Origin: Symbiotaphrina buchneri
Taxonomy: Eukaryota > Ascomycota > Symbiotaphrinales > Symbiotaphrinaceae
Length of the DNA: 64,000 nucleotides
Reading direction: 5' to 3'
Assembly (NCBI GenBank): GCA_001599915.1
Contig: BCIG01000003.1
Span: forward strand, 806,001-870,000
A model generated the notes under the pieces. It was not told where the DNA came from and searched no databases. It was given only the letters and a program-made list of their open reading frames with translations. Shown here piece by piece: positions 1 to 64,000 of the stretch (the stretch's first letter is position 1; each line of letters starts with the position of its first letter). The translations under genes were made by a program, and so were the position numbers.

Positions 1-132
1 CAAAACCACGCCTCCGTCACCGTTCACGGCCCAAACATCCGCATCTCCTTCTTCCACTCAATAGTCGTGGTCTCACATACGTGTACCTCTCGAGCGACTG
101 AAGAGGCGACGTTACCAAGGAACACCGCAATC

Positions 133-1351
133 ATGGCGGAAGTTGTGAGTGCATCCCCTGCAAACTCTCCTTGTCATCCGACATATCCTCCGTTGCCCTC
201 TATACCGCTGACACCTTTATCTTAGGATACCATGCCTGAGACGGCGCGCAAGCCTCGCAAATCCGTTGCGTTCAGCGAAGGCCACATTGTTGTGGATGAA
301 AATGGAGAGGTCAAGGAAGTCAACGGTGCGATTGAAGAGAAGACTACGGCAGAATCACACTCCGCACACTCACCTACACGTAAGTCTCTTGACGCCACTG
401 CAGTAATACTTGCCACGATGTAGAGCTAACCGTTCCATTGTAGGTTCACCGTCCGCGGATGGCGAGGTAGATGAAGTGACGGAGATGTTCAAGAACATGT
501 CAAAGAAGAAAAAGACCAAGAAGCCCAAGGAGGGTGAAGCGGAGAATGATGGGCTTGCGGAGAATCCACCTCCCGATTCCCAGACCGATCTGGACTTGTC
601 TGCGATGAAGAAGAAAAAGAAGAAGAAAAAGAAGAAGAAGGCTGCCAAACCTGCAGATGCCAGCGATGATTTCGAGAGCAAGCTTGCTGAAGCGGGTGTC
701 AGTGAAAGCCAGGCTGCTGATGAGGCTGCGGCTGTTGCGGCCAAGGAACAAGAAGAAGCGGTATTCGATCCAACCGAGATGGCAGAAGGCAAGGGTGTTT
801 GGAGTCATGATGCGACCCATCCTATCGCCTATCCTCTGCTCCTTAAGCGCTTTTTCACCCTTCTCCACGAACGTAACCCGGATCTCGCCATGAGTGGTAC
901 AAAGAGCTACCGTATCCAGCCTCCGCAGTGTCTCCGTGAAGGAAACAAGAAGACCATCTTCGCCAATATCTCCGACATCTGCAAGCGGATGAAGAGAAGC
1001 GATGAGCATGTCACACAGTTCTTGTTCGCTGAGTTGGGTACAAGTGGAAGCGTGGACGGAAGCAGACGATTGGTCATCAAGGGTCGTTTCCAGCAGAAAC
1101 AGATTGAGAATGTTCTCCGAAGATATATCGGTGAGTTATGAGTGGGTTGTTGTATGAGATCTGTTGCTAACTTTTTTCCAGTCGAATATGTTACCTGCAA
1201 GACCTGCCGATCCCCAGATACCGAGCTCAGCAAAGGAGAAAACCGTCTGTACTTCGTTACTTGCAATTCTTGCGGCAGTAGGCGTTCGGTCCAGGCTATC
1301 AAGACTGGTTTCTCGGCCCAGGTCGGCAAGCGGAGACGTCAGCAGGGTTAA
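133..1351 (+). CDS. Translation initiation factor eIF2 subunit beta, four exons
   Basis: Beta subunit of eIF2, the GTP-dependent complex that brings initiator Met-tRNA to the 40S ribosome in the cytoplasm. Exons are 133-144, 226-379, 444-1130 and 1182-1351, each with clean GT-AG borders and matching phase; the first exon is only four codons. Visible are two lysine-rich boxes (one of eleven consecutive lysines near 610-640) that in this family bind eIF5 and eIF2B epsilon, a central domain, and a C-terminal C2-C2 zinc finger (CKTC and CNSC, exon 4) ending in a basic GKRRRQQG tail. This is the yeast SUI3 orthologue by domain order. It looks intact and is the clearest housekeeping anchor in the window. 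Confidence 0.96.
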
Positions 1352-2245
1352 GCGATCTGCATTTGCATGGTTGGGAATCATTCTTTGGTCATTTTCACGA
1401 CTGGAAGATGGTAATGGGGTGCATGAGATTCTCATGAACGGTCATTCCAGGATGAAAATTGATGTATGACAAGGGACGTGGATGGGCTTTAGAAGCTCCA
1501 AACTTTCGCTGCATTGCGTACATAAATTACAATGCTAGATTTCTGCACCTTGACATCAAAAAGTCATTACAGTTAGGTCAACGTCAGAGAGGAGAGGAGT
1601 TAGGTTACCATCTATAGATCCATCCGGTCACATGTAAATTACTCTGTACTGCATTCCTTGAGCTAGATCCTAGGCGACGAGGACCTTGTTGGCCAATGCT
1701 TCGTGATATATGTGATGGATGCACCAGGCAATTTTACTAATCAAAGCTTGTCCGGCTTGCCGTCCTATCGCTATTCCGCAAGCAGAATCACCTGCAACCG
1801 AAGCGGAAAAGTGACAAGCTCCGGTCGTCATCTCATGCAGGGTGACTTGGCGTTAGCGCACTCGATCGATAAGCATCAGCACCGGCGAGGCCCAGGAAAA
1901 GGAGAAGAACATCTGACACTCTTCTCCTAAGCAAGCAATCATCATCACTCTCCATCTTCGGACCGACACATTAAGAGTTTCTTGTGTCTAGGATTTCTAC
2001 ACGAGAAATCATGTTTTCGATTATTCTTTGCCCATTGAGCTGTTGTTCGCCCGACAACTGATTTCCGAGTTGACCGATAATAAACTCCGCTGCATCCGAG
2101 GTCCCGTACCTCTGCTGCTGCGGGTCAGCTTCCAGCAAGCTATCCGGCGGACCCGGGACCCTTATATTCACCCCACATCCACATTCTTATTCAGTCCTTC
2201 GGCGGGCATATTATCGATTTCGGAGGAGACCAGCTTCTAGAGAAG
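1352..2245. other. Intergenic, nothing coding recognised
   Basis: The 3' flank of the eIF2 beta gene and the upstream flank of the mucin-like gene. Only short chance reading frames are present; I see no RNA gene or repeat. The promoter and 5' UTR of the following gene must lie toward the right end. Confidence 0.6.
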
Positions 2246-2769
2246 ATGCTCGGCCGTCGGAAGCATTGTTCTTGCAATAGTGGGCTCCTGCCTACCTTGA
2301 CTCCGCTGGGTTTACTGGCGTTGGTCCTGCCAAAGGATTCATATGCGCAGCTTACTTCAACAACTTCTGGGTCACCGCCAGCATCTATGACATCAGCAGA
2401 TTCAAGCATTCTAGCTACCACTTCACCTTCCAGCGCATTACGAGCTACATCGTCCTCCGCATCAAGCACAACGCTCTCGACCTCCACCGTACCATCCTCG
2501 AATGCAGCAACATCCGCCTCCCCCTCCGACACGCTCTCTCCGGCCGCCACGCCCTCCGACTCCAATGGGGCGCCCATAACATCCGGCGAAGGGCTCGCGG
2601 CAAATTTCTACTTCTGCTTCCTGGGCATCCTCGTCGTCCTCGCCGTGCTGGCCTTCTACATCATGCGCCGCCGCAAGCGGCGACGAAAGGCCCACCGGAT
2701 CCAAGACCGCACCAATGCCCTTTCCCAGGACCTCGAGGGCTGGGTTCGCGAAGGCGGATGGCCGGGATG

Positions 2770-3358
2770 TTGTTCCTAGAAGTATAAAACAAGAAGATAG
2801 ACCACCTAATAAAAAATAAGTNAGACCACCTGAAGTAGCTAACTCTGAATTTCTATATAATGTAGCTAATAAATATAAACCGTAACTTTGTAATTCTATA
2901 GATAGAAAGATAGAAACTAAGTCACTAGTAGAAACCAGAAAAGTANCTCCTGNAACAGTGAATAGTAAAATTAATGGGTATTCTATTATTGTAAACTGCT
3001 CTCCCATTTNATTAATTATCTTTGTTTTATAATAATTTAATTTACAAAAGAATAATNTATAGAATGAAGAGTATTCTTTTAGCCAAACCTTTGTTGGATA
3101 AAAGCCAGTCAGTTGTAAAATAACAGAACTTATTATAAATATAAACAAGTGAAATACTTNTGTAGTGGATGTAACATGGTATAAACCTCCATATAGTCCT
3201 ATACCTTTATCTATATATGTAATATATAAATTTTTCAGGACGAGCATAGAACAATAAAGTAATATTATTATAGCTGCTCTAGAAAATAGTATAGATTTGT
3301 CTCGTCTTAAAGTGACGGCATTTGATAACAATAATGAGAAAATTGAGTAAATTAACAT
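2770..3358 (-). pseudogene. nad2: nad2 5' fragment (NADH dehydrogenase subunit 2), mitochondrial origin
   Basis: Minus-strand frame opening with MLIYSIFSLLLSNAVTLRRD and running through [31 protein letters not shown] and YFLLGGLSSCFILLG, which are hallmark stretches of fungal mitochondrial ND2, a proton-pumping membrane subunit of complex I. The frame is open for about 196 codons apart from codons containing N, then runs into nuclear sequence. The full protein has well over 500 residues, so this is the N-terminal third. The lack of visible decay suggests a recent transfer or an assembly artefact. It would not be expressed usefully from the nucleus. Confidence 0.9.
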
Positions 3359-3359
3359 T

Positions 3360-3432
3360 ANCCAGGAGAGAAATTCGAATTCTCATTATTAATGCATGAA
3401 ATTAATGTTCTAACCTGTTGAACTATCCTGGC
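3360..3432 (-). tRNA. tRNA-Met (CAU), mitochondrial type, inside the insert
   Basis: The minus strand folds as a cloverleaf: 5' acceptor strand GCCAGGA against TCCTGG plus one N, anticodon stem TTAAT/ATTAA around loop TTCATGC with anticodon CAT, and a T arm with loop TTCGAAT. It lies one or two bases upstream of the nad2 start. Present because of the mitochondrial insertion; a nuclear function is unlikely. Confidence 0.85.
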
Positions 3433-3513
3433 TATTTATATATTTTTATTGTTCCTAAATAAATATTTAATAACTTAACGATTAGTTAAATCATAATTAT
3501 TATAATAAAAAGT

Positions 3514-3547
3514 TGCTCAAGATAAGATTTGAACTTATAACCTGAGG
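3514..3547 (-). pseudogene. 3' part of a mitochondrial tRNA, cut by the insertion border
   Basis: On the minus strand a T arm (stem ATAAG/CTTAT around loop TTCAAAT) is followed by a 3' acceptor strand CTTGAGC and discriminator A. The anticodon and D arms are missing because nuclear sequence begins here. Identity cannot be read without the anticodon. Confidence 0.65.
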
Positions 3548-3799
3548 TTTGGCCGTGGAGGGGTTTGGAGGAATAGAGCGGCGGAAGAAGAGGGCCTGGA
3601 TGAGAGGGAAGAGGCGCCCCCGCCGTATGCGATGCATAGTGAGCATCCGAGACCGGGTGATCCTCAGGGGACTGGTCAGGGTATGGCGCAGGCGCCGCAG
3701 TCGAATTTGACGTTGCCGGTGCCCGCGTTGCGGCCACTTGATGCGCATGGGCGGGCGCCGCCTAGGTATGAAGAGTCGCTTCGCGGTGCGAATGGGTGA

Positions 3800-4914
3800 T
3801 CCTGGTGATTACCCTTGTGATCCAGTCTATCGGAGATGGAGCTCTCAGTTGGGAACAGCCCTCTGTCGTTCGACACATCGGTCCAATAAGGACAATGAAT
3901 CTTGAGGATTGATTGGGTCTTGAATAGCTCCTGAAGCATCCCGCCGGCTTAAGATGAGGAGCTTGATCAGGGGTCATCGGTGACCATATCGGTGGCTACT
4001 ACGACTTATCCAGCCGTTCCTTGACTTGGACTCATGCTCCGTCATTGTCTCCGAGTTAACTGCTCTGGTTGGCAATGTTCGAAAGTCCACCGTTCGTGGC
4101 CCCTTCTAAGTCCTACTCGTTCCCTTTGTTGTATCATATGGTTTGAGGGAGACAGATATACCTTGGCGCAATGGATTTGCTTGAGCCGGCAGGTTGATTA
4201 GATATCCCCTTCGCAACAGGTCTTGGAGGTTGAATGACATGGATCTATCTCTTCTCGCTGTTCACTCAATACCCCATAAGCAGCTGCCTGCAATGAGGCC
4301 ATGCAACCGCGCCTTAATTTCCTTGACTTTAAAGAGCTCCGTGATTCCGCCCTCTTGCAATGATTCGCCAGCCATTCAGCCCGAGCCATCTCGGTCATGC
4401 ATCTTCCGCCGTCTCTTGTGGGTGCTCGCCCTCAGGAAGCGTTGACAATATTCCGCCCATCCCAATCCTCTCTAACGGAGCATCCCCCTCCGCCTGTAAC
4501 CTGGTGTCCACTGCTTCTTGCACAGTCTAATCAACTAGCCAGTAATAAATGGCGCGGCCCGACACAAACAAGCATTTCTCAAGCTCTTGATCTTCAATAA
4601 TAAGCTCTACCGGTGTACCGTCACATCGCTCGCTATTGTTTTGTCATCCAATTAGGCCTCCCGCGTTCGCACGGAGCTAACCCGAGCTTCTCTCCACGCC
4701 TAAGGCTCTTTTTGGGAGGTGGAGTGACGCACGGGTAATAGCGAGCACGGGTGGTTGAGAATTGGCCGCTGGGGAAGGAGGAGAAGGGAGGTGTATAAGA
4801 GGAGGGAGTGTGCCTGTGAAGGTGAAGCTGTTGTTTGCTTTTATCTACGCAGAATTATTGTGCGTTCTTCCCAGAGTTCTTGGGATTGTCCTAGCTGTCT
4901 GTTGTGTCAGTGTC
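3800..4914. other. Intergenic or decayed region upstream of the truncated reductase
   Basis: No convincing coding sequence. The missing N-terminal part of the aldo-keto reductase that follows is not found here in any plus-strand frame. A TATA-like GTGTATAAGA at 4791-4800 could act as a core promoter for the truncated frame, but this is only a sequence resemblance. Confidence 0.45.
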
Positions 4915-5866
4915 ATGGGCGAAGCCATCCGCAAGTTTGGCTGGAAACGCAATGATCTGGTGATCAGTACGAAGATCAACTGGGGCGGAGCGAATGGTGA
5001 TAGACCCGTGAATAATTTTGGACTGAGTCGCAAGCATTTAATTGAGGGCACGGAGGCGAGCTTGAAGCGCTTGGGGCTGGAGTATGTGGATTTACTGTTT
5101 GCGCATAGACCGGATCGCGAGACGCCGATGGAGGAGGTTGTGAGGGGGTTTAATTATTTGATTAATGCTGGGAAGTGTTTCTACTGGGGTACCAGCGAGT
5201 GGAACGCGGAGGAGATCGCGGCCGCGTGGAGGGTCGCGGATGAATTGGGCTTGATTGGCCCGGTGATGGAGCAGCCGGGGTATAGCATGTTGAGGCGCGA
5301 CAGGGTCGAGAAGGATTATGCGCTGCTGTATGAGCATTATGGCACGGGGTTGACGATCTTCTCGCCCCTCCATGGAGGGGTCTTGACGGGGAAGTATAAT
5401 GAGGGCATTCCGGAGGATTCCCGCCTTGGGGCGAGTAAGGATAAGTTCATCGAGGGCATGAGAAAGCGTGTTGGTACCGAGGACTGGGAGACGCAGATTG
5501 AGCATGTGAGGAAACTCAAGGTGAGTCGCAGCGCATTGTTGCTTCTTCATGTCATCCCCCCCCCCTCCCCTACCACACCCCCCTTTTCTCCCGCATCCCA
5601 AACCTGATACCATAGCTAACCCGTGATACTCAACGCACCAGCCCATCGCCGACTCCCTCAGCTGCTCGCAGGCCCAACTGGCGCTGGCGTGGGTGCTGCG
5701 CAACCCGCACGTCAGCAGCGCCATCACGGGCGCGTCCCGGCCGCAGCAGATCTTCGAGACGGTCCGCGCGCTTGAGGTGGTCCCGAAGTTGACGGATGAG
5801 ATCATGCAGGAGATTGATGCGATTCTGGGGAATAAACCGGTGGGGTTGGTGAGGCGGTTTACGTAG
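4915..5866 (+). pseudogene. Aldo-keto reductase (Kv-beta type), N-terminal third missing
   Basis: Exons 4915-5520 and 5642-5866 encode an NADPH-dependent aldo-keto reductase of the potassium-channel beta-subunit type. Visible are the catalytic Lys (STKINW), the catalytic His (LLFAHRPD), a GTSEW strand, EQPGYSMLRR, SPLHGGVLTGKYN and a cofactor-loop region ([13 protein letters not shown]). The fold normally begins about 75 residues earlier with a start like RYLGRSGLRVS and the catalytic Asp and Tyr; those are absent. The first in-frame ATG is the MGEAIRKFG methionine at 4915. A CAG acceptor-like site just before (4907-4909) fits loss of upstream exons. Without the first beta strands and the catalytic Tyr it should be inactive. 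Confidence 0.78.
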
Positions 5867-6436
5867 AGAGAAGAGGGGGAGGTGAGAGGAGCTGGGGTAG
5901 AATCGATATGACTGACTGACGGTATGGCAAACATAAAAGTATATCATTAATGAGTAAGCAAAGCGAAGTTCGTTTCTCAGCAAGACAATGGCCATCTTTC
6001 TCTTGGATATCATTGCTTTCCCAGATACGACAAACCTCCCTAACACTTCTGTCTCTAATCCGTTACACCCACTCCATCCCTTGGTCCCTCCTCAGTCGAA
6101 CGTTACACAAAGCAAGGGATGCAACATATGGTCCCTCGCTCCCTCCCTACCATTTTCTTTGTTCTACCGGCTTTACTTGCTGGCTTGCTGGTTCCTGGTT
6201 GATTTGCAGCGGGCCGTTATTGTTATTGTTATTGTTTTCTCATTACCAATCCGGGATCATTCCACCATATATCCCACCAGCACTAGCACCGCCCTCTCCC
6301 CGCTGGCCCTTTCTTCCTTTTCTCCTCTCTCCTCATCTACTCCCTTCCTGATCTCTGCACGCATCGAGCGAGTCGAGATCCCACCTGGCCGCCCTGCTAC
6401 CCCGCGAAAGGGAAAGCTCATCACTCTCCAGCTTCC
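5867..6436. other. Intergenic, probable 5' region of the kinase-like gene
   Basis: CT-rich sequence typical of fungal promoters and 5' leaders, especially 6050-6360. No RNA gene or repeat recognised. Confidence 0.5.
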
Positions 6437-8853
6437 ATGGCGGGCTGGAAGCAGAAATGCGGGAACCCCACGGGCTACCTCCTCCCTGAGGAATTCTGGG
6501 ACCCGGACATCGAGGAAGACGGAGACGGAGCTCAGTGCCTTAGCAGCGAGGATGGCGACGACGGCGAAGGCGCTGGCGACGACGAGGCCGCGGAAGGCGG
6601 GTATGTCCTGCTCTACCCCACCGAGCAGGCGGAAGACGGGCAAGCTGCTGGACCCTCGACTAGAACCGGGAACGGGAGCGTCAAGGTCGATGGAAGCGTC
6701 GCTGCACTCTTCGGCGGCGCGCAGGGAAACGCATCCATTCGGCGTCCCGTGAGCAAGAAACCCCCCGGGCCCCCGCTGCGCAGTTTGAGAGAGCAGATTG
6801 AAGCTATCATCGCGAGCGAACATGGCCCTGCTGACGCTGCTGCCACTGCCGCTGCTGCTGACTTTGAGGAGGACGAGCAGAAGGAGATGGGTACCGCAGA
6901 AGATGCAGAGGAAAAGCTCGTCCAGTCTCGAATCTCAGTCCGCAGAAAAGCGCTGCTACGCCGCCTCGCTGCAGCAGTTCATGCACAAGCTGGTAGTGAT
7001 GACGCGGAGATGCTGGCCGGCGAGGTCTGGCGGATGCATGTCCGCGGCCAGATCTCTGAGGCGATGAAAGAGGGGTTGTTGGAGGTTTTGAAGAATGATG
7101 GCGCCGATGCTGGGAAAGGCGGTGTTGCTGCGGAGAGGAGGGGTGATGTGTTTGTGTGGATGACGGGCGGAAGAAGTGGAGTTGGAGAAGTTGGTCAGGG
7201 AGAACCCGACTTTGAGGCTAATGGGTATAGCTGGAGAGAGTGCGAAGAGCTGGGAAGTGCGCCGGGGGGAAATGTCGTGCGGTGGGAGATGAAGAGGCGT
7301 GGAGACGAGGTAAGATATTGCACAAGCTTATGCCCAGGCATCTGCCTCAGGCCGCTCTTCCATTCTCTTCGCTTTCTGTCTTTCTCCATCTTTCTTTCTT
7401 TCTCCGTCTGCTTGCTGCATCGGATATCGGGTGCCGACAACGCAGTCAACCTCAGTGACGAGGCCTTGCATGCAGAATGCTAACGCCCTCTCTCCCCTTC
7501 CCCCAGAAACCCCAGTCCATCGCCATCAAGACCATCCACACAACTCACGACCCGCGGATCTACAACTCGGAATCCGCACTCCTGACCGCGCTCACCTCCG
7601 CGGGCTGCCCACACACAATCCGACTCCTCGAAGTGCGGCCCCAGCTGCACTACCCCTTCCGGCGCGATGCCGACGATACCTCGCCGCCGGCGCAGGAATA
7701 CACGCTGCGGCTGGCGTTCGAGTTCGCGGCGCATGGCGATCTGGCGAGCTTGTACCGGTGGTATCGGAAGCGGGAGTTACTGTTTCCCGAGGCGTTCCTG
7801 TGGGCCATGTTGAGGGATGTGTTGAGCGCACTGGTCTGGTTGCGGACGGGCGTGGGAGAGTTGGTGAAGGGCGGCGTGAAAAGGGAGGGTTGGACGCCGA
7901 TTGTGCATGGCTGGCTGAGCGCGGAGAACTTGTTGCTGTGTGAACCTGCGTCGGGAGACCGGGGTGTCTATCCGAGAGTCAAGCTCGCGGGATTCGGTAT
8001 GCTGTCTCCCTTCCTCGCCCCTTGTCGTATATCCGGCCCGCTGCCCACAGGATGTTTGCTGAATGTCCCAGGACACGCGTATGAAGGACCGATCTACGAC
8101 ATCACCGACATCGACTGGGGAACAGCGCCACGAGCCACCGGGAGACAAGACCCCGACCTCCTCGGCCTAGCATATACCCTCATCACGCTGCTCTCGCTGG
8201 CCAACACCCACTACCCGCCCTCGTTCCTGCGCGAACTCTTCCAGAGCCTCCACGGCGCCCCTTCCGAGACCGCAAGCCGCCCCTCATTTTCGAGCCGCAC
8301 CGCACAAGAAGCCCACGCCGCGTACATCTACTCGCATACCCTGCTGGAGGCTGTCGACGACCTGCTGCATAATGAGCGGCAGCCCCGGCGGCACCAGGCT
8401 ACTCCGGATGAAGTTGTTGCAGTGGCGGTGCAGCAGGCGCGAAGGGGTGCTGAGCACTGGGCTGCGAAGGCCGAGCGTGCGCGGCGGGGGAATGGTGTGA
8501 GCGAGGGACAGGTGCTCTTCACCCGAGAGGAGAGAGAACGGTTCGATCGGGATGCGGCTTTTGCGATGCGGTATCGAGCGGTGAACCTGAGGGGCGTGAT
8601 GAGCTATGAAGGGAAAGTCTGGGTTGGGGATGCGTTGCACAGCGAGGACGTAATAATTCGGGGGTGGATGCAGGGCGAGGGCAGAAAAAGAAAGGATTTG
8701 AATTGGTGTCTTGATGAGTGGCGGAAGGGGGCATTGGAAGGTGCGAGGAGGTGGAGGAATGTGAAAACGGAGGGACGGGTTGGAAGGGTGTGGAAGAGGG
8801 GGAGGCAAGAGAGAAAGAAGATGCTTTGGTATGCGCAGGACGTGACGGGATAG
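6437..8853 (+). CDS. Protein-kinase-like protein, probably a pseudokinase
   Basis: Exons 6437-7309, 7507-7996 and 8072-8853 join in frame into a 714-residue protein. The N-terminal ~270 residues are acidic and Ala/Gly-rich with a low-complexity alanine run. A kinase-like region follows: IAIKTIH (VAIK lysine), then VHGWLSAENLLL where the catalytic loop HRDxxxxN is expected, and KLAGFG where DFG is expected. The HRD aspartate and the DFG aspartate are both replaced, so phosphotransfer is unlikely. After intron 2 a helical C-lobe follows (DIDWGTAPRAT, LLGLAYTLITLLS), then a basic tail. It resembles fungal kinase-fold proteins of unknown role. Convergent with the isomerase gene downstream, 115 bp between stops. 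Confidence 0.72.
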
Positions 8854-8968
8854 GGGCCAGCGAGGTCAATCTGGATGATAATGATGCTCGAAGATGATGA
8901 TAAAAAGGACCTGACCGAGAGGAGGGAGACAGGGGTATCGAATGCATTTTATCGTTCATTACTTTTCA

Positions 8969-10184
8969 TTATAGTTTTTCAAATGTCGGTTTCCTCTTCT
9001 TCATCCCTGCCTCCATCGCCCGTCGGACATCATCCGTCTGCAGCATGGCCGCATTCCATATCGCCGTGTACTTGAGCCCTGTAGTCACCGTCAGCACTCC
9101 ACCAGTCCCACAGACCTCCGTTGCAAATCCATCACTCACCATCCTCAACACTCCTGTCACGACTATAATTCAAAATCTCCTTCGTCCCCAGCGCAGCCAC
9201 AGGACTCTTAGCCGCAATCACCTTCGCAATCTCCAGAGCACGCTTGACACCCTCCTCCTTGCCCACAGCGACCTGTCCCACCTCGCCGGCCGCACCGCCC
9301 ACACCAACGCCCGCGATGCCGCCCGCAGCACTCGTCGCCTGCCCTCCGGCGCCCCAGCCGACGACCTCGCTCACGAAGCCGACGCGCAACGCCTCCTCGG
9401 CGCCGAAGTCGCGTCCCGTCAGACACACGTCCTTGCACCAGGAGAAGCTGGACACGGCTTTGGGCAGCCGGGAGAGGGTGCCGATGTCGGCGGCGAGCCC
9501 GATGTCGATCTCGCGCACGGAGAAGCGTGTGTTCGGCAGGCAGATGCGGATGTCGGCGCAGAGGGAGAGGTCGATTGCGAGGCCTATGGAGAGCCCGTGG
9601 AGGAGGCATATTACGGCTGTCAAGAAGAGTTGTTAGTGGGAGCTATCTTTAGACCTGTGATGTAGGTGGGCCTTGATAAGGGGTTTGGAGTTTGGGTGTA
9701 GGGGTCCGTGTCTTGATGAGATAGTAATGACAGCATTCCAAAGGTGCGCCAACATACGTTTCTCACACTTCTCCACCGCCGTCAAACACGCCTGGAAGTC
9801 ATCGATGTATCTCCTCAGGGCATTAGCCTTCCTCGCCGCATCAAGTTGCTTCCCATCCGAGCTCTCCGTGTGTGCAATGGGACCCGCTGTCGCGGCCGCT
9901 TGGACGTCCAGTCCGGAGGTAAACGCTCGGTCGCCGGCGCCGGTGAAGACTATCGCTCGGACGGATGGATCGGTGGAAAGAGATGTGAATATATGGCGCA
10001 GGCCGAGCCACATGCTGCGTTAGGGGTCAGTGGGATATTAGCTGAAGAAGGTGGACAGGGCGGCGTACGGCTCGATGAAGGCATTGAGCTTCTTGGGCCG
10101 GTTGATCTCAACATGGGCGACGTTAGGGGTGGGATAGGTTATGTTGAAGTATTCGCTGGACGGAGGGGTGTTTGACTTGGTCAT
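8969..10184 (-). CDS. Delta3,5-Delta2,4-dienoyl-CoA isomerase (crotonase family)
   Basis: Minus-strand exons 10069-10184, 9758-10014, 9140-9616 and 8969-9078 join in frame to 319 residues. The protein shows the crotonase core: INRPKKLNAF, AIVFTGAGDRAFTSGLDVQAA, KPVICLLHGLSIGLAIDLSL, CADIRI and DIGLAADIGTLSRLPK. The acidic residues in DIGLAADIG match the ECH1/Dci1 branch, which shifts double bonds of 3,5-dienoyl-CoA in peroxisomal or mitochondrial beta-oxidation. The C-terminus is FEKL, a weak relative of the PTS1 signal, so peroxisomal location is possible. A Gly/Ala-rich insertion of about 40 residues (plus coordinates near 9250-9370) is unusual for the family. Otherwise intact. Confidence 0.88.
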
Positions 10185-11173
10185 ATTGCCAGTTGCTGGT
10201 TGGGCAGTAGAGGATCAGTGGAGAGTGCAATAATCCATTACGAGCGTACGGTGACGGAGGTCGATGAGAGGTCAGCACGGGCCCAGTTGTGGGGTGAGCA
10301 TGAGCCGAGGTTGCGGAGTACGGGTACGCTAGCTCACCTCCAGACATGCGTGCCTAACCTGAGGGACAGACATGTGAGATTTCCCTGACCTGCCTACTAC
10401 TTTACCAGATACATCCGGAATCTACAAGAATACAGCTATATAGGAAGATTGAAACCTCCAGGCACCTTTTCCTTCGAAAGAAAACCGTGGCCTGTGCTGA
10501 GTAATGTTACCATTCTTGCACGGTGTTGACTATTTTGGAATTTCTATGAGCGAGTTTTGATATTATCTGGTTGTAAAATAATGAATAAAAAAAATATTAA
10601 AAGGTTGGGTGTAAAACGCCGTAGGTTCGAGGGCAAAGCTGTTCCTCATTTTTACTTATAGATTATGACTGTATGGCCATCGAATGTTCTGAGTGACCTT
10701 GACCTGCGGATAGCTTGTTCGCATCTGACCACCCTCGACCGAGTCCCTATGGTTCTCTATGCGATATCGTTTCTCATGACTCTTCGAAGGACCTCAGAGA
10801 TGCAACTCGAGCATCCCTGACCCGTTAAAAGGGACCTCCAGATCTTTCGCCCTCTCCGACCGTGCCTTGATTCGGCCATTGGCGGTTCTGAAGGCCAACC
10901 CCTCACGGGGCCAGCCCTCTTCACTGTAGGCCTGTGTGATTCCATGATCTGTACCAGCATATGTCTGAGACCGTTGTTCTCTTACGACAGTATAGGAACT
11001 TTGGGGATACGGTATAATCCCTCAATTGGCTGCAGCAAGTTGTCACCTGTCGACCGGTCCCTCTGAAATTGAGATGTGTACGACATTGCTTTTGAGACGG
11101 CTAGACTGTTAGGGGACGAGACTTCCAATGGTCCGGGTTCGATTGGCGTCCGCATGATGTCATGTGCAGTCGG
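10185..11173. other. Intergenic, no gene recognised
   Basis: Upstream flank of the isomerase and a gene-poor stretch with no frame over about 70 codons that looks real. An AT-rich patch lies at 10540-10600. No RNA gene recognised. Confidence 0.5.
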
Positions 11174-11854
11174 CTATCTGGAGACTTCCTTCGAGCTTTC
11201 TTCTTCCAGGGCGGATGCGCACCATGGTCTACCCTGAAGCGTGATCATGTACACGAGCAGCTCGACGGCCTCTCCTTTTGATGGCCGTGTGTAGCTAAGC
11301 CGGTTGAAAGCTCCAAGTACCGGGTATAGTCGTGGGCCAATGTGGGAGACATACGTCGGGTCGATGAATGGGTCGATGATGATCTTGTTTGGTTCCAACA
11401 ATCTTAGCATCCACCGCCTCAAACCCAGTGGACGTCCCAACTGATAGACCATCTGCAACTTTCATCCGTATCAGAAATAGCCTAACGCTCTTCTCCGAGA
11501 CCCTAATTGAGATGCCTCCGTTTTTAGTATTCTGTACTTCTCGAAGACTTCGTCGGCATTTGCATTGTCGATTGCCTCTGCTGCCTTCTCCACATCGATC
11601 ACTTTATCAACAAGTGCTTTCCAAGCTTCCTGCATCGCTTTCACTTGGCCCTGCAGAAATGCGACTTCCTGTTGTTGATCCTTGGTAGTACAGGCATCTT
11701 GAACAAACTGTTGCTCTGTCTGCTGATCAACGTGAACAGCAGGAGATTCTTCCCAATCGAATGATGTGAATCCATTTCCTTTCGGAATTGCTCTGCGCAG
11801 ACGGATCCCAACTGAGATTCGTCCTTCAGCAAGGTACCAGTAATTTATAGACAA
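11174..11854 (-). pseudogene. Hypothetical fungal protein in two pieces, probably spliced or decayed
   Basis: Two adjoining minus-strand frames look like coding sequence. The upstream piece (11471-11854) has a helical, Gln/Glu/Ala-rich segment (FLQGQVKAMQEAWKALVDKV). The downstream piece (11174-11458) has an ordered pattern with IIIDPFIDPTYVSHIGPRLYP and GAFNRLSYTRPSKGEAVELL. A GTACAG...TTGCAG pair near the joint could be an intron, but phases do not match cleanly, and no ATG opens the first piece. I do not recognise the family. Confidence 0.4.
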
Positions 11855-12320
11855 GCATAAGTGGTTGCTGGGAGGGTACTGAAGGGATGTATGTCAGCAA
11901 TGTCGTTGGATTGGGGGTATGAGAAAATGGGGATGGGGAGCCATGTCGGAAACTTGGGGACAGTCGAATTGCGGTTTGACGTGCCACAGCACACCCTACG
12001 AGGCAAACAGCATAACATAACTCACATAGTACACTCCTCGACTAGCTGACAGCCTTCTCCCTCTGTCCGCCACAATACCGTTACTTGACAGTAAACAACA
12101 ATATTTCGTCGGACTACAACTTAGCATAAGGAGGCCTCCATGGACTAGATATCCCGCCGGAGTTTCTGTCATTTCAAGCAGAACTAACAGGCTTCCTGAA
12201 CTTGGTGGCTCGGCCTCCACGCCACAAGTTGAATACACCACTATACTCTCAGAGTAAGTAATTTTCATGAACTCAGCGAGGGTTCGACAGTCCTAACGAG
12301 GCTCTCGGGCTGGAAGAAAC

Positions 12321-13625
12321 ATGCCCCCCTTGGATACCATGGGCTTGTCGCTGCCAGCAGAGCTCTTCCTTTCTGTTCTTAATTACCTTCCCCAAGACGC
12401 TCTGAAAGCCTGCGCACAAGTCAACAAATACTGGCTGGAGGCGGCCATTCGATTTCTCTGGACTAGTTTGAACCTTTACGACGGACACTGGCCACGATGG
12501 ATGCTAGAACCGACGGAGCGAAGCCAGTCATACGCAAACAATGTTCGGACGATGTCCCTTATCTTTTACAACTCGGGAAGACCTTGGGTCGGTAACACAA
12601 GCCTTGGTTCGGTTACATTTCCCAGGCTCAGTGATCTTTCAAGCTTTGTCCTAGGGGATATGCGCGAATCTACACTCGTACACCTCCTTAGTCCCAGTTT
12701 GCGTCGGTTCTACATCAACATATGGTCTACAACCGGCGTCATAGCGCATATCAATGCAGCTTGTCCCGGTTTGAGAGAGTTCAGCGTCAGAGAGTATTAT
12801 ACCCTTTCATCCACTGACCCGTTGCTCAAGTTTATCAGCGAAAATAACTCTATAACATCGTTCCGCCTGGGTTCTTGGTGGTCATACCGTATGATGGACG
12901 AAGCTCTCCAACATCTAGCATCACGACCCGGACTTATTGAGTTAACACTCCCTCGTTGGGGAATGTCTGCTAGGAAGCTTGAAGGTGTCTTGAACACCAC
13001 ACAGCACCCATTTTCCACTCTCGAGTGCCTTAGTACTGGCTTGACGCCCTCGGCTTTGCCTTTCTTGAGCGCTGTCTTCCCCGCCATTTCCCAGTTGACA
13101 CTAAAGCTCCGGAAGCCTTTCGACTACAGGCTGCTACATTGTCTCAGCGCATGTGATAATCTTCAACGACTGTCACTAAAGCTCTCCAGAGCGATAAAGA
13201 TCGACAAACTCTTCCTTACCACGATTGCCAGAGCCTCACCAGGATTAATGGGCCTTGGCATTTACCAATATGATAGAAAGAAGGACCGCGTCTGCGACCT
13301 CACTGACGAAACCATGGAATCAGTTACGGCTTCTCTTCCGAACCTGGAGGACGTCCAACTTGAAATGAACATCACTTTCTCCGAGCGGACCTTGTTCGCC
13401 TTCGGACAACACTGTCGAAAGCTGAAGACTCTGAGAGATTTGCGCATAAAGTTCAATGTAGAAAAGCTTGATCCAAATGGACCAGTGTTGTTTCCGAACT
13501 TGATAGAACTGCGTCTAAACTTGGGAAGCGGCTGGCAGATGCATTCATCGATAGATCGTTCATTGGAGGCCTTCCTCAAACATCACGCCCCAAACTTGAA
13601 GCGACTTGAAAGTTCGTGGGAATGA
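12321..13625 (+). CDS. F-box/LRR-like protein
   Basis: Single-exon frame of 434 residues. The N-terminus matches an F-box: LPAELFLSVLNYLPQDALKACAQVNKYWLEAAIRFLW, the segment that binds Skp1 in SCF ubiquitin ligases. The rest is irregular leucine-rich repeats (LVHLLSPSLRRFYIN, LIELTLPRWG, LQRLSLKLSRA, LEDVQLEMN, LIELRLNLG), expected to bind a substrate. Such genes are numerous and variable in filamentous fungi. The frame stops after LKRLESSWE; a further LRR-like segment (ELVEFLNLQHLTYEG) lies in another frame at about 13700-13750, so the C-terminus may have been shortened by a frame change or continue through an intron. The target is unknown. Confidence 0.8.
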   Translation: MPPLDTMGLSLPAELFLSVLNYLPQDALKACAQVNKYWLEAAIRFLWTSLNLYDGHWPRWMLEPTERSQSYANNVRTMSLIFYNSGRPWVGNTSLGSVTFPRLSDLSSFVLGDMRESTLVHLLSPSLRRFYINIWSTTGVIAHINAACPGLREFSVREYYTLSSTDPLLKFISENNSITSFRLGSWWSYRMMDEALQHLASRPGLIELTLPRWGMSARKLEGVLNTTQHPFSTLECLSTGLTPSALPFLSAVFPAISQLTLKLRKPFDYRLLHCLSACDNLQRLSLKLSRAIKIDKLFLTTIARASPGLMGLGIYQYDRKKDRVCDLTDETMESVTASLPNLEDVQLEMNITFSERTLFAFGQHCRKLKTLRDLRIKFNVEKLDPNGPVLFPNLIELRLNLGSGWQMHSSIDRSLEAFLKHHAPNLKRLESSWE

Positions 13626-13840
13626 GAGAAGTAAGGGTTCCTAAGCCTGGGGATGCAGCTAGCAGAAAATGCTCTTTTTTGGAGGGCAAGGGAGGAAGAG
13701 ACAGCAACGAGCTTGTGGAATTCCTTAATTTGCAACATCTCACCTACGAGGGTAGAGGGCAATGGAAATGGTTCGTCTTAGCAAATGAATCCTCACACTC
13801 CAGAGGCTCGTTTTCTGGAAGAAGCTCAATACAGTAAAAG
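13626..13840 (+). pseudogene. Possible detached C-terminal part of the F-box/LRR gene
   Basis: A short frame immediately after the F-box gene stop contains SNELVEFLNLQHLTYEG and QWKWFVLANESS, the kind of segment that ends fungal F-box/LRR proteins. It is out of frame with the upstream gene. It may be a lost C-terminus or an unrecognised last exon. Confidence 0.35.
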
Positions 13841-14709
13841 AACGTAAATCTTGATTGCACATCAGTAAGGGCTGTTATGTGCGTTAACAAGAAGGTACCT
13901 CAGTTTAAAGTCCGTGAATCTCGCGTGACGGTGGCGAATGTTTAGACAAAGGGATATACTGTGTATACCAACAACGGCTTCTCAGCGAGACAGTCATAAA
14001 ACTCATGATGATGTTTCAATGCACGCATTGCGGTTGAATAGCACAATCTTACTTTTTGAAGTCTAGATGCGGACAGCTGTCGTCTTTGTACAGTTATCAG
14101 GCTATAACCTATTAGGAAACCCAATGACCAGTTCAGAAGATGTAATACTTGGGGGTCAGTGTCTCATGCGGTATCATTTAAGGTGATGGCACCTGCCAGA
14201 CTGGTCTAATAGGATTGTCTTGACAGTAGATTCACTATTGAGTTCTACATTCCCGGCGTGCTCCGTAGAGGGTGGTTCCAGTCAGCAATCTGGACTACTG
14301 TTATGCGCAGTGAGTTACATCACAGAGTTCAGCTCGTTCTAGCTCATAGGACGTAAAGAACTCGAAAGGCCTCTCACACAGGCTCTGTAGTCCTTGGCTA
14401 ATAGTAGGAACACCCACCAAGTGGCGTTGAAAAGTAGCAAGATATCTATACTCCATGTTTGAGGTGCAGGGACGCTCTGGGCACAATGCTCATGGTGCAC
14501 CTGGGGACACTTCTGTTGCTGATGTTTGCTATAGCAGCGGGTCCTTTCTACAATGAATTTCACTCACTGGAGGGGTTCAGGAGAAATACAGCCCTTGTGA
14601 AATATAAATTAACCAGCCCATTCCCACAAACTGGTCATGCCTACTGCATTTGCATACACTCTCCCCAGAAGACTCCAGAATATCGAACAAACCAAACACA
14701 TTCTATACC
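13841..14709. other. Intergenic, nothing recognised
   Basis: Short chance frames only. No repeat or RNA gene seen. Confidence 0.5.
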
Positions 14710-15470
14710 ATGGAATCCAACCCAAAGGACGTGCGCCGACGTCCTTGGTCACGCACAGATGACCAGAAGGTACTTCAGCTCCGAGAACAGAAGTACCCGT
14801 GGAAATATATTGGTGAAGTACGCAAGGCTTGGAGATACTAGTCGGAATAATGTGGATGCTGATCCGCCTCAGGCATGCGGTAAACGCTCGGCGCTTGCAG
14901 CTTTCAGGAGGCATGGAGTGAGAGAGTTTGGATCCCTCTGAGTCTACGGAGCTAATTAGCAGCAGCGTCTCCAGGCCTCGCGCTATTCGCGAGTAGGTTA
15001 CCATGCAACTGTGCACTGAAGAGAGCTAAAGCATGTAGTACGTCGAGGCTCTGAAATGCCCCAACGGAAATAACGAATCGGCCCCTGAAGATACGCGGCT
15101 CGATGGATGTGAGGTTCTTGAAGAGATGTCACCTCCTGCCAAGCGCCGGAGGATCTCGGACCAGACAATGGAAAGATTTCTCTGGAAAGCGAAGGAGCTG
15201 GAGGATGCCATTGGTTTGCTTCGCACCCCAGCCGGGGAGCGGGAGAAAACCTTCCTTCTTGCAGACGTACAGGCAAAAAGAGATGCCCAGTTGCAGGCTC
15301 GACTTGCTCTGCTGAGGGAGCGAGGAATATGTGAAGCTGGGGAAGACTCCAACGGAGGGGATGAAGGAGATGGAGAAAAGAGGAGGCGGAAGCTGCCAAT
15401 TCCCCCGGGCGCATATGCTCGTTTTGCAACCGGGCGCACATGCTCGTTTTGCAACCTGGCCATATCATAA
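14710..15470 (+). CDS. Small single-SANT/Myb-like protein (family member A)
   Basis: Exons 14710-14817, 14873-14917 and 15039-15470 join in frame to 194 residues. Exon 1 encodes RRRPWSRTDDQKVLQLREQ and KYPWKYIGE, the first two helices of a Myb/SANT fold with its spaced tryptophans; exon 2 gives GKRSALAAFRRH, which fits the third (recognition) helix. Exon 3 has a bipartite-like basic patch (PPAKRRRIS), a helical Lys/Glu/Leu-rich coiled-coil region and a KRRRK patch, so nuclear DNA binding is likely. The C-terminal codons lie in a 25-bp tandem duplication that alters the frame. A second gene of the same plan lies at 20273. Its role is unknown. Confidence 0.6.
15407..15456 (+). repeat. 25-bp tandem duplication, two copies
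   Basis: GGGCGCATATGCTCGTTTTG plus CAACC at 15407-15431 is repeated at 15432-15456 with one mismatch. As 25 is not a multiple of three, the duplication shifts the frame at the C-terminus of the SANT gene A. Confidence 0.9.
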
Positions 15471-18400
15471 CGGCGAGCAGTTCTGGCAACCGGCGGAAGG
15501 CCCAGAAGAAGCATAGTGGTACCAAGAGAAGTCCGCCCAAAAAGGGCTTACCTCCGAGTCGAGCAGTATATCTTCTCTTGGGAGTTTTCAATGTGGTGAA
15601 GTGGGAGGATAGACAGAAGAACCGGCTGCATATTCTTAGAGTCGCATTTGCTCCTATCAAGATCAGATTTCCACAGTCTTCTGGTACCTAGACAGGTCAT
15701 TCGCTACATGCTAGACCACAAGCATTCCGTATAAGTCCATGGTTACCTCATATGAAGGAACCAAGCACCGAAGGCAATCATTAAAGCTCTTGTATGCCTA
15801 CTACAGAACATTTAAGCATAAAAATGGCTCGTGATAGTACCAGCTGTTAGATACCTCATAGACCAGTAACATCTGTTGATCATTCCAGATGCTTGGCTGC
15901 CGCGATTGAGGTTTTCATGGGCATTCATGGCAGAATTTTCGATTGATGTGCCCTCTAGAGCCACCTGTCAAACGCCGTTCTTCAGCGGTCTGCAACAATT
16001 AACTCTTTTGAGTATTACAGTCTTCACTCTGCTATGACCAGGGCCCATTGCTAGCAGGAGAATGATGATTTCCTTACCGCAATTAGTGCGCTTGACCGGT
16101 GAAGACGTACTTTAGGGCGAACGACTGGTGCGCCTGAGTTCACGATGTTTCTCACCGCCTCTAATCTCCCCACCGTCTCTACTCTTCTTGCAGTCAACCA
16201 CAATATCCTCAAGCTGACAACGTGGGCTGGCCAGGAACTGCGTGCTCTTGATCTGTTGCGGGACAAAGTAGATTCCACCGTGCTGGCAGAACGATTACCT
16301 AGTCTAGTTTGGCCTTGGAAGTGCCAGACCGGACGTTGACAGCAATGAAGCAAGAGTATGCGGCCAGTGAACAGTGGACGACCTGTCTCGAAGAGAGAGT
16401 GCTGACTTGATATAGAAGATGGCGGACAACGACAAGAACGTGGGTTCCCGGCATTCGGTTATATTACGGAGAATCTGACTTCCCAAAGTTCTACAGACAC
16501 TGGAAGCCAGCCTCACACCTGCTGATAACGGAAATGCATACGTTGAACAGCACGGCTTCCATATGCATATGCCGCATGCCTCTTGCTCAAGAGGCATGGA
16601 CGACGAGCCGGAGAGAGACTCCTACCCGCTTTCCAATACCCTCACTCCTACTCTTACAGACTCCGGTTCCAGCGAACAGTAGGATCCTGGCAACAATCCA
16701 CCAGGGACCATTACATGCCCGGAACTTCATAAGCAGCTCAAGGTAGCATACCGCTGTGTAAAACGTCGAGATGACGCTGACTCCAAGTGATAGTCCCAGG
16801 TGGAACTAGTACCCGAACGCAAATCTGGTAGCCTGAGCAAAGAGAGTTCCAATATGCTCAAGCCTGTTTTTCGACGCAGAGAGACGGTTCCAGTTGTTGA
16901 CTTTGGTGGGAAAGAAGAGGTAGATGCACGCGGACGATGGCTCGATGGCGAGGATGGCGTTGTCTCTGAGATTGGCTCTGACAGAACCGTCATCGGTAAG
17001 AAATCGGAAAAAGGGAAAGCCAAAGGCTCAAAAGCTCCACCACCATATCATCCATATACCTTGACGTACATTTCGATGCGCCATCCTGATTCTAGCACCT
17101 GTTACTCTCTCCTCCGCCATTCTTGCATCCGCACACTCCCGTGTGAATCACTTCCGCATCGAACAATACCCTGTTTCAGCAGAAACTTGATTTCACTTGT
17201 TGCAATGTTGAGCCAGCAATTATCGCCCAGAACGCGCTTCTTCCGACGCTTCTTTATGATAGTGTAGCAGAGGATGATTTACAGCATGCCTGGGAAATAT
17301 ATCACCATGTGTACCTCTCAGAGAAGACCGAGTCACATCTTAAAGCATAGGCCCAAAAGCTTACGGGATTGGCTTGGAACTCTAAGATGTGATGCCGCAG
17401 CAGCTGCCGGTCATTTATCGAGATCACCAGCACCAATATACTTCGGTCGTTCAGAGGCTTCTGGTACAAGTACGCGAAAATGCGGCACCATAACTGCTGC
17501 GGAGCCATGTTCAAGACAACAGTCGGATCCCATACATCGAAATCCTCGGAAGCGGCAGCTTGCACCGAGTGCTAGGGTGCGCTTGAATGATCTTGGCAAT
17601 GATCAAGCCGCCTCTTGTTCATCAGGATCACCAACACCGATACACTTCGGCTGTAAAGAAACTTTTGGAGCAAATACAACAGAGCGGAATCACGTCATGT
17701 TCTCTCAAACAGTATTGGCACTACGGCGTGATGATTGGAAATGGCGAATATGCACCGCAAGTCAATTCAACAATGACTTTGACATCCGTCAGGGGAATGG
17801 CAACATGGTGTTATTACTGGTAGCGGCGAAGATGCCACCCGAGTGCATATTACCTTGACTTTAACGTCTGTGAGGGAACAGAACTCGGGCTATCATACTC
17901 GTCCGATCCAATCACAGCGTTCCATCTTTCTTCAGCGTTTACGCGTCTTTCTGGCACAGACATGCTGTTCTCAGGGAAGTTCTCGGAAGCTGACATCACC
18001 GATGGTGGCGCACTTCGACTAGCGCTCGAGGCACGGGGGAGTTTTTCACGTGGGCATTGTGCAGGCAGAAAAGGGAGAGGATAGCGGATTTGGGGGTAAT
18101 TAAGCCTTCAAAGGGAATGCTTTGGAGGTGCTGCATGTGTTCTATCCACAGCAGTAGGGTTGACTCCAATGGCCAAGGTCAAACAGCGTAGCTTGGGTCT
18201 TTGAACAACCGATTTCAGGAGTAAGGATTGTTTTGGGTATCACGCAAATGAAAGTATCGTTCTCCCAGTTTGCTTCTATCCTTTCAAGTGCAGCGTTCTA
18301 GATGCAAGAGCAGCCCACATGTCCCATATTTGCGCCAGCCTCTTGCCTTAGATAAACGATACCCATCCCTCCAAGGACTGCAACGTGCGAACCATACTAC

Positions 18401-18793
18401 CAGAGCACCATGATGGTCTGCTAGAATCTGCAAGGAAGGGATAACTCAATATTGTGTCGGTTACAATTGGCACAAGCTGATATTGACAGCACCCCTCGTC
18501 TGGCTCAGGGGCTCGGTTAATTCAGGGGCTCAGCTACACGGGCCATGTTAACTAAATTGCACCCTCCTATGAAATGTCATCAGTTATCTTTATGTAAATC
18601 CCCACACTTAGGCTAGAATTGGTGAAGGGCCCTACAAACATGCATTGCGCAAACGTCGTTCACCGCGTGATTGGTTGCGTTCACTTAGTGTAACGGCCTG
18701 CTGGCAAGCGACAAACCCAAGGGCACCCGCCTCTCAAACGCTCCTCTGACTGTTGCTTCTCCCACCACAGCAGTACAATCCTTGACGCTGCGG
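15471..18793. pseudogene. Decayed coding region, family uncertain
   Basis: Fragments of plausible plus-strand protein are scattered in changing frames: ELRALDLLRDKVDSTVLAER near 16230-16300, a Lys/Glu-rich piece near 16800-17030, LYDSVAEDDLQHAWEIYHHV with YLSEKTESHLKA near 17250-17330, RFCG-like FRGFWYKYAKMRHHN near 17445-17490, and further pieces to about 18070. The 17.25-17.5 kb pieces recall the DUF4470-type fungal proteins, a weak impression only. Stops interrupt all frames. I would not predict a working gene between 15471 and 18793. Confidence 0.35.
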
Positions 18794-19342
18794 CTACAAG
18801 CATAGAAGGAATAGCAAGAACCAGTCAGGTATGTGAGCAAGATCTAATACTGGCTGATTTATGCCGCAAGACTGACGAGCTGGAGTGGGAAAGTCGGGAG
18901 TGCAAGGTTCTCCGACTCCCAGCCTATCACCAACCGACCAAATCTCAGGCCCACGAAGAAACGCGCAAGATGCAGCCAACGGACCCGCAAGCTATGATCG
19001 ATGAGATTATCCGGATGGTCAAAGAGCTCGCCCGCAAGGAGGCTCTGGAACGGAGTTGCGGAGCGCCAACTCAGCCTGAAAACCACGCCGGAGGCCCAAG
19101 TTTAGCAACACCTAGCGGCATCCAGTGGGTAGATGACGGCATGATAGACTTCTGGAAGCTCGTAAGTTAGAGCCCCGTATACTGGTCAGGATCTTATGCT
19201 GAGAGTTTCCGGAAGAGGGTTGAGGAGCTGGAACGACTGGTCAACCTACTCCGGGAAGAGAATCGCAAGCTGAAGGAGGAACTGGAAGGGCTTGGTTATG
19301 GAGGCGGCAACGATCACGGTGCTGTCTCTGTCAAGTTCAGAT
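18794..19342 (+). pseudogene. Coiled-coil protein fragments, possible third member of the SANT gene group
   Basis: A good intron (GTATGT...CTGAT...CGCAAG, ending at 18870) is followed by an open stretch coding for helical, charged sequence (AMIDEIIRMVKELARKEALE) up to 19169. A second open stretch from 19203 encodes a leucine-zipper-like run (VEELERLVNLLREENRKLK) ending at a stop near 19342. The join between the two is unclear (a GTAAGT lies at about 19160 but the intron would be under 50 bases), and no start codon stands out. Size, charge and position suggest kinship with the two SANT genes, but no SANT helices are seen. Confidence 0.38.
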
Positions 19343-19431
19343 AGGGAGGACAAGGCCTTATGGAGGGGCTGGCGGCTTCTGGGTGGATAGTAGAAGTAAA
19401 AAAAAAAAAGCTTATAATAATTTCTGCTCAA

Positions 19432-19555
19432 ATAATGCCTTTATTTTCTATATTATTCTTTATATTATCTTTAGGTAATTTAACTTTAGGAAAAGAAATC
19501 AAACGAGATAATGCCTTTATTTTCTATATTATTCTTTATATTATCTTTAGGTAAT
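19432..19555 (+). repeat. 48-bp AT-rich direct repeat, two copies 76 bp apart
   Basis: The same 48 bases, beginning ATAATGCCTTTATTTTCTAT, occur at 19432-19479 and 19508-19555. A run of A's precedes at 19398-19409. The block is much more AT-rich than its surroundings. Confidence 0.92.
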
Positions 19556-19748
19556 GAAAGCAGATTCCGAACCTTATCTTCGATGCGTTAGCAATCACAA
19601 GCAATAGAAGCTGAAAAAGCATGATTGTATCTCATCTGCAGTCTGAGTGCATTAACGTATGATCTGGATCATCCAGGCCAGGTCTATCTGCGCAAAGTTT
19701 CACTGACGAGCTTTCACGGATAACTCATTCGATTATTCAAGGCACTCG

Positions 19749-20060
19749 TCTATCTCAGGGACGAAATCTAGGTTTGTGATAGCCATCTAGGTAGATGGCA
19801 ACGTGATATTGCCGTTCAATCTAATGGATCATCTCATCTGATCACTTGGGCGTACAATAGTCTATCTACGGGCCAATCCAGATCTCCATAACCGTCATGC
19901 CTGTAGATGACAACATGATAGTGTTATTCGAATCTCAATGATGATCTCATCTGCTCACCCAGGAGCACGTTCACCTATCTCAGGGGATATCTAGATCAAT
20001 CATAGACGTGTTGCATGACGTTAAAGCGTAGATATCATGCCTGATGCAAGCGTAACCGCA
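19749..20060 (+). repeat. Degenerate ~113-bp tandem repeat, three copies
   Basis: Units begin TCTATCTCAGGG (19749), TCTATCTACGGG (19861) and CCTATCTCAGGG (19974). Each contains AATCTAGATC-like, then GTAGATG(A/G)CAACATGATA-like, then ATCTCATCTG(C/A)TCAC-like blocks in the same order. The copies differ by many substitutions. No coding sense is apparent. Confidence 0.78.
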
Positions 20061-20272
20061 AAAGACATTGTTTGGTGAATTGGCTCTCTGGCTCTTGTCG
20101 GCGATGATGTCGCCGGCCCCACCCACGATACTTCCTTTCTCCTCCATATCCTTCTCCACTGGTTGGTAGTCCACCTAGCAGTCCCTCTCACTATCTATTC
20201 CAACCCTCTGTTGAAAACCTTTACAACTACACGTCATTTTCACTACTAGTCCTTCCCACGAAGCCTTCAAAG

Positions 20273-21046
20273 ATGGCGCCTAAAAAAGCCCGGCAGACCC
20301 AGAACGACGCAGACATTCCAGAAGAATATGTCACGAACACTTTCGGCCGGATGAAGCCGCCCACAGGAAAAGCATGGCGGTGGGACGAACTGCACCACCT
20401 GGTGGTTGATGGAGAAAAGGGAGCGTCCTGGCCGGATGTCGGAAAGGTCTGACCCATAGGCCCGAGCAGATGCCAGCAGGCCGGTGGCCATGTGGATAGA
20501 GGTATCAGGGAGTACTGATACAGCTCACAGGCTATCAACCGAAGCAAAGGTGCCTGCTGCACGAAATACAATGTATGCTAGCCTCACCACAACATGACCG
20601 TCCTGAAAGCTAGGGTACTGATTAACACAAACAGAAAATGACCGACGAGGATAAACAGGTGTGTTCTCAGCTATCGACGCCCTTCTTGGCCTAGAGGCCT
20701 AGACACTGATCTTCAGCAGGCGGCCAGGGATTACATTACACCAGCAGCAGAGGAACTGGAGGCTGCACGGGCCAGAGTAAGTCCAATGGAATGTTCTCGT
20801 CTATCAAGACTAGAGAGGAGCTGATCGTCAAAGATCAAGGACCTCGAAGACCGAAACGCCAAACAGCATGTGGTCATCACCGAGCTTTTGAAGCATACCA
20901 CGGAGGAAACGCTCGCCAGCTTGTACGACAAATACCTTGCTAAGGATGAAAAGGAAGAGGGAGATGATGAGGAAGAGGAGGACAATGAGGAAGAGGGGCA
21001 CGAGGAGCAACAGGATGGCCAGGAAGGTGAAGGATGCGGGTCTTGA
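20273..21046 (+). CDS. Small single-SANT/Myb-like protein with acidic tail (family member C)
   Basis: Five exons, 20273-20446, 20531-20572, 20635-20658, 20717-20776 and 20834-21046, join in frame to 170 residues. Exon 1 gives WRWDELHHLVVDGEKGASWP, exon 2 INRSKGACCTKYN: together the tryptophan-spaced helices and recognition helix of one SANT/Myb repeat, split by an intron at the same place as in the gene at 14710. A 24-nt exon follows. Exon 5 is a helical segment then a strongly acidic Glu/Asp run (GDDEEEEDNEEEGHEE). Architecture suggests a small nuclear DNA- or histone-binding factor. The intron-1 donor GTCTGA is unusual. No orthologue recognised. Confidence 0.58.
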
Positions 21047-21719
21047 CAGGATATTACGTTCTGGCAGCCGGTGCTGTCGGCATTTGCGCTCCCAGTCATG
21101 CCTGATAAGATACAGAATTGCAGTTCATATTATCTGCTATGCAGAACGTTACATTGACTTGATTGTAGAGACCGTTTTGCTGTCAACTTTCAGTCTCGTT
21201 CCACAAAGCGCTGAGCTTGGATGCAGCTGTTTGACGGACGAACAGTTTTATACAGAACGTTTCAACAGGTATTTCAAGGCGTGAGACAGCTCCGCGTTTT
21301 ACTATGCAGGCTGCCTTTTCTAAGGCTCTGTTCGATTGACAATGTGCAGTCCTTGCATGGATATACAGACAGAGGAGGTATCGTGCATTGTCACTGAACT
21401 GTCAAGCTCGCTCACCGGCCGCACATTTGTGTCACCATGTCTAGTGGGTGGCGAATATTGATATTCAACACATCCCTCAGCTGGCACGAGCCAGGACACT
21501 TTAGAGCACCCAGGAACCCTCCTGCCAGGTGAAAGTGTCCATTATATATACCGTACACTACCGCATTCTTTGCAGGAAACTCTACACAATGCTGGTTGAT
21601 ACATCCTTGAAAGATTTCCCCACAATCTCTTTCTAGATCTGCTGAAGTATCAGCTCTGCGCCCCATCTCGCAGAGTAAATGTCAGCGGTGACATCTGATC
21701 AACTTCTCCTTTTCTAATC
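21047..21719. other. Intergenic, nothing recognised
   Basis: No frame supported by motifs. No repeat or RNA gene seen. Confidence 0.5.
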
Positions 21720-22541
21720 CTACACAGGAATCCCCGCTGTGGTGCGTGCGCTTCCTCCAGTCTCCTCTGTGAGGTCAAGAACAACCAGCGGTTCAGTCCC
21801 TTCTAACCTCCCTAGTTCCTCTTCAATAGTAGTAGTAGCAGCCGCGGATGAAGCAGCAGCGAACGCCTCTTCTGCTCTCTTTCGAGCTCTCATCGCACGC
21901 TTCGCCCATTCCCGGTCTCGGTCAACATCCGCCGATAGCCCCGAACTCTCACGTTCTTGGTTCGCCATCTCGTGGTCTCTCTTGACCCTTTCCCGCGCAA
22001 CCTCACGCTCGTGCCTATCCAACTCCCGCATCTTCTTCGCCTTCTCCGCCTGCATCTTCGCCCTGGCCTCTTCCCGCTCTTTCCACGCCCTCTCCTCCTC
22101 CAGGCTCAGGGTATACCCACCAAGGGGCGCTCTAGGTGGCCTCCTTCTATTCTTACGTCCCCTCTGCACAATGCCCACCATATTTTCAATCGTGTGCATC
22201 CTATCGAGCAAGACCTCGATCTGCATGCTCAGCTCTTCTTCCTGCGCGCCCAAGCTCTTGACCTTTTCCAGCGCCTCTATTCTCTGCTGATCCAGCTCCG
22301 CCACGCGTTTTCTGGCCTCCAGCAAAGCGCCGGCGGTCTTGGTTGAATCACGCTGTGCGCATCGCACTTCCTCGCGCTTGGCCGCGCGGACGGCTTTCAG
22401 CTCGCGGATCTTGGCTTCGGAGGCTTCGGCGCTGTGCGAGAAGATGTCCAAGGGGAAGATGGCCGAGTCGGGAACGTCCAAGTCGGGCCAGCCCGGCAAG
22501 CCCGCCAGATCTAGTAGAGGAGAGTGCTCGCATTTTGACAT
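21720..22541 (-). CDS. Coiled-coil protein of unknown function
   Basis: Minus-strand frame of 273 residues from the ATG at 22541 (MSKCEHSPLLDLAG). The middle is a long heptad-rich helix (ELKAVRAAKREEVRCAQRD, VAELDQQRIEALEKVKSLGA) followed by Arg/Lys/Glu-rich helix with many AKR-type repeats, and an alanine-rich stretch before the acidic C-terminus. An upstream in-frame ATG at 22688 would add a hydrophobic leader (MASHIRHFNWRVLACFLIAS) that looks like a signal peptide; I favour the inner start because the rest looks intracellular. In some layouts, proteins like this lie beside small Myb/SANT genes, but I cannot name the family. Confidence 0.55.
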   Translation of the reverse strand: MSKCEHSPLLDLAGLPGWPDLDVPDSAIFPLDIFSHSAEASEAKIRELKAVRAAKREEVRCAQRDSTKTAGALLEARKRVAELDQQRIEALEKVKSLGAQEEELSMQIEVLLDRMHTIENMVGIVQRGRKNRRRPPRAPLGGYTLSLEEERAWKEREEARAKMQAEKAKKMRELDRHEREVARERVKRDHEMANQERESSGLSADVDRDREWAKRAMRARKRAEEAFAAASSAAATTTIEEELGRLEGTEPLVVLDLTEETGGSARTTAGIPV

Positions 22542-23125
22542 TTCGAAGCACTGGCTCGAATGAGCAATGTGTGTATTTGGGACGTTGTCTGGCTCGGTCG
22601 TGATGTTTGCTGTTAAAGAGTCGTGGAACGACGCGATAAGAAAACACGCTAGGACGCGCCAGTTAAAGTGCCTGATGTGGGATGCCATCAAGAGCCCACT
22701 GTTCGCCTGGTCGCGCCGCAGCACGATATTACAGTTCACTATTTGGGCGAGAATGATGTTCTGTAGAGGTTGGCAGGTCCAGGTCCAGGTCCGGATTTAT
22801 TGTGGGTGAGAAAGGACCATACTTTCATGGCAACTCGAAGCGCAAGTCTCAATACAGCCCCATAAGGTAATATTGGGAACCAGGAGGCTTAGTCTCTACA
22901 TCAGGATGATGAGATGCAGAATGCTTTTTAAATTTTAATATATGCAGACATCTAGAACTAGTAGCAGAAGGTATGCTCCTTCCTTATCAACTACCAAAGG
23001 AGGACAGAGAAACCAGCCGTCCGGTGTCCCTGATCATATAATCCCTATCCGCTTGCCCTTCGGCGCCAGACTGCTCATCTTCCCTCCCTCCTCACCGTCA
23101 CCAAACCACTTCGAGTAGAGCAGCA
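22542..23125. other. Intergenic, nothing recognised
   Basis: Upstream flank of the coiled-coil gene and 3' flank of the racemase-like gene. A short GGTCCA repeat (22780-22795) is the only structure seen. Confidence 0.5.
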
Positions 23126-24388
23126 TCATATCCACCTCGACGTACCCAATAGCGCCTCAACCGCATCCCTCGCCGCCTCGACAGCCGTAACATCATCCTT
23201 CCTCCACTCCCTCGTCTCGCCGACCTGATGCATCGAGACCCATCCCACCAATTTCTCCCCCTCCGCTCCTCCCCTCCAAATCCCCGCCAGAACCTGCGCA
23301 CTAACACCATACACCCCCATCAACTCCCTCGGCGGCCTCACCTCCGCGTTCTCACAATCTCCCTGCACAAGCGTTTGGCCGGGATGTTCTTCGAGCCACT
23401 GCACAGTTCTCAGAGCACGCTGGTTCAGCGAGCTGTTGAGCTTCAGCTCCTTGACCCCTGGGGCGACAGCTTCCGCGGCGACAGTGTCCACGGCGCAGTT
23501 CCAGTCCGGCGCGTCCAGGCGCAGCGTTGCGCGCGAGGCGTGGAGTGTCTTCAGCGCAGTGCAGAGCACGGCCTCGCAGCGCCGCAGCACGGGCACGTCG
23601 CGCAGGAGGCGGCCCCAGCCGAAGATAGGGCGCTGCTGCTGCCGCTCATCTTCGTCGTCGTCGGCGGGGAAGACCATGCGCAATGCCTTCCACGCCGTAA
23701 CAAGCACGCTATCAAACACCCATTTCCCCAGCTCGGCCTCCAATTCCGCCACGATGAGCGCCGCAGGCCAATTCGTGCACGCGACCACGACCGCTTCCGC
23801 ACGGGGGTCATCCGCCTCTTTAACCAGCTTCCGAATCGTCTCCAGCGGCGTATTCCCAAACACCACATTCCGCGTCTCGTCCATCTGCGCCGTGCGCACG
23901 ACTTGCACGCCCACGCTCTCGTAGAACGCGACTAGACCCTGCATCGGCCCGTCGACATACGGCCCGACCAGCGCGATGCGCGTGATGCCGTATTCCCGCA
24001 ACGCGTCTACCTGCGCCAGACTGCTCGTGCTGGCTGGTAACCCGCCCACTGCGGCGGCCAGTTCAGCGGCCAGGGCTTCCTCGCGCGCAAGCCCGCTCCC
24101 GCTCCAGCTCCCGCTCGTGCCGTTCCAGAGGATGGCGGCGAGGTCGGCGTCGGCGAGGAGCGCGGCGGCGGAGACCATGAGGTCTGTGGAGAATTGCGAG
24201 AGCGAGCTGGAGGTGGTGTCGAGTGTGCGGACGCGCACGCGCGTGTAGTGCGCGGAGATGAGGTGGGGGAGTTGCGAGAAGAGGAGGGATGTGATGGGTT
24301 CGAGCGCGGTGTTGGATGAGGGCACGATGAAGCCGATTTTCTTGAGCGTTGAGAGGGAGGAGAGCGAGGGCGGGTGGGAGGGCGCCAT
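23126..24388 (-). CDS. Asp/Glu racemase superfamily protein (maleate isomerase-like) with C-terminal extension
   Basis: Single-exon minus-strand frame of 420 residues. The first ~240 residues match the Asp/Glu racemase and maleate isomerase fold: IGFIVPSSNTALEP (substrate-binding Ser/Asn loop), AAILWNGTSGSW at the first catalytic position, YGITRIALVGPYVD, and AVVVACTNWPA with the second catalytic Cys. The first Cys of the usual pair is replaced (WNGTSG), so it is not a canonical two-Cys racemase. The last ~160 residues look like a GAF-type domain (ALKTLHASRATLRLDAPDWN, VSMHQVGETREW). Substrate unknown. Start chosen at the ATG 24388, near the expected distance from the first strand. Confidence 0.8.
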   Translation of the reverse strand: MAPSHPPSLSSLSTLKKIGFIVPSSNTALEPITSLLFSQLPHLISAHYTRVRVRTLDTTSSSLSQFSTDLMVSAAALLADADLAAILWNGTSGSWSGSGLAREEALAAELAAAVGGLPASTSSLAQVDALREYGITRIALVGPYVDGPMQGLVAFYESVGVQVVRTAQMDETRNVVFGNTPLETIRKLVKEADDPRAEAVVVACTNWPAALIVAELEAELGKWVFDSVLVTAWKALRMVFPADDDEDERQQQRPIFGWGRLLRDVPVLRRCEAVLCTALKTLHASRATLRLDAPDWNCAVDTVAAEAVAPGVKELKLNSSLNQRALRTVQWLEEHPGQTLVQGDCENAEVRPPRELMGVYGVSAQVLAGIWRGGAEGEKLVGWVSMHQVGETREWRKDDVTAVEAARDAVEALLGTSRWI

Positions 24389-24864
24389 GCTGTGCTGCGG
24401 ACCTGCGGTGGAAGGATAAGGCGGATTGAGTCTGGGATAGAGAGGAGTAGGTGGCCCGGATGAGCTCGGCGGCGGAGATCAGTGCTGGGATGTTGGTCGG
24501 TAATAGTGTATAAAATGAATGTGTTTTCTTTATGTGTTCGGTGGGTGAGGTTGTAGAATTTGCTGATAAGCAGAGGTCCAGCCGGCGAAGATGGAAGTGG
24601 GATGAACCTGTCGAGCTGTCGTGGCGCGCGCGCCGGTGGCCCGGGTCAAAGATAGCCGGCTCGCCGATATCATGTGCGGTTGGACCCTTCAGGCTCAAGC
24701 CACTCGCCGCCCAGTATTATTATCCATTCTATAAGTCTGTATATCAATGATTGGTTTCTCATGCTATCGTATACTGTCTCTCCAGGCTAATAATGCTCCT
24801 TCTCATCCTGACAATGCATGTGTTCCGCCACCAACTACGTGGTCGCCCGCCCACTACGGTCCAA
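24389..24864. other. Intergenic between two minus-strand genes
   Basis: Promoter-side flank of the racemase-like gene and 3' flank of the HAD hydrolase. No gene or repeat recognised. Confidence 0.5.
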
Positions 24865-25655
24865 TCATTCGGACTCGATCTTCTGCAAGTATCCCTCAAA
24901 CTCGCTCCACTCATTCATAATATACTTGAGACCCACCTCTTTCAGCACATGCCTCATCTCCGCCTTCTTCTCCTCGCTCTCATAGCTGCCCACATATCCT
25001 ACCGTATGGATGCCGGCCCTGACGGCGCTCGTCGCACCGCTCTTACTATCCTCAATAGCCACACACTCCTCGGGCTTCACGCCCAACTTCTCGCACGCAA
25101 ACAGATAGATCGCCGGATCAGGCTTGCTGGTAGGTTTAGGCAGCGACGTCGCCGCGCTGAACACCTTGGCCGGATCAAAGTACTTGTCCTGGCCGACCTT
25201 GTTGATACTCGCCACGACGCGGCGATGCGCGCTCGAGCTGACGACCGCCATGCCGTACTTGCGCGTCTGCGCCAGATGTTCCAGCACGGGCATGACCCCC
25301 GCGCACGCGACGCCCTTCTCGTTGAGTTTCTGGATCACCCGGTCTTCTTCCTGCGTCACGTACGCTTGGAACTCGTCCTCGGGCATCTCGAACCCGTACT
25401 TCTTCTGCAGCGACACCATCATCCCTCGGAAATTCTGGCCTACGAATTCCTCCAGCAGATGCGATCCCGTGTACCGGTCCGAGATGCCGTGGGCTTCGAG
25501 GATCTCGTTGGCTAGCGAGGCGCAGGCTTCGAAGGCGAGCGCTTCCGAGAGCACGAGCGTGTTGTCGCAGTCGAATAGGAGGTAGGTTATCTGTAAGTGG
25601 ACATGGTGAGTTTGGACGATAGATGTGAGGGAGAAGGAGGTCTCACCTTAGGCAT
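24865..25655 (-). CDS. HAD-superfamily hydrolase (beta-phosphoglucomutase/phosphatase-like)
   Basis: Minus-strand exons 25647-25655 (three codons) and 24865-25590 join to 244 residues. HAD motifs are in order: YLLFDCDNTLV (motif I, nucleophile and acid/base Asp), VVSSSAHRRV (motif II Ser), KPTSKPDPAIYLFA (motif III Lys) and CVAIEDSKSGATSAVRAG (motif IV, Mg-binding). A helical cap lies between motifs I and II, as in subfamily I. Such enzymes dephosphorylate sugar phosphates or related metabolites in the cytosol; the substrate is not evident. The three-codon first exon (MPK) would be missed by simple gene finders. It looks intact. Confidence 0.88.
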
Positions 25656-26256
25656 TGTGATGATAATGAATGGTGCGGATGTACTATGAAAAGGCGGCGC
25701 TCAAGAACGAAGAGTAATGAGCGCGGTCGACAACTGCCAACTCAGCGCAGGTGCGGGGCCTGAGTAAGGCTGACCAGCAATAACCCCGTCGAAGGACTCG
25801 ATGCAATGGCAAGCCAACAGCAGCTTTGTGATCCCTTGGCAAGAGTTTGAGCAAGCACAAAGCGTGGTGTAGGCGCGGATGCCCTTGGCCGATCAGGTAC
25901 GAAGTGAATGATTGAATGAAGGTTAGTCGGAGTTGACCAAGTTGTGGAAAGGAGGGGAACAAAGAAAGGGACCACCAGCGCATCAGGTCCGAAGTGGTAA
26001 GCGAAGTGGGACTGACCAATCAGCGGAAGCCACCGCGGAGAAGGAAGCTGTCGCCGGCCTGAACCTTGGCAAGATGGATAGGCGGGGCTACGTCATCATC
26101 TCCAATTGGTTCTGTCGTTCACGATTCTGTATGATTTCTGTTGTACAATGTGTTCCATAACACAGACAGCTGCAAACACAAACATAAAACTATGCTTGTA
26201 CGCGGTAACACAGACAGCTCGCACTCCAACACCACATCCTACAACTCAGTGCTCGC
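25656..26256. other. Intergenic, nothing recognised
   Basis: Flank between the HAD hydrolase and aquaporin genes. No supported frame, repeat or RNA gene. Confidence 0.5.
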
Positions 26257-27705
26257 TCAAACACTGTTCCCCGGCCCCTCCTCCACCGTATCCGTCGTGC
26301 CGTCGTCGTCTTGTCCCGGATTCGCCCGGTCATACTCCAAAGCGACCATCAGCTTATACAAGCCAGACGCCACGAGTGCCCCCAGAAGAGGTCCAATCCC
26401 TGCCCAACATCCATCCATGTCAGTCATCTTGCCATGGGCGATAATGTCTGTAATCAAGAAGGCAAATGCAACGTACAGTAAATCCAATGGTAGTGTGGAA
26501 AGTGTCTCTCCACCACAGCCGGACCGAGTGAGCGAGCGGGGTTCAGCCCAGCCCCGGTATAGTAGATCCCCACGATGTGGCCGATGAACAGGGCGATGCC
26601 GATGCCGATGGGCGCCATGAATGTGGCGCGATGCTAGATGTGGTGTGAGCTTGACCTGCGAACCTGGCAGAAACCTCCTTCATGGGAAGGCTGGAGCAAA
26701 TACCTTTTCTGCTGCCAACTGTTGCCAATCAATCAGTATATTGTAAAAAAGGGGTTAAGGGGGTTCGAGGGACGGACCATGAAGATAGCGAGAATCAGCT
26801 CGGCGGTCAGGAACATCTCCATGAAGAGTCCCTGAGCGACGTTGACGTGTGCTATTCGTCAATCAGCTTGCTACACTCTTCGATTTCCTGAAGCCGAATA
26901 TACGCACGTCCAAGAGCGTTGTCTACACTCAGCGGGCCGGGGGTGAGAGCATCAATCAAAGCTGCCGCGACAATACCGCCGATGAGCTGCGTGGCGAACA
27001 ATAATGCCCCTCTGACCGAATCATCAGCTGGGGTCTTAGGGGGAGACGATCGACATATACTTGAACGGATGCATAAGACCACATAGAACAAATGCAAATG
27101 TGACCTTTGCAATACTCATCAGCCTCTACCCATTTCATCTTGTATGTTCTCAACCACTTACGGCAGGATTGAACAAGCCTCCCGTAACCCGATAGAAGAT
27201 CCATGCATTAATTGCCAAACTGGCACCAAAGCTTATCGCTCCGAACAGCAGGAACACTAGGTATTCTCCGGTCGTGGAAGGCGTGCCTATTGACGACTTG
27301 CCTACCATCACACCGCCGTATGCGAAGAAGAGGAACATGACCGTGCCGATGAATTCGCCGACTACAGCAAGAAAGACTAGACCCATACTGTGAGAACACA
27401 GCATGAGAACGGAGATCCAGGGAAGGGAACGTACGATATTTGGCAGTGCCCACTTTTGTGTCGCCGCGAGTTAACGTCTTCCTGAGTCCTAGGAGCGGAC
27501 CGGTCGAAGTACGGGACGCATGTCGTCCATGCCCTCCGAAGCTGTTCGGACTCCCCTGGTTTTCACGTTTGCCCAGCATCGTTGGAGATTGGACGGGATT
27601 ATGAGGGCCTGAAAGTTCGTCGGACTCAGAAAGTCGAAGTTGTCTGGAAGACCCCTGAACGGTACTCGTGCAGGTCGTAACTCGTAAGGCGCAGGGAAGA
27701 AGCAA
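26257..27705 (-). CDS. Aquaporin / aquaglyceroporin (MIP family)
   Basis: Eight minus-strand exons join in frame: 27435-27705 (or from an inner ATG at 27579), 27162-27376, 27061-27104, 26908-27011, 26778-26851, 26704-26718 (only 15 nt), 26477-26633 and 26257-26399. The protein has six membrane segments and both pore motifs, [14 protein letters not shown] and [15 protein letters not shown], so it should be a water or small-solute channel. [15 protein letters not shown] is the typical last helix. The N-terminal ~85 residues are polar. A glycerol-type D loop is not evident, which favours a water channel. The exon 1-2 junction was chosen because an acceptor in GTCTAG keeps the frame into [11 protein letters not shown]; it is the least certain. 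Confidence 0.88.
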
Positions 27706-29691
27706 ACCCGCTGGGCCTTAAAGACTCAGAATCGAAGCACGCAATCCCGAAAGATCACTAAATCCTAAAAAGAGATCATTTCTTTATCCTTCATCCAAAA
27801 AAGGGTGCAGGCCAGACATCCCGCGTCTAATATAGCAGCAGCCTTCCATCCCGCCTCAGCGCGTCATCGAGTATCATCAGCATCATAGGCCAGCCCGCGC
27901 TGCAGCCCAGGGCCCGAGCCCAGATCCAATCAAGCCTCTGCACCATTGCGAACCAGCCCAGACGGGGTCCCTGCTGCCCACCCCAAGACAACGAGATTTC
28001 GCTCATCCCTTGCTTCGGCGGCAGAGCGCTAGCCGTCGTCGGCGCTGAAAGCAGCCTGGTCTGTGATCTGAAGCGCCTGGTGGCGCTGCAATTCCCTGTC
28101 CGGATATGGTATGGTGCTGGAGCGAGATGGGTGGGGATGAGCGTCGTTGACAGAAAGCTTGGCATGAGTTCAGCAGAAAAATTAGTAGACTCAAACCACT
28201 AGCACTTTTGTCACCCGAGCTGAACTTCCTTGAGACGGCTAGCTGGACCGCTGTCGGGGCACATGCAGCGTGCCGTCTCTGGCATGGCTCGATCTGCGCT
28301 GGGATGGGATTTGCAGGGAGAGGTTGGCGCTTGAGATGCGATTGACGTCGGATCGCCATTTGAGTATTCGCGATGCTACTGCTGCTGCTGATGATGGCTT
28401 TCGGTGACAGGCCCGACCTTCCTGTTCCGTACGGTTTTGAGGGTTCGAGAGTCGTTCGCTCGGTCGCGGCTCCACGTCCGCGATGTGGGGCTTGACAAAG
28501 TCTGTGACAGTTGCGGTTGATGTCATGCTCTGGTCTCGTCTTAGCGACAGGAGACAGATGAAGGTATTGACCTCTGTCAAGCGGAATGTGCTTGACCGGG
28601 AATGGTGTCTGAGAGTAATGGGGGCAGGAGCGGTGCGACGGTACGCCCCAATGATCGCAGGCGCAAAGGAGAGCGACATGGCTTTCCTGGACGCTGTATC
28701 CTGGTGACGGGGCAACGGGTAGAAGGGCGCGACACTCAGCTTGCACCGGCTAAGGAGGCTACTAAGGGACCCTCTATCATAGCACATAACCTGCAGTGCT
28801 GATAAGGCGCGAGGCTTGTCTGGGATGTCATGTTGGATGCTGAATAACAATCGACCGGTGACCATTTTATGTTGAACGCTAAGGTGCCTTAGGCAATCGT
28901 TCTACATCAGTGTCTCAGAGATCTGAGTTAGTTGTAGACAATACACCGTTCAACAATGGATCTGGAAGTCCACTTGTAAGATCTTCTGTTCACGACCACC
29001 CGATGACACCCAACGACATTGCTCAGCTATTATCGCCAGGCGCCACGAAGTTGTCGAAGTCTCTGGACTTCTTCTCCAGACAGTCGTCGCATTGAAATAC
29101 AGTAGAGCCGAATGGGCCACTAGCATACGGCCGTACAGTACGCACAAATGGTTTTGAGAATGATTGGGACGTACGTTTCGTGTTTACGACAGAGCAAGGA
29201 AAAAAGGGAGCCTGTCATATTAAGGATGATCAGCCCGTTACACTCTTGAGATATCGAATTCGAGCGAAGTAACCCTCACGGCCATAGATCGGTATATTTG
29301 AGCTCACATAATATTATGATGCACACGTCGAGGCAAGCAACCCTTGGAAACACAGCAAGTTGAAAACGACGGGCGCCTGAACAGCTTTGTGCAAAGCAAG
29401 GGTTACGCTCATGGGATAATCGGCGAACTGGCATGGGTCGTACAACTATTGAACACCTTGTAACGCGAAATTTGCGTGATTGTTCCGCCGCTTCGCGGTT
29501 CTTCCGCCGCAGAACCAGAATCCCCGACTGGAGGTTCGCAGCCCAACCTGCTTACTCTCCGTGCGAATGTCTCATATATGATGGAGAGCTCCTCTGCTGG
29601 CAGGAGAGCTGTGCAATTTAGGAATTTGACGTCCTCGCCCCCGAAACCCTCGTGCCAAAAGCACTCCACTTATCAGGCTCTCCTCCACAAT
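27706..29691. other. Gene-poor interval; doubtful minus-strand frames
   Basis: Long minus-strand frames lie at 28239-28865 and 28003-28746, overlapping each other, and a shorter one at 27827-28165. They have no recognisable motif and could be chance frames or exons of an unrecognised gene. The 28239-28865 frame has an RSxxxxR-rich, Ser-rich composition. Nothing else recognised. Confidence 0.4.
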
Positions 29692-31004
29692 ATGCCTTCC
29701 TTTGGACCGTATACAACCGGCGAGGAGATTGTCTCCGCCCTCCCTGAGAGCGTCCGTGGCAAGACATGTTAGCCATCCCAAAGTCCATCGTTCTTGATCC
29801 ACATGTTAACACTACCAGTCGTCATCACCGGCCCAGCGTCAACAGCTTAGGCGCGGAAATCGTCAAATGCCTCGCCCGCGCCTCTCCCGCGCAGCTCATC
29901 CTCACCGGGCGGTCCGCCTCCAAGATACTTCCCGTGAGCGACGCCATCAAGGAGATCGACCCATCTATCCACACACACTGCGTACAGCTCGATCTGACCA
30001 GCCTAGCCAGTGTCCGTCAAGCAGGGGCGGAGATCAACAAGCTCGTCGAGAAGATAGACGTGCTGATCAACTGCGCTGGCACCATGGTTGTGCCATAAAA
30101 ACTGTCGCCAGATGGGATCGAGAGTCAGTTTGCGACGAACCATGTGGGCCACTTCTTGTTGACGAAGCTGCTGGTGGAGCAGCTGCTGGCGGAGAAGCTG
30201 CTCAAGGCGGGCAGAGGAGGTGCGGCTAGGGTCGTTAATGTGAGAGTATGGGTTATGAGTTGGGGGAGGTTAGGTTTGAGGATTGGAATTTCCAGGTTCG
30301 TAGCTCAGTAAGATAAGGCGGAAAGGCAGATATGCAGCTCTTCAGGCATTTCACAGGAAACAGAAAAGGGACGGCGCTGACGACCAACAGGACGGCAAAG
30401 CGTACAATCCATGGTTTGGATACGGGCGCTCCAAGACGGCCAATATTCTCTTTTCTGTGGGCCTTGCTCTGAAGTTGAAGGACAAAGATATCCAGTCTTT
30501 CTCCGCGCATCCTGGCAGTATGTCGCCTCCATGCAACATGTTTGATGGCCGCCATGCTAATGTTTGTTCTGCACACAGTGGTTCTGTCATCAGGCGTCAT
30601 GATTAACAACGGTGTCGATGAAGACAGCCTGATGGATGGGTTCCGGATTGCTACAGAACGCAACAACGGTCCGTAACTTGCCTTTAATACAACCAGCCGG
30701 AGCCCGGAGCTAATCAGCAAGGCTGAGCACAGGGGTCACGCCGCAAGAAACTCAGAACACCGAAGAACAAGGCGTCTCGACCATCTTGCGTGCTGCGCTT
30801 GACCCGTCCCTGAAAGGTACGAACGCACGGACAAGAGGACTGGATTTGAACCTGGCTAATTGGTACTCCTTCGTAGATGCGTCGGGAGCTCTCTTGGTTG
30901 ACTGCATTGTCAAAGAGGCAAGGGAGTATGCCAGCAGCCCGGAAAATGCGGAAAAGCCTTGGAAGTTGAGCGAGAAGCTGGTTGGTGAGAGCTTCGATCT
31001 GTGA
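29692..31004 (+). pseudogene. Short-chain dehydrogenase/reductase, decayed
   Basis: Pieces of one SDR of the WWOX/retinol-dehydrogenase-like type follow each other with introns. Seen are an N-terminus (MPSFGPYTTGEEIVSALPES), VVITGPAST then LGAEIVKCLARAS, the Rossmann TGxxxGxG motif with one base missing near 29848; a DVLINCAGT strand; an in-frame TAA near 30097 where a Tyr or Glu codon is expected; SQFATNHVGHFLLTKLL; a frame slip near 30245 (VVNV to YELGEVRFED); and the catalytic YxxxK as GYGRSKTANILFS. The tail ends normally at 31004 (GESFDL). At least three breaks make it a pseudogene; the substrate is unknown. Confidence 0.78.
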
Positions 31005-31638
31005 GGAGCGTATCCGCCTCGCCCGCGAGAGGGCTGGGTACTTGGTCTCCCAGCAATATCCAGCGCTGTCTGCCGACTGTGCCAAAATTGACCCTTTTAT
31101 TTCATCGAAACACTGCTCATATGTTCCGTGCGATAGGCAATATGCTAGGTAAGAGCGGCAAGTGGAATCCGATTCCCTATAATTGCGCCTCCAACTGGAG
31201 GGCAGTGCAACTCCTCTCCTGATGATCCCAGGTATGGGGTTTCCCCTTAAACTTCTGACCATCGGAATAGAAAACAACCTCTCGCAAATATTCCTTGTGG
31301 TAGCTTCCAGCCAACGTACTGTGCCCTGCACTCAGGAATTGGCACCCCAGCAGATTTTGGGACAGAGTGGCACAGCGAGGGCTGTGTACGTATTCCCGCA
31401 TAATCGCCATATCTACACCGCCCTGGCCTCCAGCATGCTGCATGCTGCAGGGGCAGTGCCCTGAGCCTCGCCAATTTGTCCACATTTGACGCCCCCTCAG
31501 CTCCCAGAGTCTCCGTTTAATCATTTCCAGTACATCCTCCTCACGGTCAACGCATACAGCTCTTGAAGCAATCCTATCTTGACATTCGAGCGTTGAATCT
31601 CATCTATCTCCCGCGCCTCGTATGCGTAAGGCTGTCAT
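31005..31638. other. Intergenic, nothing recognised
   Basis: 3' flank of the SDR relic and upstream region of the HET gene. No supported frame or repeat. Confidence 0.5.
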
Positions 31639-33779
31639 ATGATGGACAAGAACTATGTATACGATCCGTTACCGCCCAAGACCTCGATCAGGCTTCTGAA
31701 GATCCAAGCAGGACCCGGGCCGCTACGCTGCACAGTCGAAATAGTCTCCGATCCGTGGCCTGAGTATCGCGCTCTCTCATACACATGGGGACCCGCAATC
31801 CTTGAAGACGAAACACTCAGCGATGATGGAGAGGGACACTATGCGCGCGAGGCCGAAGCTGCTGCTGGAATCGGGACAGATCTGCATGAACTCTTCCTGT
31901 ACTGTAACGGGAGCAGACTTGATATAATGGAGAACTTGTATGATGCACTTTACGAGCTCCGAAAAGGTGCTGCCGATGAATATCTCTGGGTAGATGCAAT
32001 CTGCATCAACCAGAAAGACCTCCTGGAGCGCCAGATGCAAGTCAGCATTATGGGCGACATCTACAGCCGCGCTTGTGGTGTCATTGCGTGGCTTGGGAAA
32101 GACGACGAGCACAGCCGGAGAGCAGTACTTCTCATGCGTTTTATGCTCTCCCGCATCCATGACCTCGGCTGGAGCATGGATACAACAATAAAAGAGCTAG
32201 ATGGTCTCTGGTTTTGGGAGCACCGAGTCTATGAAAAACTAAAAGCGCAAAGGCCAAAACCATCGTTCTGGTCGTCAACGTCCAGATTCTTCAGGCGCAA
32301 TTGGTTCATACGGGTGTGGGTTATGCAAGAAGTCGCTCTTGCAAAGGACATCGTATACAAGTGCGGGTCAACCATGATTAATGCGGATGAAATGGACTAC
32401 TGGACATTCTTGTTGTCTGAGACGGGGTGGAATACTGCCAGTAGAATGTTTCAACCACCTGAAGCACGCTTAGGGCCTTTGTTCTGCGGAGCTATTGGGC
32501 TTCAAGTGATGAAATCCTTGCTTTCTTCAATTACCAGCTACATGCTAGACTACGCTAAAGTCCCCGGCAGACCAACAGAGCAAGTGGTATACGACATTTT
32601 GGACTACACCTTGACTGTAGTTCGTCCTTTTAGAGCGTCTGACCCCTTGGACAAATTGTATGCGGTGCTGGGAATACTCAACAGCTGCATTCCAGTGGAC
32701 GCCGAGCGGGAATGGATAACCCCGGATTATCGGAAAACAAAGGAGCAGGTGTATACTGAAGTATCTTATCTTCTGTTGCGGAAAAGTGGATCCTTGATGA
32801 CTCTTGCACTTGTCGAGCCTAGAGATCTTGCAAATCGTTCAGACCTCCCTTCATGGGTACCAGACTATACTTCAGTGGCCCCTTGGGGACGCTCGAAAAC
32901 TCAGACCTATAATGGTGCAGTATGCTTGCCGTCGCCAGACCAACAAGGTACGTCATCCTTCAGGACGAACGCCTTTCGCTCCCGCTATACCAGCAGTATG
33001 AGATCCTGTGTCCTAAGTTTTCCTCAACTTCTCAAAGCCGATCTAAGGCAGATATTAACTACATGCAGTCAAAATCTCGCTTTGTCAGACGACACTCACG
33101 CTCAACGCAATACGATTCGCGACTATCCACTCCATATCACCAGCAGTCGACGATGTCATATCGACATATAGGATAGGAACTTGGTTTGACATGATCTCGA
33201 AGGGATCATTGAGACTTGTCCTCAATCAGCGACCGGTCGAGCAGCTCTGGCGGACTCTTATCGGAAATCTCTCCGATGGAGGTGGAATATTGAGATTCTC
33301 AGACTATGGAGACAGGATTCTGGGATCTCATGCGCTTAGCTGTTGTTCAAGGCCTTTCCTCTGCATTCCGAAACGGAGACCCAAAGACGTATCTGTCTAG
33401 CCTTGACTCTTATGTCGAAGTTCTCAGCGCTGAGCGACGCCTTCACTTGAGCCGGGACATACACCCTGTTATGAAAGGGCTAAAGGAACACTTATATATG
33501 GCCCATACGACCAAACCAGTAAAGACATATCTCAAATGTTTAAACGTTGGTGATTACCGTCTAGTCCGCACCGACAATGATGTTCTGGGACTAGCGCCAC
33601 CAAATTCCAGGGTCGGGGATGATATAGTCTTCATGGCAGGTTGCAAGGTACCATTTGTCGTGCGACTAATAGAGGGTGATAGGTACCGGCTTGTAGGAGC
33701 CCTCTATCTACATGGCTTCATGGACGGAGAAATTACTGAATGCGGACCCCAGAATTGGCAGAGCATCCATTTGCATTAG
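31639..33779 (+). pseudogene. HET-domain (heterokaryon incompatibility) protein, late frame break
   Basis: The first exon (31639-32947) encodes a full HET domain: YRALSYTWG, LWVDAICINQKDLLER, QVSIMGDIYSRACGVIAWLG, WFIRVWVMQEVALA and DPLDKLYAVLGI. HET proteins trigger programmed cell death on non-self fusion. An intron 32948-33068 joins in frame to 33069 onward (KISLCQTTLTLNAIRFATIH). Near 33317 the frame shifts by one base (GDR to FWDLMRLAVVQGLS) and a clean C-terminal region continues in the new frame to 33779 (VGDDIVFMAGCKVPFVVRL, typical of the family's C-terminus). The gene is thus nearly complete with one break. A sequencing error is possible. Confidence 0.82.
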
Positions 33780-34456
33780 CGGGTTGAAGAGAAATATGTT
33801 GTACCATTGTCGGAGGAGCTGCTAATGCTTCCAGAGGATATAGCAGCTGTCAGCGATCGCTGAGACATTTGATATTCCTTATAACGATTCCCAGGGTCGC
33901 GATGGTCGAGCGTTGAGCTAGCCTGCGAAGAGACAGAGCAGAGCAGGCCAAATTCCAGTTTTACAGGTTCTGTTCAACACAGGAGGCCTTCTGAGTACTT
34001 ATTCAACCATCTGTCAAGTGGTTCTTGGTGCTTGCTTGGTGGCCATCGCTCATTCACGCCTGACCTCTTCGGTTTTCGTCGATTTGTCTTGCATTCTAAA
34101 CTGTCCAGGCAGTGACGATATTCGGAATCTGCACCTCAGTCCATTGCATACACTCAGAGGTACAGACCGCACGTCCAATGTAGTCCTAGATATACCCCTT
34201 CCCACTGTCGCAAATACAGGGACGGAGAAGCTTAATATGCAAATTGTCCTCGCTGGGTTGGAGTCTTGGACCTGGCGCGCTTACTCCTTATCGTCGCGTT
34301 GTAGCGCGCTTGTTTCGCGATGGACCCCTTTTAATCCGCCTGCGCCTGCTAAAAATCTCCCGTCAACATCACGGCCAGATTCTAAGCAAGCGGCTCATCT
34401 TCCTCGTAAATACCACGATTGTTCGCGTTGTCAACCTCTAGCCCCTGAGGTCAATA
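33780..34456. other. Intergenic, nothing recognised
   Basis: A long plus-strand frame here (34018-34881) has no motif and overlaps the true start of the next gene in another frame; I treat it as a shadow. Confidence 0.5.
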
Positions 34457-35793
34457 ATGTCGAAAAGAAGGAGGAGCGAAGCAGAGGAGCCTCTATGCTC
34501 TCTTCCCGGCATTCGGGGACCTATCTCGAACCCAGGTTTTCAAGCTGGGCATTATCTGCCTCAGGCTGCATCAACGATGTCTCGAGCTCCATTCAACGCA
34601 GGCCCTGCATCTCCTGCTGCTCAATACCAGATTCAATCCGCGCAAGCTCCTTCGGCGTCCGGTCCATTGCCAGTTCAGGAGGCCCACCTTCCGCCACAAG
34701 GTCTTGCTGCCACTCAGATCCAGGCTCCTCGGTCCACATACCCTCAAAATTCGCCGAACCCCCCGCTTCGAGACGCTCTCACCCCGATTGCGCTATCAAG
34801 ACAACAGGACCGCGACGAACTATTGCTGATATTAGACAAGCAAATGAACCTCTGCCAGGAGAAAGACAAGATACTCTGTGAGCAGCTGAGGCTGCTAGAT
34901 GAGAGACAGAATCTCCTTGACCGGAGGCGGAGGCTGCTGGAAATGCCTTCCAATGACAGGCAGGATAATATTATTACGGGTGCCGGACAAGACCACGGAC
35001 ACACTGACCGGTCATCTGACTCATCTCTTCAAGAAGTACAAATGGCGGACTCCGGTTCTGAGCGCGAGGAGATAGCCGATCGTGACAGGCAGATTACTGA
35101 GAAAGTACGTGTGCAGATTAGACAAGTCGACTGCCTTATCCTCTGCTAACCGCTACAGGTTGTGGACGATCCTGTTTCCCATCAGTGTAAATGCAAGGAC
35201 GGCTGCCAGACAGGTCGATGCTTCTGCAGAAAATGGGGCATGGGCTGTGATCAGTACTGCGCTTGCGCACCTGGCTCGTCTTGCAAAAACATCCTCAATG
35301 ACATTGACCATCTCTTTGGTCCCGATGCCCGACTCAACCGTCAGCGCATCAACCCTTGCTACCTCAACTACATCACGAAGAAGAAGGTAAACATCGGCAC
35401 AATCGACCTCCACCAGCTTCGATCGTCGGTGATGCCGAAAGAGGACGACCTCGAGTGCGATGAGAACTTGGCGCGATGGAAGCGAGAATGGGACGCCATG
35501 CGGGGAGCACCCCCTGCGGAGCAAAAACGTCACACACAGTTGCTACTGCACTACGCTCTTGGAGTGGAACCGTCCGGCGGGTTCAATATGTACTGGTATT
35601 CGATGTGTCGGAACGACTGGGTCCAGGAGAGCTGTACGTGACATTGCAGCACATGCAAAGAGTGTAATGACTGGCGCGAGTGGCATTGCAAGATCTGCAA
35701 TAAGTGCACGTATGGTGTCACGTTACCCTGCGAGGGATGCGGTGGAGTCTCCCAGGGTTGGCATAGTATGAAGGAGGCGGAGCATTTCTGCTA
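34457..35793 (+). CDS. CXC-type cysteine-rich protein with in-frame TGA before a second Cys-rich region
   Basis: Exons 34457-35104 and 35160-35641 join in frame. The N-terminus is Pro/Gln/Ser-rich and basic ([11 protein letters not shown]), then a coiled coil ([20 protein letters not shown]). Exon 2 opens with a CXC module, [20 protein letters not shown] with [16 protein letters not shown], the zinc-cluster type seen in MSL2, E(z) and KDZ-associated proteins, which binds DNA or zinc. The frame reaches TGA at 35639-35641 (ESCT-stop), but the same frame stays open for 50 more codons to a TAG at 35791-35793 with eleven more cysteines ([27 protein letters not shown]). Either readthrough or a new nonsense mutation; the role is unknown. 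Confidence 0.66.
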
Positions 35794-36624
35794 GGAGTAT
35801 GTACTGCTGTGCGCGGCGTCGATTTGTCTCCGTGGCGAGTGAAAAGGATTGTGATATTTGTATATCTATTTTGTTGATACATTGACTCCTCATTCGGACT
35901 CGGCGCGGCTTGACTCCTCGAGCTATGACCGTTCAACAGGTGTCATCGGAACGTTTTTAAGGGTGGTTGATGGCAGGCATGAGTGCCATGATGGACAGCA
36001 TTGGACCTCAAAGGTAGGCATTTACTCATGGCTGGGAATTGTTTCCGTCTCTTATAATTATAGCGTTTGATTTCTGGCCACTTCTGAAATTCTCGCTATC
36101 TATACCTGTGAGGCCGCCACCTCCGAGATACGAGTCTATCAGACACCGACAAGCTGCTTTCTATAAAGAATATTCCCTTTGATTTCCATTAATGGAAGGT
36201 CCGGCGCCCAATATCTTCTTTCCGAGAATGTTGTCGATTGTTGCCAGATTGGGCAAGTTTTGCGCCGATATCTCCAAACTCGCCGGGTGGGGGCCGTCTT
36301 GTCAGCGCTAGAGCTGGCGGACAGACGATGAGGTAGCATCCATTATCATACCCCGAAAGTTGATGAGTAAAGCTGATTATTTTCTGGCGTCAGCACGATA
36401 GACCCGTTGTGGTTTAAACTGGTCTCAGAGTCTTACTAAGAGTTAGATCTCTGGAGTGGAATATCTGTGGAGTATCACCGTCTCCTTTTTCTGTTCACAG
36501 CGACCTGACAACGGTGTCACAACGTGGGGATCGCAAAAGACTCCAAGATATACGCGCGCCAACTCCCACCTAGGAAGGCCGCTCCTCTGCAACAAATATA
36601 AGACAGCAGACGAGACAGGTCAGC
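35794..36624. other. Intergenic, nothing recognised
   Basis: 3' flank of the CXC gene and promoter side of the ligase. No supported frame or repeat. Confidence 0.5.
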
Positions 36625-38504
36625 ATGGTTCTCAAGCCGACGAAGATCCTGCCGGTCCCGACCAAGGACTTGTTGTCCTGGATGTTCGATGAGCAGACAT
36701 ACAATCCGGATGAACCTGTATGGTAGCCACCATCTCTTTCTTCTGCTTTGCTACATATGGACAAGCGGGAACCAGCGAGATACTGACAAAAGACCCTCTC
36801 TAGATCCTTATCGACGCCCTCGATCCTTCCCGATCCATCTCGTCACGTCAAGCGCAGAAGCTCATCCGACAACTAGCCGCAGGCTTCCACGCGGCGGGAC
36901 TGCAAAAGGGGGATTGCGTGTGCATCCACTCGTTCAACGATGTGCGCTGCCCCTCCCAGCCTCAAGTTCAATAGAAAGCCACAACGAGATACTAACATCG
37001 GCACGCCCACCAGATATACTATACCATCATCTTCCTCGGCATCATCGCCGCAGGCGGCGTCTTGTGGGCACGAACCCTGCATACGGCGTCGCAGAGCTCA
37101 AACACCACCTCGGCACCTCGAAGGCGCGCTTCCTGATCGCCGAACCGGATATCGCCTCATCGGCGGTAGCAGCAGCGGGAGAATGCGGGATCCCATCTGA
37201 CCGGATCTGGTTCTTCGACGTCCGAGACGCTTTGCCGGCTGCAAGCCCATACCCCTCCTGGACAGCTCTACTGCAACACGGCGAACGCTCTTGCGAACGG
37301 TGGGACGACGCAACGCTCTCGCGGACGACGACGCGCGCACTGCTCTTCAGCAGCGGCACAACAGGGCTCCCCAAAGCGGCCATGCTGAGCAACGAGAACT
37401 TCATCGCGCAGCACGAGCTGACCATCAGCGTCGTGCGCAAACCGTACGCCATCCGCCGATTGCACACGCTGCCGTTCTTCCACGCGGCCATGGTGCCGAT
37501 GGTGCACACCAGCACGTTCAAGGCCGGGCTCGTCACGTACATCATGCGCCGCTTCGATCTATCCACCTATGTCGCGTCCATCGAGCGCTTCGCCATTACT
37601 GACGCGGCCGCAGTCCCGCCCATGGTGCGTGCGCTGGTGCAGAACCCACAGCTGGCGACGAAGAAAGCGTTGAGAAGTATTAAGGACGTCATTATGGGTG
37701 CGGCGCCCCTGGATGTGGATACCCAGCGCAGGTTCCAGGCGCTGCTCCCACCCGACGCAAAGTGCACGCAGATCTGGGCCATGACGGAGACGTGCTGCAC
37801 CGCGACGCAGTTTGTGTGGCCGGAGCAGGACGATACGGGGAGCGTGGGCCGGCCGATTGCGAATCTCGAGATCAAGTGAGTCCTCTTGCTCTTCCTTTCA
37901 TAGCCATGCATACCCTTCTCTGAAGCGTGCATCCCCCAAGCTGACCTTTCCCCTACGCGTCAGACTCATCGACTCAGCCGGCGCCGACATTTCCAGCACC
38001 TCTCAACCAGGCGAGCTCACCGTGCGCGGACCGACCGTGTTCCCAGGGTACTTCCAGAACCCGTCCGCCACCTCCGCCTCCTTCGACGCGCAGGGCTTCT
38101 TCCGCACGGGCGACATCGCGTACCGGCACGCCAGCACGGGGCTGTGGTACATCGTGGACCGCAAAAAAGAGCTGATCAAAGTGCGCGGCTTCCAGGTCGC
38201 GCCTGCGGAGATCGAGGCCGTGCTGGTCGCGCACCCGCGCGTTCGCGATGCGGCCGTTATTGGTGTGCGCAATACAAAGGGGGAGGAGGAGCTGCCGAGG
38301 GCGTATGTTGTTCGAGCGGATGAGGGGTTGAGCGAGGAGGAGGTGAAAGGGTGGGTTGGGGAGAGGCTGGCGCGGTTTAAACGCCTGGAGGGAGGTGTGG
38401 TTTTTGTGGATCAGGTGCCCAAGAATCCGACGGGGAAGATCTTGAAGAGGGTCCTGAGGGAGAGGGCGGAGAGGGAGATGAGGGATAAGGGTGCGAGGTT
38501 GTGA
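36625..38504 (+). pseudogene. Adenylate-forming ligase (4-coumarate-CoA ligase-like) with one-base frame break
   Basis: Exons 36625-36717, 36804-36941, 37014-37875 and 37964-38504 follow normal splice rules. The protein is a class I adenylate-forming enzyme that makes acyl-AMP then acyl-CoA: LLFSSGTTGLPKAAM (P-loop), IWAMTETCC (A5), GFFRTGDIAYRH (A7), IVDRKKELIKVRGFQVAP (A8) and PKNPTGKILKR (A10 lysine). The C-terminus is GARL, a plausible PTS1, suggesting a peroxisome. In exon 3 the frame must shift by one base near 37061-37063 (AAGGV to VGTNPAYGVAEL); the expected codon seems to have lost one C. Otherwise it looks whole, so this is a very recent lesion or a sequencing error. Confidence 0.82.
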
Positions 38505-39083
38505 GGATGGGAATTGGACGGGCAGGGAAAAGTGTGGAGAATGTTTTCATGGTGTCCAGACGGTGTACTACCTTTTGCAATAATAGTAGACCAAGTGGCA
38601 GAACAGAAGTGTAACTCTTGATCTTCTCTCCTTCACCACGCTCCATTCTTGCTTCAAACCCTAGAAGATAACAAAAGAGGTCCAGGCTCTTGCAGTAGCT
38701 TGCTAAAAGGATAAAAAAGAAAAGCAAACATCTACAACAACCCGGATTCCCAAGTCGTCCCCGACCTTAGTACTGACGAGTCGGTCCATGGCTTAGATTC
38801 AGCAGAGCGGACGGGATGCGTCGTATTCCATTGCCTGTGGTCGTAGATGGTAGATTTTCCGTTGTTTTGATATATATATGGCAGGTCGTTACGAGTACAT
38901 ACCTTCGCACACCCTTGTGGCTGGCGATCCCCAAAGATAAGGTAAGACTACAACCAGATTCCCAAAACAGCTAGACTGCATCGCGAAGTCCAGAACAGTT
39001 TATTCTCCGGCCTCAAGCTTCTCCATTGCCCATCTCTACGCACTCCTCGCAAGACGCTCCCACCACCAGCAAATACGAAGACC
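38505..39083. other. Intergenic, nothing recognised
   Basis: 3' flank of the ligase and 5' leader of the RRM gene; CT-rich near 39000-39080. No RNA gene recognised. Confidence 0.5.
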
Positions 39084-40209
39084 ATGGCCGAGCCACTGTC
39101 CAGCCCGCCTCCACCCAGCCGCGCCTCGGCATCCAGCAACTGGCGCATGAAATCATCTCCTCGCACAGACAACGACGACGACCGCAACGCCCGCACCTCT
39201 CCAGCGCCGCGCGCCCGCTCCCCACCCGGGCAGCGGCACTACCTGCCACGACCAGAAACTCATGCACGGCCACTGCGCAAAGACCAAGACGACCCCGGCG
39301 CGGCGCAAGCCATCGCCGACGGGCGGCGGCTGTACGTGGGCAACATGCCGTACTTCGCGAAGACGGAGGACGTAGCATCACTATTCCCCGAAGCCGACGG
39401 GTACACGATCGAGCGGATCAGCATCAGCATCGACCCCTTCACGGGGCGGAACCCCAGCTACTGCTTCGTGGACTTGGCGTCGGCAGAGCAAGCCACGCGC
39501 GCCATGGCGGAGCTCAACGGCCGCGACTTCCTGGGGCGCCCCGTGCGCATCCGCCCGGGTGTCGCCAAGGCGAAGAGCGATGGCGGCGCGTTTGGTCGCG
39601 TCGATAAGAGCTATAAGGGCAGTGTGGTGGGCGGCGAAGACGCGAGAGAGCCGGTCTGGAATCGCTTCGAGAAGGGCGAGGATGCGGCGCGGCCGCATTG
39701 GAAGGATGCGCCACAGCAGGGACGTAGGCTGTTTTTTGGGGGGTTGCCGCGCATGCCGGACCAGCCGACGGCGGAGGCGAGGGTGAGGAGTGTTTTTGAG
39801 GGGTTCCAGATGTGAGTTCTTTGCCGTCCGTCGTCTGGCTGTCCTCATCTCACTTCGAATCCTCCCCCGTTTCCCCCTCACAAGTCCCCACACCAACAGC
39901 GACACCTACTGCTCCAACATGCTAATCCCACTTGCTCGCAGTGAGGCCATCAGCAAGATCATTTCCCCACAAGCATCCAAGCGGACGCCTGAGGCCCCAG
40001 ACAGCTACTACGTCTTCATCGACTTCGCGTCGGCGTTCGAGGCGGATCGGGCCATGGCGGCGTTCAACGCGGGCGAGCTGCCTAAGTCGGGGAACATGCA
40101 CGTCAGCAAGCCGCGCCCTGGGCCGTCGTGGAAGATCGAAGAGCGGCAGCGCTATGAGCGGATACAGCGGACCGGCTACCTCGAGGCTAGAGAGTCGTGG
40201 CGGAGCTGA
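39084..40209 (+). CDS. RNA-binding protein with two RRM domains
   Basis: Exons 39084-39811 and 39942-40209 join to 331 residues. The N-terminus (~80 residues) is Pro/Arg/Ser-rich and disordered. RRM1 has RRLYVGNMPYFA as RNP2 and NPSYCFVDLASAE as RNP1, separated by the expected distance, then GRPVRIRPGVAK. A second RRM starts at GRRLFFGGLPRM and, after the intron, continues with SYYVFIDFASAFEADRAM as RNP1. Such proteins bind single-stranded RNA, for example in splicing or stability; the target is unknown. The gene looks intact. It is not the canonical SR plan since RS repeats are missing. Confidence 0.85.
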
Positions 40210-40669
40210 TGCGCGGCTTGTTTTGTGCTGGGGGGAGTCTCAGTCGTGGGCTATGAAGCTGCAGATGCAGACGGACACGATGATGATGGCGGTATGCAGA
40301 CGGATGAGTGGGCTGTGCAGAGAATCTGGCCACTGCTAAGCACTGCAGGATATGGCTATGCCCGTCAGACACATGCTCGATTCGCCCAGGATACGAATGT
40401 ACTCCCACTTGTTGTTTCACTTTTGAACCCGTCTGGTCGATTCACGCTCATTGCATCTGTGTTACATGCCACCTTTCTTGTCCAGAGCATCACCAAAGGG
40501 AGCAGCAAACAGTTTCTCTCCCGCCGCATCACTCCTATCCCCACGCACAAAATCCCTCCTTCACGCACTATCCCCTCCCACCGGACTCTGCTCGCCCTCC
40601 TCCTGTCCCCAGACCATCGCATGCGCCTGCATCACTCCCTCGCGCTCAAGCACCGCCAAGATATCCTAC

Positions 40670-41153
40670 TCACGCATAAGCACCCATCTGACAGTAAACG
40701 AAGGCGGCCCAGCCCTCCAACGCAGCCAGGCCAGAGGGGCGTTAAGGGGTGCATACCTCGTCCGTGCCAACAGCCATCCAGCAAATGGTCCACGTGCCGG
40801 ACTTCCAAACCATGAGCGTAGGAAAAACGAGATCGCGCAGACCCGCAAAGGCGATGGCTAGCTTGACCTACAGCGTGCGACACAGCGTCCCATGGTCAGC
40901 TCAGATGGTTTGCTATTTGGCATGGTGAAGGCAAGGGCGCGAGGAACGAGCCGGGAGGGACTTGGAAGAGAGGTACCAGGTGCTCGTCCAGCCATTTCTG
41001 CAGCGCGCAGCTTGCGATGAGCGAGCCGTTGGCGTTCAGGATCCCGGGGGGAAGGAGGGATTGCACAGCTTGCAGTTGTTGCATGATGTACCCCTTTGTG
41101 CGCTCGACCCAGGCTTTGGCGCAGGGATCCGTGGCTGATGAGGTCTGCGACAT
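40670..41153 (-). CDS. Small spliced gene, hypothetical protein of 110 residues
   Basis: Minus-strand exons 40977-41153, 40757-40867 and 40670-40714 join with matching phase. The protein starts MSQTSSATDPCAKAWVERTK, then a helical region (QLQAVQSLLPPGILN, ASCALQKWLDEHL), a hydrophobic segment (VKLAIAFAGLRDLVFPTLMV) and ends WAAFVYCQMGAYA. I do not recognise the family. The last intron is only 42 bases, short for a fungus, so the third exon is the weakest part. The downstream plus-strand RRM gene ends 460 bp away. Confidence 0.45.
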
Positions 41154-42433
41154 CGTCGTGTCTTGGGAGCGGGTGGGGAGGTGATTTAGAGAGAGAGGAG
41201 AAAGGGAACTGTTTGGGTCACCAGTGGGATGTAATCAGAGTGTAGACGTTCTTTAACGTGAATGCTAAGTAACGGTTTACAATTACATTAATGTGCATGG
41301 CCGTGAATGTGAATGCAGGCAGGGCGGAGGCGGATGTCAGTAAGGAGTTTTATATAGGTAACGACATGTATCAGCATTCACAGAAAGCATTTACACAATC
41401 TGTTTGAGAGTTACTAGAGTGTCTCCGGGTTCGTGAACCATCCATGATGTCGGCATGATTAATCATAAGGTAAAAGTATGGTCTCTTGATGCCTGTTCCA
41501 AACATCCAATCTAAATATTAGCTGCAAAAAGAAACCCCTCGGCCTGGTACATCAAACCACACCAAAGAAAAGCCTATGTCATCCACAATAAGCTCACTGG
41601 CGCCCGACCATGTGCATTCAAGCAGAACATGCAACCGCACTGCATCTCTTCGCACCTACATATACGAAACTCCCCAAACCGCCCAAGACGGACCGAGTGC
41701 GCCGACCTCAGGTAGGCATTAGCTAAACCCAGCCACGTTCCTGCGTGAAACTCTAATCGATATGCTTATTCCCCGCAACGGTCTAGAGTGGACGCGCGTG
41801 CCCTGATCTTGGCCCACGGGGTCAAGTCATTCCAATCCACCGTTCCGGGAATCGGCGAAAATACCCGTAGGGGTGCCCTTACCCGTTCCGGCAACCGGGG
41901 TGGTCTGAGGTGGGAACGTGGCTTTTATAACTTTTGTTATCTGAAAAAGTCAAACACTTTGAAGCTTGAAGGACTGGAGGTTTATCTATCGTGTCAGCGG
42001 CAGGTTGTTTGCGAGAACACTTTGGAGATTGGAATGGGGTGTCCAGTGGGAGCATGGTGAGTCCTCTTTTTCTGTAACGAGCAGAGCTTCTTCAAAAGAA
42101 GACTCTATCTAAGACGGGATATGCATTATTATAGATAAAGCGTTTCGATGCGTCTGCTGCAGAGAAGGTCCCAGAGCAGCCATCTGGCTCTCTTTGTGGC
42201 TTGCCCAGCACACGGCTAAAGACGCCCCCTGCCCCCATTTCAGCCAGCTGCCAGCACAGCCGCAGGTCTAGAGACCTCAAACACTGCAGGGTAGCGGATA
42301 ATATATATACTATAATCTTGGACTCACCCTGGCCGCTTCTACTTATAGGACTCATAAGGTCCACAAAACGGCGCGCCGGGGTTTAGGGGTCTAACATCCA
42401 TAAGCATAGCTGCAGCACAACCACAACAAACAG
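41154..42433. other. Intergenic, nothing recognised
   Basis: About 1.3 kb between the small minus-strand gene and the alpha/beta hydrolase. A 90-codon frame at 41788-42060 has no motif. No RNA gene or repeat seen. Confidence 0.5.
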
Positions 42434-43705
42434 ATGTCCACCCCACCCCGCCTCCCAACGCACACTCTGTACCTAACCTCCTTCCTGCGCACCCTCAGCA
42501 GCGCCTCCTCGTACGGCGCCGACGCAGGGGAATGCTTCCAAGCACTCTCCCCCTCCCATCCCTTGACCCCGCAGAGCTGGCTGCACGCATGGAACAGCCT
42601 CGGCACGCGCCTTTCCGCGCAAGCCGACGCACTGCTCGCGGGCCCCAAGCCGCAGCGGCACTCAGCCAAGCTCGCATACCTGCGCGCGGCGAACTACCAC
42701 CGCACGGCATTCGCGCCGCTGTTCGGGCACCCGCTGGACCGCGGCTCCGTGCTGCCCGCGTACCGCCGCATGGCGGGGGCGTTTGCGCACGCGGCAGAGT
42801 TGTTTGAGCCGCCGTTTGAGGCGCTGGAGGTGCCGTGGGGAGCGGACGGGAAGAGGCTGCGCGGGTACCTTGCGCGGCCGGGCGCGGGTGCGAGTCTCGC
42901 TGATGGGGTGAGTGTGGAGAAGGAGGAGCGGAAGTTGATGGTGTTGATCGGCGGGTACGACGCGCCGATGGAGGAGCTGTATTTCTGGACGGGCGCGCAC
43001 GCGCTGCGCAGGGGGTGGAGCGTGGTACTCTTCGACGGGCCGGGCCACGGCGGGGCGCTGCTGGAAGACGGCATCCCGCTCGCAGCGCACTGCTACGATG
43101 ACGTCCTGGCCGCCGTGCTGGATGTCTGCGAGGCCCGCGGGCCCTGGGCTAAGGTCGTCGTCCAGGGCTTGTCGCTTGGTGGATTGCTGTGCTTGAAAGC
43201 TGTCGCGGGCGAGAAAGTTCAAGGCCGTGTGCATGCGGTTGTGGCGGACCCTGGTGAGCTGAGCTTGATCCAGGCGTTCAGAGCGCGCTTGCCCTTTCCG
43301 AAGAGCGTGGCGGATGCGCTGCCTGAAGGGCCGGGCTGGGCGGTGGCGGTGTTGGAGTTTATCCTGGCGCGGATGGTGAGTGGGAGAGGGATGGCTGGGT
43401 GGGTGTTAAGAAGGGGCATGCTGGTCCATGGATGTGAGACGCCTATGGAGTATGTCAGGATGTTGAAGCAGTTTGATAATCGGGGTGTGCTGGATAAGAT
43501 CACGATCCCGGCGCTGATCACCAGAGCGGAAGATGATGAGATTGCGGATCAGGCGGAAGAGGTTCTGGCGAAGTTGGTGAATTGTCCTAGGAAGGAGTTG
43601 ATGCTGTTCAAAAGGGAAGAAGGTGCTTCGGAACACTGCGAGATGGGGTGTAGGTTGTTGTATAGTGAGAGAGTGTTCGAGTGGCTGGATAAGGTCTTAG
43701 GGTAA
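42434..43705 (+). CDS. Alpha/beta hydrolase (FrsA/DHPON-hydrolase-like)
   Basis: Single-exon frame of 423 residues. An all-helical N-terminal ~120 residues (NYHRTAFAPLFGHPLDRGSV) precedes the alpha/beta core: LMVLIGGYDAPMEELYFWTG (oxyanion region), WSVVLFDGPGHGGALLEDG, the nucleophile elbow VVQGLSLGGLLCLK (GLSLGG), PALITRAEDDEIADQ (acid) and EGASEHCEMG (His). This layout is that of the FrsA-like and 2,6-dihydroxypseudooxynicotine-hydrolase-like group, including fungal enzymes that cleave C-C or ester bonds in secondary metabolites. The substrate cannot be read. All three catalytic residues are present, so it should be active. Confidence 0.86.
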   Translation: MSTPPRLPTHTLYLTSFLRTLSSASSYGADAGECFQALSPSHPLTPQSWLHAWNSLGTRLSAQADALLAGPKPQRHSAKLAYLRAANYHRTAFAPLFGHPLDRGSVLPAYRRMAGAFAHAAELFEPPFEALEVPWGADGKRLRGYLARPGAGASLADGVSVEKEERKLMVLIGGYDAPMEELYFWTGAHALRRGWSVVLFDGPGHGGALLEDGIPLAAHCYDDVLAAVLDVCEARGPWAKVVVQGLSLGGLLCLKAVAGEKVQGRVHAVVADPGELSLIQAFRARLPFPKSVADALPEGPGWAVAVLEFILARMVSGRGMAGWVLRRGMLVHGCETPMEYVRMLKQFDNRGVLDKITIPALITRAEDDEIADQAEEVLAKLVNCPRKELMLFKREEGASEHCEMGCRLLYSERVFEWLDKVLG

Positions 43706-43906
43706 GGCGCATACGGTGATTCCCCTTGTACGAAAGTTGTCACTATCAGATACCAGAGGCGTTGGCGGTTTCGAAATGGGTCTCTGTAAGCAGCTTTAAT
43801 ACCGTACTCTTAAGTTATCATCCTCTTGTAGGAAGCCTCATTCTGGACGCTCCTTCCACGGCTACCAGATACTATAACTCCAGAGAGCACATGGCGACTC
43901 CAGAGG

Positions 43907-45787
43907 CTATGGTAGATCAAGCATCAACAAATCGACTTCAAGCCCACCGAATCCGGACTTCTGCAGTGACGTCCCATTGACCCGCCACTCAGACTCACCC
44001 CACAGAGGCGAAGAAACACCTGATGCAGGGAGTGGAAGCGTAACCGTCACGGCCCCTGGCGTTACCACGTACCTCAACCCTACAACACTAACAAGCAACT
44101 GCCCCTCGAATTCCCAAGCGGCTACATCCACCCTCTCCGCTCCTGACACAGGCAGGATCATCATGATCTGGCTTCCAAGCAACACATTCGCGACCTTCGG
44201 CTGCGTCAACACCTTCGCCAACGCGCTCGTGGCATTCGCAATCTCCGGCGTCGTAGGGTAATCCCAAGCCACGATGCCCTTGGCACCATGATTAACGCTC
44301 AACATGGCCATGACGACCTCCTCGTCCGCGGTGGGGAAGCGTGACCAGAAGGTATCGTTGCCGAATGCCTGGGGAACGCCCCACTTGGGCTTGACGGGGT
44401 GGCCGAGGTAGGCATCGTAGGCGGCGTAAGCGTCGAAGCGGGCGCTGATGTCCTCGAAGTCGCCGGCGCAGTCGTCGCAGCCGCAGCAGCCGTAGGTCGT
44501 GTTGCAGACGGTGTCGTACTGGTTCGACCAGGTGGTGTTGACGCTGATCGGGTATACGTCGCTGAGCACGATGTCGGCGCCTGCGGTGTAGTTGGAGTAG
44601 TAGAAGTTGTAGCAGTTGAGTCACAGTGAGACCGGGTGGTAGGGATCGAGAGATTTGATGTAGTTGTATGTGAGCAGCGTGGCGTTCAGAGGATCGGTGT
44701 TGCCGTCTGGCTCATCTCCTGTGCGTCTTGTCAGCCTTGCTACGGACCTGCACCTGTTTCGATGGCTAGACTTACCGGTATACCAAAGGAGGAGCGACTT
44801 ATGTGTGTTAATCATCTGGACCTGCTCTTGCACCGCTGACAGATTCATATAAGTCCACCTCATGTCGTACATCAGGTACAGCCCCATCTGATCCATGCGG
44901 TCAAGGAAAGGCTCCAATTCAGCAAACCCAAACGCATCTTCCGCAGCAGCGCCTCCATTCGGCACGATATGCACGATATTATACCCAGCATCTTGAATGA
45001 TATCCAGATTATCAAGGCTCTCATTCAACCAATTACCCCATCCAAAGTAATAGGAATACGGAAACAATGGCGTCCACGCTGTAGAGTTCGCGGACGAATT
45101 CTGCACCCACAGTCCTCCGTACAGGTTATCAAGCTTCACCACGCTCCCACTATCGTTCCTAGCGGGCAGGTAAAATAGCTGCGTCGTCGCCGTATAAGAT
45201 TGCTGCCCATCATCCGATGCACCCGTGATCGTGACTTCATACGGCAGCACCTGCGGCTTCAGCGCGGAAAGCGCAAAGACGAATTCACTGCTGGTGGAAT
45301 TCACGCTGACATTAGCGCTCGATACTAGCGGTGTACCTGTTTCCGCGAGTGAGATGTCGATGAAGAGCGCGGTGAAGGGGCTCGTGAGATTGTCCGACGG
45401 GTTGTAGGTCGTGTTGTAGTACGGTGCCCCGTGGATGTATGAAATGGGCGCGTCGACGACGAAAGAAGCGTAGGCGTCGCTGGGGATGTAGAGGCTCATG
45501 CGCGGCCGGATGGAGAGGTCGAGGAGCGGAGAGCTGGATACTGGAGGGCTTTCGAGCCATCCGCCGGGGTTGAAGGATTGGTTTGTTGGGCGGTATGCTT
45601 TGCCGCACCTGGTCTCCTGTCAAACAGGTTCCGCGAAAAGATTGAACAGAGCTGTGCTTGAGCCATAACGGACTTACCAGACTTGATCTGTAGGCGGATA
45701 CGGGAAGCCATTGGCGTTCTGGCCGATGACTATCGAAGTAAAGAAGCTCGTACACAAAAGAAGAAATACCCGGTTCTGGAACATCAT
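43907..45787 (-). pseudogene. Secreted glycoside-hydrolase-like protein with in-frame TGA
   Basis: Minus-strand exons 45678-45787, 44776-45608 and 43907-44718 join to 584 codons plus the stop. The start MMFQNRVFLLLCTSFFTSIV is a signal peptide. The middle shows a (beta/alpha)8 glycosidase-like pattern: PYSYYFGWGNWLNESLDNLD, AGYNIVHIVPNGG, YLMYDMRWTYMN, LLWYTGDEPDG (likely acid/base Glu) and DPYHPVSL, then GIVAWDYPTTPEIANAT and a beta-sandwich-like C-terminus. It resembles fungal glycosidases of GH2-like type; the exact family is unknown. An in-frame TGA at 44621-44623 interrupts a frame that stays open for 237 further codons, so there is a single nonsense codon. Possibly readthrough (TGA followed by C). 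Confidence 0.76.
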
Positions 45788-46573
45788 CTTGTCGGCCCTT
45801 GACAAATCTATTCGTCTCCCTGTGATTTTTTCCTCTTGGCTATTTACATATCGGAAGCTTCAAGAATCAGTCATTGCAGATTTCAGGCTACCAACTGCCT
45901 TCTTTACCACCTGCTTAATCTGAACAATAACGATGGCGGTGAGCATCGTCGAGTAACGTAACATTGAACACCCACGCAAGATAGCTCCGTTATCGCATCT
46001 GTCAGTATCCCACTTTACCCGGATATTCGTACATCACTTTCTGTTTTGGGATACGGATCCCCTGTCCCGTATCAAGGGATGGGGCTTTAGCTTGCAGGGA
46101 CCTTCCGAACAAGGAAATCAGGCCAGCGGCCGGCCGACAGTGTTATCGAGATGCAAAGCAAGGCTGGCTGACCTCTTGATCACACTTCCGGGTCCGGATT
46201 ACTAAATTTACCTGACGGGTAGAATAGTCAATACGTAGATAGTGATGATGCATTTTGCTTGAAGGGTTGCAAGACAAAGCGGAGGACAAAGAATTCCTTC
46301 GCAGTCGAGCAAACAAAGCAAGGCCTTTGTTCTGACTTCGGCGACCTCTTGACAATAGTGCAGGTTGCCCGCTGAACAGAACGTGTCTCTGTTGACATGG
46401 CTGCAGACGGGCCCTTAGGCTGAGAAAGGTCATACGTGTGGTTTTTTACAATTTTTTATCGCCATGCGGTCAAAAATTTATGGACAGTTTTGGACAGATC
46501 AAGAGGTGGGTATAATCATTTTATATATTCAGATTCCAATATCTGCCTGTTCAGAGACCAGCTACTTGATTAA
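45788..46573. other. Intergenic between two minus-strand genes
   Basis: Promoter side of the glycosidase and 3' flank of the amidoligase. Nothing recognised. Confidence 0.5.
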
Positions 46574-47659
46574 TTATAGTATTGGGCATGAGCACCTACA
46601 TTCAGCACACCTGATACACGTTTCTTCGTCTTCATCTTCCAAGGGGACCGCATCGAGGAATGGGTCTCTCGTCCGACGGTGCAGCTTGTCACTGTAATAC
46701 TGCCAGAGATGAGCTCTACCAATCAGGGTCAACATCTCCTGTGTCCGACACTCACCATGACCACTCACCAGCCGCTGCCGCACAGCCTGCTCAAATCGCT
46801 CCGGGTGATTGCACGCAAAATCCACGACACCCGTGCAGACCTCGACCCAGGCGTTCACAGCGACTGGGTCCAGCGAGCCCTTATGCTGGCGGAACTCCAC
46901 CGTGCCCAACGCCGGCACGCCCGGTATCCCAGACGGAAGCAAGTTATCGAAATTAAACGCGCACAGCTTCTGGAACGAGAACATTTCGACGAGGCCCACC
47001 GTGTCGGCCTGGCCCGCGATCTGCCGCACGGCTTCCTCGAGCGAATGGATACCCGCCTGCGCTAGCAGCTCGCAGTTGGGGCGGCAGTAGTTGTTGTCGA
47101 CGCGGTCGTCGGCGTGGAAGGAGCACAGCTCGTTCTCGAAGACGGCTAGGAAGACGGCGAGGTTCTTGAGCTGCTCGAGCATGAAGCCGCCTTGTACGCC
47201 GACATGGACGTGTAGCCCGCAGGAGTCGTTCGTGGAGGCGTCCACGGTCCGGTGGAGCACGTTGAGGACCTTGGAGATTTCCTCGCATGAAGCTTGGAGG
47301 TGCACGCCGTCGGCGGAGAGGATGCGGGAAACGATCTCGATGCCGAACGCGTCCTTGTTTTCGGGTAAGACCGCGAGCGGGATGATTGTGAAGTCCATCT
47401 TTGCTTTCCAGATGGAGTAGTCCTCGGCGTTCTCTCCCGAATACTCTGGGTCCGTGTCGAGATTGATACCTTCGGCCTCCATGGCGTCCTCGAGTAAGGG
47501 ATAGAGCGTATCTGAGTCGGGGATCTCCGTCCTGTCGTAGGTGATGATGAATTCGAGTTCTACACCAAAGGTTAGTTCTGCGTGTGCAGTGGTGGGCTGA
47601 TTTGTGGGGAAGCCTTGCTGACCTGCAGCATCGCTCGCGTTATCGTGTGTCGGGTCCAT
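46574..47659 (-). CDS. Amidoligase-like (ATP-grasp/GCS2-like) protein with Cys-rich tail
   Basis: Single-exon frame of 361 residues; a possible 45-nt in-frame intron near 47577-47625 could remove residues in the N-terminus. Motifs fit the putative amidoligase family (glutamine synthetase/GCS2-like fold): LTFGVELEFI (metal-binding Glu), DSCGLHVHVGV (His) and ALGTVEFRQHKGS. In this family ATP and an acid are joined to an amine, and the genes are common in fungi but poorly characterised. The C-terminus is unusual: DEDEETCIRCAECRCSCPIL, with five closely spaced cysteines that might bind a metal. No clear partner gene is near. Catalytic residues are all present. Confidence 0.85.
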   Translation of the reverse strand: MDPTHDNASDAAGQQGFPTNQPTTAHAELTFGVELEFIITYDRTEIPDSDTLYPLLEDAMEAEGINLDTDPEYSGENAEDYSIWKAKMDFTIIPLAVLPENKDAFGIEIVSRILSADGVHLQASCEEISKVLNVLHRTVDASTNDSCGLHVHVGVQGGFMLEQLKNLAVFLAVFENELCSFHADDRVDNNYCRPNCELLAQAGIHSLEEAVRQIAGQADTVGLVEMFSFQKLCAFNFDNLLPSGIPGVPALGTVEFRQHKGSLDPVAVNAWVEVCTGVVDFACNHPERFEQAVRQRLVSGHGECRTQEMLTLIGRAHLWQYYSDKLHRRTRDPFLDAVPLEDEDEETCIRCAECRCSCPIL

Positions 47660-48679
47660 CGTCGTTAGAGTCTTTTTGAAATTTTTGATATAGAGCCTGC
47701 CTTGCGATCTGCGATGGTTCGTGCTATACTGATCGTCGCAAATATAACGGGTGCTCGCTCCATTATATACATCATATCATATATTGTTAAATATAGAAGA
47801 GAACTAATGAACGAAAGAAAATCAGAGGAACAAAGCTTTGATATATAAATAGCCGCGGTGCAGTATATTCTTTCACTCTACCGATCAGCTCTTTGTTTCA
47901 GATGTCAGTAAACGCACTTATCCCTTGTGGATCACAGGCTGGCTGCGTATTCCAGTACCCGCCATGCATGTTTTGTAACAAAGGCAATCAACCACATCTT
48001 TGTCCATATCACGGTAGCGACGTATAGTGATGCTAGTACCCTTGATCCCATTGTTTGTGCATGATCTGTAACAAAGCCTTCGCCATTGTCTGACATATTT
48101 CGAGCCCTTTCAGTTCTAGCACAGGGCGACGGCAGCCCGGGCCCAGCCATGGTGAACTAGCTTTGCGCGCCAGAGTCGGCGGTGCACCAATGGAGAGTTG
48201 TAACCACGTTTGCCCATAATTTCCGAGCAGGCTATATATCTGGTTCGCAACATGGCAACGCAAAGCCGACGAGCTGAGAGTAGTCCAGTGGGCGGTCAGA
48301 GAGGATTAATGTGTCAGGAAAATTTTTTGCTAAAATCACATGCTAGCTGAAATTTCATTTCTGTTTGCAGACGGTCTGACATTCACATTGTAGTAACTGA
48401 CGTGTTATCGCGATGGAGGATTCTTTAGTGGACCATGCAGCATCACTACATCCAGATTGGGCTTAAGGAACAGATATGTAGATATCGCTATTATGTTCGT
48501 AGATTGACTAAGATCCTAATCTAGTCTGCAAAGCTTCTGTTCCAGAAGGTGGTCGCAGTAGTATAGTAACACAGATGAAGTGGAGATAAGACACTTCTGC
48601 ACGCACATTTGAAAGATATTATCGGCATTGGAGTGGAGTTGCTGGATCAATTCAATGATAACGCGCCAGGCGCAGAAGC
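47660..48679. other. Intergenic, nothing recognised
   Basis: Promoter side of the amidoligase gene and 3' flank of the GST gene. AT-rich near 47760-47870; no RNA gene or repeat seen. Confidence 0.5.
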
Positions 48680-49324
48680 TCAGCTCAGGAGCGGCGTCCA
48701 CTCAGGGTCCCCCTTCGCCATAGCGCGCTGATACGCCGGGCGGTCACCGATCCGCTGCAAATACGCCTTGAGATTCGGATACTGCGCGAGGCTGCGCTGA
48801 GAGAAAGCACGCATGGTCGTAAGCGGGAAGAGCATGATGATATCCGCGGCCGAGAACTCCTCGCCAGCAAAAAACCGCGCCTTACTCAGGCGGTCCTCAA
48901 CCATCTCATACGCCTTATCATGCCTCGCGCACAAAGACTTCACAAGCGGGCTCTCAGCCCCCGGCCCGCCCAGCCGCGCTGCCAGCATGTCCGTCATGAC
49001 CGCCGGCATCAGCGACGCGTTCGCGAAGTGCCACCAGAAGAGGTACTCGGCGTAGTTGGGCGCGCCGGGGGCGACAGCGAGACGCCCGCCGCCGTGCGTG
49101 TAAATGATGTATTCCATGATGGCGCCTGATTCGGCAAGGCGCAGCGAGCCGTCGTCGATGACCGGTGCGGTGCCGAAGCGGTGCAGCGCTTTGTATTCAG
49201 CGGGCGCGAGGCGGGTGGTGGGATCACGCTCATAGCGGATCAGGTTGTACGGCAAGCTGAGCTCTTCGCAGAGCCAGATGATGCGCTCGGACTGCGAGAC
49301 GCCTAGGTGGTGGATGGTCAACAT
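48680..49324 (-). CDS. Glutathione S-transferase
   Basis: Single-exon minus-strand frame of 214 residues, the usual GST length. The N-terminal thioredoxin-like half shows IHHLGVSQSERIIWLCEELSLPY, FGTAPVIDDGSLRLAESGAI (cis-Pro and the glutathione-binding ES pair). The C-terminal half is all-helical with FFAGEEFSAADIIMLFPL, the GST N-capping box. The Ser/Cys at position ~10 could serve as catalytic residue, as in fungal GstA/Ure2-like and omega-like classes, so the subclass is uncertain. Function: cytosolic conjugation of glutathione to electrophiles or reduction of peroxides. Intact. Confidence 0.92.
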   Translation of the reverse strand: MLTIHHLGVSQSERIIWLCEELSLPYNLIRYERDPTTRLAPAEYKALHRFGTAPVIDDGSLRLAESGAIMEYIIYTHGGGRLAVAPGAPNYAEYLFWWHFANASLMPAVMTDMLAARLGGPGAESPLVKSLCARHDKAYEMVEDRLSKARFFAGEEFSAADIIMLFPLTTMRAFSQRSLAQYPNLKAYLQRIGDRPAYQRAMAKGDPEWTPLLS

Positions 49325-49806
49325 GATGAGCGTATGTTTTGAAGGACCGGTGTATGTCTTTGGTGCTCAATCAAGATGTCAATGGGATACGGAAGTGCGC
49401 CGGTATTTGTAGGAGAGGGTTCGATTTTGGGTATCTCCTTTTAGGTTGCAACTGATGACTTCTGGGAAACTTGCCGCGACTGACGCTTGGGATATGACTC
49501 ATGTGGCTTGTTATTGGAGTTGCCTGGTCCTTATACCGTGACGTCCAGACGGTGATAAAACACCACCGCCGTTAACACCGGAGGCAGCAATTACTAGAGT
49601 AAATGAGGAATGGTGAATGCTAACTAGCGTGACATAAGCAACGTCTCGCTTATTTCAGTACTGTAGCTGCCACTACCATACAAGATCCATTTCTTCTACT
49701 CACAACTCTTTCTTCTACTCACGACTCTTTCTTCTACTCACGACTCTTTCACCGACTTACCGCCTTCGTTATCAGCCCTGCCAGCGAAAGCAGGATCTAC
49801 ATCGAC
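49325..49806. promoter_or_regulatory. Divergent promoter region, with a short pyrimidine repeat
   Basis: The space between the minus-strand GST gene and the plus-strand APH-like gene must hold both promoters. A TCTTCTACTCAC(G/A)ACTCTT repeat occurs three times in a row at 49691-49748, about 60 bases before the APH ATG, in the position of the 5' leader. Confidence 0.5.
49691..49748 (+). repeat. Three short tandem repeats in the APH 5' leader
   Basis: Units of about 19-20 bases (TCTTCTACTCACGACTCTT), the second and third identical, the first with one changed base. The pyrimidine-rich unit may influence transcription start or translation, but this is only inferred from position. Confidence 0.85.
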
Positions 49807-50661
49807 ATGCGCTTCCCAGAGTGTGATGCTGGTGTGTTGGTGCACCTGGATGCTGCTACGCTGGCAGAACTTGATGAGGATATGTTCATTGAGGTCGTTG
49901 CACGAGGCACAGTCATCTTTCAGAAAGGAAGAAGTAAGATCGTGAGACTTGGAGACAGATACGTTGTGAAGATGGATCGCTGCTTAGAATCTTACGAAGC
50001 GGCCACACTCTCTTACTTGCACCAACACCCTTCCTCAAATATCTTCGTCCCACAAGTCTACCGAAGCTTCCGAAAATCCGGTGTCAGCTATCTCTTGATG
50101 GATTTCATCGATGGAGAAAGCCTTGACCATGTAAGATGGGAAGACAGGCCGGAGGAAGACCGCAAAGATATTGTTAACCGTCTCGGCTTAGCCATCCAGG
50201 ACCTTCAAATGATAAAAGGCGATCATCCCGGTCCCGTCGGCCATGGACGGCCTCTTGGAGCTCTTTTCAGTGTTTACGGCGCATACACGGTCTTTGAATC
50301 AATAGGAGATATGGAAGTCTGGCTTGACAAAAAACTGAAACTCTGTGGCTACGGATCAGTAAAACACCGATTACACAATGTGGTTTTGTGCCACATGGAC
50401 ATAACCTTGAGGAATCTCATCCGCGACAAATTGGGGAACATCTGGATCATTGACTGGGCGTGGGCTGGATTCTACCCTCCTGAATTTCAGGCTGCGGCTC
50501 TCCTGAACGAGATTTCCTATCGACAGGATCCGGCATTTGCTGAAGCGTTAATCGAGCACCTCGGATACAGAGACATGGACCAAGATGTTTTGGAACTCTT
50601 GTTACGTGTATACGAGATCAATTGTGGGCCCTGGGGAGGCTCTCATCTACTTGAAGAATAA
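49807..50661 (+). CDS. APH-type (aminoglycoside phosphotransferase-like) kinase
   Basis: Single-exon frame of 284 residues. Kinase-fold motifs of the APH type are present: KIVRLGDRYVVKM (ATP-binding lysine), YEAATLSYLHQH, VSYLLMDFIDGESL, LCHMDITLRNLI (catalytic loop HxDxxxxN) and IWIIDWAWAGFYPPEFQ (metal-binding Asp). Catalytic residues are complete. Fungi carry many such genes; none has a well-known substrate, and antibiotic resistance should not be assumed from the name. The F-box/LRR relic starts 20-30 bases after the stop, which suggests earlier sequence rearrangement here. Confidence 0.86.
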   Translation: MRFPECDAGVLVHLDAATLAELDEDMFIEVVARGTVIFQKGRSKIVRLGDRYVVKMDRCLESYEAATLSYLHQHPSSNIFVPQVYRSFRKSGVSYLLMDFIDGESLDHVRWEDRPEEDRKDIVNRLGLAIQDLQMIKGDHPGPVGHGRPLGALFSVYGAYTVFESIGDMEVWLDKKLKLCGYGSVKHRLHNVVLCHMDITLRNLIRDKLGNIWIIDWAWAGFYPPEFQAAALLNEISYRQDPAFAEALIEHLGYRDMDQDVLELLLRVYEINCGPWGGSHLLEE

Positions 50662-50684
50662 GGTCTCCGCAACCCCCTCCAGCG

Positions 50685-51695
50685 TTCAGTATTCAATCCG
50701 CATCTGCACGAGCCCTGTCCCCGCCTGGAAGAGGCCGGCTTCATCAGCAAACTCAGCTCGGATGGGAGCGCCTTCCACGTCACACCGGAGGGCCTGCTAC
50801 AGTTCTTGGAGGTCAACAAGACCGTCTCGTGGCTGTTCCTGTTCCGTTGTTGGGAGGCTTAGCGACGATGTCGTCAACCACCTCGCCACACGCCCGGGCC
50901 TGACGATGCTGGCCATCATGCGGCCGATTTCGTCTCTGATGGTCGATAATGTTTTTCGGCTGACGTCCTCGCCGTTTGCAAGTCTGGCTTGCCTCAACTC
51001 TGATATCAGCGCCCAAGCTTTTGCGAAACTCGCGCCTTTCTTGCCTAATATGTCGAATCTGACGCTGTGGATGGACGATCCCAGCACCGATCTACTTGCC
51101 CACAATGCGTGCATGGGAAAACTATAGTATCTGGTGATCCGCTTCGACGCCGGCTCTGTGGTTACAAAAGCACTTCCAAGCCTTCGCCCAAGGCTGTCCA
51201 AAGCTGGAAGTGCTGCGAGTAGGCCATCTATCCAACGTGCCGTCATCCAGTATTCTGGCGTTGGACATCTCAGACGCCGACTTCGACATCTTTGCGCGTA
51301 CACACCCGAAACTCAAGGACCTCTCCCTTGAGGTCGCCATGGACCTGACACATCGCTCGCTCATCTCCTTGTCTCAGCATTGTCCCCACCTCGTGAGCAT
51401 TTCTCCTTTTACTGGCCTATTCGACCTGTGCAAGCTTCCTGAGCAAGATGAGCCGCTTTTTCCAAAATTGACTACTCTCGTCCTCGAGACTCATGTGCGG
51501 GATCACTCTGGAGGCGATATCGCACCCCAGGAGGTGGCGCGGCTGCTGAATCATCATGCGCCATTGCTTGAATTGTTTAATGGTGCGGAACCGGATGTGG
51601 AGGATGAATGGAGCAGTGCCGTGCAGGAATTGCTTACTGCAAGTCAAAGGTTGCTGGGCAGAGCATTTCAAGGAGATGACCTGCTCCTGGTATGA
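50685..51695 (+). pseudogene. F-box/LRR-type gene relic
   Basis: Consecutive pieces in three frames resemble the leucine-rich half of a fungal F-box/LRR protein: RLEEAGFISKLSSDGSAFHV and LEVNKTVSWLFLFRCWEA, then VVNHLATRPGLTMLAIMRPI, FLPNMSNLTLWMDD, and after a shift KLEVLRVGHLSNVPSSSIL, HPKLKDLSLEVAMDL, LLNHHAPLLELFNG. The last frame ends with DDLLLV-stop at 51695. No F-box is left and at least two frame changes are needed, so it is a relic. The tail is similar in style to the intact F-box gene at 12321. Confidence 0.65.
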
Positions 51696-52165
51696 GCGAG
51701 TGGTATTTCGGCTTGAGAAGGCTGAATTTTCTGGGATTGAGCTAATAAGCTTTGGTTGAAGGTGCAAATGGATGTGAGAGGACGACCTGAACGATGTTAT
51801 GAAACCATGAAAATGATATTTCCTAGCAAGCTTCCTGCAAGTACCTAGGACCACAGCATTTTGCGCCCCTAGAATAGTCCTCGCTGCCTCGTGTTCACAC
51901 TATGGTAATAGAGAGTGATGCATACTGTGCTTCTGCTCCTGCGTCTTCGGCCATGGCGTCCGCCAATCATTTGGCCTAGCGCTGTACCTTCCTATCTGGG
52001 GCCTTTACCAGAGATGCGCTTATCGGCCAGCACATGCTACGCTACGGCCACGGTCCTTCAACCGCACCACCAGCCTCTCCTCTACCTCCGGCGGCATTCA
52101 CATGCGCCTAGACCGAGGGACTGCACAGAGCAACGTTCTTGGTGGGGCAAGCTCACGCTGTCGAC
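51696..52165. other. Interval upstream of the FMN dehydrogenase, nothing recognised
   Basis: A frame at 51915-52355 has no motif and is best seen as a shadow. No promoter signal is evident. Confidence 0.45.
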
Positions 52166-53084
52166 ATGTCAGCCGGTGCGCCCGTCCCCGTCGCACCGCC
52201 CAAGGACGGCGAGTATAAGATCCTCAGCGTCGCCGATCTCGAACAGGAAGGGTCCAAGAAGCTGCCTGCATACGCGCGAGGTACGTCCAGCTGGGAGCTG
52301 CAAGCGCGCATCGTCGCACGAGCTGAAGCCGCGGGCGTGCGGGCTGTGCTGTTAACAGCAGACAGCCCCGTGCTGGGGGTGCGGTACAACGAGTGGCGGC
52401 ACGACTTCCGCACCCCTGCGCACCTCTCATTCCCGATCCTCGAGCTGTCGTCGACGCAGATCCGCCGCGCCAGCCACGACGGCATGTTCACGCGCTTCAA
52501 CGAGGACGGACACAGCTGGGCGCGCGACGTCAGATGGTTGAAAGAGCGCACCAAGATGGAAATTTGGATTAAAGGTGTGCTGACGCCGGAGGACACGAAG
52601 CTTGCTGCAAGGTATGGATGCGAGGGAATCATTGTGAGTAATCATGGTGGTCGCCAGTTGGATGGCGTGCCGGCTACGATTGACGCCTTGCCGGCGTGTG
52701 TTGAGGCGGCTCGAGGTACGGGGCTGAGGGTCCATGTTGATGGTGGGTTTAGAAGGGGGATTGATATTTTTAAGGCCCTGGCGTTGGGCGCGGAGTGTTG
52801 CTGGGTGGGGAGGCCGGCGATTTGGGGGCTGGCGGTAAGTTGGTTCCATGTGTTGTTTATGTGCTTTTCTTTTCATCGGGTCTTGCGCGTGTTGTGGAAC
52901 AGGGTAGGCTGATGCCGTGTGGTGTGGACAGTATGACGGGCAGAAAGGCGTCGAGCTGATGCTGCGGATCTTGTATGATGAGTTTAAGCGCTGCATGCAG
53001 CTCACGGGGTGTAACTCGGTCGAGGAAATCACGAAGGACAAGCTGGGCAGGATCAATGCGGATGGCATGTTGGCGAAGTTATAG
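52166..53084 (+). pseudogene. FMN-dependent alpha-hydroxy-acid dehydrogenase, internal deletion
   Basis: Exons 52166-52834 and 52932-53084 encode 273 residues; the family (glycolate or lactate oxidase, cytochrome b2-like) usually has about 360-400. The start ILSVADLEQEGSKKLPAYAR is the family N-terminus, but the text jumps from there (near 52280) to WELQARIVARAEAAGVRAVL, which normally sits about 100 residues later. The missing part carries several FMN contacts, including the PAA(F/M) strand. Catalytic IIVSNHGGRQLDG (His) and DGGFRRG (FMN phosphate) are intact, as is the C-terminus DKLGRINADGMLAKL. The GGTACG at the jump is a splice-donor-like sequence, so the deletion may have begun inside an intron. 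Probably non-functional. Confidence 0.78.
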
Positions 53085-53244
53085 GTATGTATTCTTCTGT
53101 CTGCTATCGCAAGTGGTGATCCTGAGGATATGTTGCTAACGCCACACAGATCTTGTCGTTGGTTATCACTTCACGTCAGACATGTCCCCTACAGCCTCAT
53201 AGACTCAATATACACCTCCTCCGTCCCACCTCACCATTTCCCTC

Positions 53245-54295
53245 TCAAGCACCCACATACTCCCGGCCCTCATACTGCTCCTTCAGCCCCATCATCTGAT
53301 GCCTGCCCACATCCCCACTCGTCGCCCTGTCCTCAGTCAAAACCGCGTGTCTAAACGGCTCATACGCGGTCCCATGGAGCGTCTCCGAGACACTCCTCCC
53401 CTGACCCGCCAGTAGCGGCCTCACATCACGGAACTTAAGCTCCTCATCCCCCGCGCCTCTAGCCTTAACATACCCCCTTCTACTCTCGCGCCGCCAAACC
53501 ACTGCCCAGCTGCCCGTCGCCAGCACCGCGAGCGCAGCGCCGATCCAGATCAGCGCCAACATCCCGCTTCCCAGCTCGAATGTGATGCGCGGATCCACGC
53601 CCTTCCGCAACACGGTTATCAAAGCAGCGTATGACCCCGTCGCGTACCCCGCGCCCAGTAACATGGCTACCGCCGTCGCGCCACTCAGCGCCAGCGCCGG
53701 CAGAACCGCCCTTTTCCACCGTATCGCCAGCACGCCCAGCACCGCGCCTAGCACAGCACACGCCAGCGCCGCGAGAAAGGCGGCGACCATGACTCTACTT
53801 CTGGGCGCATGCCTCTTCGCCGCAGCGACGACATCTGCCGATACCAGCGCGGTACCGTTCCCCGCCGCTGCGTCGGCTAGATCCCAGGTCTCCAGCGGGT
53901 CGAAAGAGAAATCGGCGCGCGGGGCCGCGCAGGCGAGGTATTCCTGTGTTTTTTGGGGGTTGGAGAGCGCGAAGCAGTATGTCCAGAGCGAGACGAGCGC
54001 GGCGTCGGCGAGACCGAGGCTGGCGCTGGAGGGGTGCCCGGGGAGAGTGCCGAGGGCGAGGGAGACGGAGGAGGGGGAGAGGAGGGTTGTGTTGGCCTAG
54101 ATCGAGGTGGTTAGCGCAATGGATGGGAGGGGGTGGAAGGGGGAGAAGGGAAGGGGGGAGGACTTTGAGGAAGTATAGCGATTTAGTGAGCGAGGAAGAG
54201 GTGGAGTTCAGCCCGGGCGCGATGGTTAGGATGGCGCATGCGAGGGTGAGGAGCGTGAGGAGGGTTGGGAGGAGGATGTGCTGGAGGGGCGCCAT
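53245..54295 (-). CDS. SUR7/PalI-family membrane protein
   Basis: Minus-strand exons 54164-54295 and 53245-54096 join to 327 residues. It begins with one membrane segment (ILLPTLLTLLTLACAILTI), then an extracellular loop ending with YFLK, NTTL, TLPGH and CFALSNPQ, and three further hydrophobic segments (VAAFLAALACAVLGAVLGVL, AVLPALALSGATAVAMLLG, GMLALIWIGAALAVL), then an Arg-rich cytoplasmic tail. This is the topology of the SUR7/PalI family, which acts in eisosomes, cell-wall or pH-signalling at the plasma membrane. The gene looks intact. Which of the family's roles applies here is not clear. Confidence 0.72.
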
Positions 54296-55451
54296 TGTTT
54301 GTTGGAGATGGAGTGATTGGTTTGTTTGGTGGTTTGGTGGTTGTGCGGAGGGGTAGAAGGGCCGTATGGATTTATGCTGTGTGTCCACGGCCGGCAATGA
54401 TCGTGATGAAGGTAAAGAAGGAGAAAAGAGGTGCCAATCTCATACAATTAATATATGTTGAGGCGGCCATGCACAGCGCGGCTGAGAGATAAAGTAGTGG
54501 GAGTAAGCATAGTGCTGGGAATAAGCACTATATTTCCCAGCTTAAATTGGCAGTCAGAGGCATGAACTTTGTGTGTTCAGCCCCGGCGTAGCTGTACCTT
54601 ATGCTTATGGCGCCGTGCAGGACTGCTATTCTTAGGTAGGCCTGCCTGGTGGTTAGCTAGTCTGTTAACAGTTGAGAAGCGGAAGTCGGTTTAAATCCAC
54701 GGTTTCAGCTCCCTGAGATGCTTCATAAGAGCTAAAGCATAGTTAGCTGTTCGATGAAAGTTTGCTGAGGCTGGGTATGGGAAGTGCACCAGGGGTTGTG
54801 CTCCTGTGGTTTAGATCTGACAGGTTGTGAAGTTACTGAAGTAGCGCTTACACTTTAAATGCTAGTATGGAAGGCCTGGAAAAGAAACAGCTGATAACAC
54901 CGCTTGAATGATAACCCTTTTCGCTCAGTGAGGATAGGTGAATGGCATTTTGTTCCTAACAATGTGTCTGCTTACATGTGCTTAGAGCGGTCACTTTTCC
55001 TGGGCCCTAATCACCCCTTTTCAAGATGCTTTATCGCCAATTAGAAGCTGTTGCGGAAAGACATGCCACCATTCGCCATTATCGTTCTGCATTTCTTTCC
55101 CATACAAGCCTCTGTCACACACAGCTCGTATCAGCCAAGTAAGCTTAAAGTAAGCATGTGTTCTCCGAATCGCGTGTTTATCCGACGTGAACACTCCCGA
55201 ACTCTCCCCATCCCTATTCTCCAGATCGGGTTACTCAACCCCCCGGATCCGGTATGGCAACACAACGCAAGGGGTGCGGGCGCGTTTCCGCGTCCAAGCA
55301 CCGGGCTGGACGACCACGCCAGGAGGAAAGGAGCCGGACATCGCGACTGCCGGAGAATTTCTTCAACGCCTCCCTTGATCCACCATGGCCCTTCGGTGAG
55401 CTTTGTTTGTTTGATGCGAAATGAAGATCCACCGATAGGCTGCCCTCGCAG
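54296..55451. other. Gene-poor interval, nothing recognised
   Basis: About 1.15 kb with only short chance frames; no repeat, RNA gene or decayed gene that I can name. Confidence 0.5.
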
Positions 55452-56833
55452 ATGATTCCGCTCCGAGGCCTGCGGCGCTGGCTGTTCGCCGCGCTCGGCT
55501 TCGCCAGCACGCTGCTGCTGCTCAGCATCTACACCTTCCAGTCCAGCGAGTCGCACATCTCCAGCACGTTCTTCCACACTCCCTTCAGCTCCAGCTCCGC
55601 TCCCGACGCCAAAGCCGTCTTCATCACCCAGCTCAGCAGCAGCGACATCCTGGACCCGTACTCGCCCACACCCCTCTCGCGGCTCTGCGCCAGCACTTCC
55701 TGGACGCCCGGCCTGCTTCTAACCTGCGGGCACATCGCCGGCGGGGTCGGCAACGTGCGCAACCACCTGCTCAACTGCGTGCGGTACGCGATCGAAGCCG
55801 GCGGCGCGCTGGCCCGGCCGCGCATCACGGTGCGCAACGCCGCCGACATCTACGATATCTACACCGAAGACCGCACCGATATAGACTACATGTTCTCGCG
55901 CGAGCACTTCGCCGCCATCCTGCGCGACGCATGCCCGCAGCTGCACCTCGTCGACCCAGCCGAAGAGCAAGACCTCCGCACGCGCTTTCCGAGCGTAAGA
56001 GATAGCCTGCAGCTGCTGCCGCAGAGCCTGGACGGCGAGAGCGTCCCGCGCACGGGACTGACGCACCCGGAGCGCTGGCGCGCCGCGTTCGATGAATGGC
56101 TCGCGAACGCCACGGCCCCCGCGCCGCCTGCCCTCGATAACCCCGTCGCCGTCTCGCTGACGCGCTCATACCTCGACTACCCGGTGTACCACGACGGGGC
56201 GGAGCTGGTGCGGCATTTCGGGCGCATGCTGCGGTTCCGCGACGACGTGCAGCGCCTCGCGGGCGCCGTGCTGTGGGGTCTCACGCAGCAATTCGGCGTC
56301 AATATCTCGACGGGCGCGGAGATCTCCCCGGGAGCGTTCTTTGGCGCGCATCTCCGCACCGAGGCCGACGCCCAGCGTGCCTGGCCCGCCCCCGACTGGA
56401 AATACCAGCGGTACGAGGTGCAGCGCGACGCGTCGCGCAAGCCGTCGCGGCCAATCTCGCGCTGGTGTACGTCGCGAGCGGGAACGTGAGCGAGGTAGCC
56501 AAGTTCAGTGCGGATGCGCGCGGCGCCGCGAACCTGACCGTCGTGACTAAGCTCGATGTGCTGTCGCAGACCGGAGCGGTCGAGGAGAAACAGGAGCTGG
56601 AAAGCCTGGCGTGGGATCAGCAGGCGCTGGTGGATTTTCTGGTTATGTTGAGGGCGTCGAGTTTTGCGGGGATCTCGCATAGCAGCTTTGCGTGGAATAT
56701 TGCACTGAAGAGGCATGCGCTGTCGAATGTTACGAGTTACTTGGATGGGCCGGAGATGTTGAGTGATGAGTTCAGTCAGATCTATGGTCCCCCCGGAGCG
56801 TATCCCGAGTATGCGGCTTGTATGTGGCCATAG
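55452..56833 (+). pseudogene. Type II membrane glycosyltransferase-like protein, one frame break
   Basis: The N-terminus MIPLRGLRRWLFAALGFAST plus LLLLSIY is a short cytoplasmic tail and signal anchor, typical of a Golgi-type glycosyltransferase. Then GGVGNVRNHLLNCVRYAIEA, DYMFSREHFAAILRDA, FFGAHLRTEADA and, in the second frame, SSFAGISHSSFAWNIALKRH fit the O-fucosyltransferase-like family (fungal CigA-like proteins). Between them the frame shifts by one base near 56440 (QRDASR to QAVAANLALVYVASG), where one C appears to be missing from CGCCAAG. The rest is open to the TAG at 56833. The gene is otherwise complete, so either recent loss or a sequencing error. Confidence 0.65.
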
Positions 56834-57307
56834 CAAGGGGGTTTTAGCAGGATATGTGTTTACTTTGATGGGGTTTGTTGTATCTTTAATGTGGGACCGA
56901 TTCAAGGATTTTTGAGCTTGGTGTCATTTGGTACCTCATGGGTGACCGGGAGGCGGGGTTTGGGTATGGCATCTCGCCGGTTGGATTAGGAGAGGGCGGC
57001 TGTGGGCTCTTTATAGGCGGTGTGTTGGTCGATAGATGGAAGATATGATTGATGACGGGATATGCTAGGTAGCGCCTTGTTTATATTATTCATACTTAGA
57101 ACGGCAACAGCATACCCAAGTACCACCTTATTTGCTACAAGAAGGGATAAGAATGGTCACTCCAGGGAGGAAAATATAACTTACCTAAGGCTTTCTCTGA
57201 AGATACAGGTAGGTTAGGTTCAACCGAAGAATCTATACGTATCGCTGTTAGGAGATGACCATGTAGACCACCACAGGTTGACTGCAGTCAACTAAACGGC
57301 ATCAACA
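56834..57307. other. Intergenic, nothing recognised
   Basis: Convergent 3' flanks of the glycosyltransferase-like gene and of the minus-strand tract. No gene or repeat recognised. Confidence 0.5.
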
Positions 57308-58616
57308 TCACTTACGCTTGGTCCGCTTTGCAACAGGCTGTTCCGTGGCATCTGTGGCCCGTTTGAAGGTGCGTTGTGTCTTGGGCCCCGTGGTAGTAAC
57401 AAAGTTGGATAGAGTTTGTTGTTGCTTCGGTGCTTCGCGTGCCCCAGGGCGTTCCGAACCTGCATCTTGTTCGGCCGGGAGGCTATCTTTGGCCCGGAGG
57501 TCAGAGACGCTGCTCCAGCTGTCGCGATCGGATCGAAGCCCAGACATCTGTCGATATGTTCGCCGGATCGTGCGATCGGTAAACGCCTGCAGCTGCTCTT
57601 CCGTGGTCCTAGGGTTGTTATCTTCATCTACGGCGAAGTCACTGAGGTTCTCAGGATCAAAGCAATTCGACACACGCAGGCGCAGTGACTACAGCATGTT
57701 CTTCAGTTCAACTTCATCCCAAAATCTCGTTGGCCAGCTATAGGAGGATCAGTAAGACGTAGTCTCAATCACTGAGCCCGCTCTCGTAAGCTGTCCAAGT
57801 GACCACGACCTAGGTCTTGTGCGACGACAATACTCAAAGCCTCCCAGCAACACACCAGATCTTCACTGACAGCAGCTGGTCTAGTCCGCCGGCTCAGATC
57901 TGAAGCAGCACAGTAACTCGTAGGCCGGTCCGCCGTTGAACAAATCTCCAGTAGAACGTGCCCTGCGTCCATGCCGGAGCCAAAGTAGCTGCATCGTGCT
58001 GGTGTTGACAGGTGGCAGGGAAGGCTGATGACGTTCAACCCCAGGCATAATGCGACATCATTTGCCTTTTTGAATATGTCAGGCACAGGTTGAAGTCGAT
58101 ATTGTATTCCTTGCGTGCGACTGTAAGCTCGAGGATTGTCTTTGCGACCAGGTGGTCGAACTCTTTGCCGAGAAACACCTTGTTCATAACCCTGGATTTG
58201 GAGACTATATCGTAGATCTCTTGCACTGGGCCGAAATTCATCCCATTGTCGTGAAGTGTTTCATCATAATATATACCTCGAATGATGGTCCTTTTGGCAT
58301 CCCCTTGAGGAGATTTGCATTTCCAAAGTTCAAGCTCGTCATAATATGCACCGGGAGCACGTGGTTCAGCCCGCCGCGCCGCCGACTCAGAGCACTTGTG
58401 TTCGCCGCCGATGTATGGATGGGTGGGTCCCAGTACCTGCCCGGCTGGGCCGTGGCACCTGCACGACAAGGTCGTCCACACTGGCGGCGGTTGGCGTAGG
58501 CGGTGGTGAGAGTGTTGAAGGGGGAACAAAAGGCGAGGGCGAGGGCGAAGGCGACTCGTCGTTGTCGTTGCCATTGTCATTGCCATTGTCGATTCAAAGC
58601 TGCACTTAGTACTCAT
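57308..58616 (-). pseudogene. Unidentified minus-strand coding pieces, C-terminal part of the right-end tract
   Basis: Two runs look like real protein. The first (58035-58500) has YYDELELWKCKSPQGDAKRT, IIRGIYYDETLHDNGMNFGP and VQEIYDIVSKSRVMNKVFLG. The second (57308-57700) has SNCFDPENLSDFAVDEDNNP, EEQLQAFTDRTIRRTYRQMS and ends basic, QPVAKRTKRK, like a nuclear protein tail. Frames change between them and introns are not clear. No family recognised. Either a spliced gene or a decayed one. Confidence 0.4.
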
Positions 58617-58900
58617 AAGTCAACTTACCGCAGCGGATTCGAGCTAAGAGCTTGCTCTCCTCCGCGCAGGTGCGCTGGAAGTTCCCCCTCTTTTGAAAGT
58701 ATGCCTGTCGGGTTGCATACGACGCTGAGACATAAGCAACGGTCAACTCTTCTCCGGCCTTGATGTCCTGAACTGGTCGAAGGAGTAAGAGGTCTCCGTC
58801 CACTCCCTCCCTCTGTTTCGGATCCATTCTCGGATCCACTCCGGGCGCTTTCTTCCTCTTGCTCTTGCGTTGCCCAGTAACCTTTCCCAGTCTCGCTCTA
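58606..58900 (-). pseudogene. SET-domain-like C-terminal segment
   Basis: Minus-strand coding for DLLLLRPVQDIKAGEELTVA then YVSASYATRQAYFQKRGNF and QRTCAEE. IKAGEELTVAYV matches the conserved end of SET domains (GEELTxxY), followed by the RQxxL(x)nGFxCxC post-SET-like run. The upstream part of a SET domain is not seen. It may be one exon of a methyltransferase or a relic. Uncertain; it rests on one motif. Confidence 0.35.
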
Positions 58901-59189
58901 CACCTTGCGCAAACCTTTCTCTCAGCGTCTTGACCCTGGTGCCCCAAGGGCAGGGCGAGGGATGTCGCTCTGTGCGTCTCGACGACGAGCTGGAAGCAAT
59001 GTCAATAGTATGCTTCCACTTGTTTGTCTCTGACCATGAAGATAGTGATGACGACCTCCGCATCGATGCATACATTTGTCTCTATTATGCTAATGCGAGT
59101 CTAACATACCACGAACGACATATTGGTGTTGAATATGCCTGAATGGTTCAGGCACGAAGCCAGGATCCACATGTTGCATCATAACATAT

Positions 59190-59470
59190 ACCACGAATGA
59201 TGTCCCTTTGGACACCACGCTGGCTGAAGCCCGAGGGATGGAAATGGCGATACTCGCAACGATGTAGGGTCGGTCACATCGTTGACCTCCTTGGCTGCCG
59301 AACCCTCGTCGCCGGGAATAGGGGCTTCATCGTCGACCGCATCATTGACTTCGTTAGCGGCCGAGCCCTTGTCACTGGAGCCCTCATTGCTGGAGCTCTT
59401 GTCACTGGGAACAGGACCTTCATCGTCACCACCCGGTTGCTCTTGCTCAGTTCTCTCCTAGATTGGTGGT
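59190..59470 (-). other. Acidic, repetitive coding-like segment
   Basis: The minus strand reads as Ser/Asp/Glu-rich sequence with internal repeats (GSAANEVNDAVDDEAP, GSAAKEVNDVTDPT), open over nearly 100 codons. It fits a disordered linker. It may be an exon of the unidentified right-end tract. Confidence 0.35.
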
Positions 59471-59826
59471 TAGCTAGATCATAACTATTCAGGCAGTGTG
59501 AATATGAGTTCTCACACCCTCATCAGATTGACAGCGATGGGCACAATTCGTTCCTGCTGCGGTGTGGACGGTGAGGAATTCGTCGACGAACTTGGCTGCA
59601 CTGTGTCTCTCCTATTAGTTACATGAATGATTGAATCAACATACGAAACTGACGATCCCTGAAGTAAAACATGATGAACAACTTACCAATACTGGAAAGT
59701 AGAGAGAATTGTATTTCTTTCCTAGTAGTATTGGTTGAACGTATTGTGGATGTTCTTCAAGAAGATCTCCATTTCCAATGTCCTAGGCTCACCATCTAAA
59801 GAAGAAGATGTGATAAGAGGGCTCCT

Positions 59827-60700
59827 TCAAGTATGGCGGAACAGTGCAGCAAGATGAGGCGATGTACGCGGCAATTCTGTTGCCGAGTGCACCTCGTACT
59901 GTCTGTTGTTCGTAAAATTGGACAGAGACAGGTTGAACACACCCGAGTACTCCGACAGAAAGTCATACAAGCCTACAGGGTTAGTGCTGAATCCATCTGA
60001 TCTGGTGCAGATATCTTGAAGTGCAAAGCCCCCCAAAATACTATTGCACAGTGGTGGACATTCTCAAAAGTTTGCCATGGTAGGCATGTGGAACTATCTG
60101 CCTGCGATCAGCCTCACTCATAGACTAGAACAGGAAAGTAAAGGTTGCCTCCAGGGCAAGGAAGAACAGGCGAAACCTTCCAATATCAACGGAGGAGGGA
60201 ATTGAGCACCAGACCAGCAAGCCATTGTGCACGTTCTTATAACCGTCCTTGAGAGCAGCGTCGACATATATGTATAGGCAATTGGACTTCTCTTTCGTGA
60301 TGTCTCAATCGTGTATAAACACCATGCTCGAAGTTCATGCCGGAACCGATAGAAATGAAGGTAGATCTCCATTTGCCAGGACAACATCGTATACTCCCCA
60401 GAGCTTGCGGAGTTGACCGACGTGCCTGTTAGGAGGAATCCTACTACTTACGACCAGACGCTGGCTTAAGAAGCTCCGGGCCGGAACACAGGTGCCTTGT
60501 GCATATCCAGAATACCTCCAGCAAACGTTATTAACTCCCCGGAGTCGTCCCTTCAAGACGGCATCGAACATTTCAAGCTGCCAGTCTTTGTCCTGCCAAG
60601 TGACGCGTATAGGTGTCGACAATGGTAGGACTCTTCCAGATTTTTCAACTTTTTCACAGCTGTCATCCCGCAGAGAAAGTTTGGTTTTCTTCCGCATTTG
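59827..60700 (-). other. Minus-strand coding-like segments, unidentified
   Basis: Overlapping minus-strand frames contain TPIRVTWQDKDWQLEMFDAV, GRLRGVNNVCWRYSGYAQGT and YDVVLANGDLPSFLSV, which look like ordered protein. Nothing recognised; splice sites not assigned. Confidence 0.3.
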
Positions 60701-60763
60701 AGCAAGAGTTGCTCCAAGTTCGTAGCACCGGAGCTGAGCTCCAGGATCTTACTCAGTGTCTTT

Positions 60764-61497
60764 TCATTCTCCTCGTTCCAATTTCTTGGTAGCTTGAACA
60801 GATCTCTTAGCTAGCCCTAAAATATACGAAGGCTGGAAGCTATAATATAACAACATCCAAGCTCGTTGCAAACGCTTTTTCTGCGAGCATCGGGGTTCGT
60901 TGATGTGGTGCTGCACACCCGTCCTCTCCAGCTCCTCTCGGACCTGGCCGGCGTCTCGGGCCAGTCGACGCCGCCAGGCGTCGTAGTCAGCAAAGTTCCG
61001 CACGGTATCAGGTGCCCAGGCGGGCGTGATCACCGACTGGTCCGGGTGGTCGTAGGCATCACCGGCCATCGGCTCTCCGTCGCCATCGTCGTCCTTACTC
61101 CCGGTGGGGAAGACCATGGGGGTGCCATCAGGGGCGACGAAGGGGTGTCCGTCATGCTGACACATCTTCCGGATCTTCACATCGGCCTTGAAAATGTTCT
61201 CGAAAATGTCCGTCTGCTTCGACCGGATATGACCGTTATATACGGCCATCTTGAACGTGCCCACCACGAAATCACTCAGATGGCATCGACGAAGGTCATG
61301 GAGCTCAACTGCGTCCACGATGACAAAACTGGCCGGATTTGGGTCTACAGAAGGCGTTGGTTCATCACATGCTTCGAGGTTACGGGAGTCTTGCTTGTGA
61401 ATGGTGGGTTGGGAGGGGGGTCCTTCAAGGCGTGAGACGCACGAGTACTGGATCTGGTATCCCTCCTGGCATTTTGAAGCAGCATGATGTGGAGTAC
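60764..61497 (-). CDS. Unidentified protein exon
   Basis: From a TTAG acceptor near 61498 to a stop at 60764 the minus strand is open for about 244 codons, longer than ATG-based frames show. Text includes HHAASKCQEGYQIQYSCVSR, DPNPASFVIVDAVELHDLRR, CHLSDFVVGTFKMAVYNGHI, RSKQTDIFENIFKADVKIRK, HPFVAPDGTPMVFPTGSK and an acidic run. I do not recognise it. Upstream pieces at 61.5-62.1 kb show similar coding sense with GTAAGT donors, so this is probably the largest exon of a spliced gene. Ends in KKLERGE. Confidence 0.45.
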
Positions 61498-62110
61498 TAA
61501 TATGCCATGACAGTCAGCTCCTGGACCTTAGATACTCTCGGATGACACTTACCTTTCACGAGTTCGGATCCAATTTGCAATAAGCAGCTTTTATTCTGCT
61601 GCTAGTCCATAATAATGCGCGCATTGCTGCATGGTGACAACGTCCCAGTGGAATGGAAAAAGAAAAGGATCATCCTAAGACGAATCCATACCAGATCCGT
61701 CGACGCTGCTCATCACTCGTATAGTAGGAGCTGCATCTTGGAGCTGCAAGCCGCGAACGATCGGATACAGCTTCAGATGATGCCAGTTGCGAAGGACCTC
61801 AGTATCTTTCAAAGGAACTTCTGGTTGGTCTACATCAACACTCGTCTGCGTTATAGCAGTCTAAAGTTCAAAAGCCCTGAATACAATCAGTTATAGTTTG
61901 TAGATATCATGTCGTGTACTTGCACTTACAGATTGGATTTTTTGCTGGGCTGTATTTCCAGGGATACGTAGTCATCAAGTAACGTCTCAAAGGCATCATC
62001 GATAGGACCCGCTGCACAAGTGCCACAATCAAGGCCGGTCCGATTACGATATTTAAGTTCTTTGTAATAGTGACGGTATTTGGGATTGAATGGCGATGCT
62101 TAGGTTGGAT
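61498..62110 (-). other. Upstream exons of the unidentified gene
   Basis: The minus strand gives KYRHYYKELKYRNRTGLDCG with AAGPIDDAFETLLDDYVSLE, ending at a GTAAGT donor near 61926, then, after a CGCAG acceptor, TSVDVDQPEVPLKDTEVLRN with LYPIVRGLQLQD and HWDVVTMQQCAHYYGLAAE. At least two stops interrupt the second piece as read directly. Whether they lie in small introns or are lesions I cannot tell. Confidence 0.35.
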
Positions 62111-62352
62111 CCTTCAAAGGACTAGTTGTAGTCGAACGACCAACCGCTCTGGATTCCTGGCCGCCTTCGTTCTGATCTTGATGCCAAGTTTGATCGTCAA
62201 CAGCTGGGAATTCAGTTATGGATTACTGGCCGGCTTATCCAGATCTTGATGCAGGCAGGCGATTCCAGAGCGTCTGTAGTGCTCTCTGCTTCCTCCGGGT
62301 CCCACCACATATCTGCGTTTATTGGCCACAAATGTCGCCGGGGGAAAAATCG

Positions 62353-62490
62353 GAGGTCTGGTCTGTGTGCTGGCCTCTCTACTTGTGGAGGTCTCGGAGA
62401 TTTGAGGTCCGGTCTGTGTACCGGCCTCTCTACTTGTCGAAGTCTGGGAGATTCGAGGTCCAGTCTGTATGCCGGCCTCTTTATACTAAG
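62353..62490 (+). repeat. 51-bp tandem repeat, 2.7 copies, in frame
   Basis: Units start at 62353, 62404 and 62455 with period exactly 51, each beginning GAGGTC then (T/C)GGTCTGTGT and CCTCTCTACTTGT. On the minus strand they code for a repeating 17-residue module (QVERPVHRPDLKSPRPP). The exact codon multiple suggests a coding past. Confidence 0.92.
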
Positions 62491-62599
62491 AACAGTCAGT
62501 ATCGATGATTGAAATAGCAAGAAGATCCTACCTTGGCATTCGATCTCTGTCTATCCGCCTCAACGGTCTTACCGGCTTCCGCCGCTTGTCGTAACTTAC

Positions 62600-63362
62600 T
62601 CTCCTCTACCAATAGCACGCTTCTGAGCTCGCTGGTCTGGGGTTTGCTTGCGCCATGCCTGCAGTGCTCCGCCTCACCATCAGCATGAAGGCACAGACGG
62701 CGTACCGTATCCACCCCTCTCCAGGTTGTGCCTGGCACACCTGGTGCGCCATTCCTTGTCTTTCTTGTCGAACTTGCGTATGTCCCGTAACAGTCTTGCT
62801 GGGATGCCCGGGATCCTGGTCACCGCCGTGTCCGGTATTTAGAAGACCTTTCCACCCGCATCCAGCATCGGACCAAAGCAAGGGTGGTTCTCGACCGGGC
62901 GAATGTCGATGATAGGGTACTTATTCCAACGTTCCGATGCACAAATGATCTTGGCGTCAGGATGGTTAATCTTGTTGAAAATAATGTACCTCTAGGTTCC
63001 TCCTCGCATCATTGCCCGCATTGTGCCCACCATCGGACTTGATCCTCTTTTGTATGATACCAACATTGTTATTGGTCCTGATCTTCCGATGGTCTTAGGA
63101 TCGTATAACGTTCGTGTTATGCCGTACTTGCCCACGAATCCTGCTAAACTTCGAGGGAGAAGATCAGGTGGTACACATTCGGCAACATATTGTGTGTCGA
63201 ACGTTGCGACCGCGCTACAATAGCTGTATCGTAGAGACCAATGTTGAACTGTCTTTTGATTGACCGGGCATCTCCGGAAAAGTTGTGTCTAACAAGGACC
63301 ACCCTACGGGTTTGGGCCCCGATGCCGATGAACACCCGCGGCCTGTTGTAAACCCTATGCAT
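62600..63362 (-). pseudogene. Unidentified minus-strand coding relic
   Basis: Consecutive pieces: MHRVYNRPRVFIGIGAQTRR with VRHNFSGDARSIKRQFNIGL, then in another frame KYGITRTLYDPKTIGRSGPI with MLVSYKRGSSPMVGTMRAMM, then after a stop YIIFNKINHPDAKIICASER with WNKYPIIDIRPVENHPCFGP and IRKFDKKDKEWRTRC. The order and composition suggest one gene now broken in at least three places. Family not recognised. Confidence 0.38.
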
Positions 63363-64000
63363 CTTGTCACTTCCCCCCGCAGGGTGGTCCTATCCTAGTG
63401 GCCTCACGAAGTTGATCGATCGAAAGGACTTTCTGTTTTTTTGTCGCCAACCCGTCAAGGCTTAAGGAGAGGTCATTTAGCCAGGTTATATATGAATGAC
63501 AAGCACTTATATAGTAGGTATATGGTGGTAAGTAGTAGAGGATAAGATACAAGGTAAAACCGGTTACAGAAACAGAAAGAACCTCAAGCCATGAAAGGAC
63601 TGCCCGCCTTTATATAATGTCGTGGACATGTTTGCTTGAGATGATTCAACAACGGCCTGTTTGCTAACCCCGCACCGGCAAGTGCTGAATTAACCTTGAC
63701 AGCATTTTATGTGACTCAACTGAATTTATTTCATGCGCACCTCAACCCCTAAACAACCTCTTTCCCCTGACCCCTTTCTCAGATAAAATCAAGCCTCGGT
63801 ACGAATATTCCGAAGTCTCCGGGCCGTCTGGACTTACCCCTGCAAGCCCTAGTCCGTAGTCCAGCGGTCAGCGCTAGCGCTCAGCCCTAAAGCAACGGGC
63901 CAGCCAACCCCAAGCATTGCCGTTAGTCATAGCGTCCCGCAACGGCGCACCTCGCCTTGCCCAAGACAGCTTAAGGCGTGCAGCTATACGTCTTTCTCAG
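63363..64000. other. Right end, nothing recognised
   Basis: No supported frame, RNA gene, telomere repeat or mobile element end in the last ~640 bases. Confidence 0.5.

Follow-up and report, generated by a model that had tools for sequence, protein, structure and literature searches.

The interrupted gene and the mitochondrial segment

The window, i.e., the whole 64,000-base stretch analysed here (C3:806001-870000), belongs to an assembly of 23,383,419 bases in 82 contigs, and near its start a block of AT-rich DNA is flanked on both sides by open coding frames that lie on the same strand of one 917,765-bp contig (Table 1). The left frame, the 5' part of a nuclear gene, encodes an N-terminal hydrophobic stretch, a Ser/Thr-rich region, one membrane anchor and an RRRKRRRK basic stretch, while the right frame, the 3' part or tail, carries the motifs APPPY and APPRY. 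Of the three frames of the tail region, one is open and the others contain 1 and 8 stops, and an aldo/keto reductase gene (PF00248) is found downstream of the interrupted gene. The GC fraction drops from ~0.6 to ~0.26 at about position 2770 and goes back up at about 3545.

Table 1. Features of the interrupted gene, of the mitochondrial insert and of the second mitochondrial-like insert of the window
Feature	Coordinates	Strand	Remarks
5' part of nuclear gene	2246..2764	plus	open frame, 173 codons
Mitochondrial insert	2765..3550	minus	26% GC; contains 7/7 window Ns
nad2 codons 1-196, mitochondrial code	2770..3358	minus	ATG at 3358; 0 stops, 0 frameshifts; 6 Ns
Premature stop TAG	2777..2779	plus	left frame reads ...GWPGCCS, then stop
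Mitochondrial tRNA-Met, anticodon CAT	3359..3433	minus	ARAGORN and Rfam; complete save one N in acceptor stem
Second mitochondrial tRNA, 3' part (T arm and acceptor 3' strand)	3514..3550	minus	by eye; right border cuts it
3' part of nuclear gene	3551..3799	plus	open frame, 82 codons and natural stop
Second mitochondrial-like insert of the window, nad4-like	19426..19555	plus	two copies (19426-19480, 55 bp; 19508-19555, 48 bp); no N

The AT-rich block is mitochondrial DNA, which reads contiguously on the minus strand, beginning with a tRNA truncated to its 3' part and continuing through tRNA-Met into ~196 codons of nad2. The Rfam match of the tRNA-Met (RF00005) scores 57.6 bits with an E-value of 1.7e-11, while ARAGORN gave no call for the other tRNA, as expected for a partial gene. 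The best PDB match of the nad2 piece is NADH dehydrogenase subunit 2 in 7zm7 (residues 1-196 on 1-194, E 6.6e-77), which we take to be a fungal nad2, and the Pfam family PF00361 matches residues 145-195 with 28 bits against a cut-off of 21.5. Together with intron-like gaps and the style of the genes, the nad2 match suggests that the assembly is from a filamentous fungus. A preliminary description of the locus had proposed a segment of ~0.78 kb of AT-rich mitochondrial DNA composed of part of a tRNA, tRNA-Met and the start of nad2, and the GC drop, ARAGORN, Rfam, PDB and Pfam all agree with it. Its borders are amended here to about 2765-2771 on the left and about 3547-3550 on the right, with an uncertainty of ~6 and ~3 bases, respectively. 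The nad2 piece is also open when read by the standard code and continues into the antisense strand of the nuclear gene, giving a 298-codon open frame (window 2462-3358, minus strand) that is probably due to chance.

The placement of the insert between the membrane anchor and the PPPY tail stands, since the frames on either side are open and share a strand, and the position, strand, frame and composition of the two flanking parts suggest that they derive from one ancestral gene, as had been assumed at the outset. Removal of 786 bases (2765-3550; 3 x 262) preserves the frame between the two parts, which is weak evidence given an uncertainty of several bases at the borders. Judged from these sequence features, the interrupted gene appears to encode a protein that crosses the membrane once and carries two PY-type motifs in its C-terminal part. 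Pfam gave five matches to the 5' part, every one below its cut-off, and zero to the 3' part. A second copy was found in the assembly neither for the 5' part by a DNA search nor for the 3' part by a protein search.

An insert in this position might be tolerated if it were removed within a newly formed intron so that a usable protein still resulted, and both flanks are indeed still open. Among the GTs in 2600-2780 and the YAGs in 3501-3700 that were weighed as splice sites, phase-compatible pairs are formed by the GT at 2744 (phase 0) with the YAG at 3665, 3677, 3689 or 3698. However, these pairs lie well outside the borders of the insert, the APPPY codons would be removed too, and the sequence at the GT at 2744 (TGG-GTTCGC) makes a poor donor. 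The GTs closest to the border (2769 and 2772) are in phase 1, whereas phase 2 would be required for the right-border AG (3545-3546). We therefore regard splicing of the insert as extremely improbable.

Mitochondrial-like sequences elsewhere in the assembly

The insert does not stand alone, as mitochondrial-like sequence was also recovered at 16 further places. Searches with mitochondrial DNA pieces and families yielded 17 such places on 14 contigs, namely C2, C3 (two), C4, C6, C7, C9, C11, C13, C14, C15 (two), C16, C17, C24 (two) and C38, a load that is only sampled by these searches. The sequence was read for 13 of them, while C6, both places on C24 and one on C15 are taken from match tables only. 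Family matches above the cut-off were obtained for this insert and C13 (PF00361), for C9 (PF00033), and for C11 and C6 (PF00146); the cytochrome b match of C17, with 26.7 bits, is just below the cut-off of 27.2. The remaining places are defined by sequence that they share with the family-anchored ones or with C16, which is itself defined by sharing with C13.

Two of these places match the same mitochondrial stretch as the insert, over 68 bp at C38 and 58 bp at C7; both are free of Ns, and their matches end well inside the query. The insert is identical to C38 at 68/68 and to C7 at 57/57 determined bases. Both pieces are within the span of one ordinary read and are too short to be easily explained as a bridging artefact, and therefore they raise the prior probability that the insert is real. 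The nad1-like frames of C11 and C6 contain nine stops (one of them TGA) and two stops by the standard code, respectively, thus older copies seem to exist. Neither a cox1 or cox3 match nor a second long nad2 was found in the assembly, and from the lack of cox1 and cox3 matches the organelle genome seems to be absent from the record. The joining of a whole mitochondrial contig at the locus was considered and rejected, because the assembly has no cox1 or cox3 match and parts of a nuclear gene lie on both sides of the insert.

Several further observations were made on these sequences. The nad4-like piece of the second insert in the window recurs at C13; the ends of its two copies in the window coincide to within one base, their starts differ, and the C13 family match ends at about the same point, which is possibly a fixed break point in mtDNA. 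Four places, C13 (L008 1520-2054), C17 (L037 1390-1730), C4 (L043) and C2 (L044), appear by eye to be patchwork-like and composed of short rearranged pieces, with an exact 74-bp stretch common to C4 and C2. Isolated Ns also occur in two more long mitochondrial inserts, at C16 (L032 1504-1996) and C9 (L036 1283-2417). At C11 (L040), a 363-bp inverted repeat (711-1073 and 2708-3070, 78% identity) flanks AT-rich DNA that holds mitochondrial-like pieces. One sampled stretch, C10:300001-310000 (L026), has 27% GC compared with 50-56% in the other 19 sampled stretches and looks like a mutated repeat or a centromere-like region.

Uncalled bases and the reality of the insert

The window has seven uncalled bases (Ns), all of them single (2822, 2946, 2953, 3010, 3057, 3160 and 3361), and all fall in the insert, the probability of which by chance is about 4e-14. 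No Ns, isolated or in runs, occur in 20 sampled 10-kb stretches (200 kb), 11 of which are from the same contig. When the 13 mitochondrial-like loci available as letters were read for Ns, isolated Ns were present in three, i.e., this insert (7), C16 (3) and C9 (4, as well as 265 consecutive Ns), whose AT blocks measure 764 bp, 493 bp and 1135 bp, respectively. No N lies outside the AT block in any of the 13 loci, and among the sequence read Ns are thus confined to mitochondrial inserts. The ten loci that have no isolated Ns, which count against the favoured explanation given below, include AT blocks of similar or nearly similar length at C13 (535 bp), C2 (460 bp) and C4 (357 bp), and also C14, whose 793-bp AT block has a 100-N run in a (TTA)n stretch. 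The AT blocks of C11 (3046 bp) and C38 (264 bp) include other AT-rich DNA and their lengths are uninformative. Runs of Ns may be either gaps or withheld letters.

Six of the seven Ns fall in nad2 codons, where five are residue-changing for any pair of bases and two could possibly give a stop. A random change in the nad2 fragment alters the residue in 0.70-0.77 of cases, and the observed five of six match this neutral expectation; if 20% were expected, which is an assumed value, at least five residue-changing sites among only six would have a probability of 0.0016. The seven Ns of C9 and C16, assessed by eye from translations, are less one-sided: one is silent, two are possibly silent, two are residue-changing, another is residue-changing in an unnamed frame and the last one lies outside any identified frame. 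A context bias at the N sites of the insert (by eye, an A comes next at five of the seven on one strand) was dropped because of too few sites. The claim that the nad2 frame shows no decay had to be given up, as possible decay may hide under the Ns.

We infer that the Ns mark sites where the reads of a nuclear copy and the abundant mitochondrial reads were merged and differ. If so, about 0.9% of the copy, or some 7 of its 779-786 bases, would deviate from mtDNA. The consulted part of the Pilon paper describes ambiguous calls at positions where reads from several copies pile up on one (PMC4237348). According to the same excerpt, Ns are not added by Pilon under its default settings (PMC4237348), and the program behind the assembly discussed here may differ. 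In the excerpts of the literature on isolated Ns consulted, no rule was found that would trace them to the output format of one assembler.

The insert could also be real and its Ns of another origin, either two mitochondrial types, as in heteroplasmy or a mixture of strains, or reads of low quality, in which case the nuclear copy might be identical to mtDNA and very recent. The complete match of the determined bases to the two other nuclear copies fits this explanation. However, differences between two functional mitochondrial types are expected chiefly at silent sites, whereas five of the six codon Ns are residue-changing. This argument does not touch low read quality, which would also produce a random codon pattern. 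Altogether, we hold an origin of the Ns in two mitochondrial types or poor reads to be very improbable.

A more serious competitor is an assembly artefact, in which the plentiful mitochondrial reads closed a gap or weak spot in a gene that is intact in the strain, with the Ns as traces of a poor bridge. The concentration of all seven Ns of the window in one place is a local sign of weak assembly, Ns also occur in the inserts at C16 and C9, with 265 of them in one run in the latter, and 100 consecutive Ns are present at C14. Low coverage or careless gap filling would likewise leave bases uncalled; moreover, the insert is longer than one short read, and as a mitochondrial contig was not seen, the mitochondrial reads may have gone elsewhere. 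On the other hand, the complete lack of Ns in the 200 kb sampled indicates that gaps are rare there, and the flanks, which share a strand, have frames that are compatible and complement each other as parts of a gene, argue against an artefact as well as against a chimera of unrelated loci. The N-free pieces at C38 and C7 show that mitochondrial DNA has been taken up by the nucleus, and a filler of purely mitochondrial origin is unlikely to be ambiguous at residue-changing sites. An artefact thus appears unlikely to us, and a nuclear copy of mtDNA (NUMT) is better supported, with the artefact as the weaker explanation that is still alive.

Origin of the insert and comparison with known NUMTs

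In our view, the insert is quite probably a real NUMT that was captured by end joining in a nuclear exon, its Ns having arisen from merged reads. According to this model, a double-strand break would have occurred inside an exon of the gene for which the searches gave no second copy, and a fragment of ~0.78 kb of the fungus's own mtDNA, reaching from the partial tRNA over tRNA-Met to the start of nad2, would have been captured there by end joining. The insert contributes the in-frame TAG a few codons beyond the left border, and the predicted product would retain the anchor and lose the 82-residue tail. During assembly, the abundant mitochondrial reads may have been merged with those of the nuclear copy, leaving single Ns at the differences. 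The identity of the insert to the nuclear copies at C38 and C7 and the nad2 frame, open apart from the Ns, support a fairly young age of the NUMT.

The PY-type motifs of a membrane protein could recruit a ubiquitin ligase of the Nedd4/Rsp5 type, and the loss of these motifs with the tail could prevent such recruitment. On this basis it is conceivable that a young NUMT remodelled a working membrane protein, with the new stop after the anchor giving rise to a longer-lived short surface protein in the lineage, which we consider very improbable. The preliminary description had seen in the locus a recent NUMT that knocks out a surface protein. From this proposal we retain the mitochondrial origin, the position in the frame and the youth of the insert; that the gene was functional and is knocked out in the strain goes further than the data, and loss of function is best worded as a predicted consequence of the stop.

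If the insert is real, it provides a clean fungal example of mtDNA breaking a gene, and the genome, which is seemingly rich in such insertions, could serve to estimate the frequency of mtDNA entry into coding sequence. The practical lesson is that isolated Ns in an assembly can flag long NUMTs, and that a seemingly undecayed frame of a NUMT is not to be trusted where nuclear and mitochondrial reads may be merged.

The proposed route corresponds to the accepted one, since the available part of a NUMT review gives end joining at a double-strand break, with or without microhomology of 1-7 bp, as the way in which NUMTs are formed (PMC2820518), and in yeast the capture of mtDNA depends on break repair, as stated in an excerpt of the respective study (PMC515365). 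Human NUMTs in exons that introduce a premature stop are known, e.g., a 72-bp insertion in exon 14 of GLI3 (PMC2820518). With the NUMTs covered in the consulted part of that review, the insert described here has in common the presence of mtDNA in nuclear sequence, the premature stop resulting from insertion into an exon and, as proposed, the capture at a double-strand break by end joining; it differs in that the gene is a fungal nuclear gene, the insert contains seven Ns and the case is known from an assembly alone (PMC2820518). As for the load, the same excerpt lists 77 kb of NUMTs in Phaeosphaeria nodorum and a table value of 25.47, taken here as kb, for Aspergillus oryzae (PMC2820518). Both are filamentous fungi with many mitochondrial pieces, as appears to be the case here, where the total is only sampled. 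No fungal NUMT breaking a gene was suggested among the literature matches listed, which is not proof of absence.

A further comparison is offered by Penicillium rubens, a filamentous ascomycete in which, according to the part of the study consulted, two NUMTs, 10 kb and 500 bp long, vary in presence by strain (PMC12125605). Organelle reads pile up over these NUMTs, which were confirmed by PCR and show a depth of ~750x compared with 60x, and removal of the mitochondrial reads led to gaps (PMC12125605), in line with the merging of reads proposed here. However, the NUMTs of P. rubens are intergenic and the comparison in the consulted part of that study includes no disrupted coding region (PMC12125605), whereas the insert described here lies within a reading frame. 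In the portion of the literature looked at, a fungal NUMT inside a reading frame is therefore uncommon, while NUMTs as a kind are well known.
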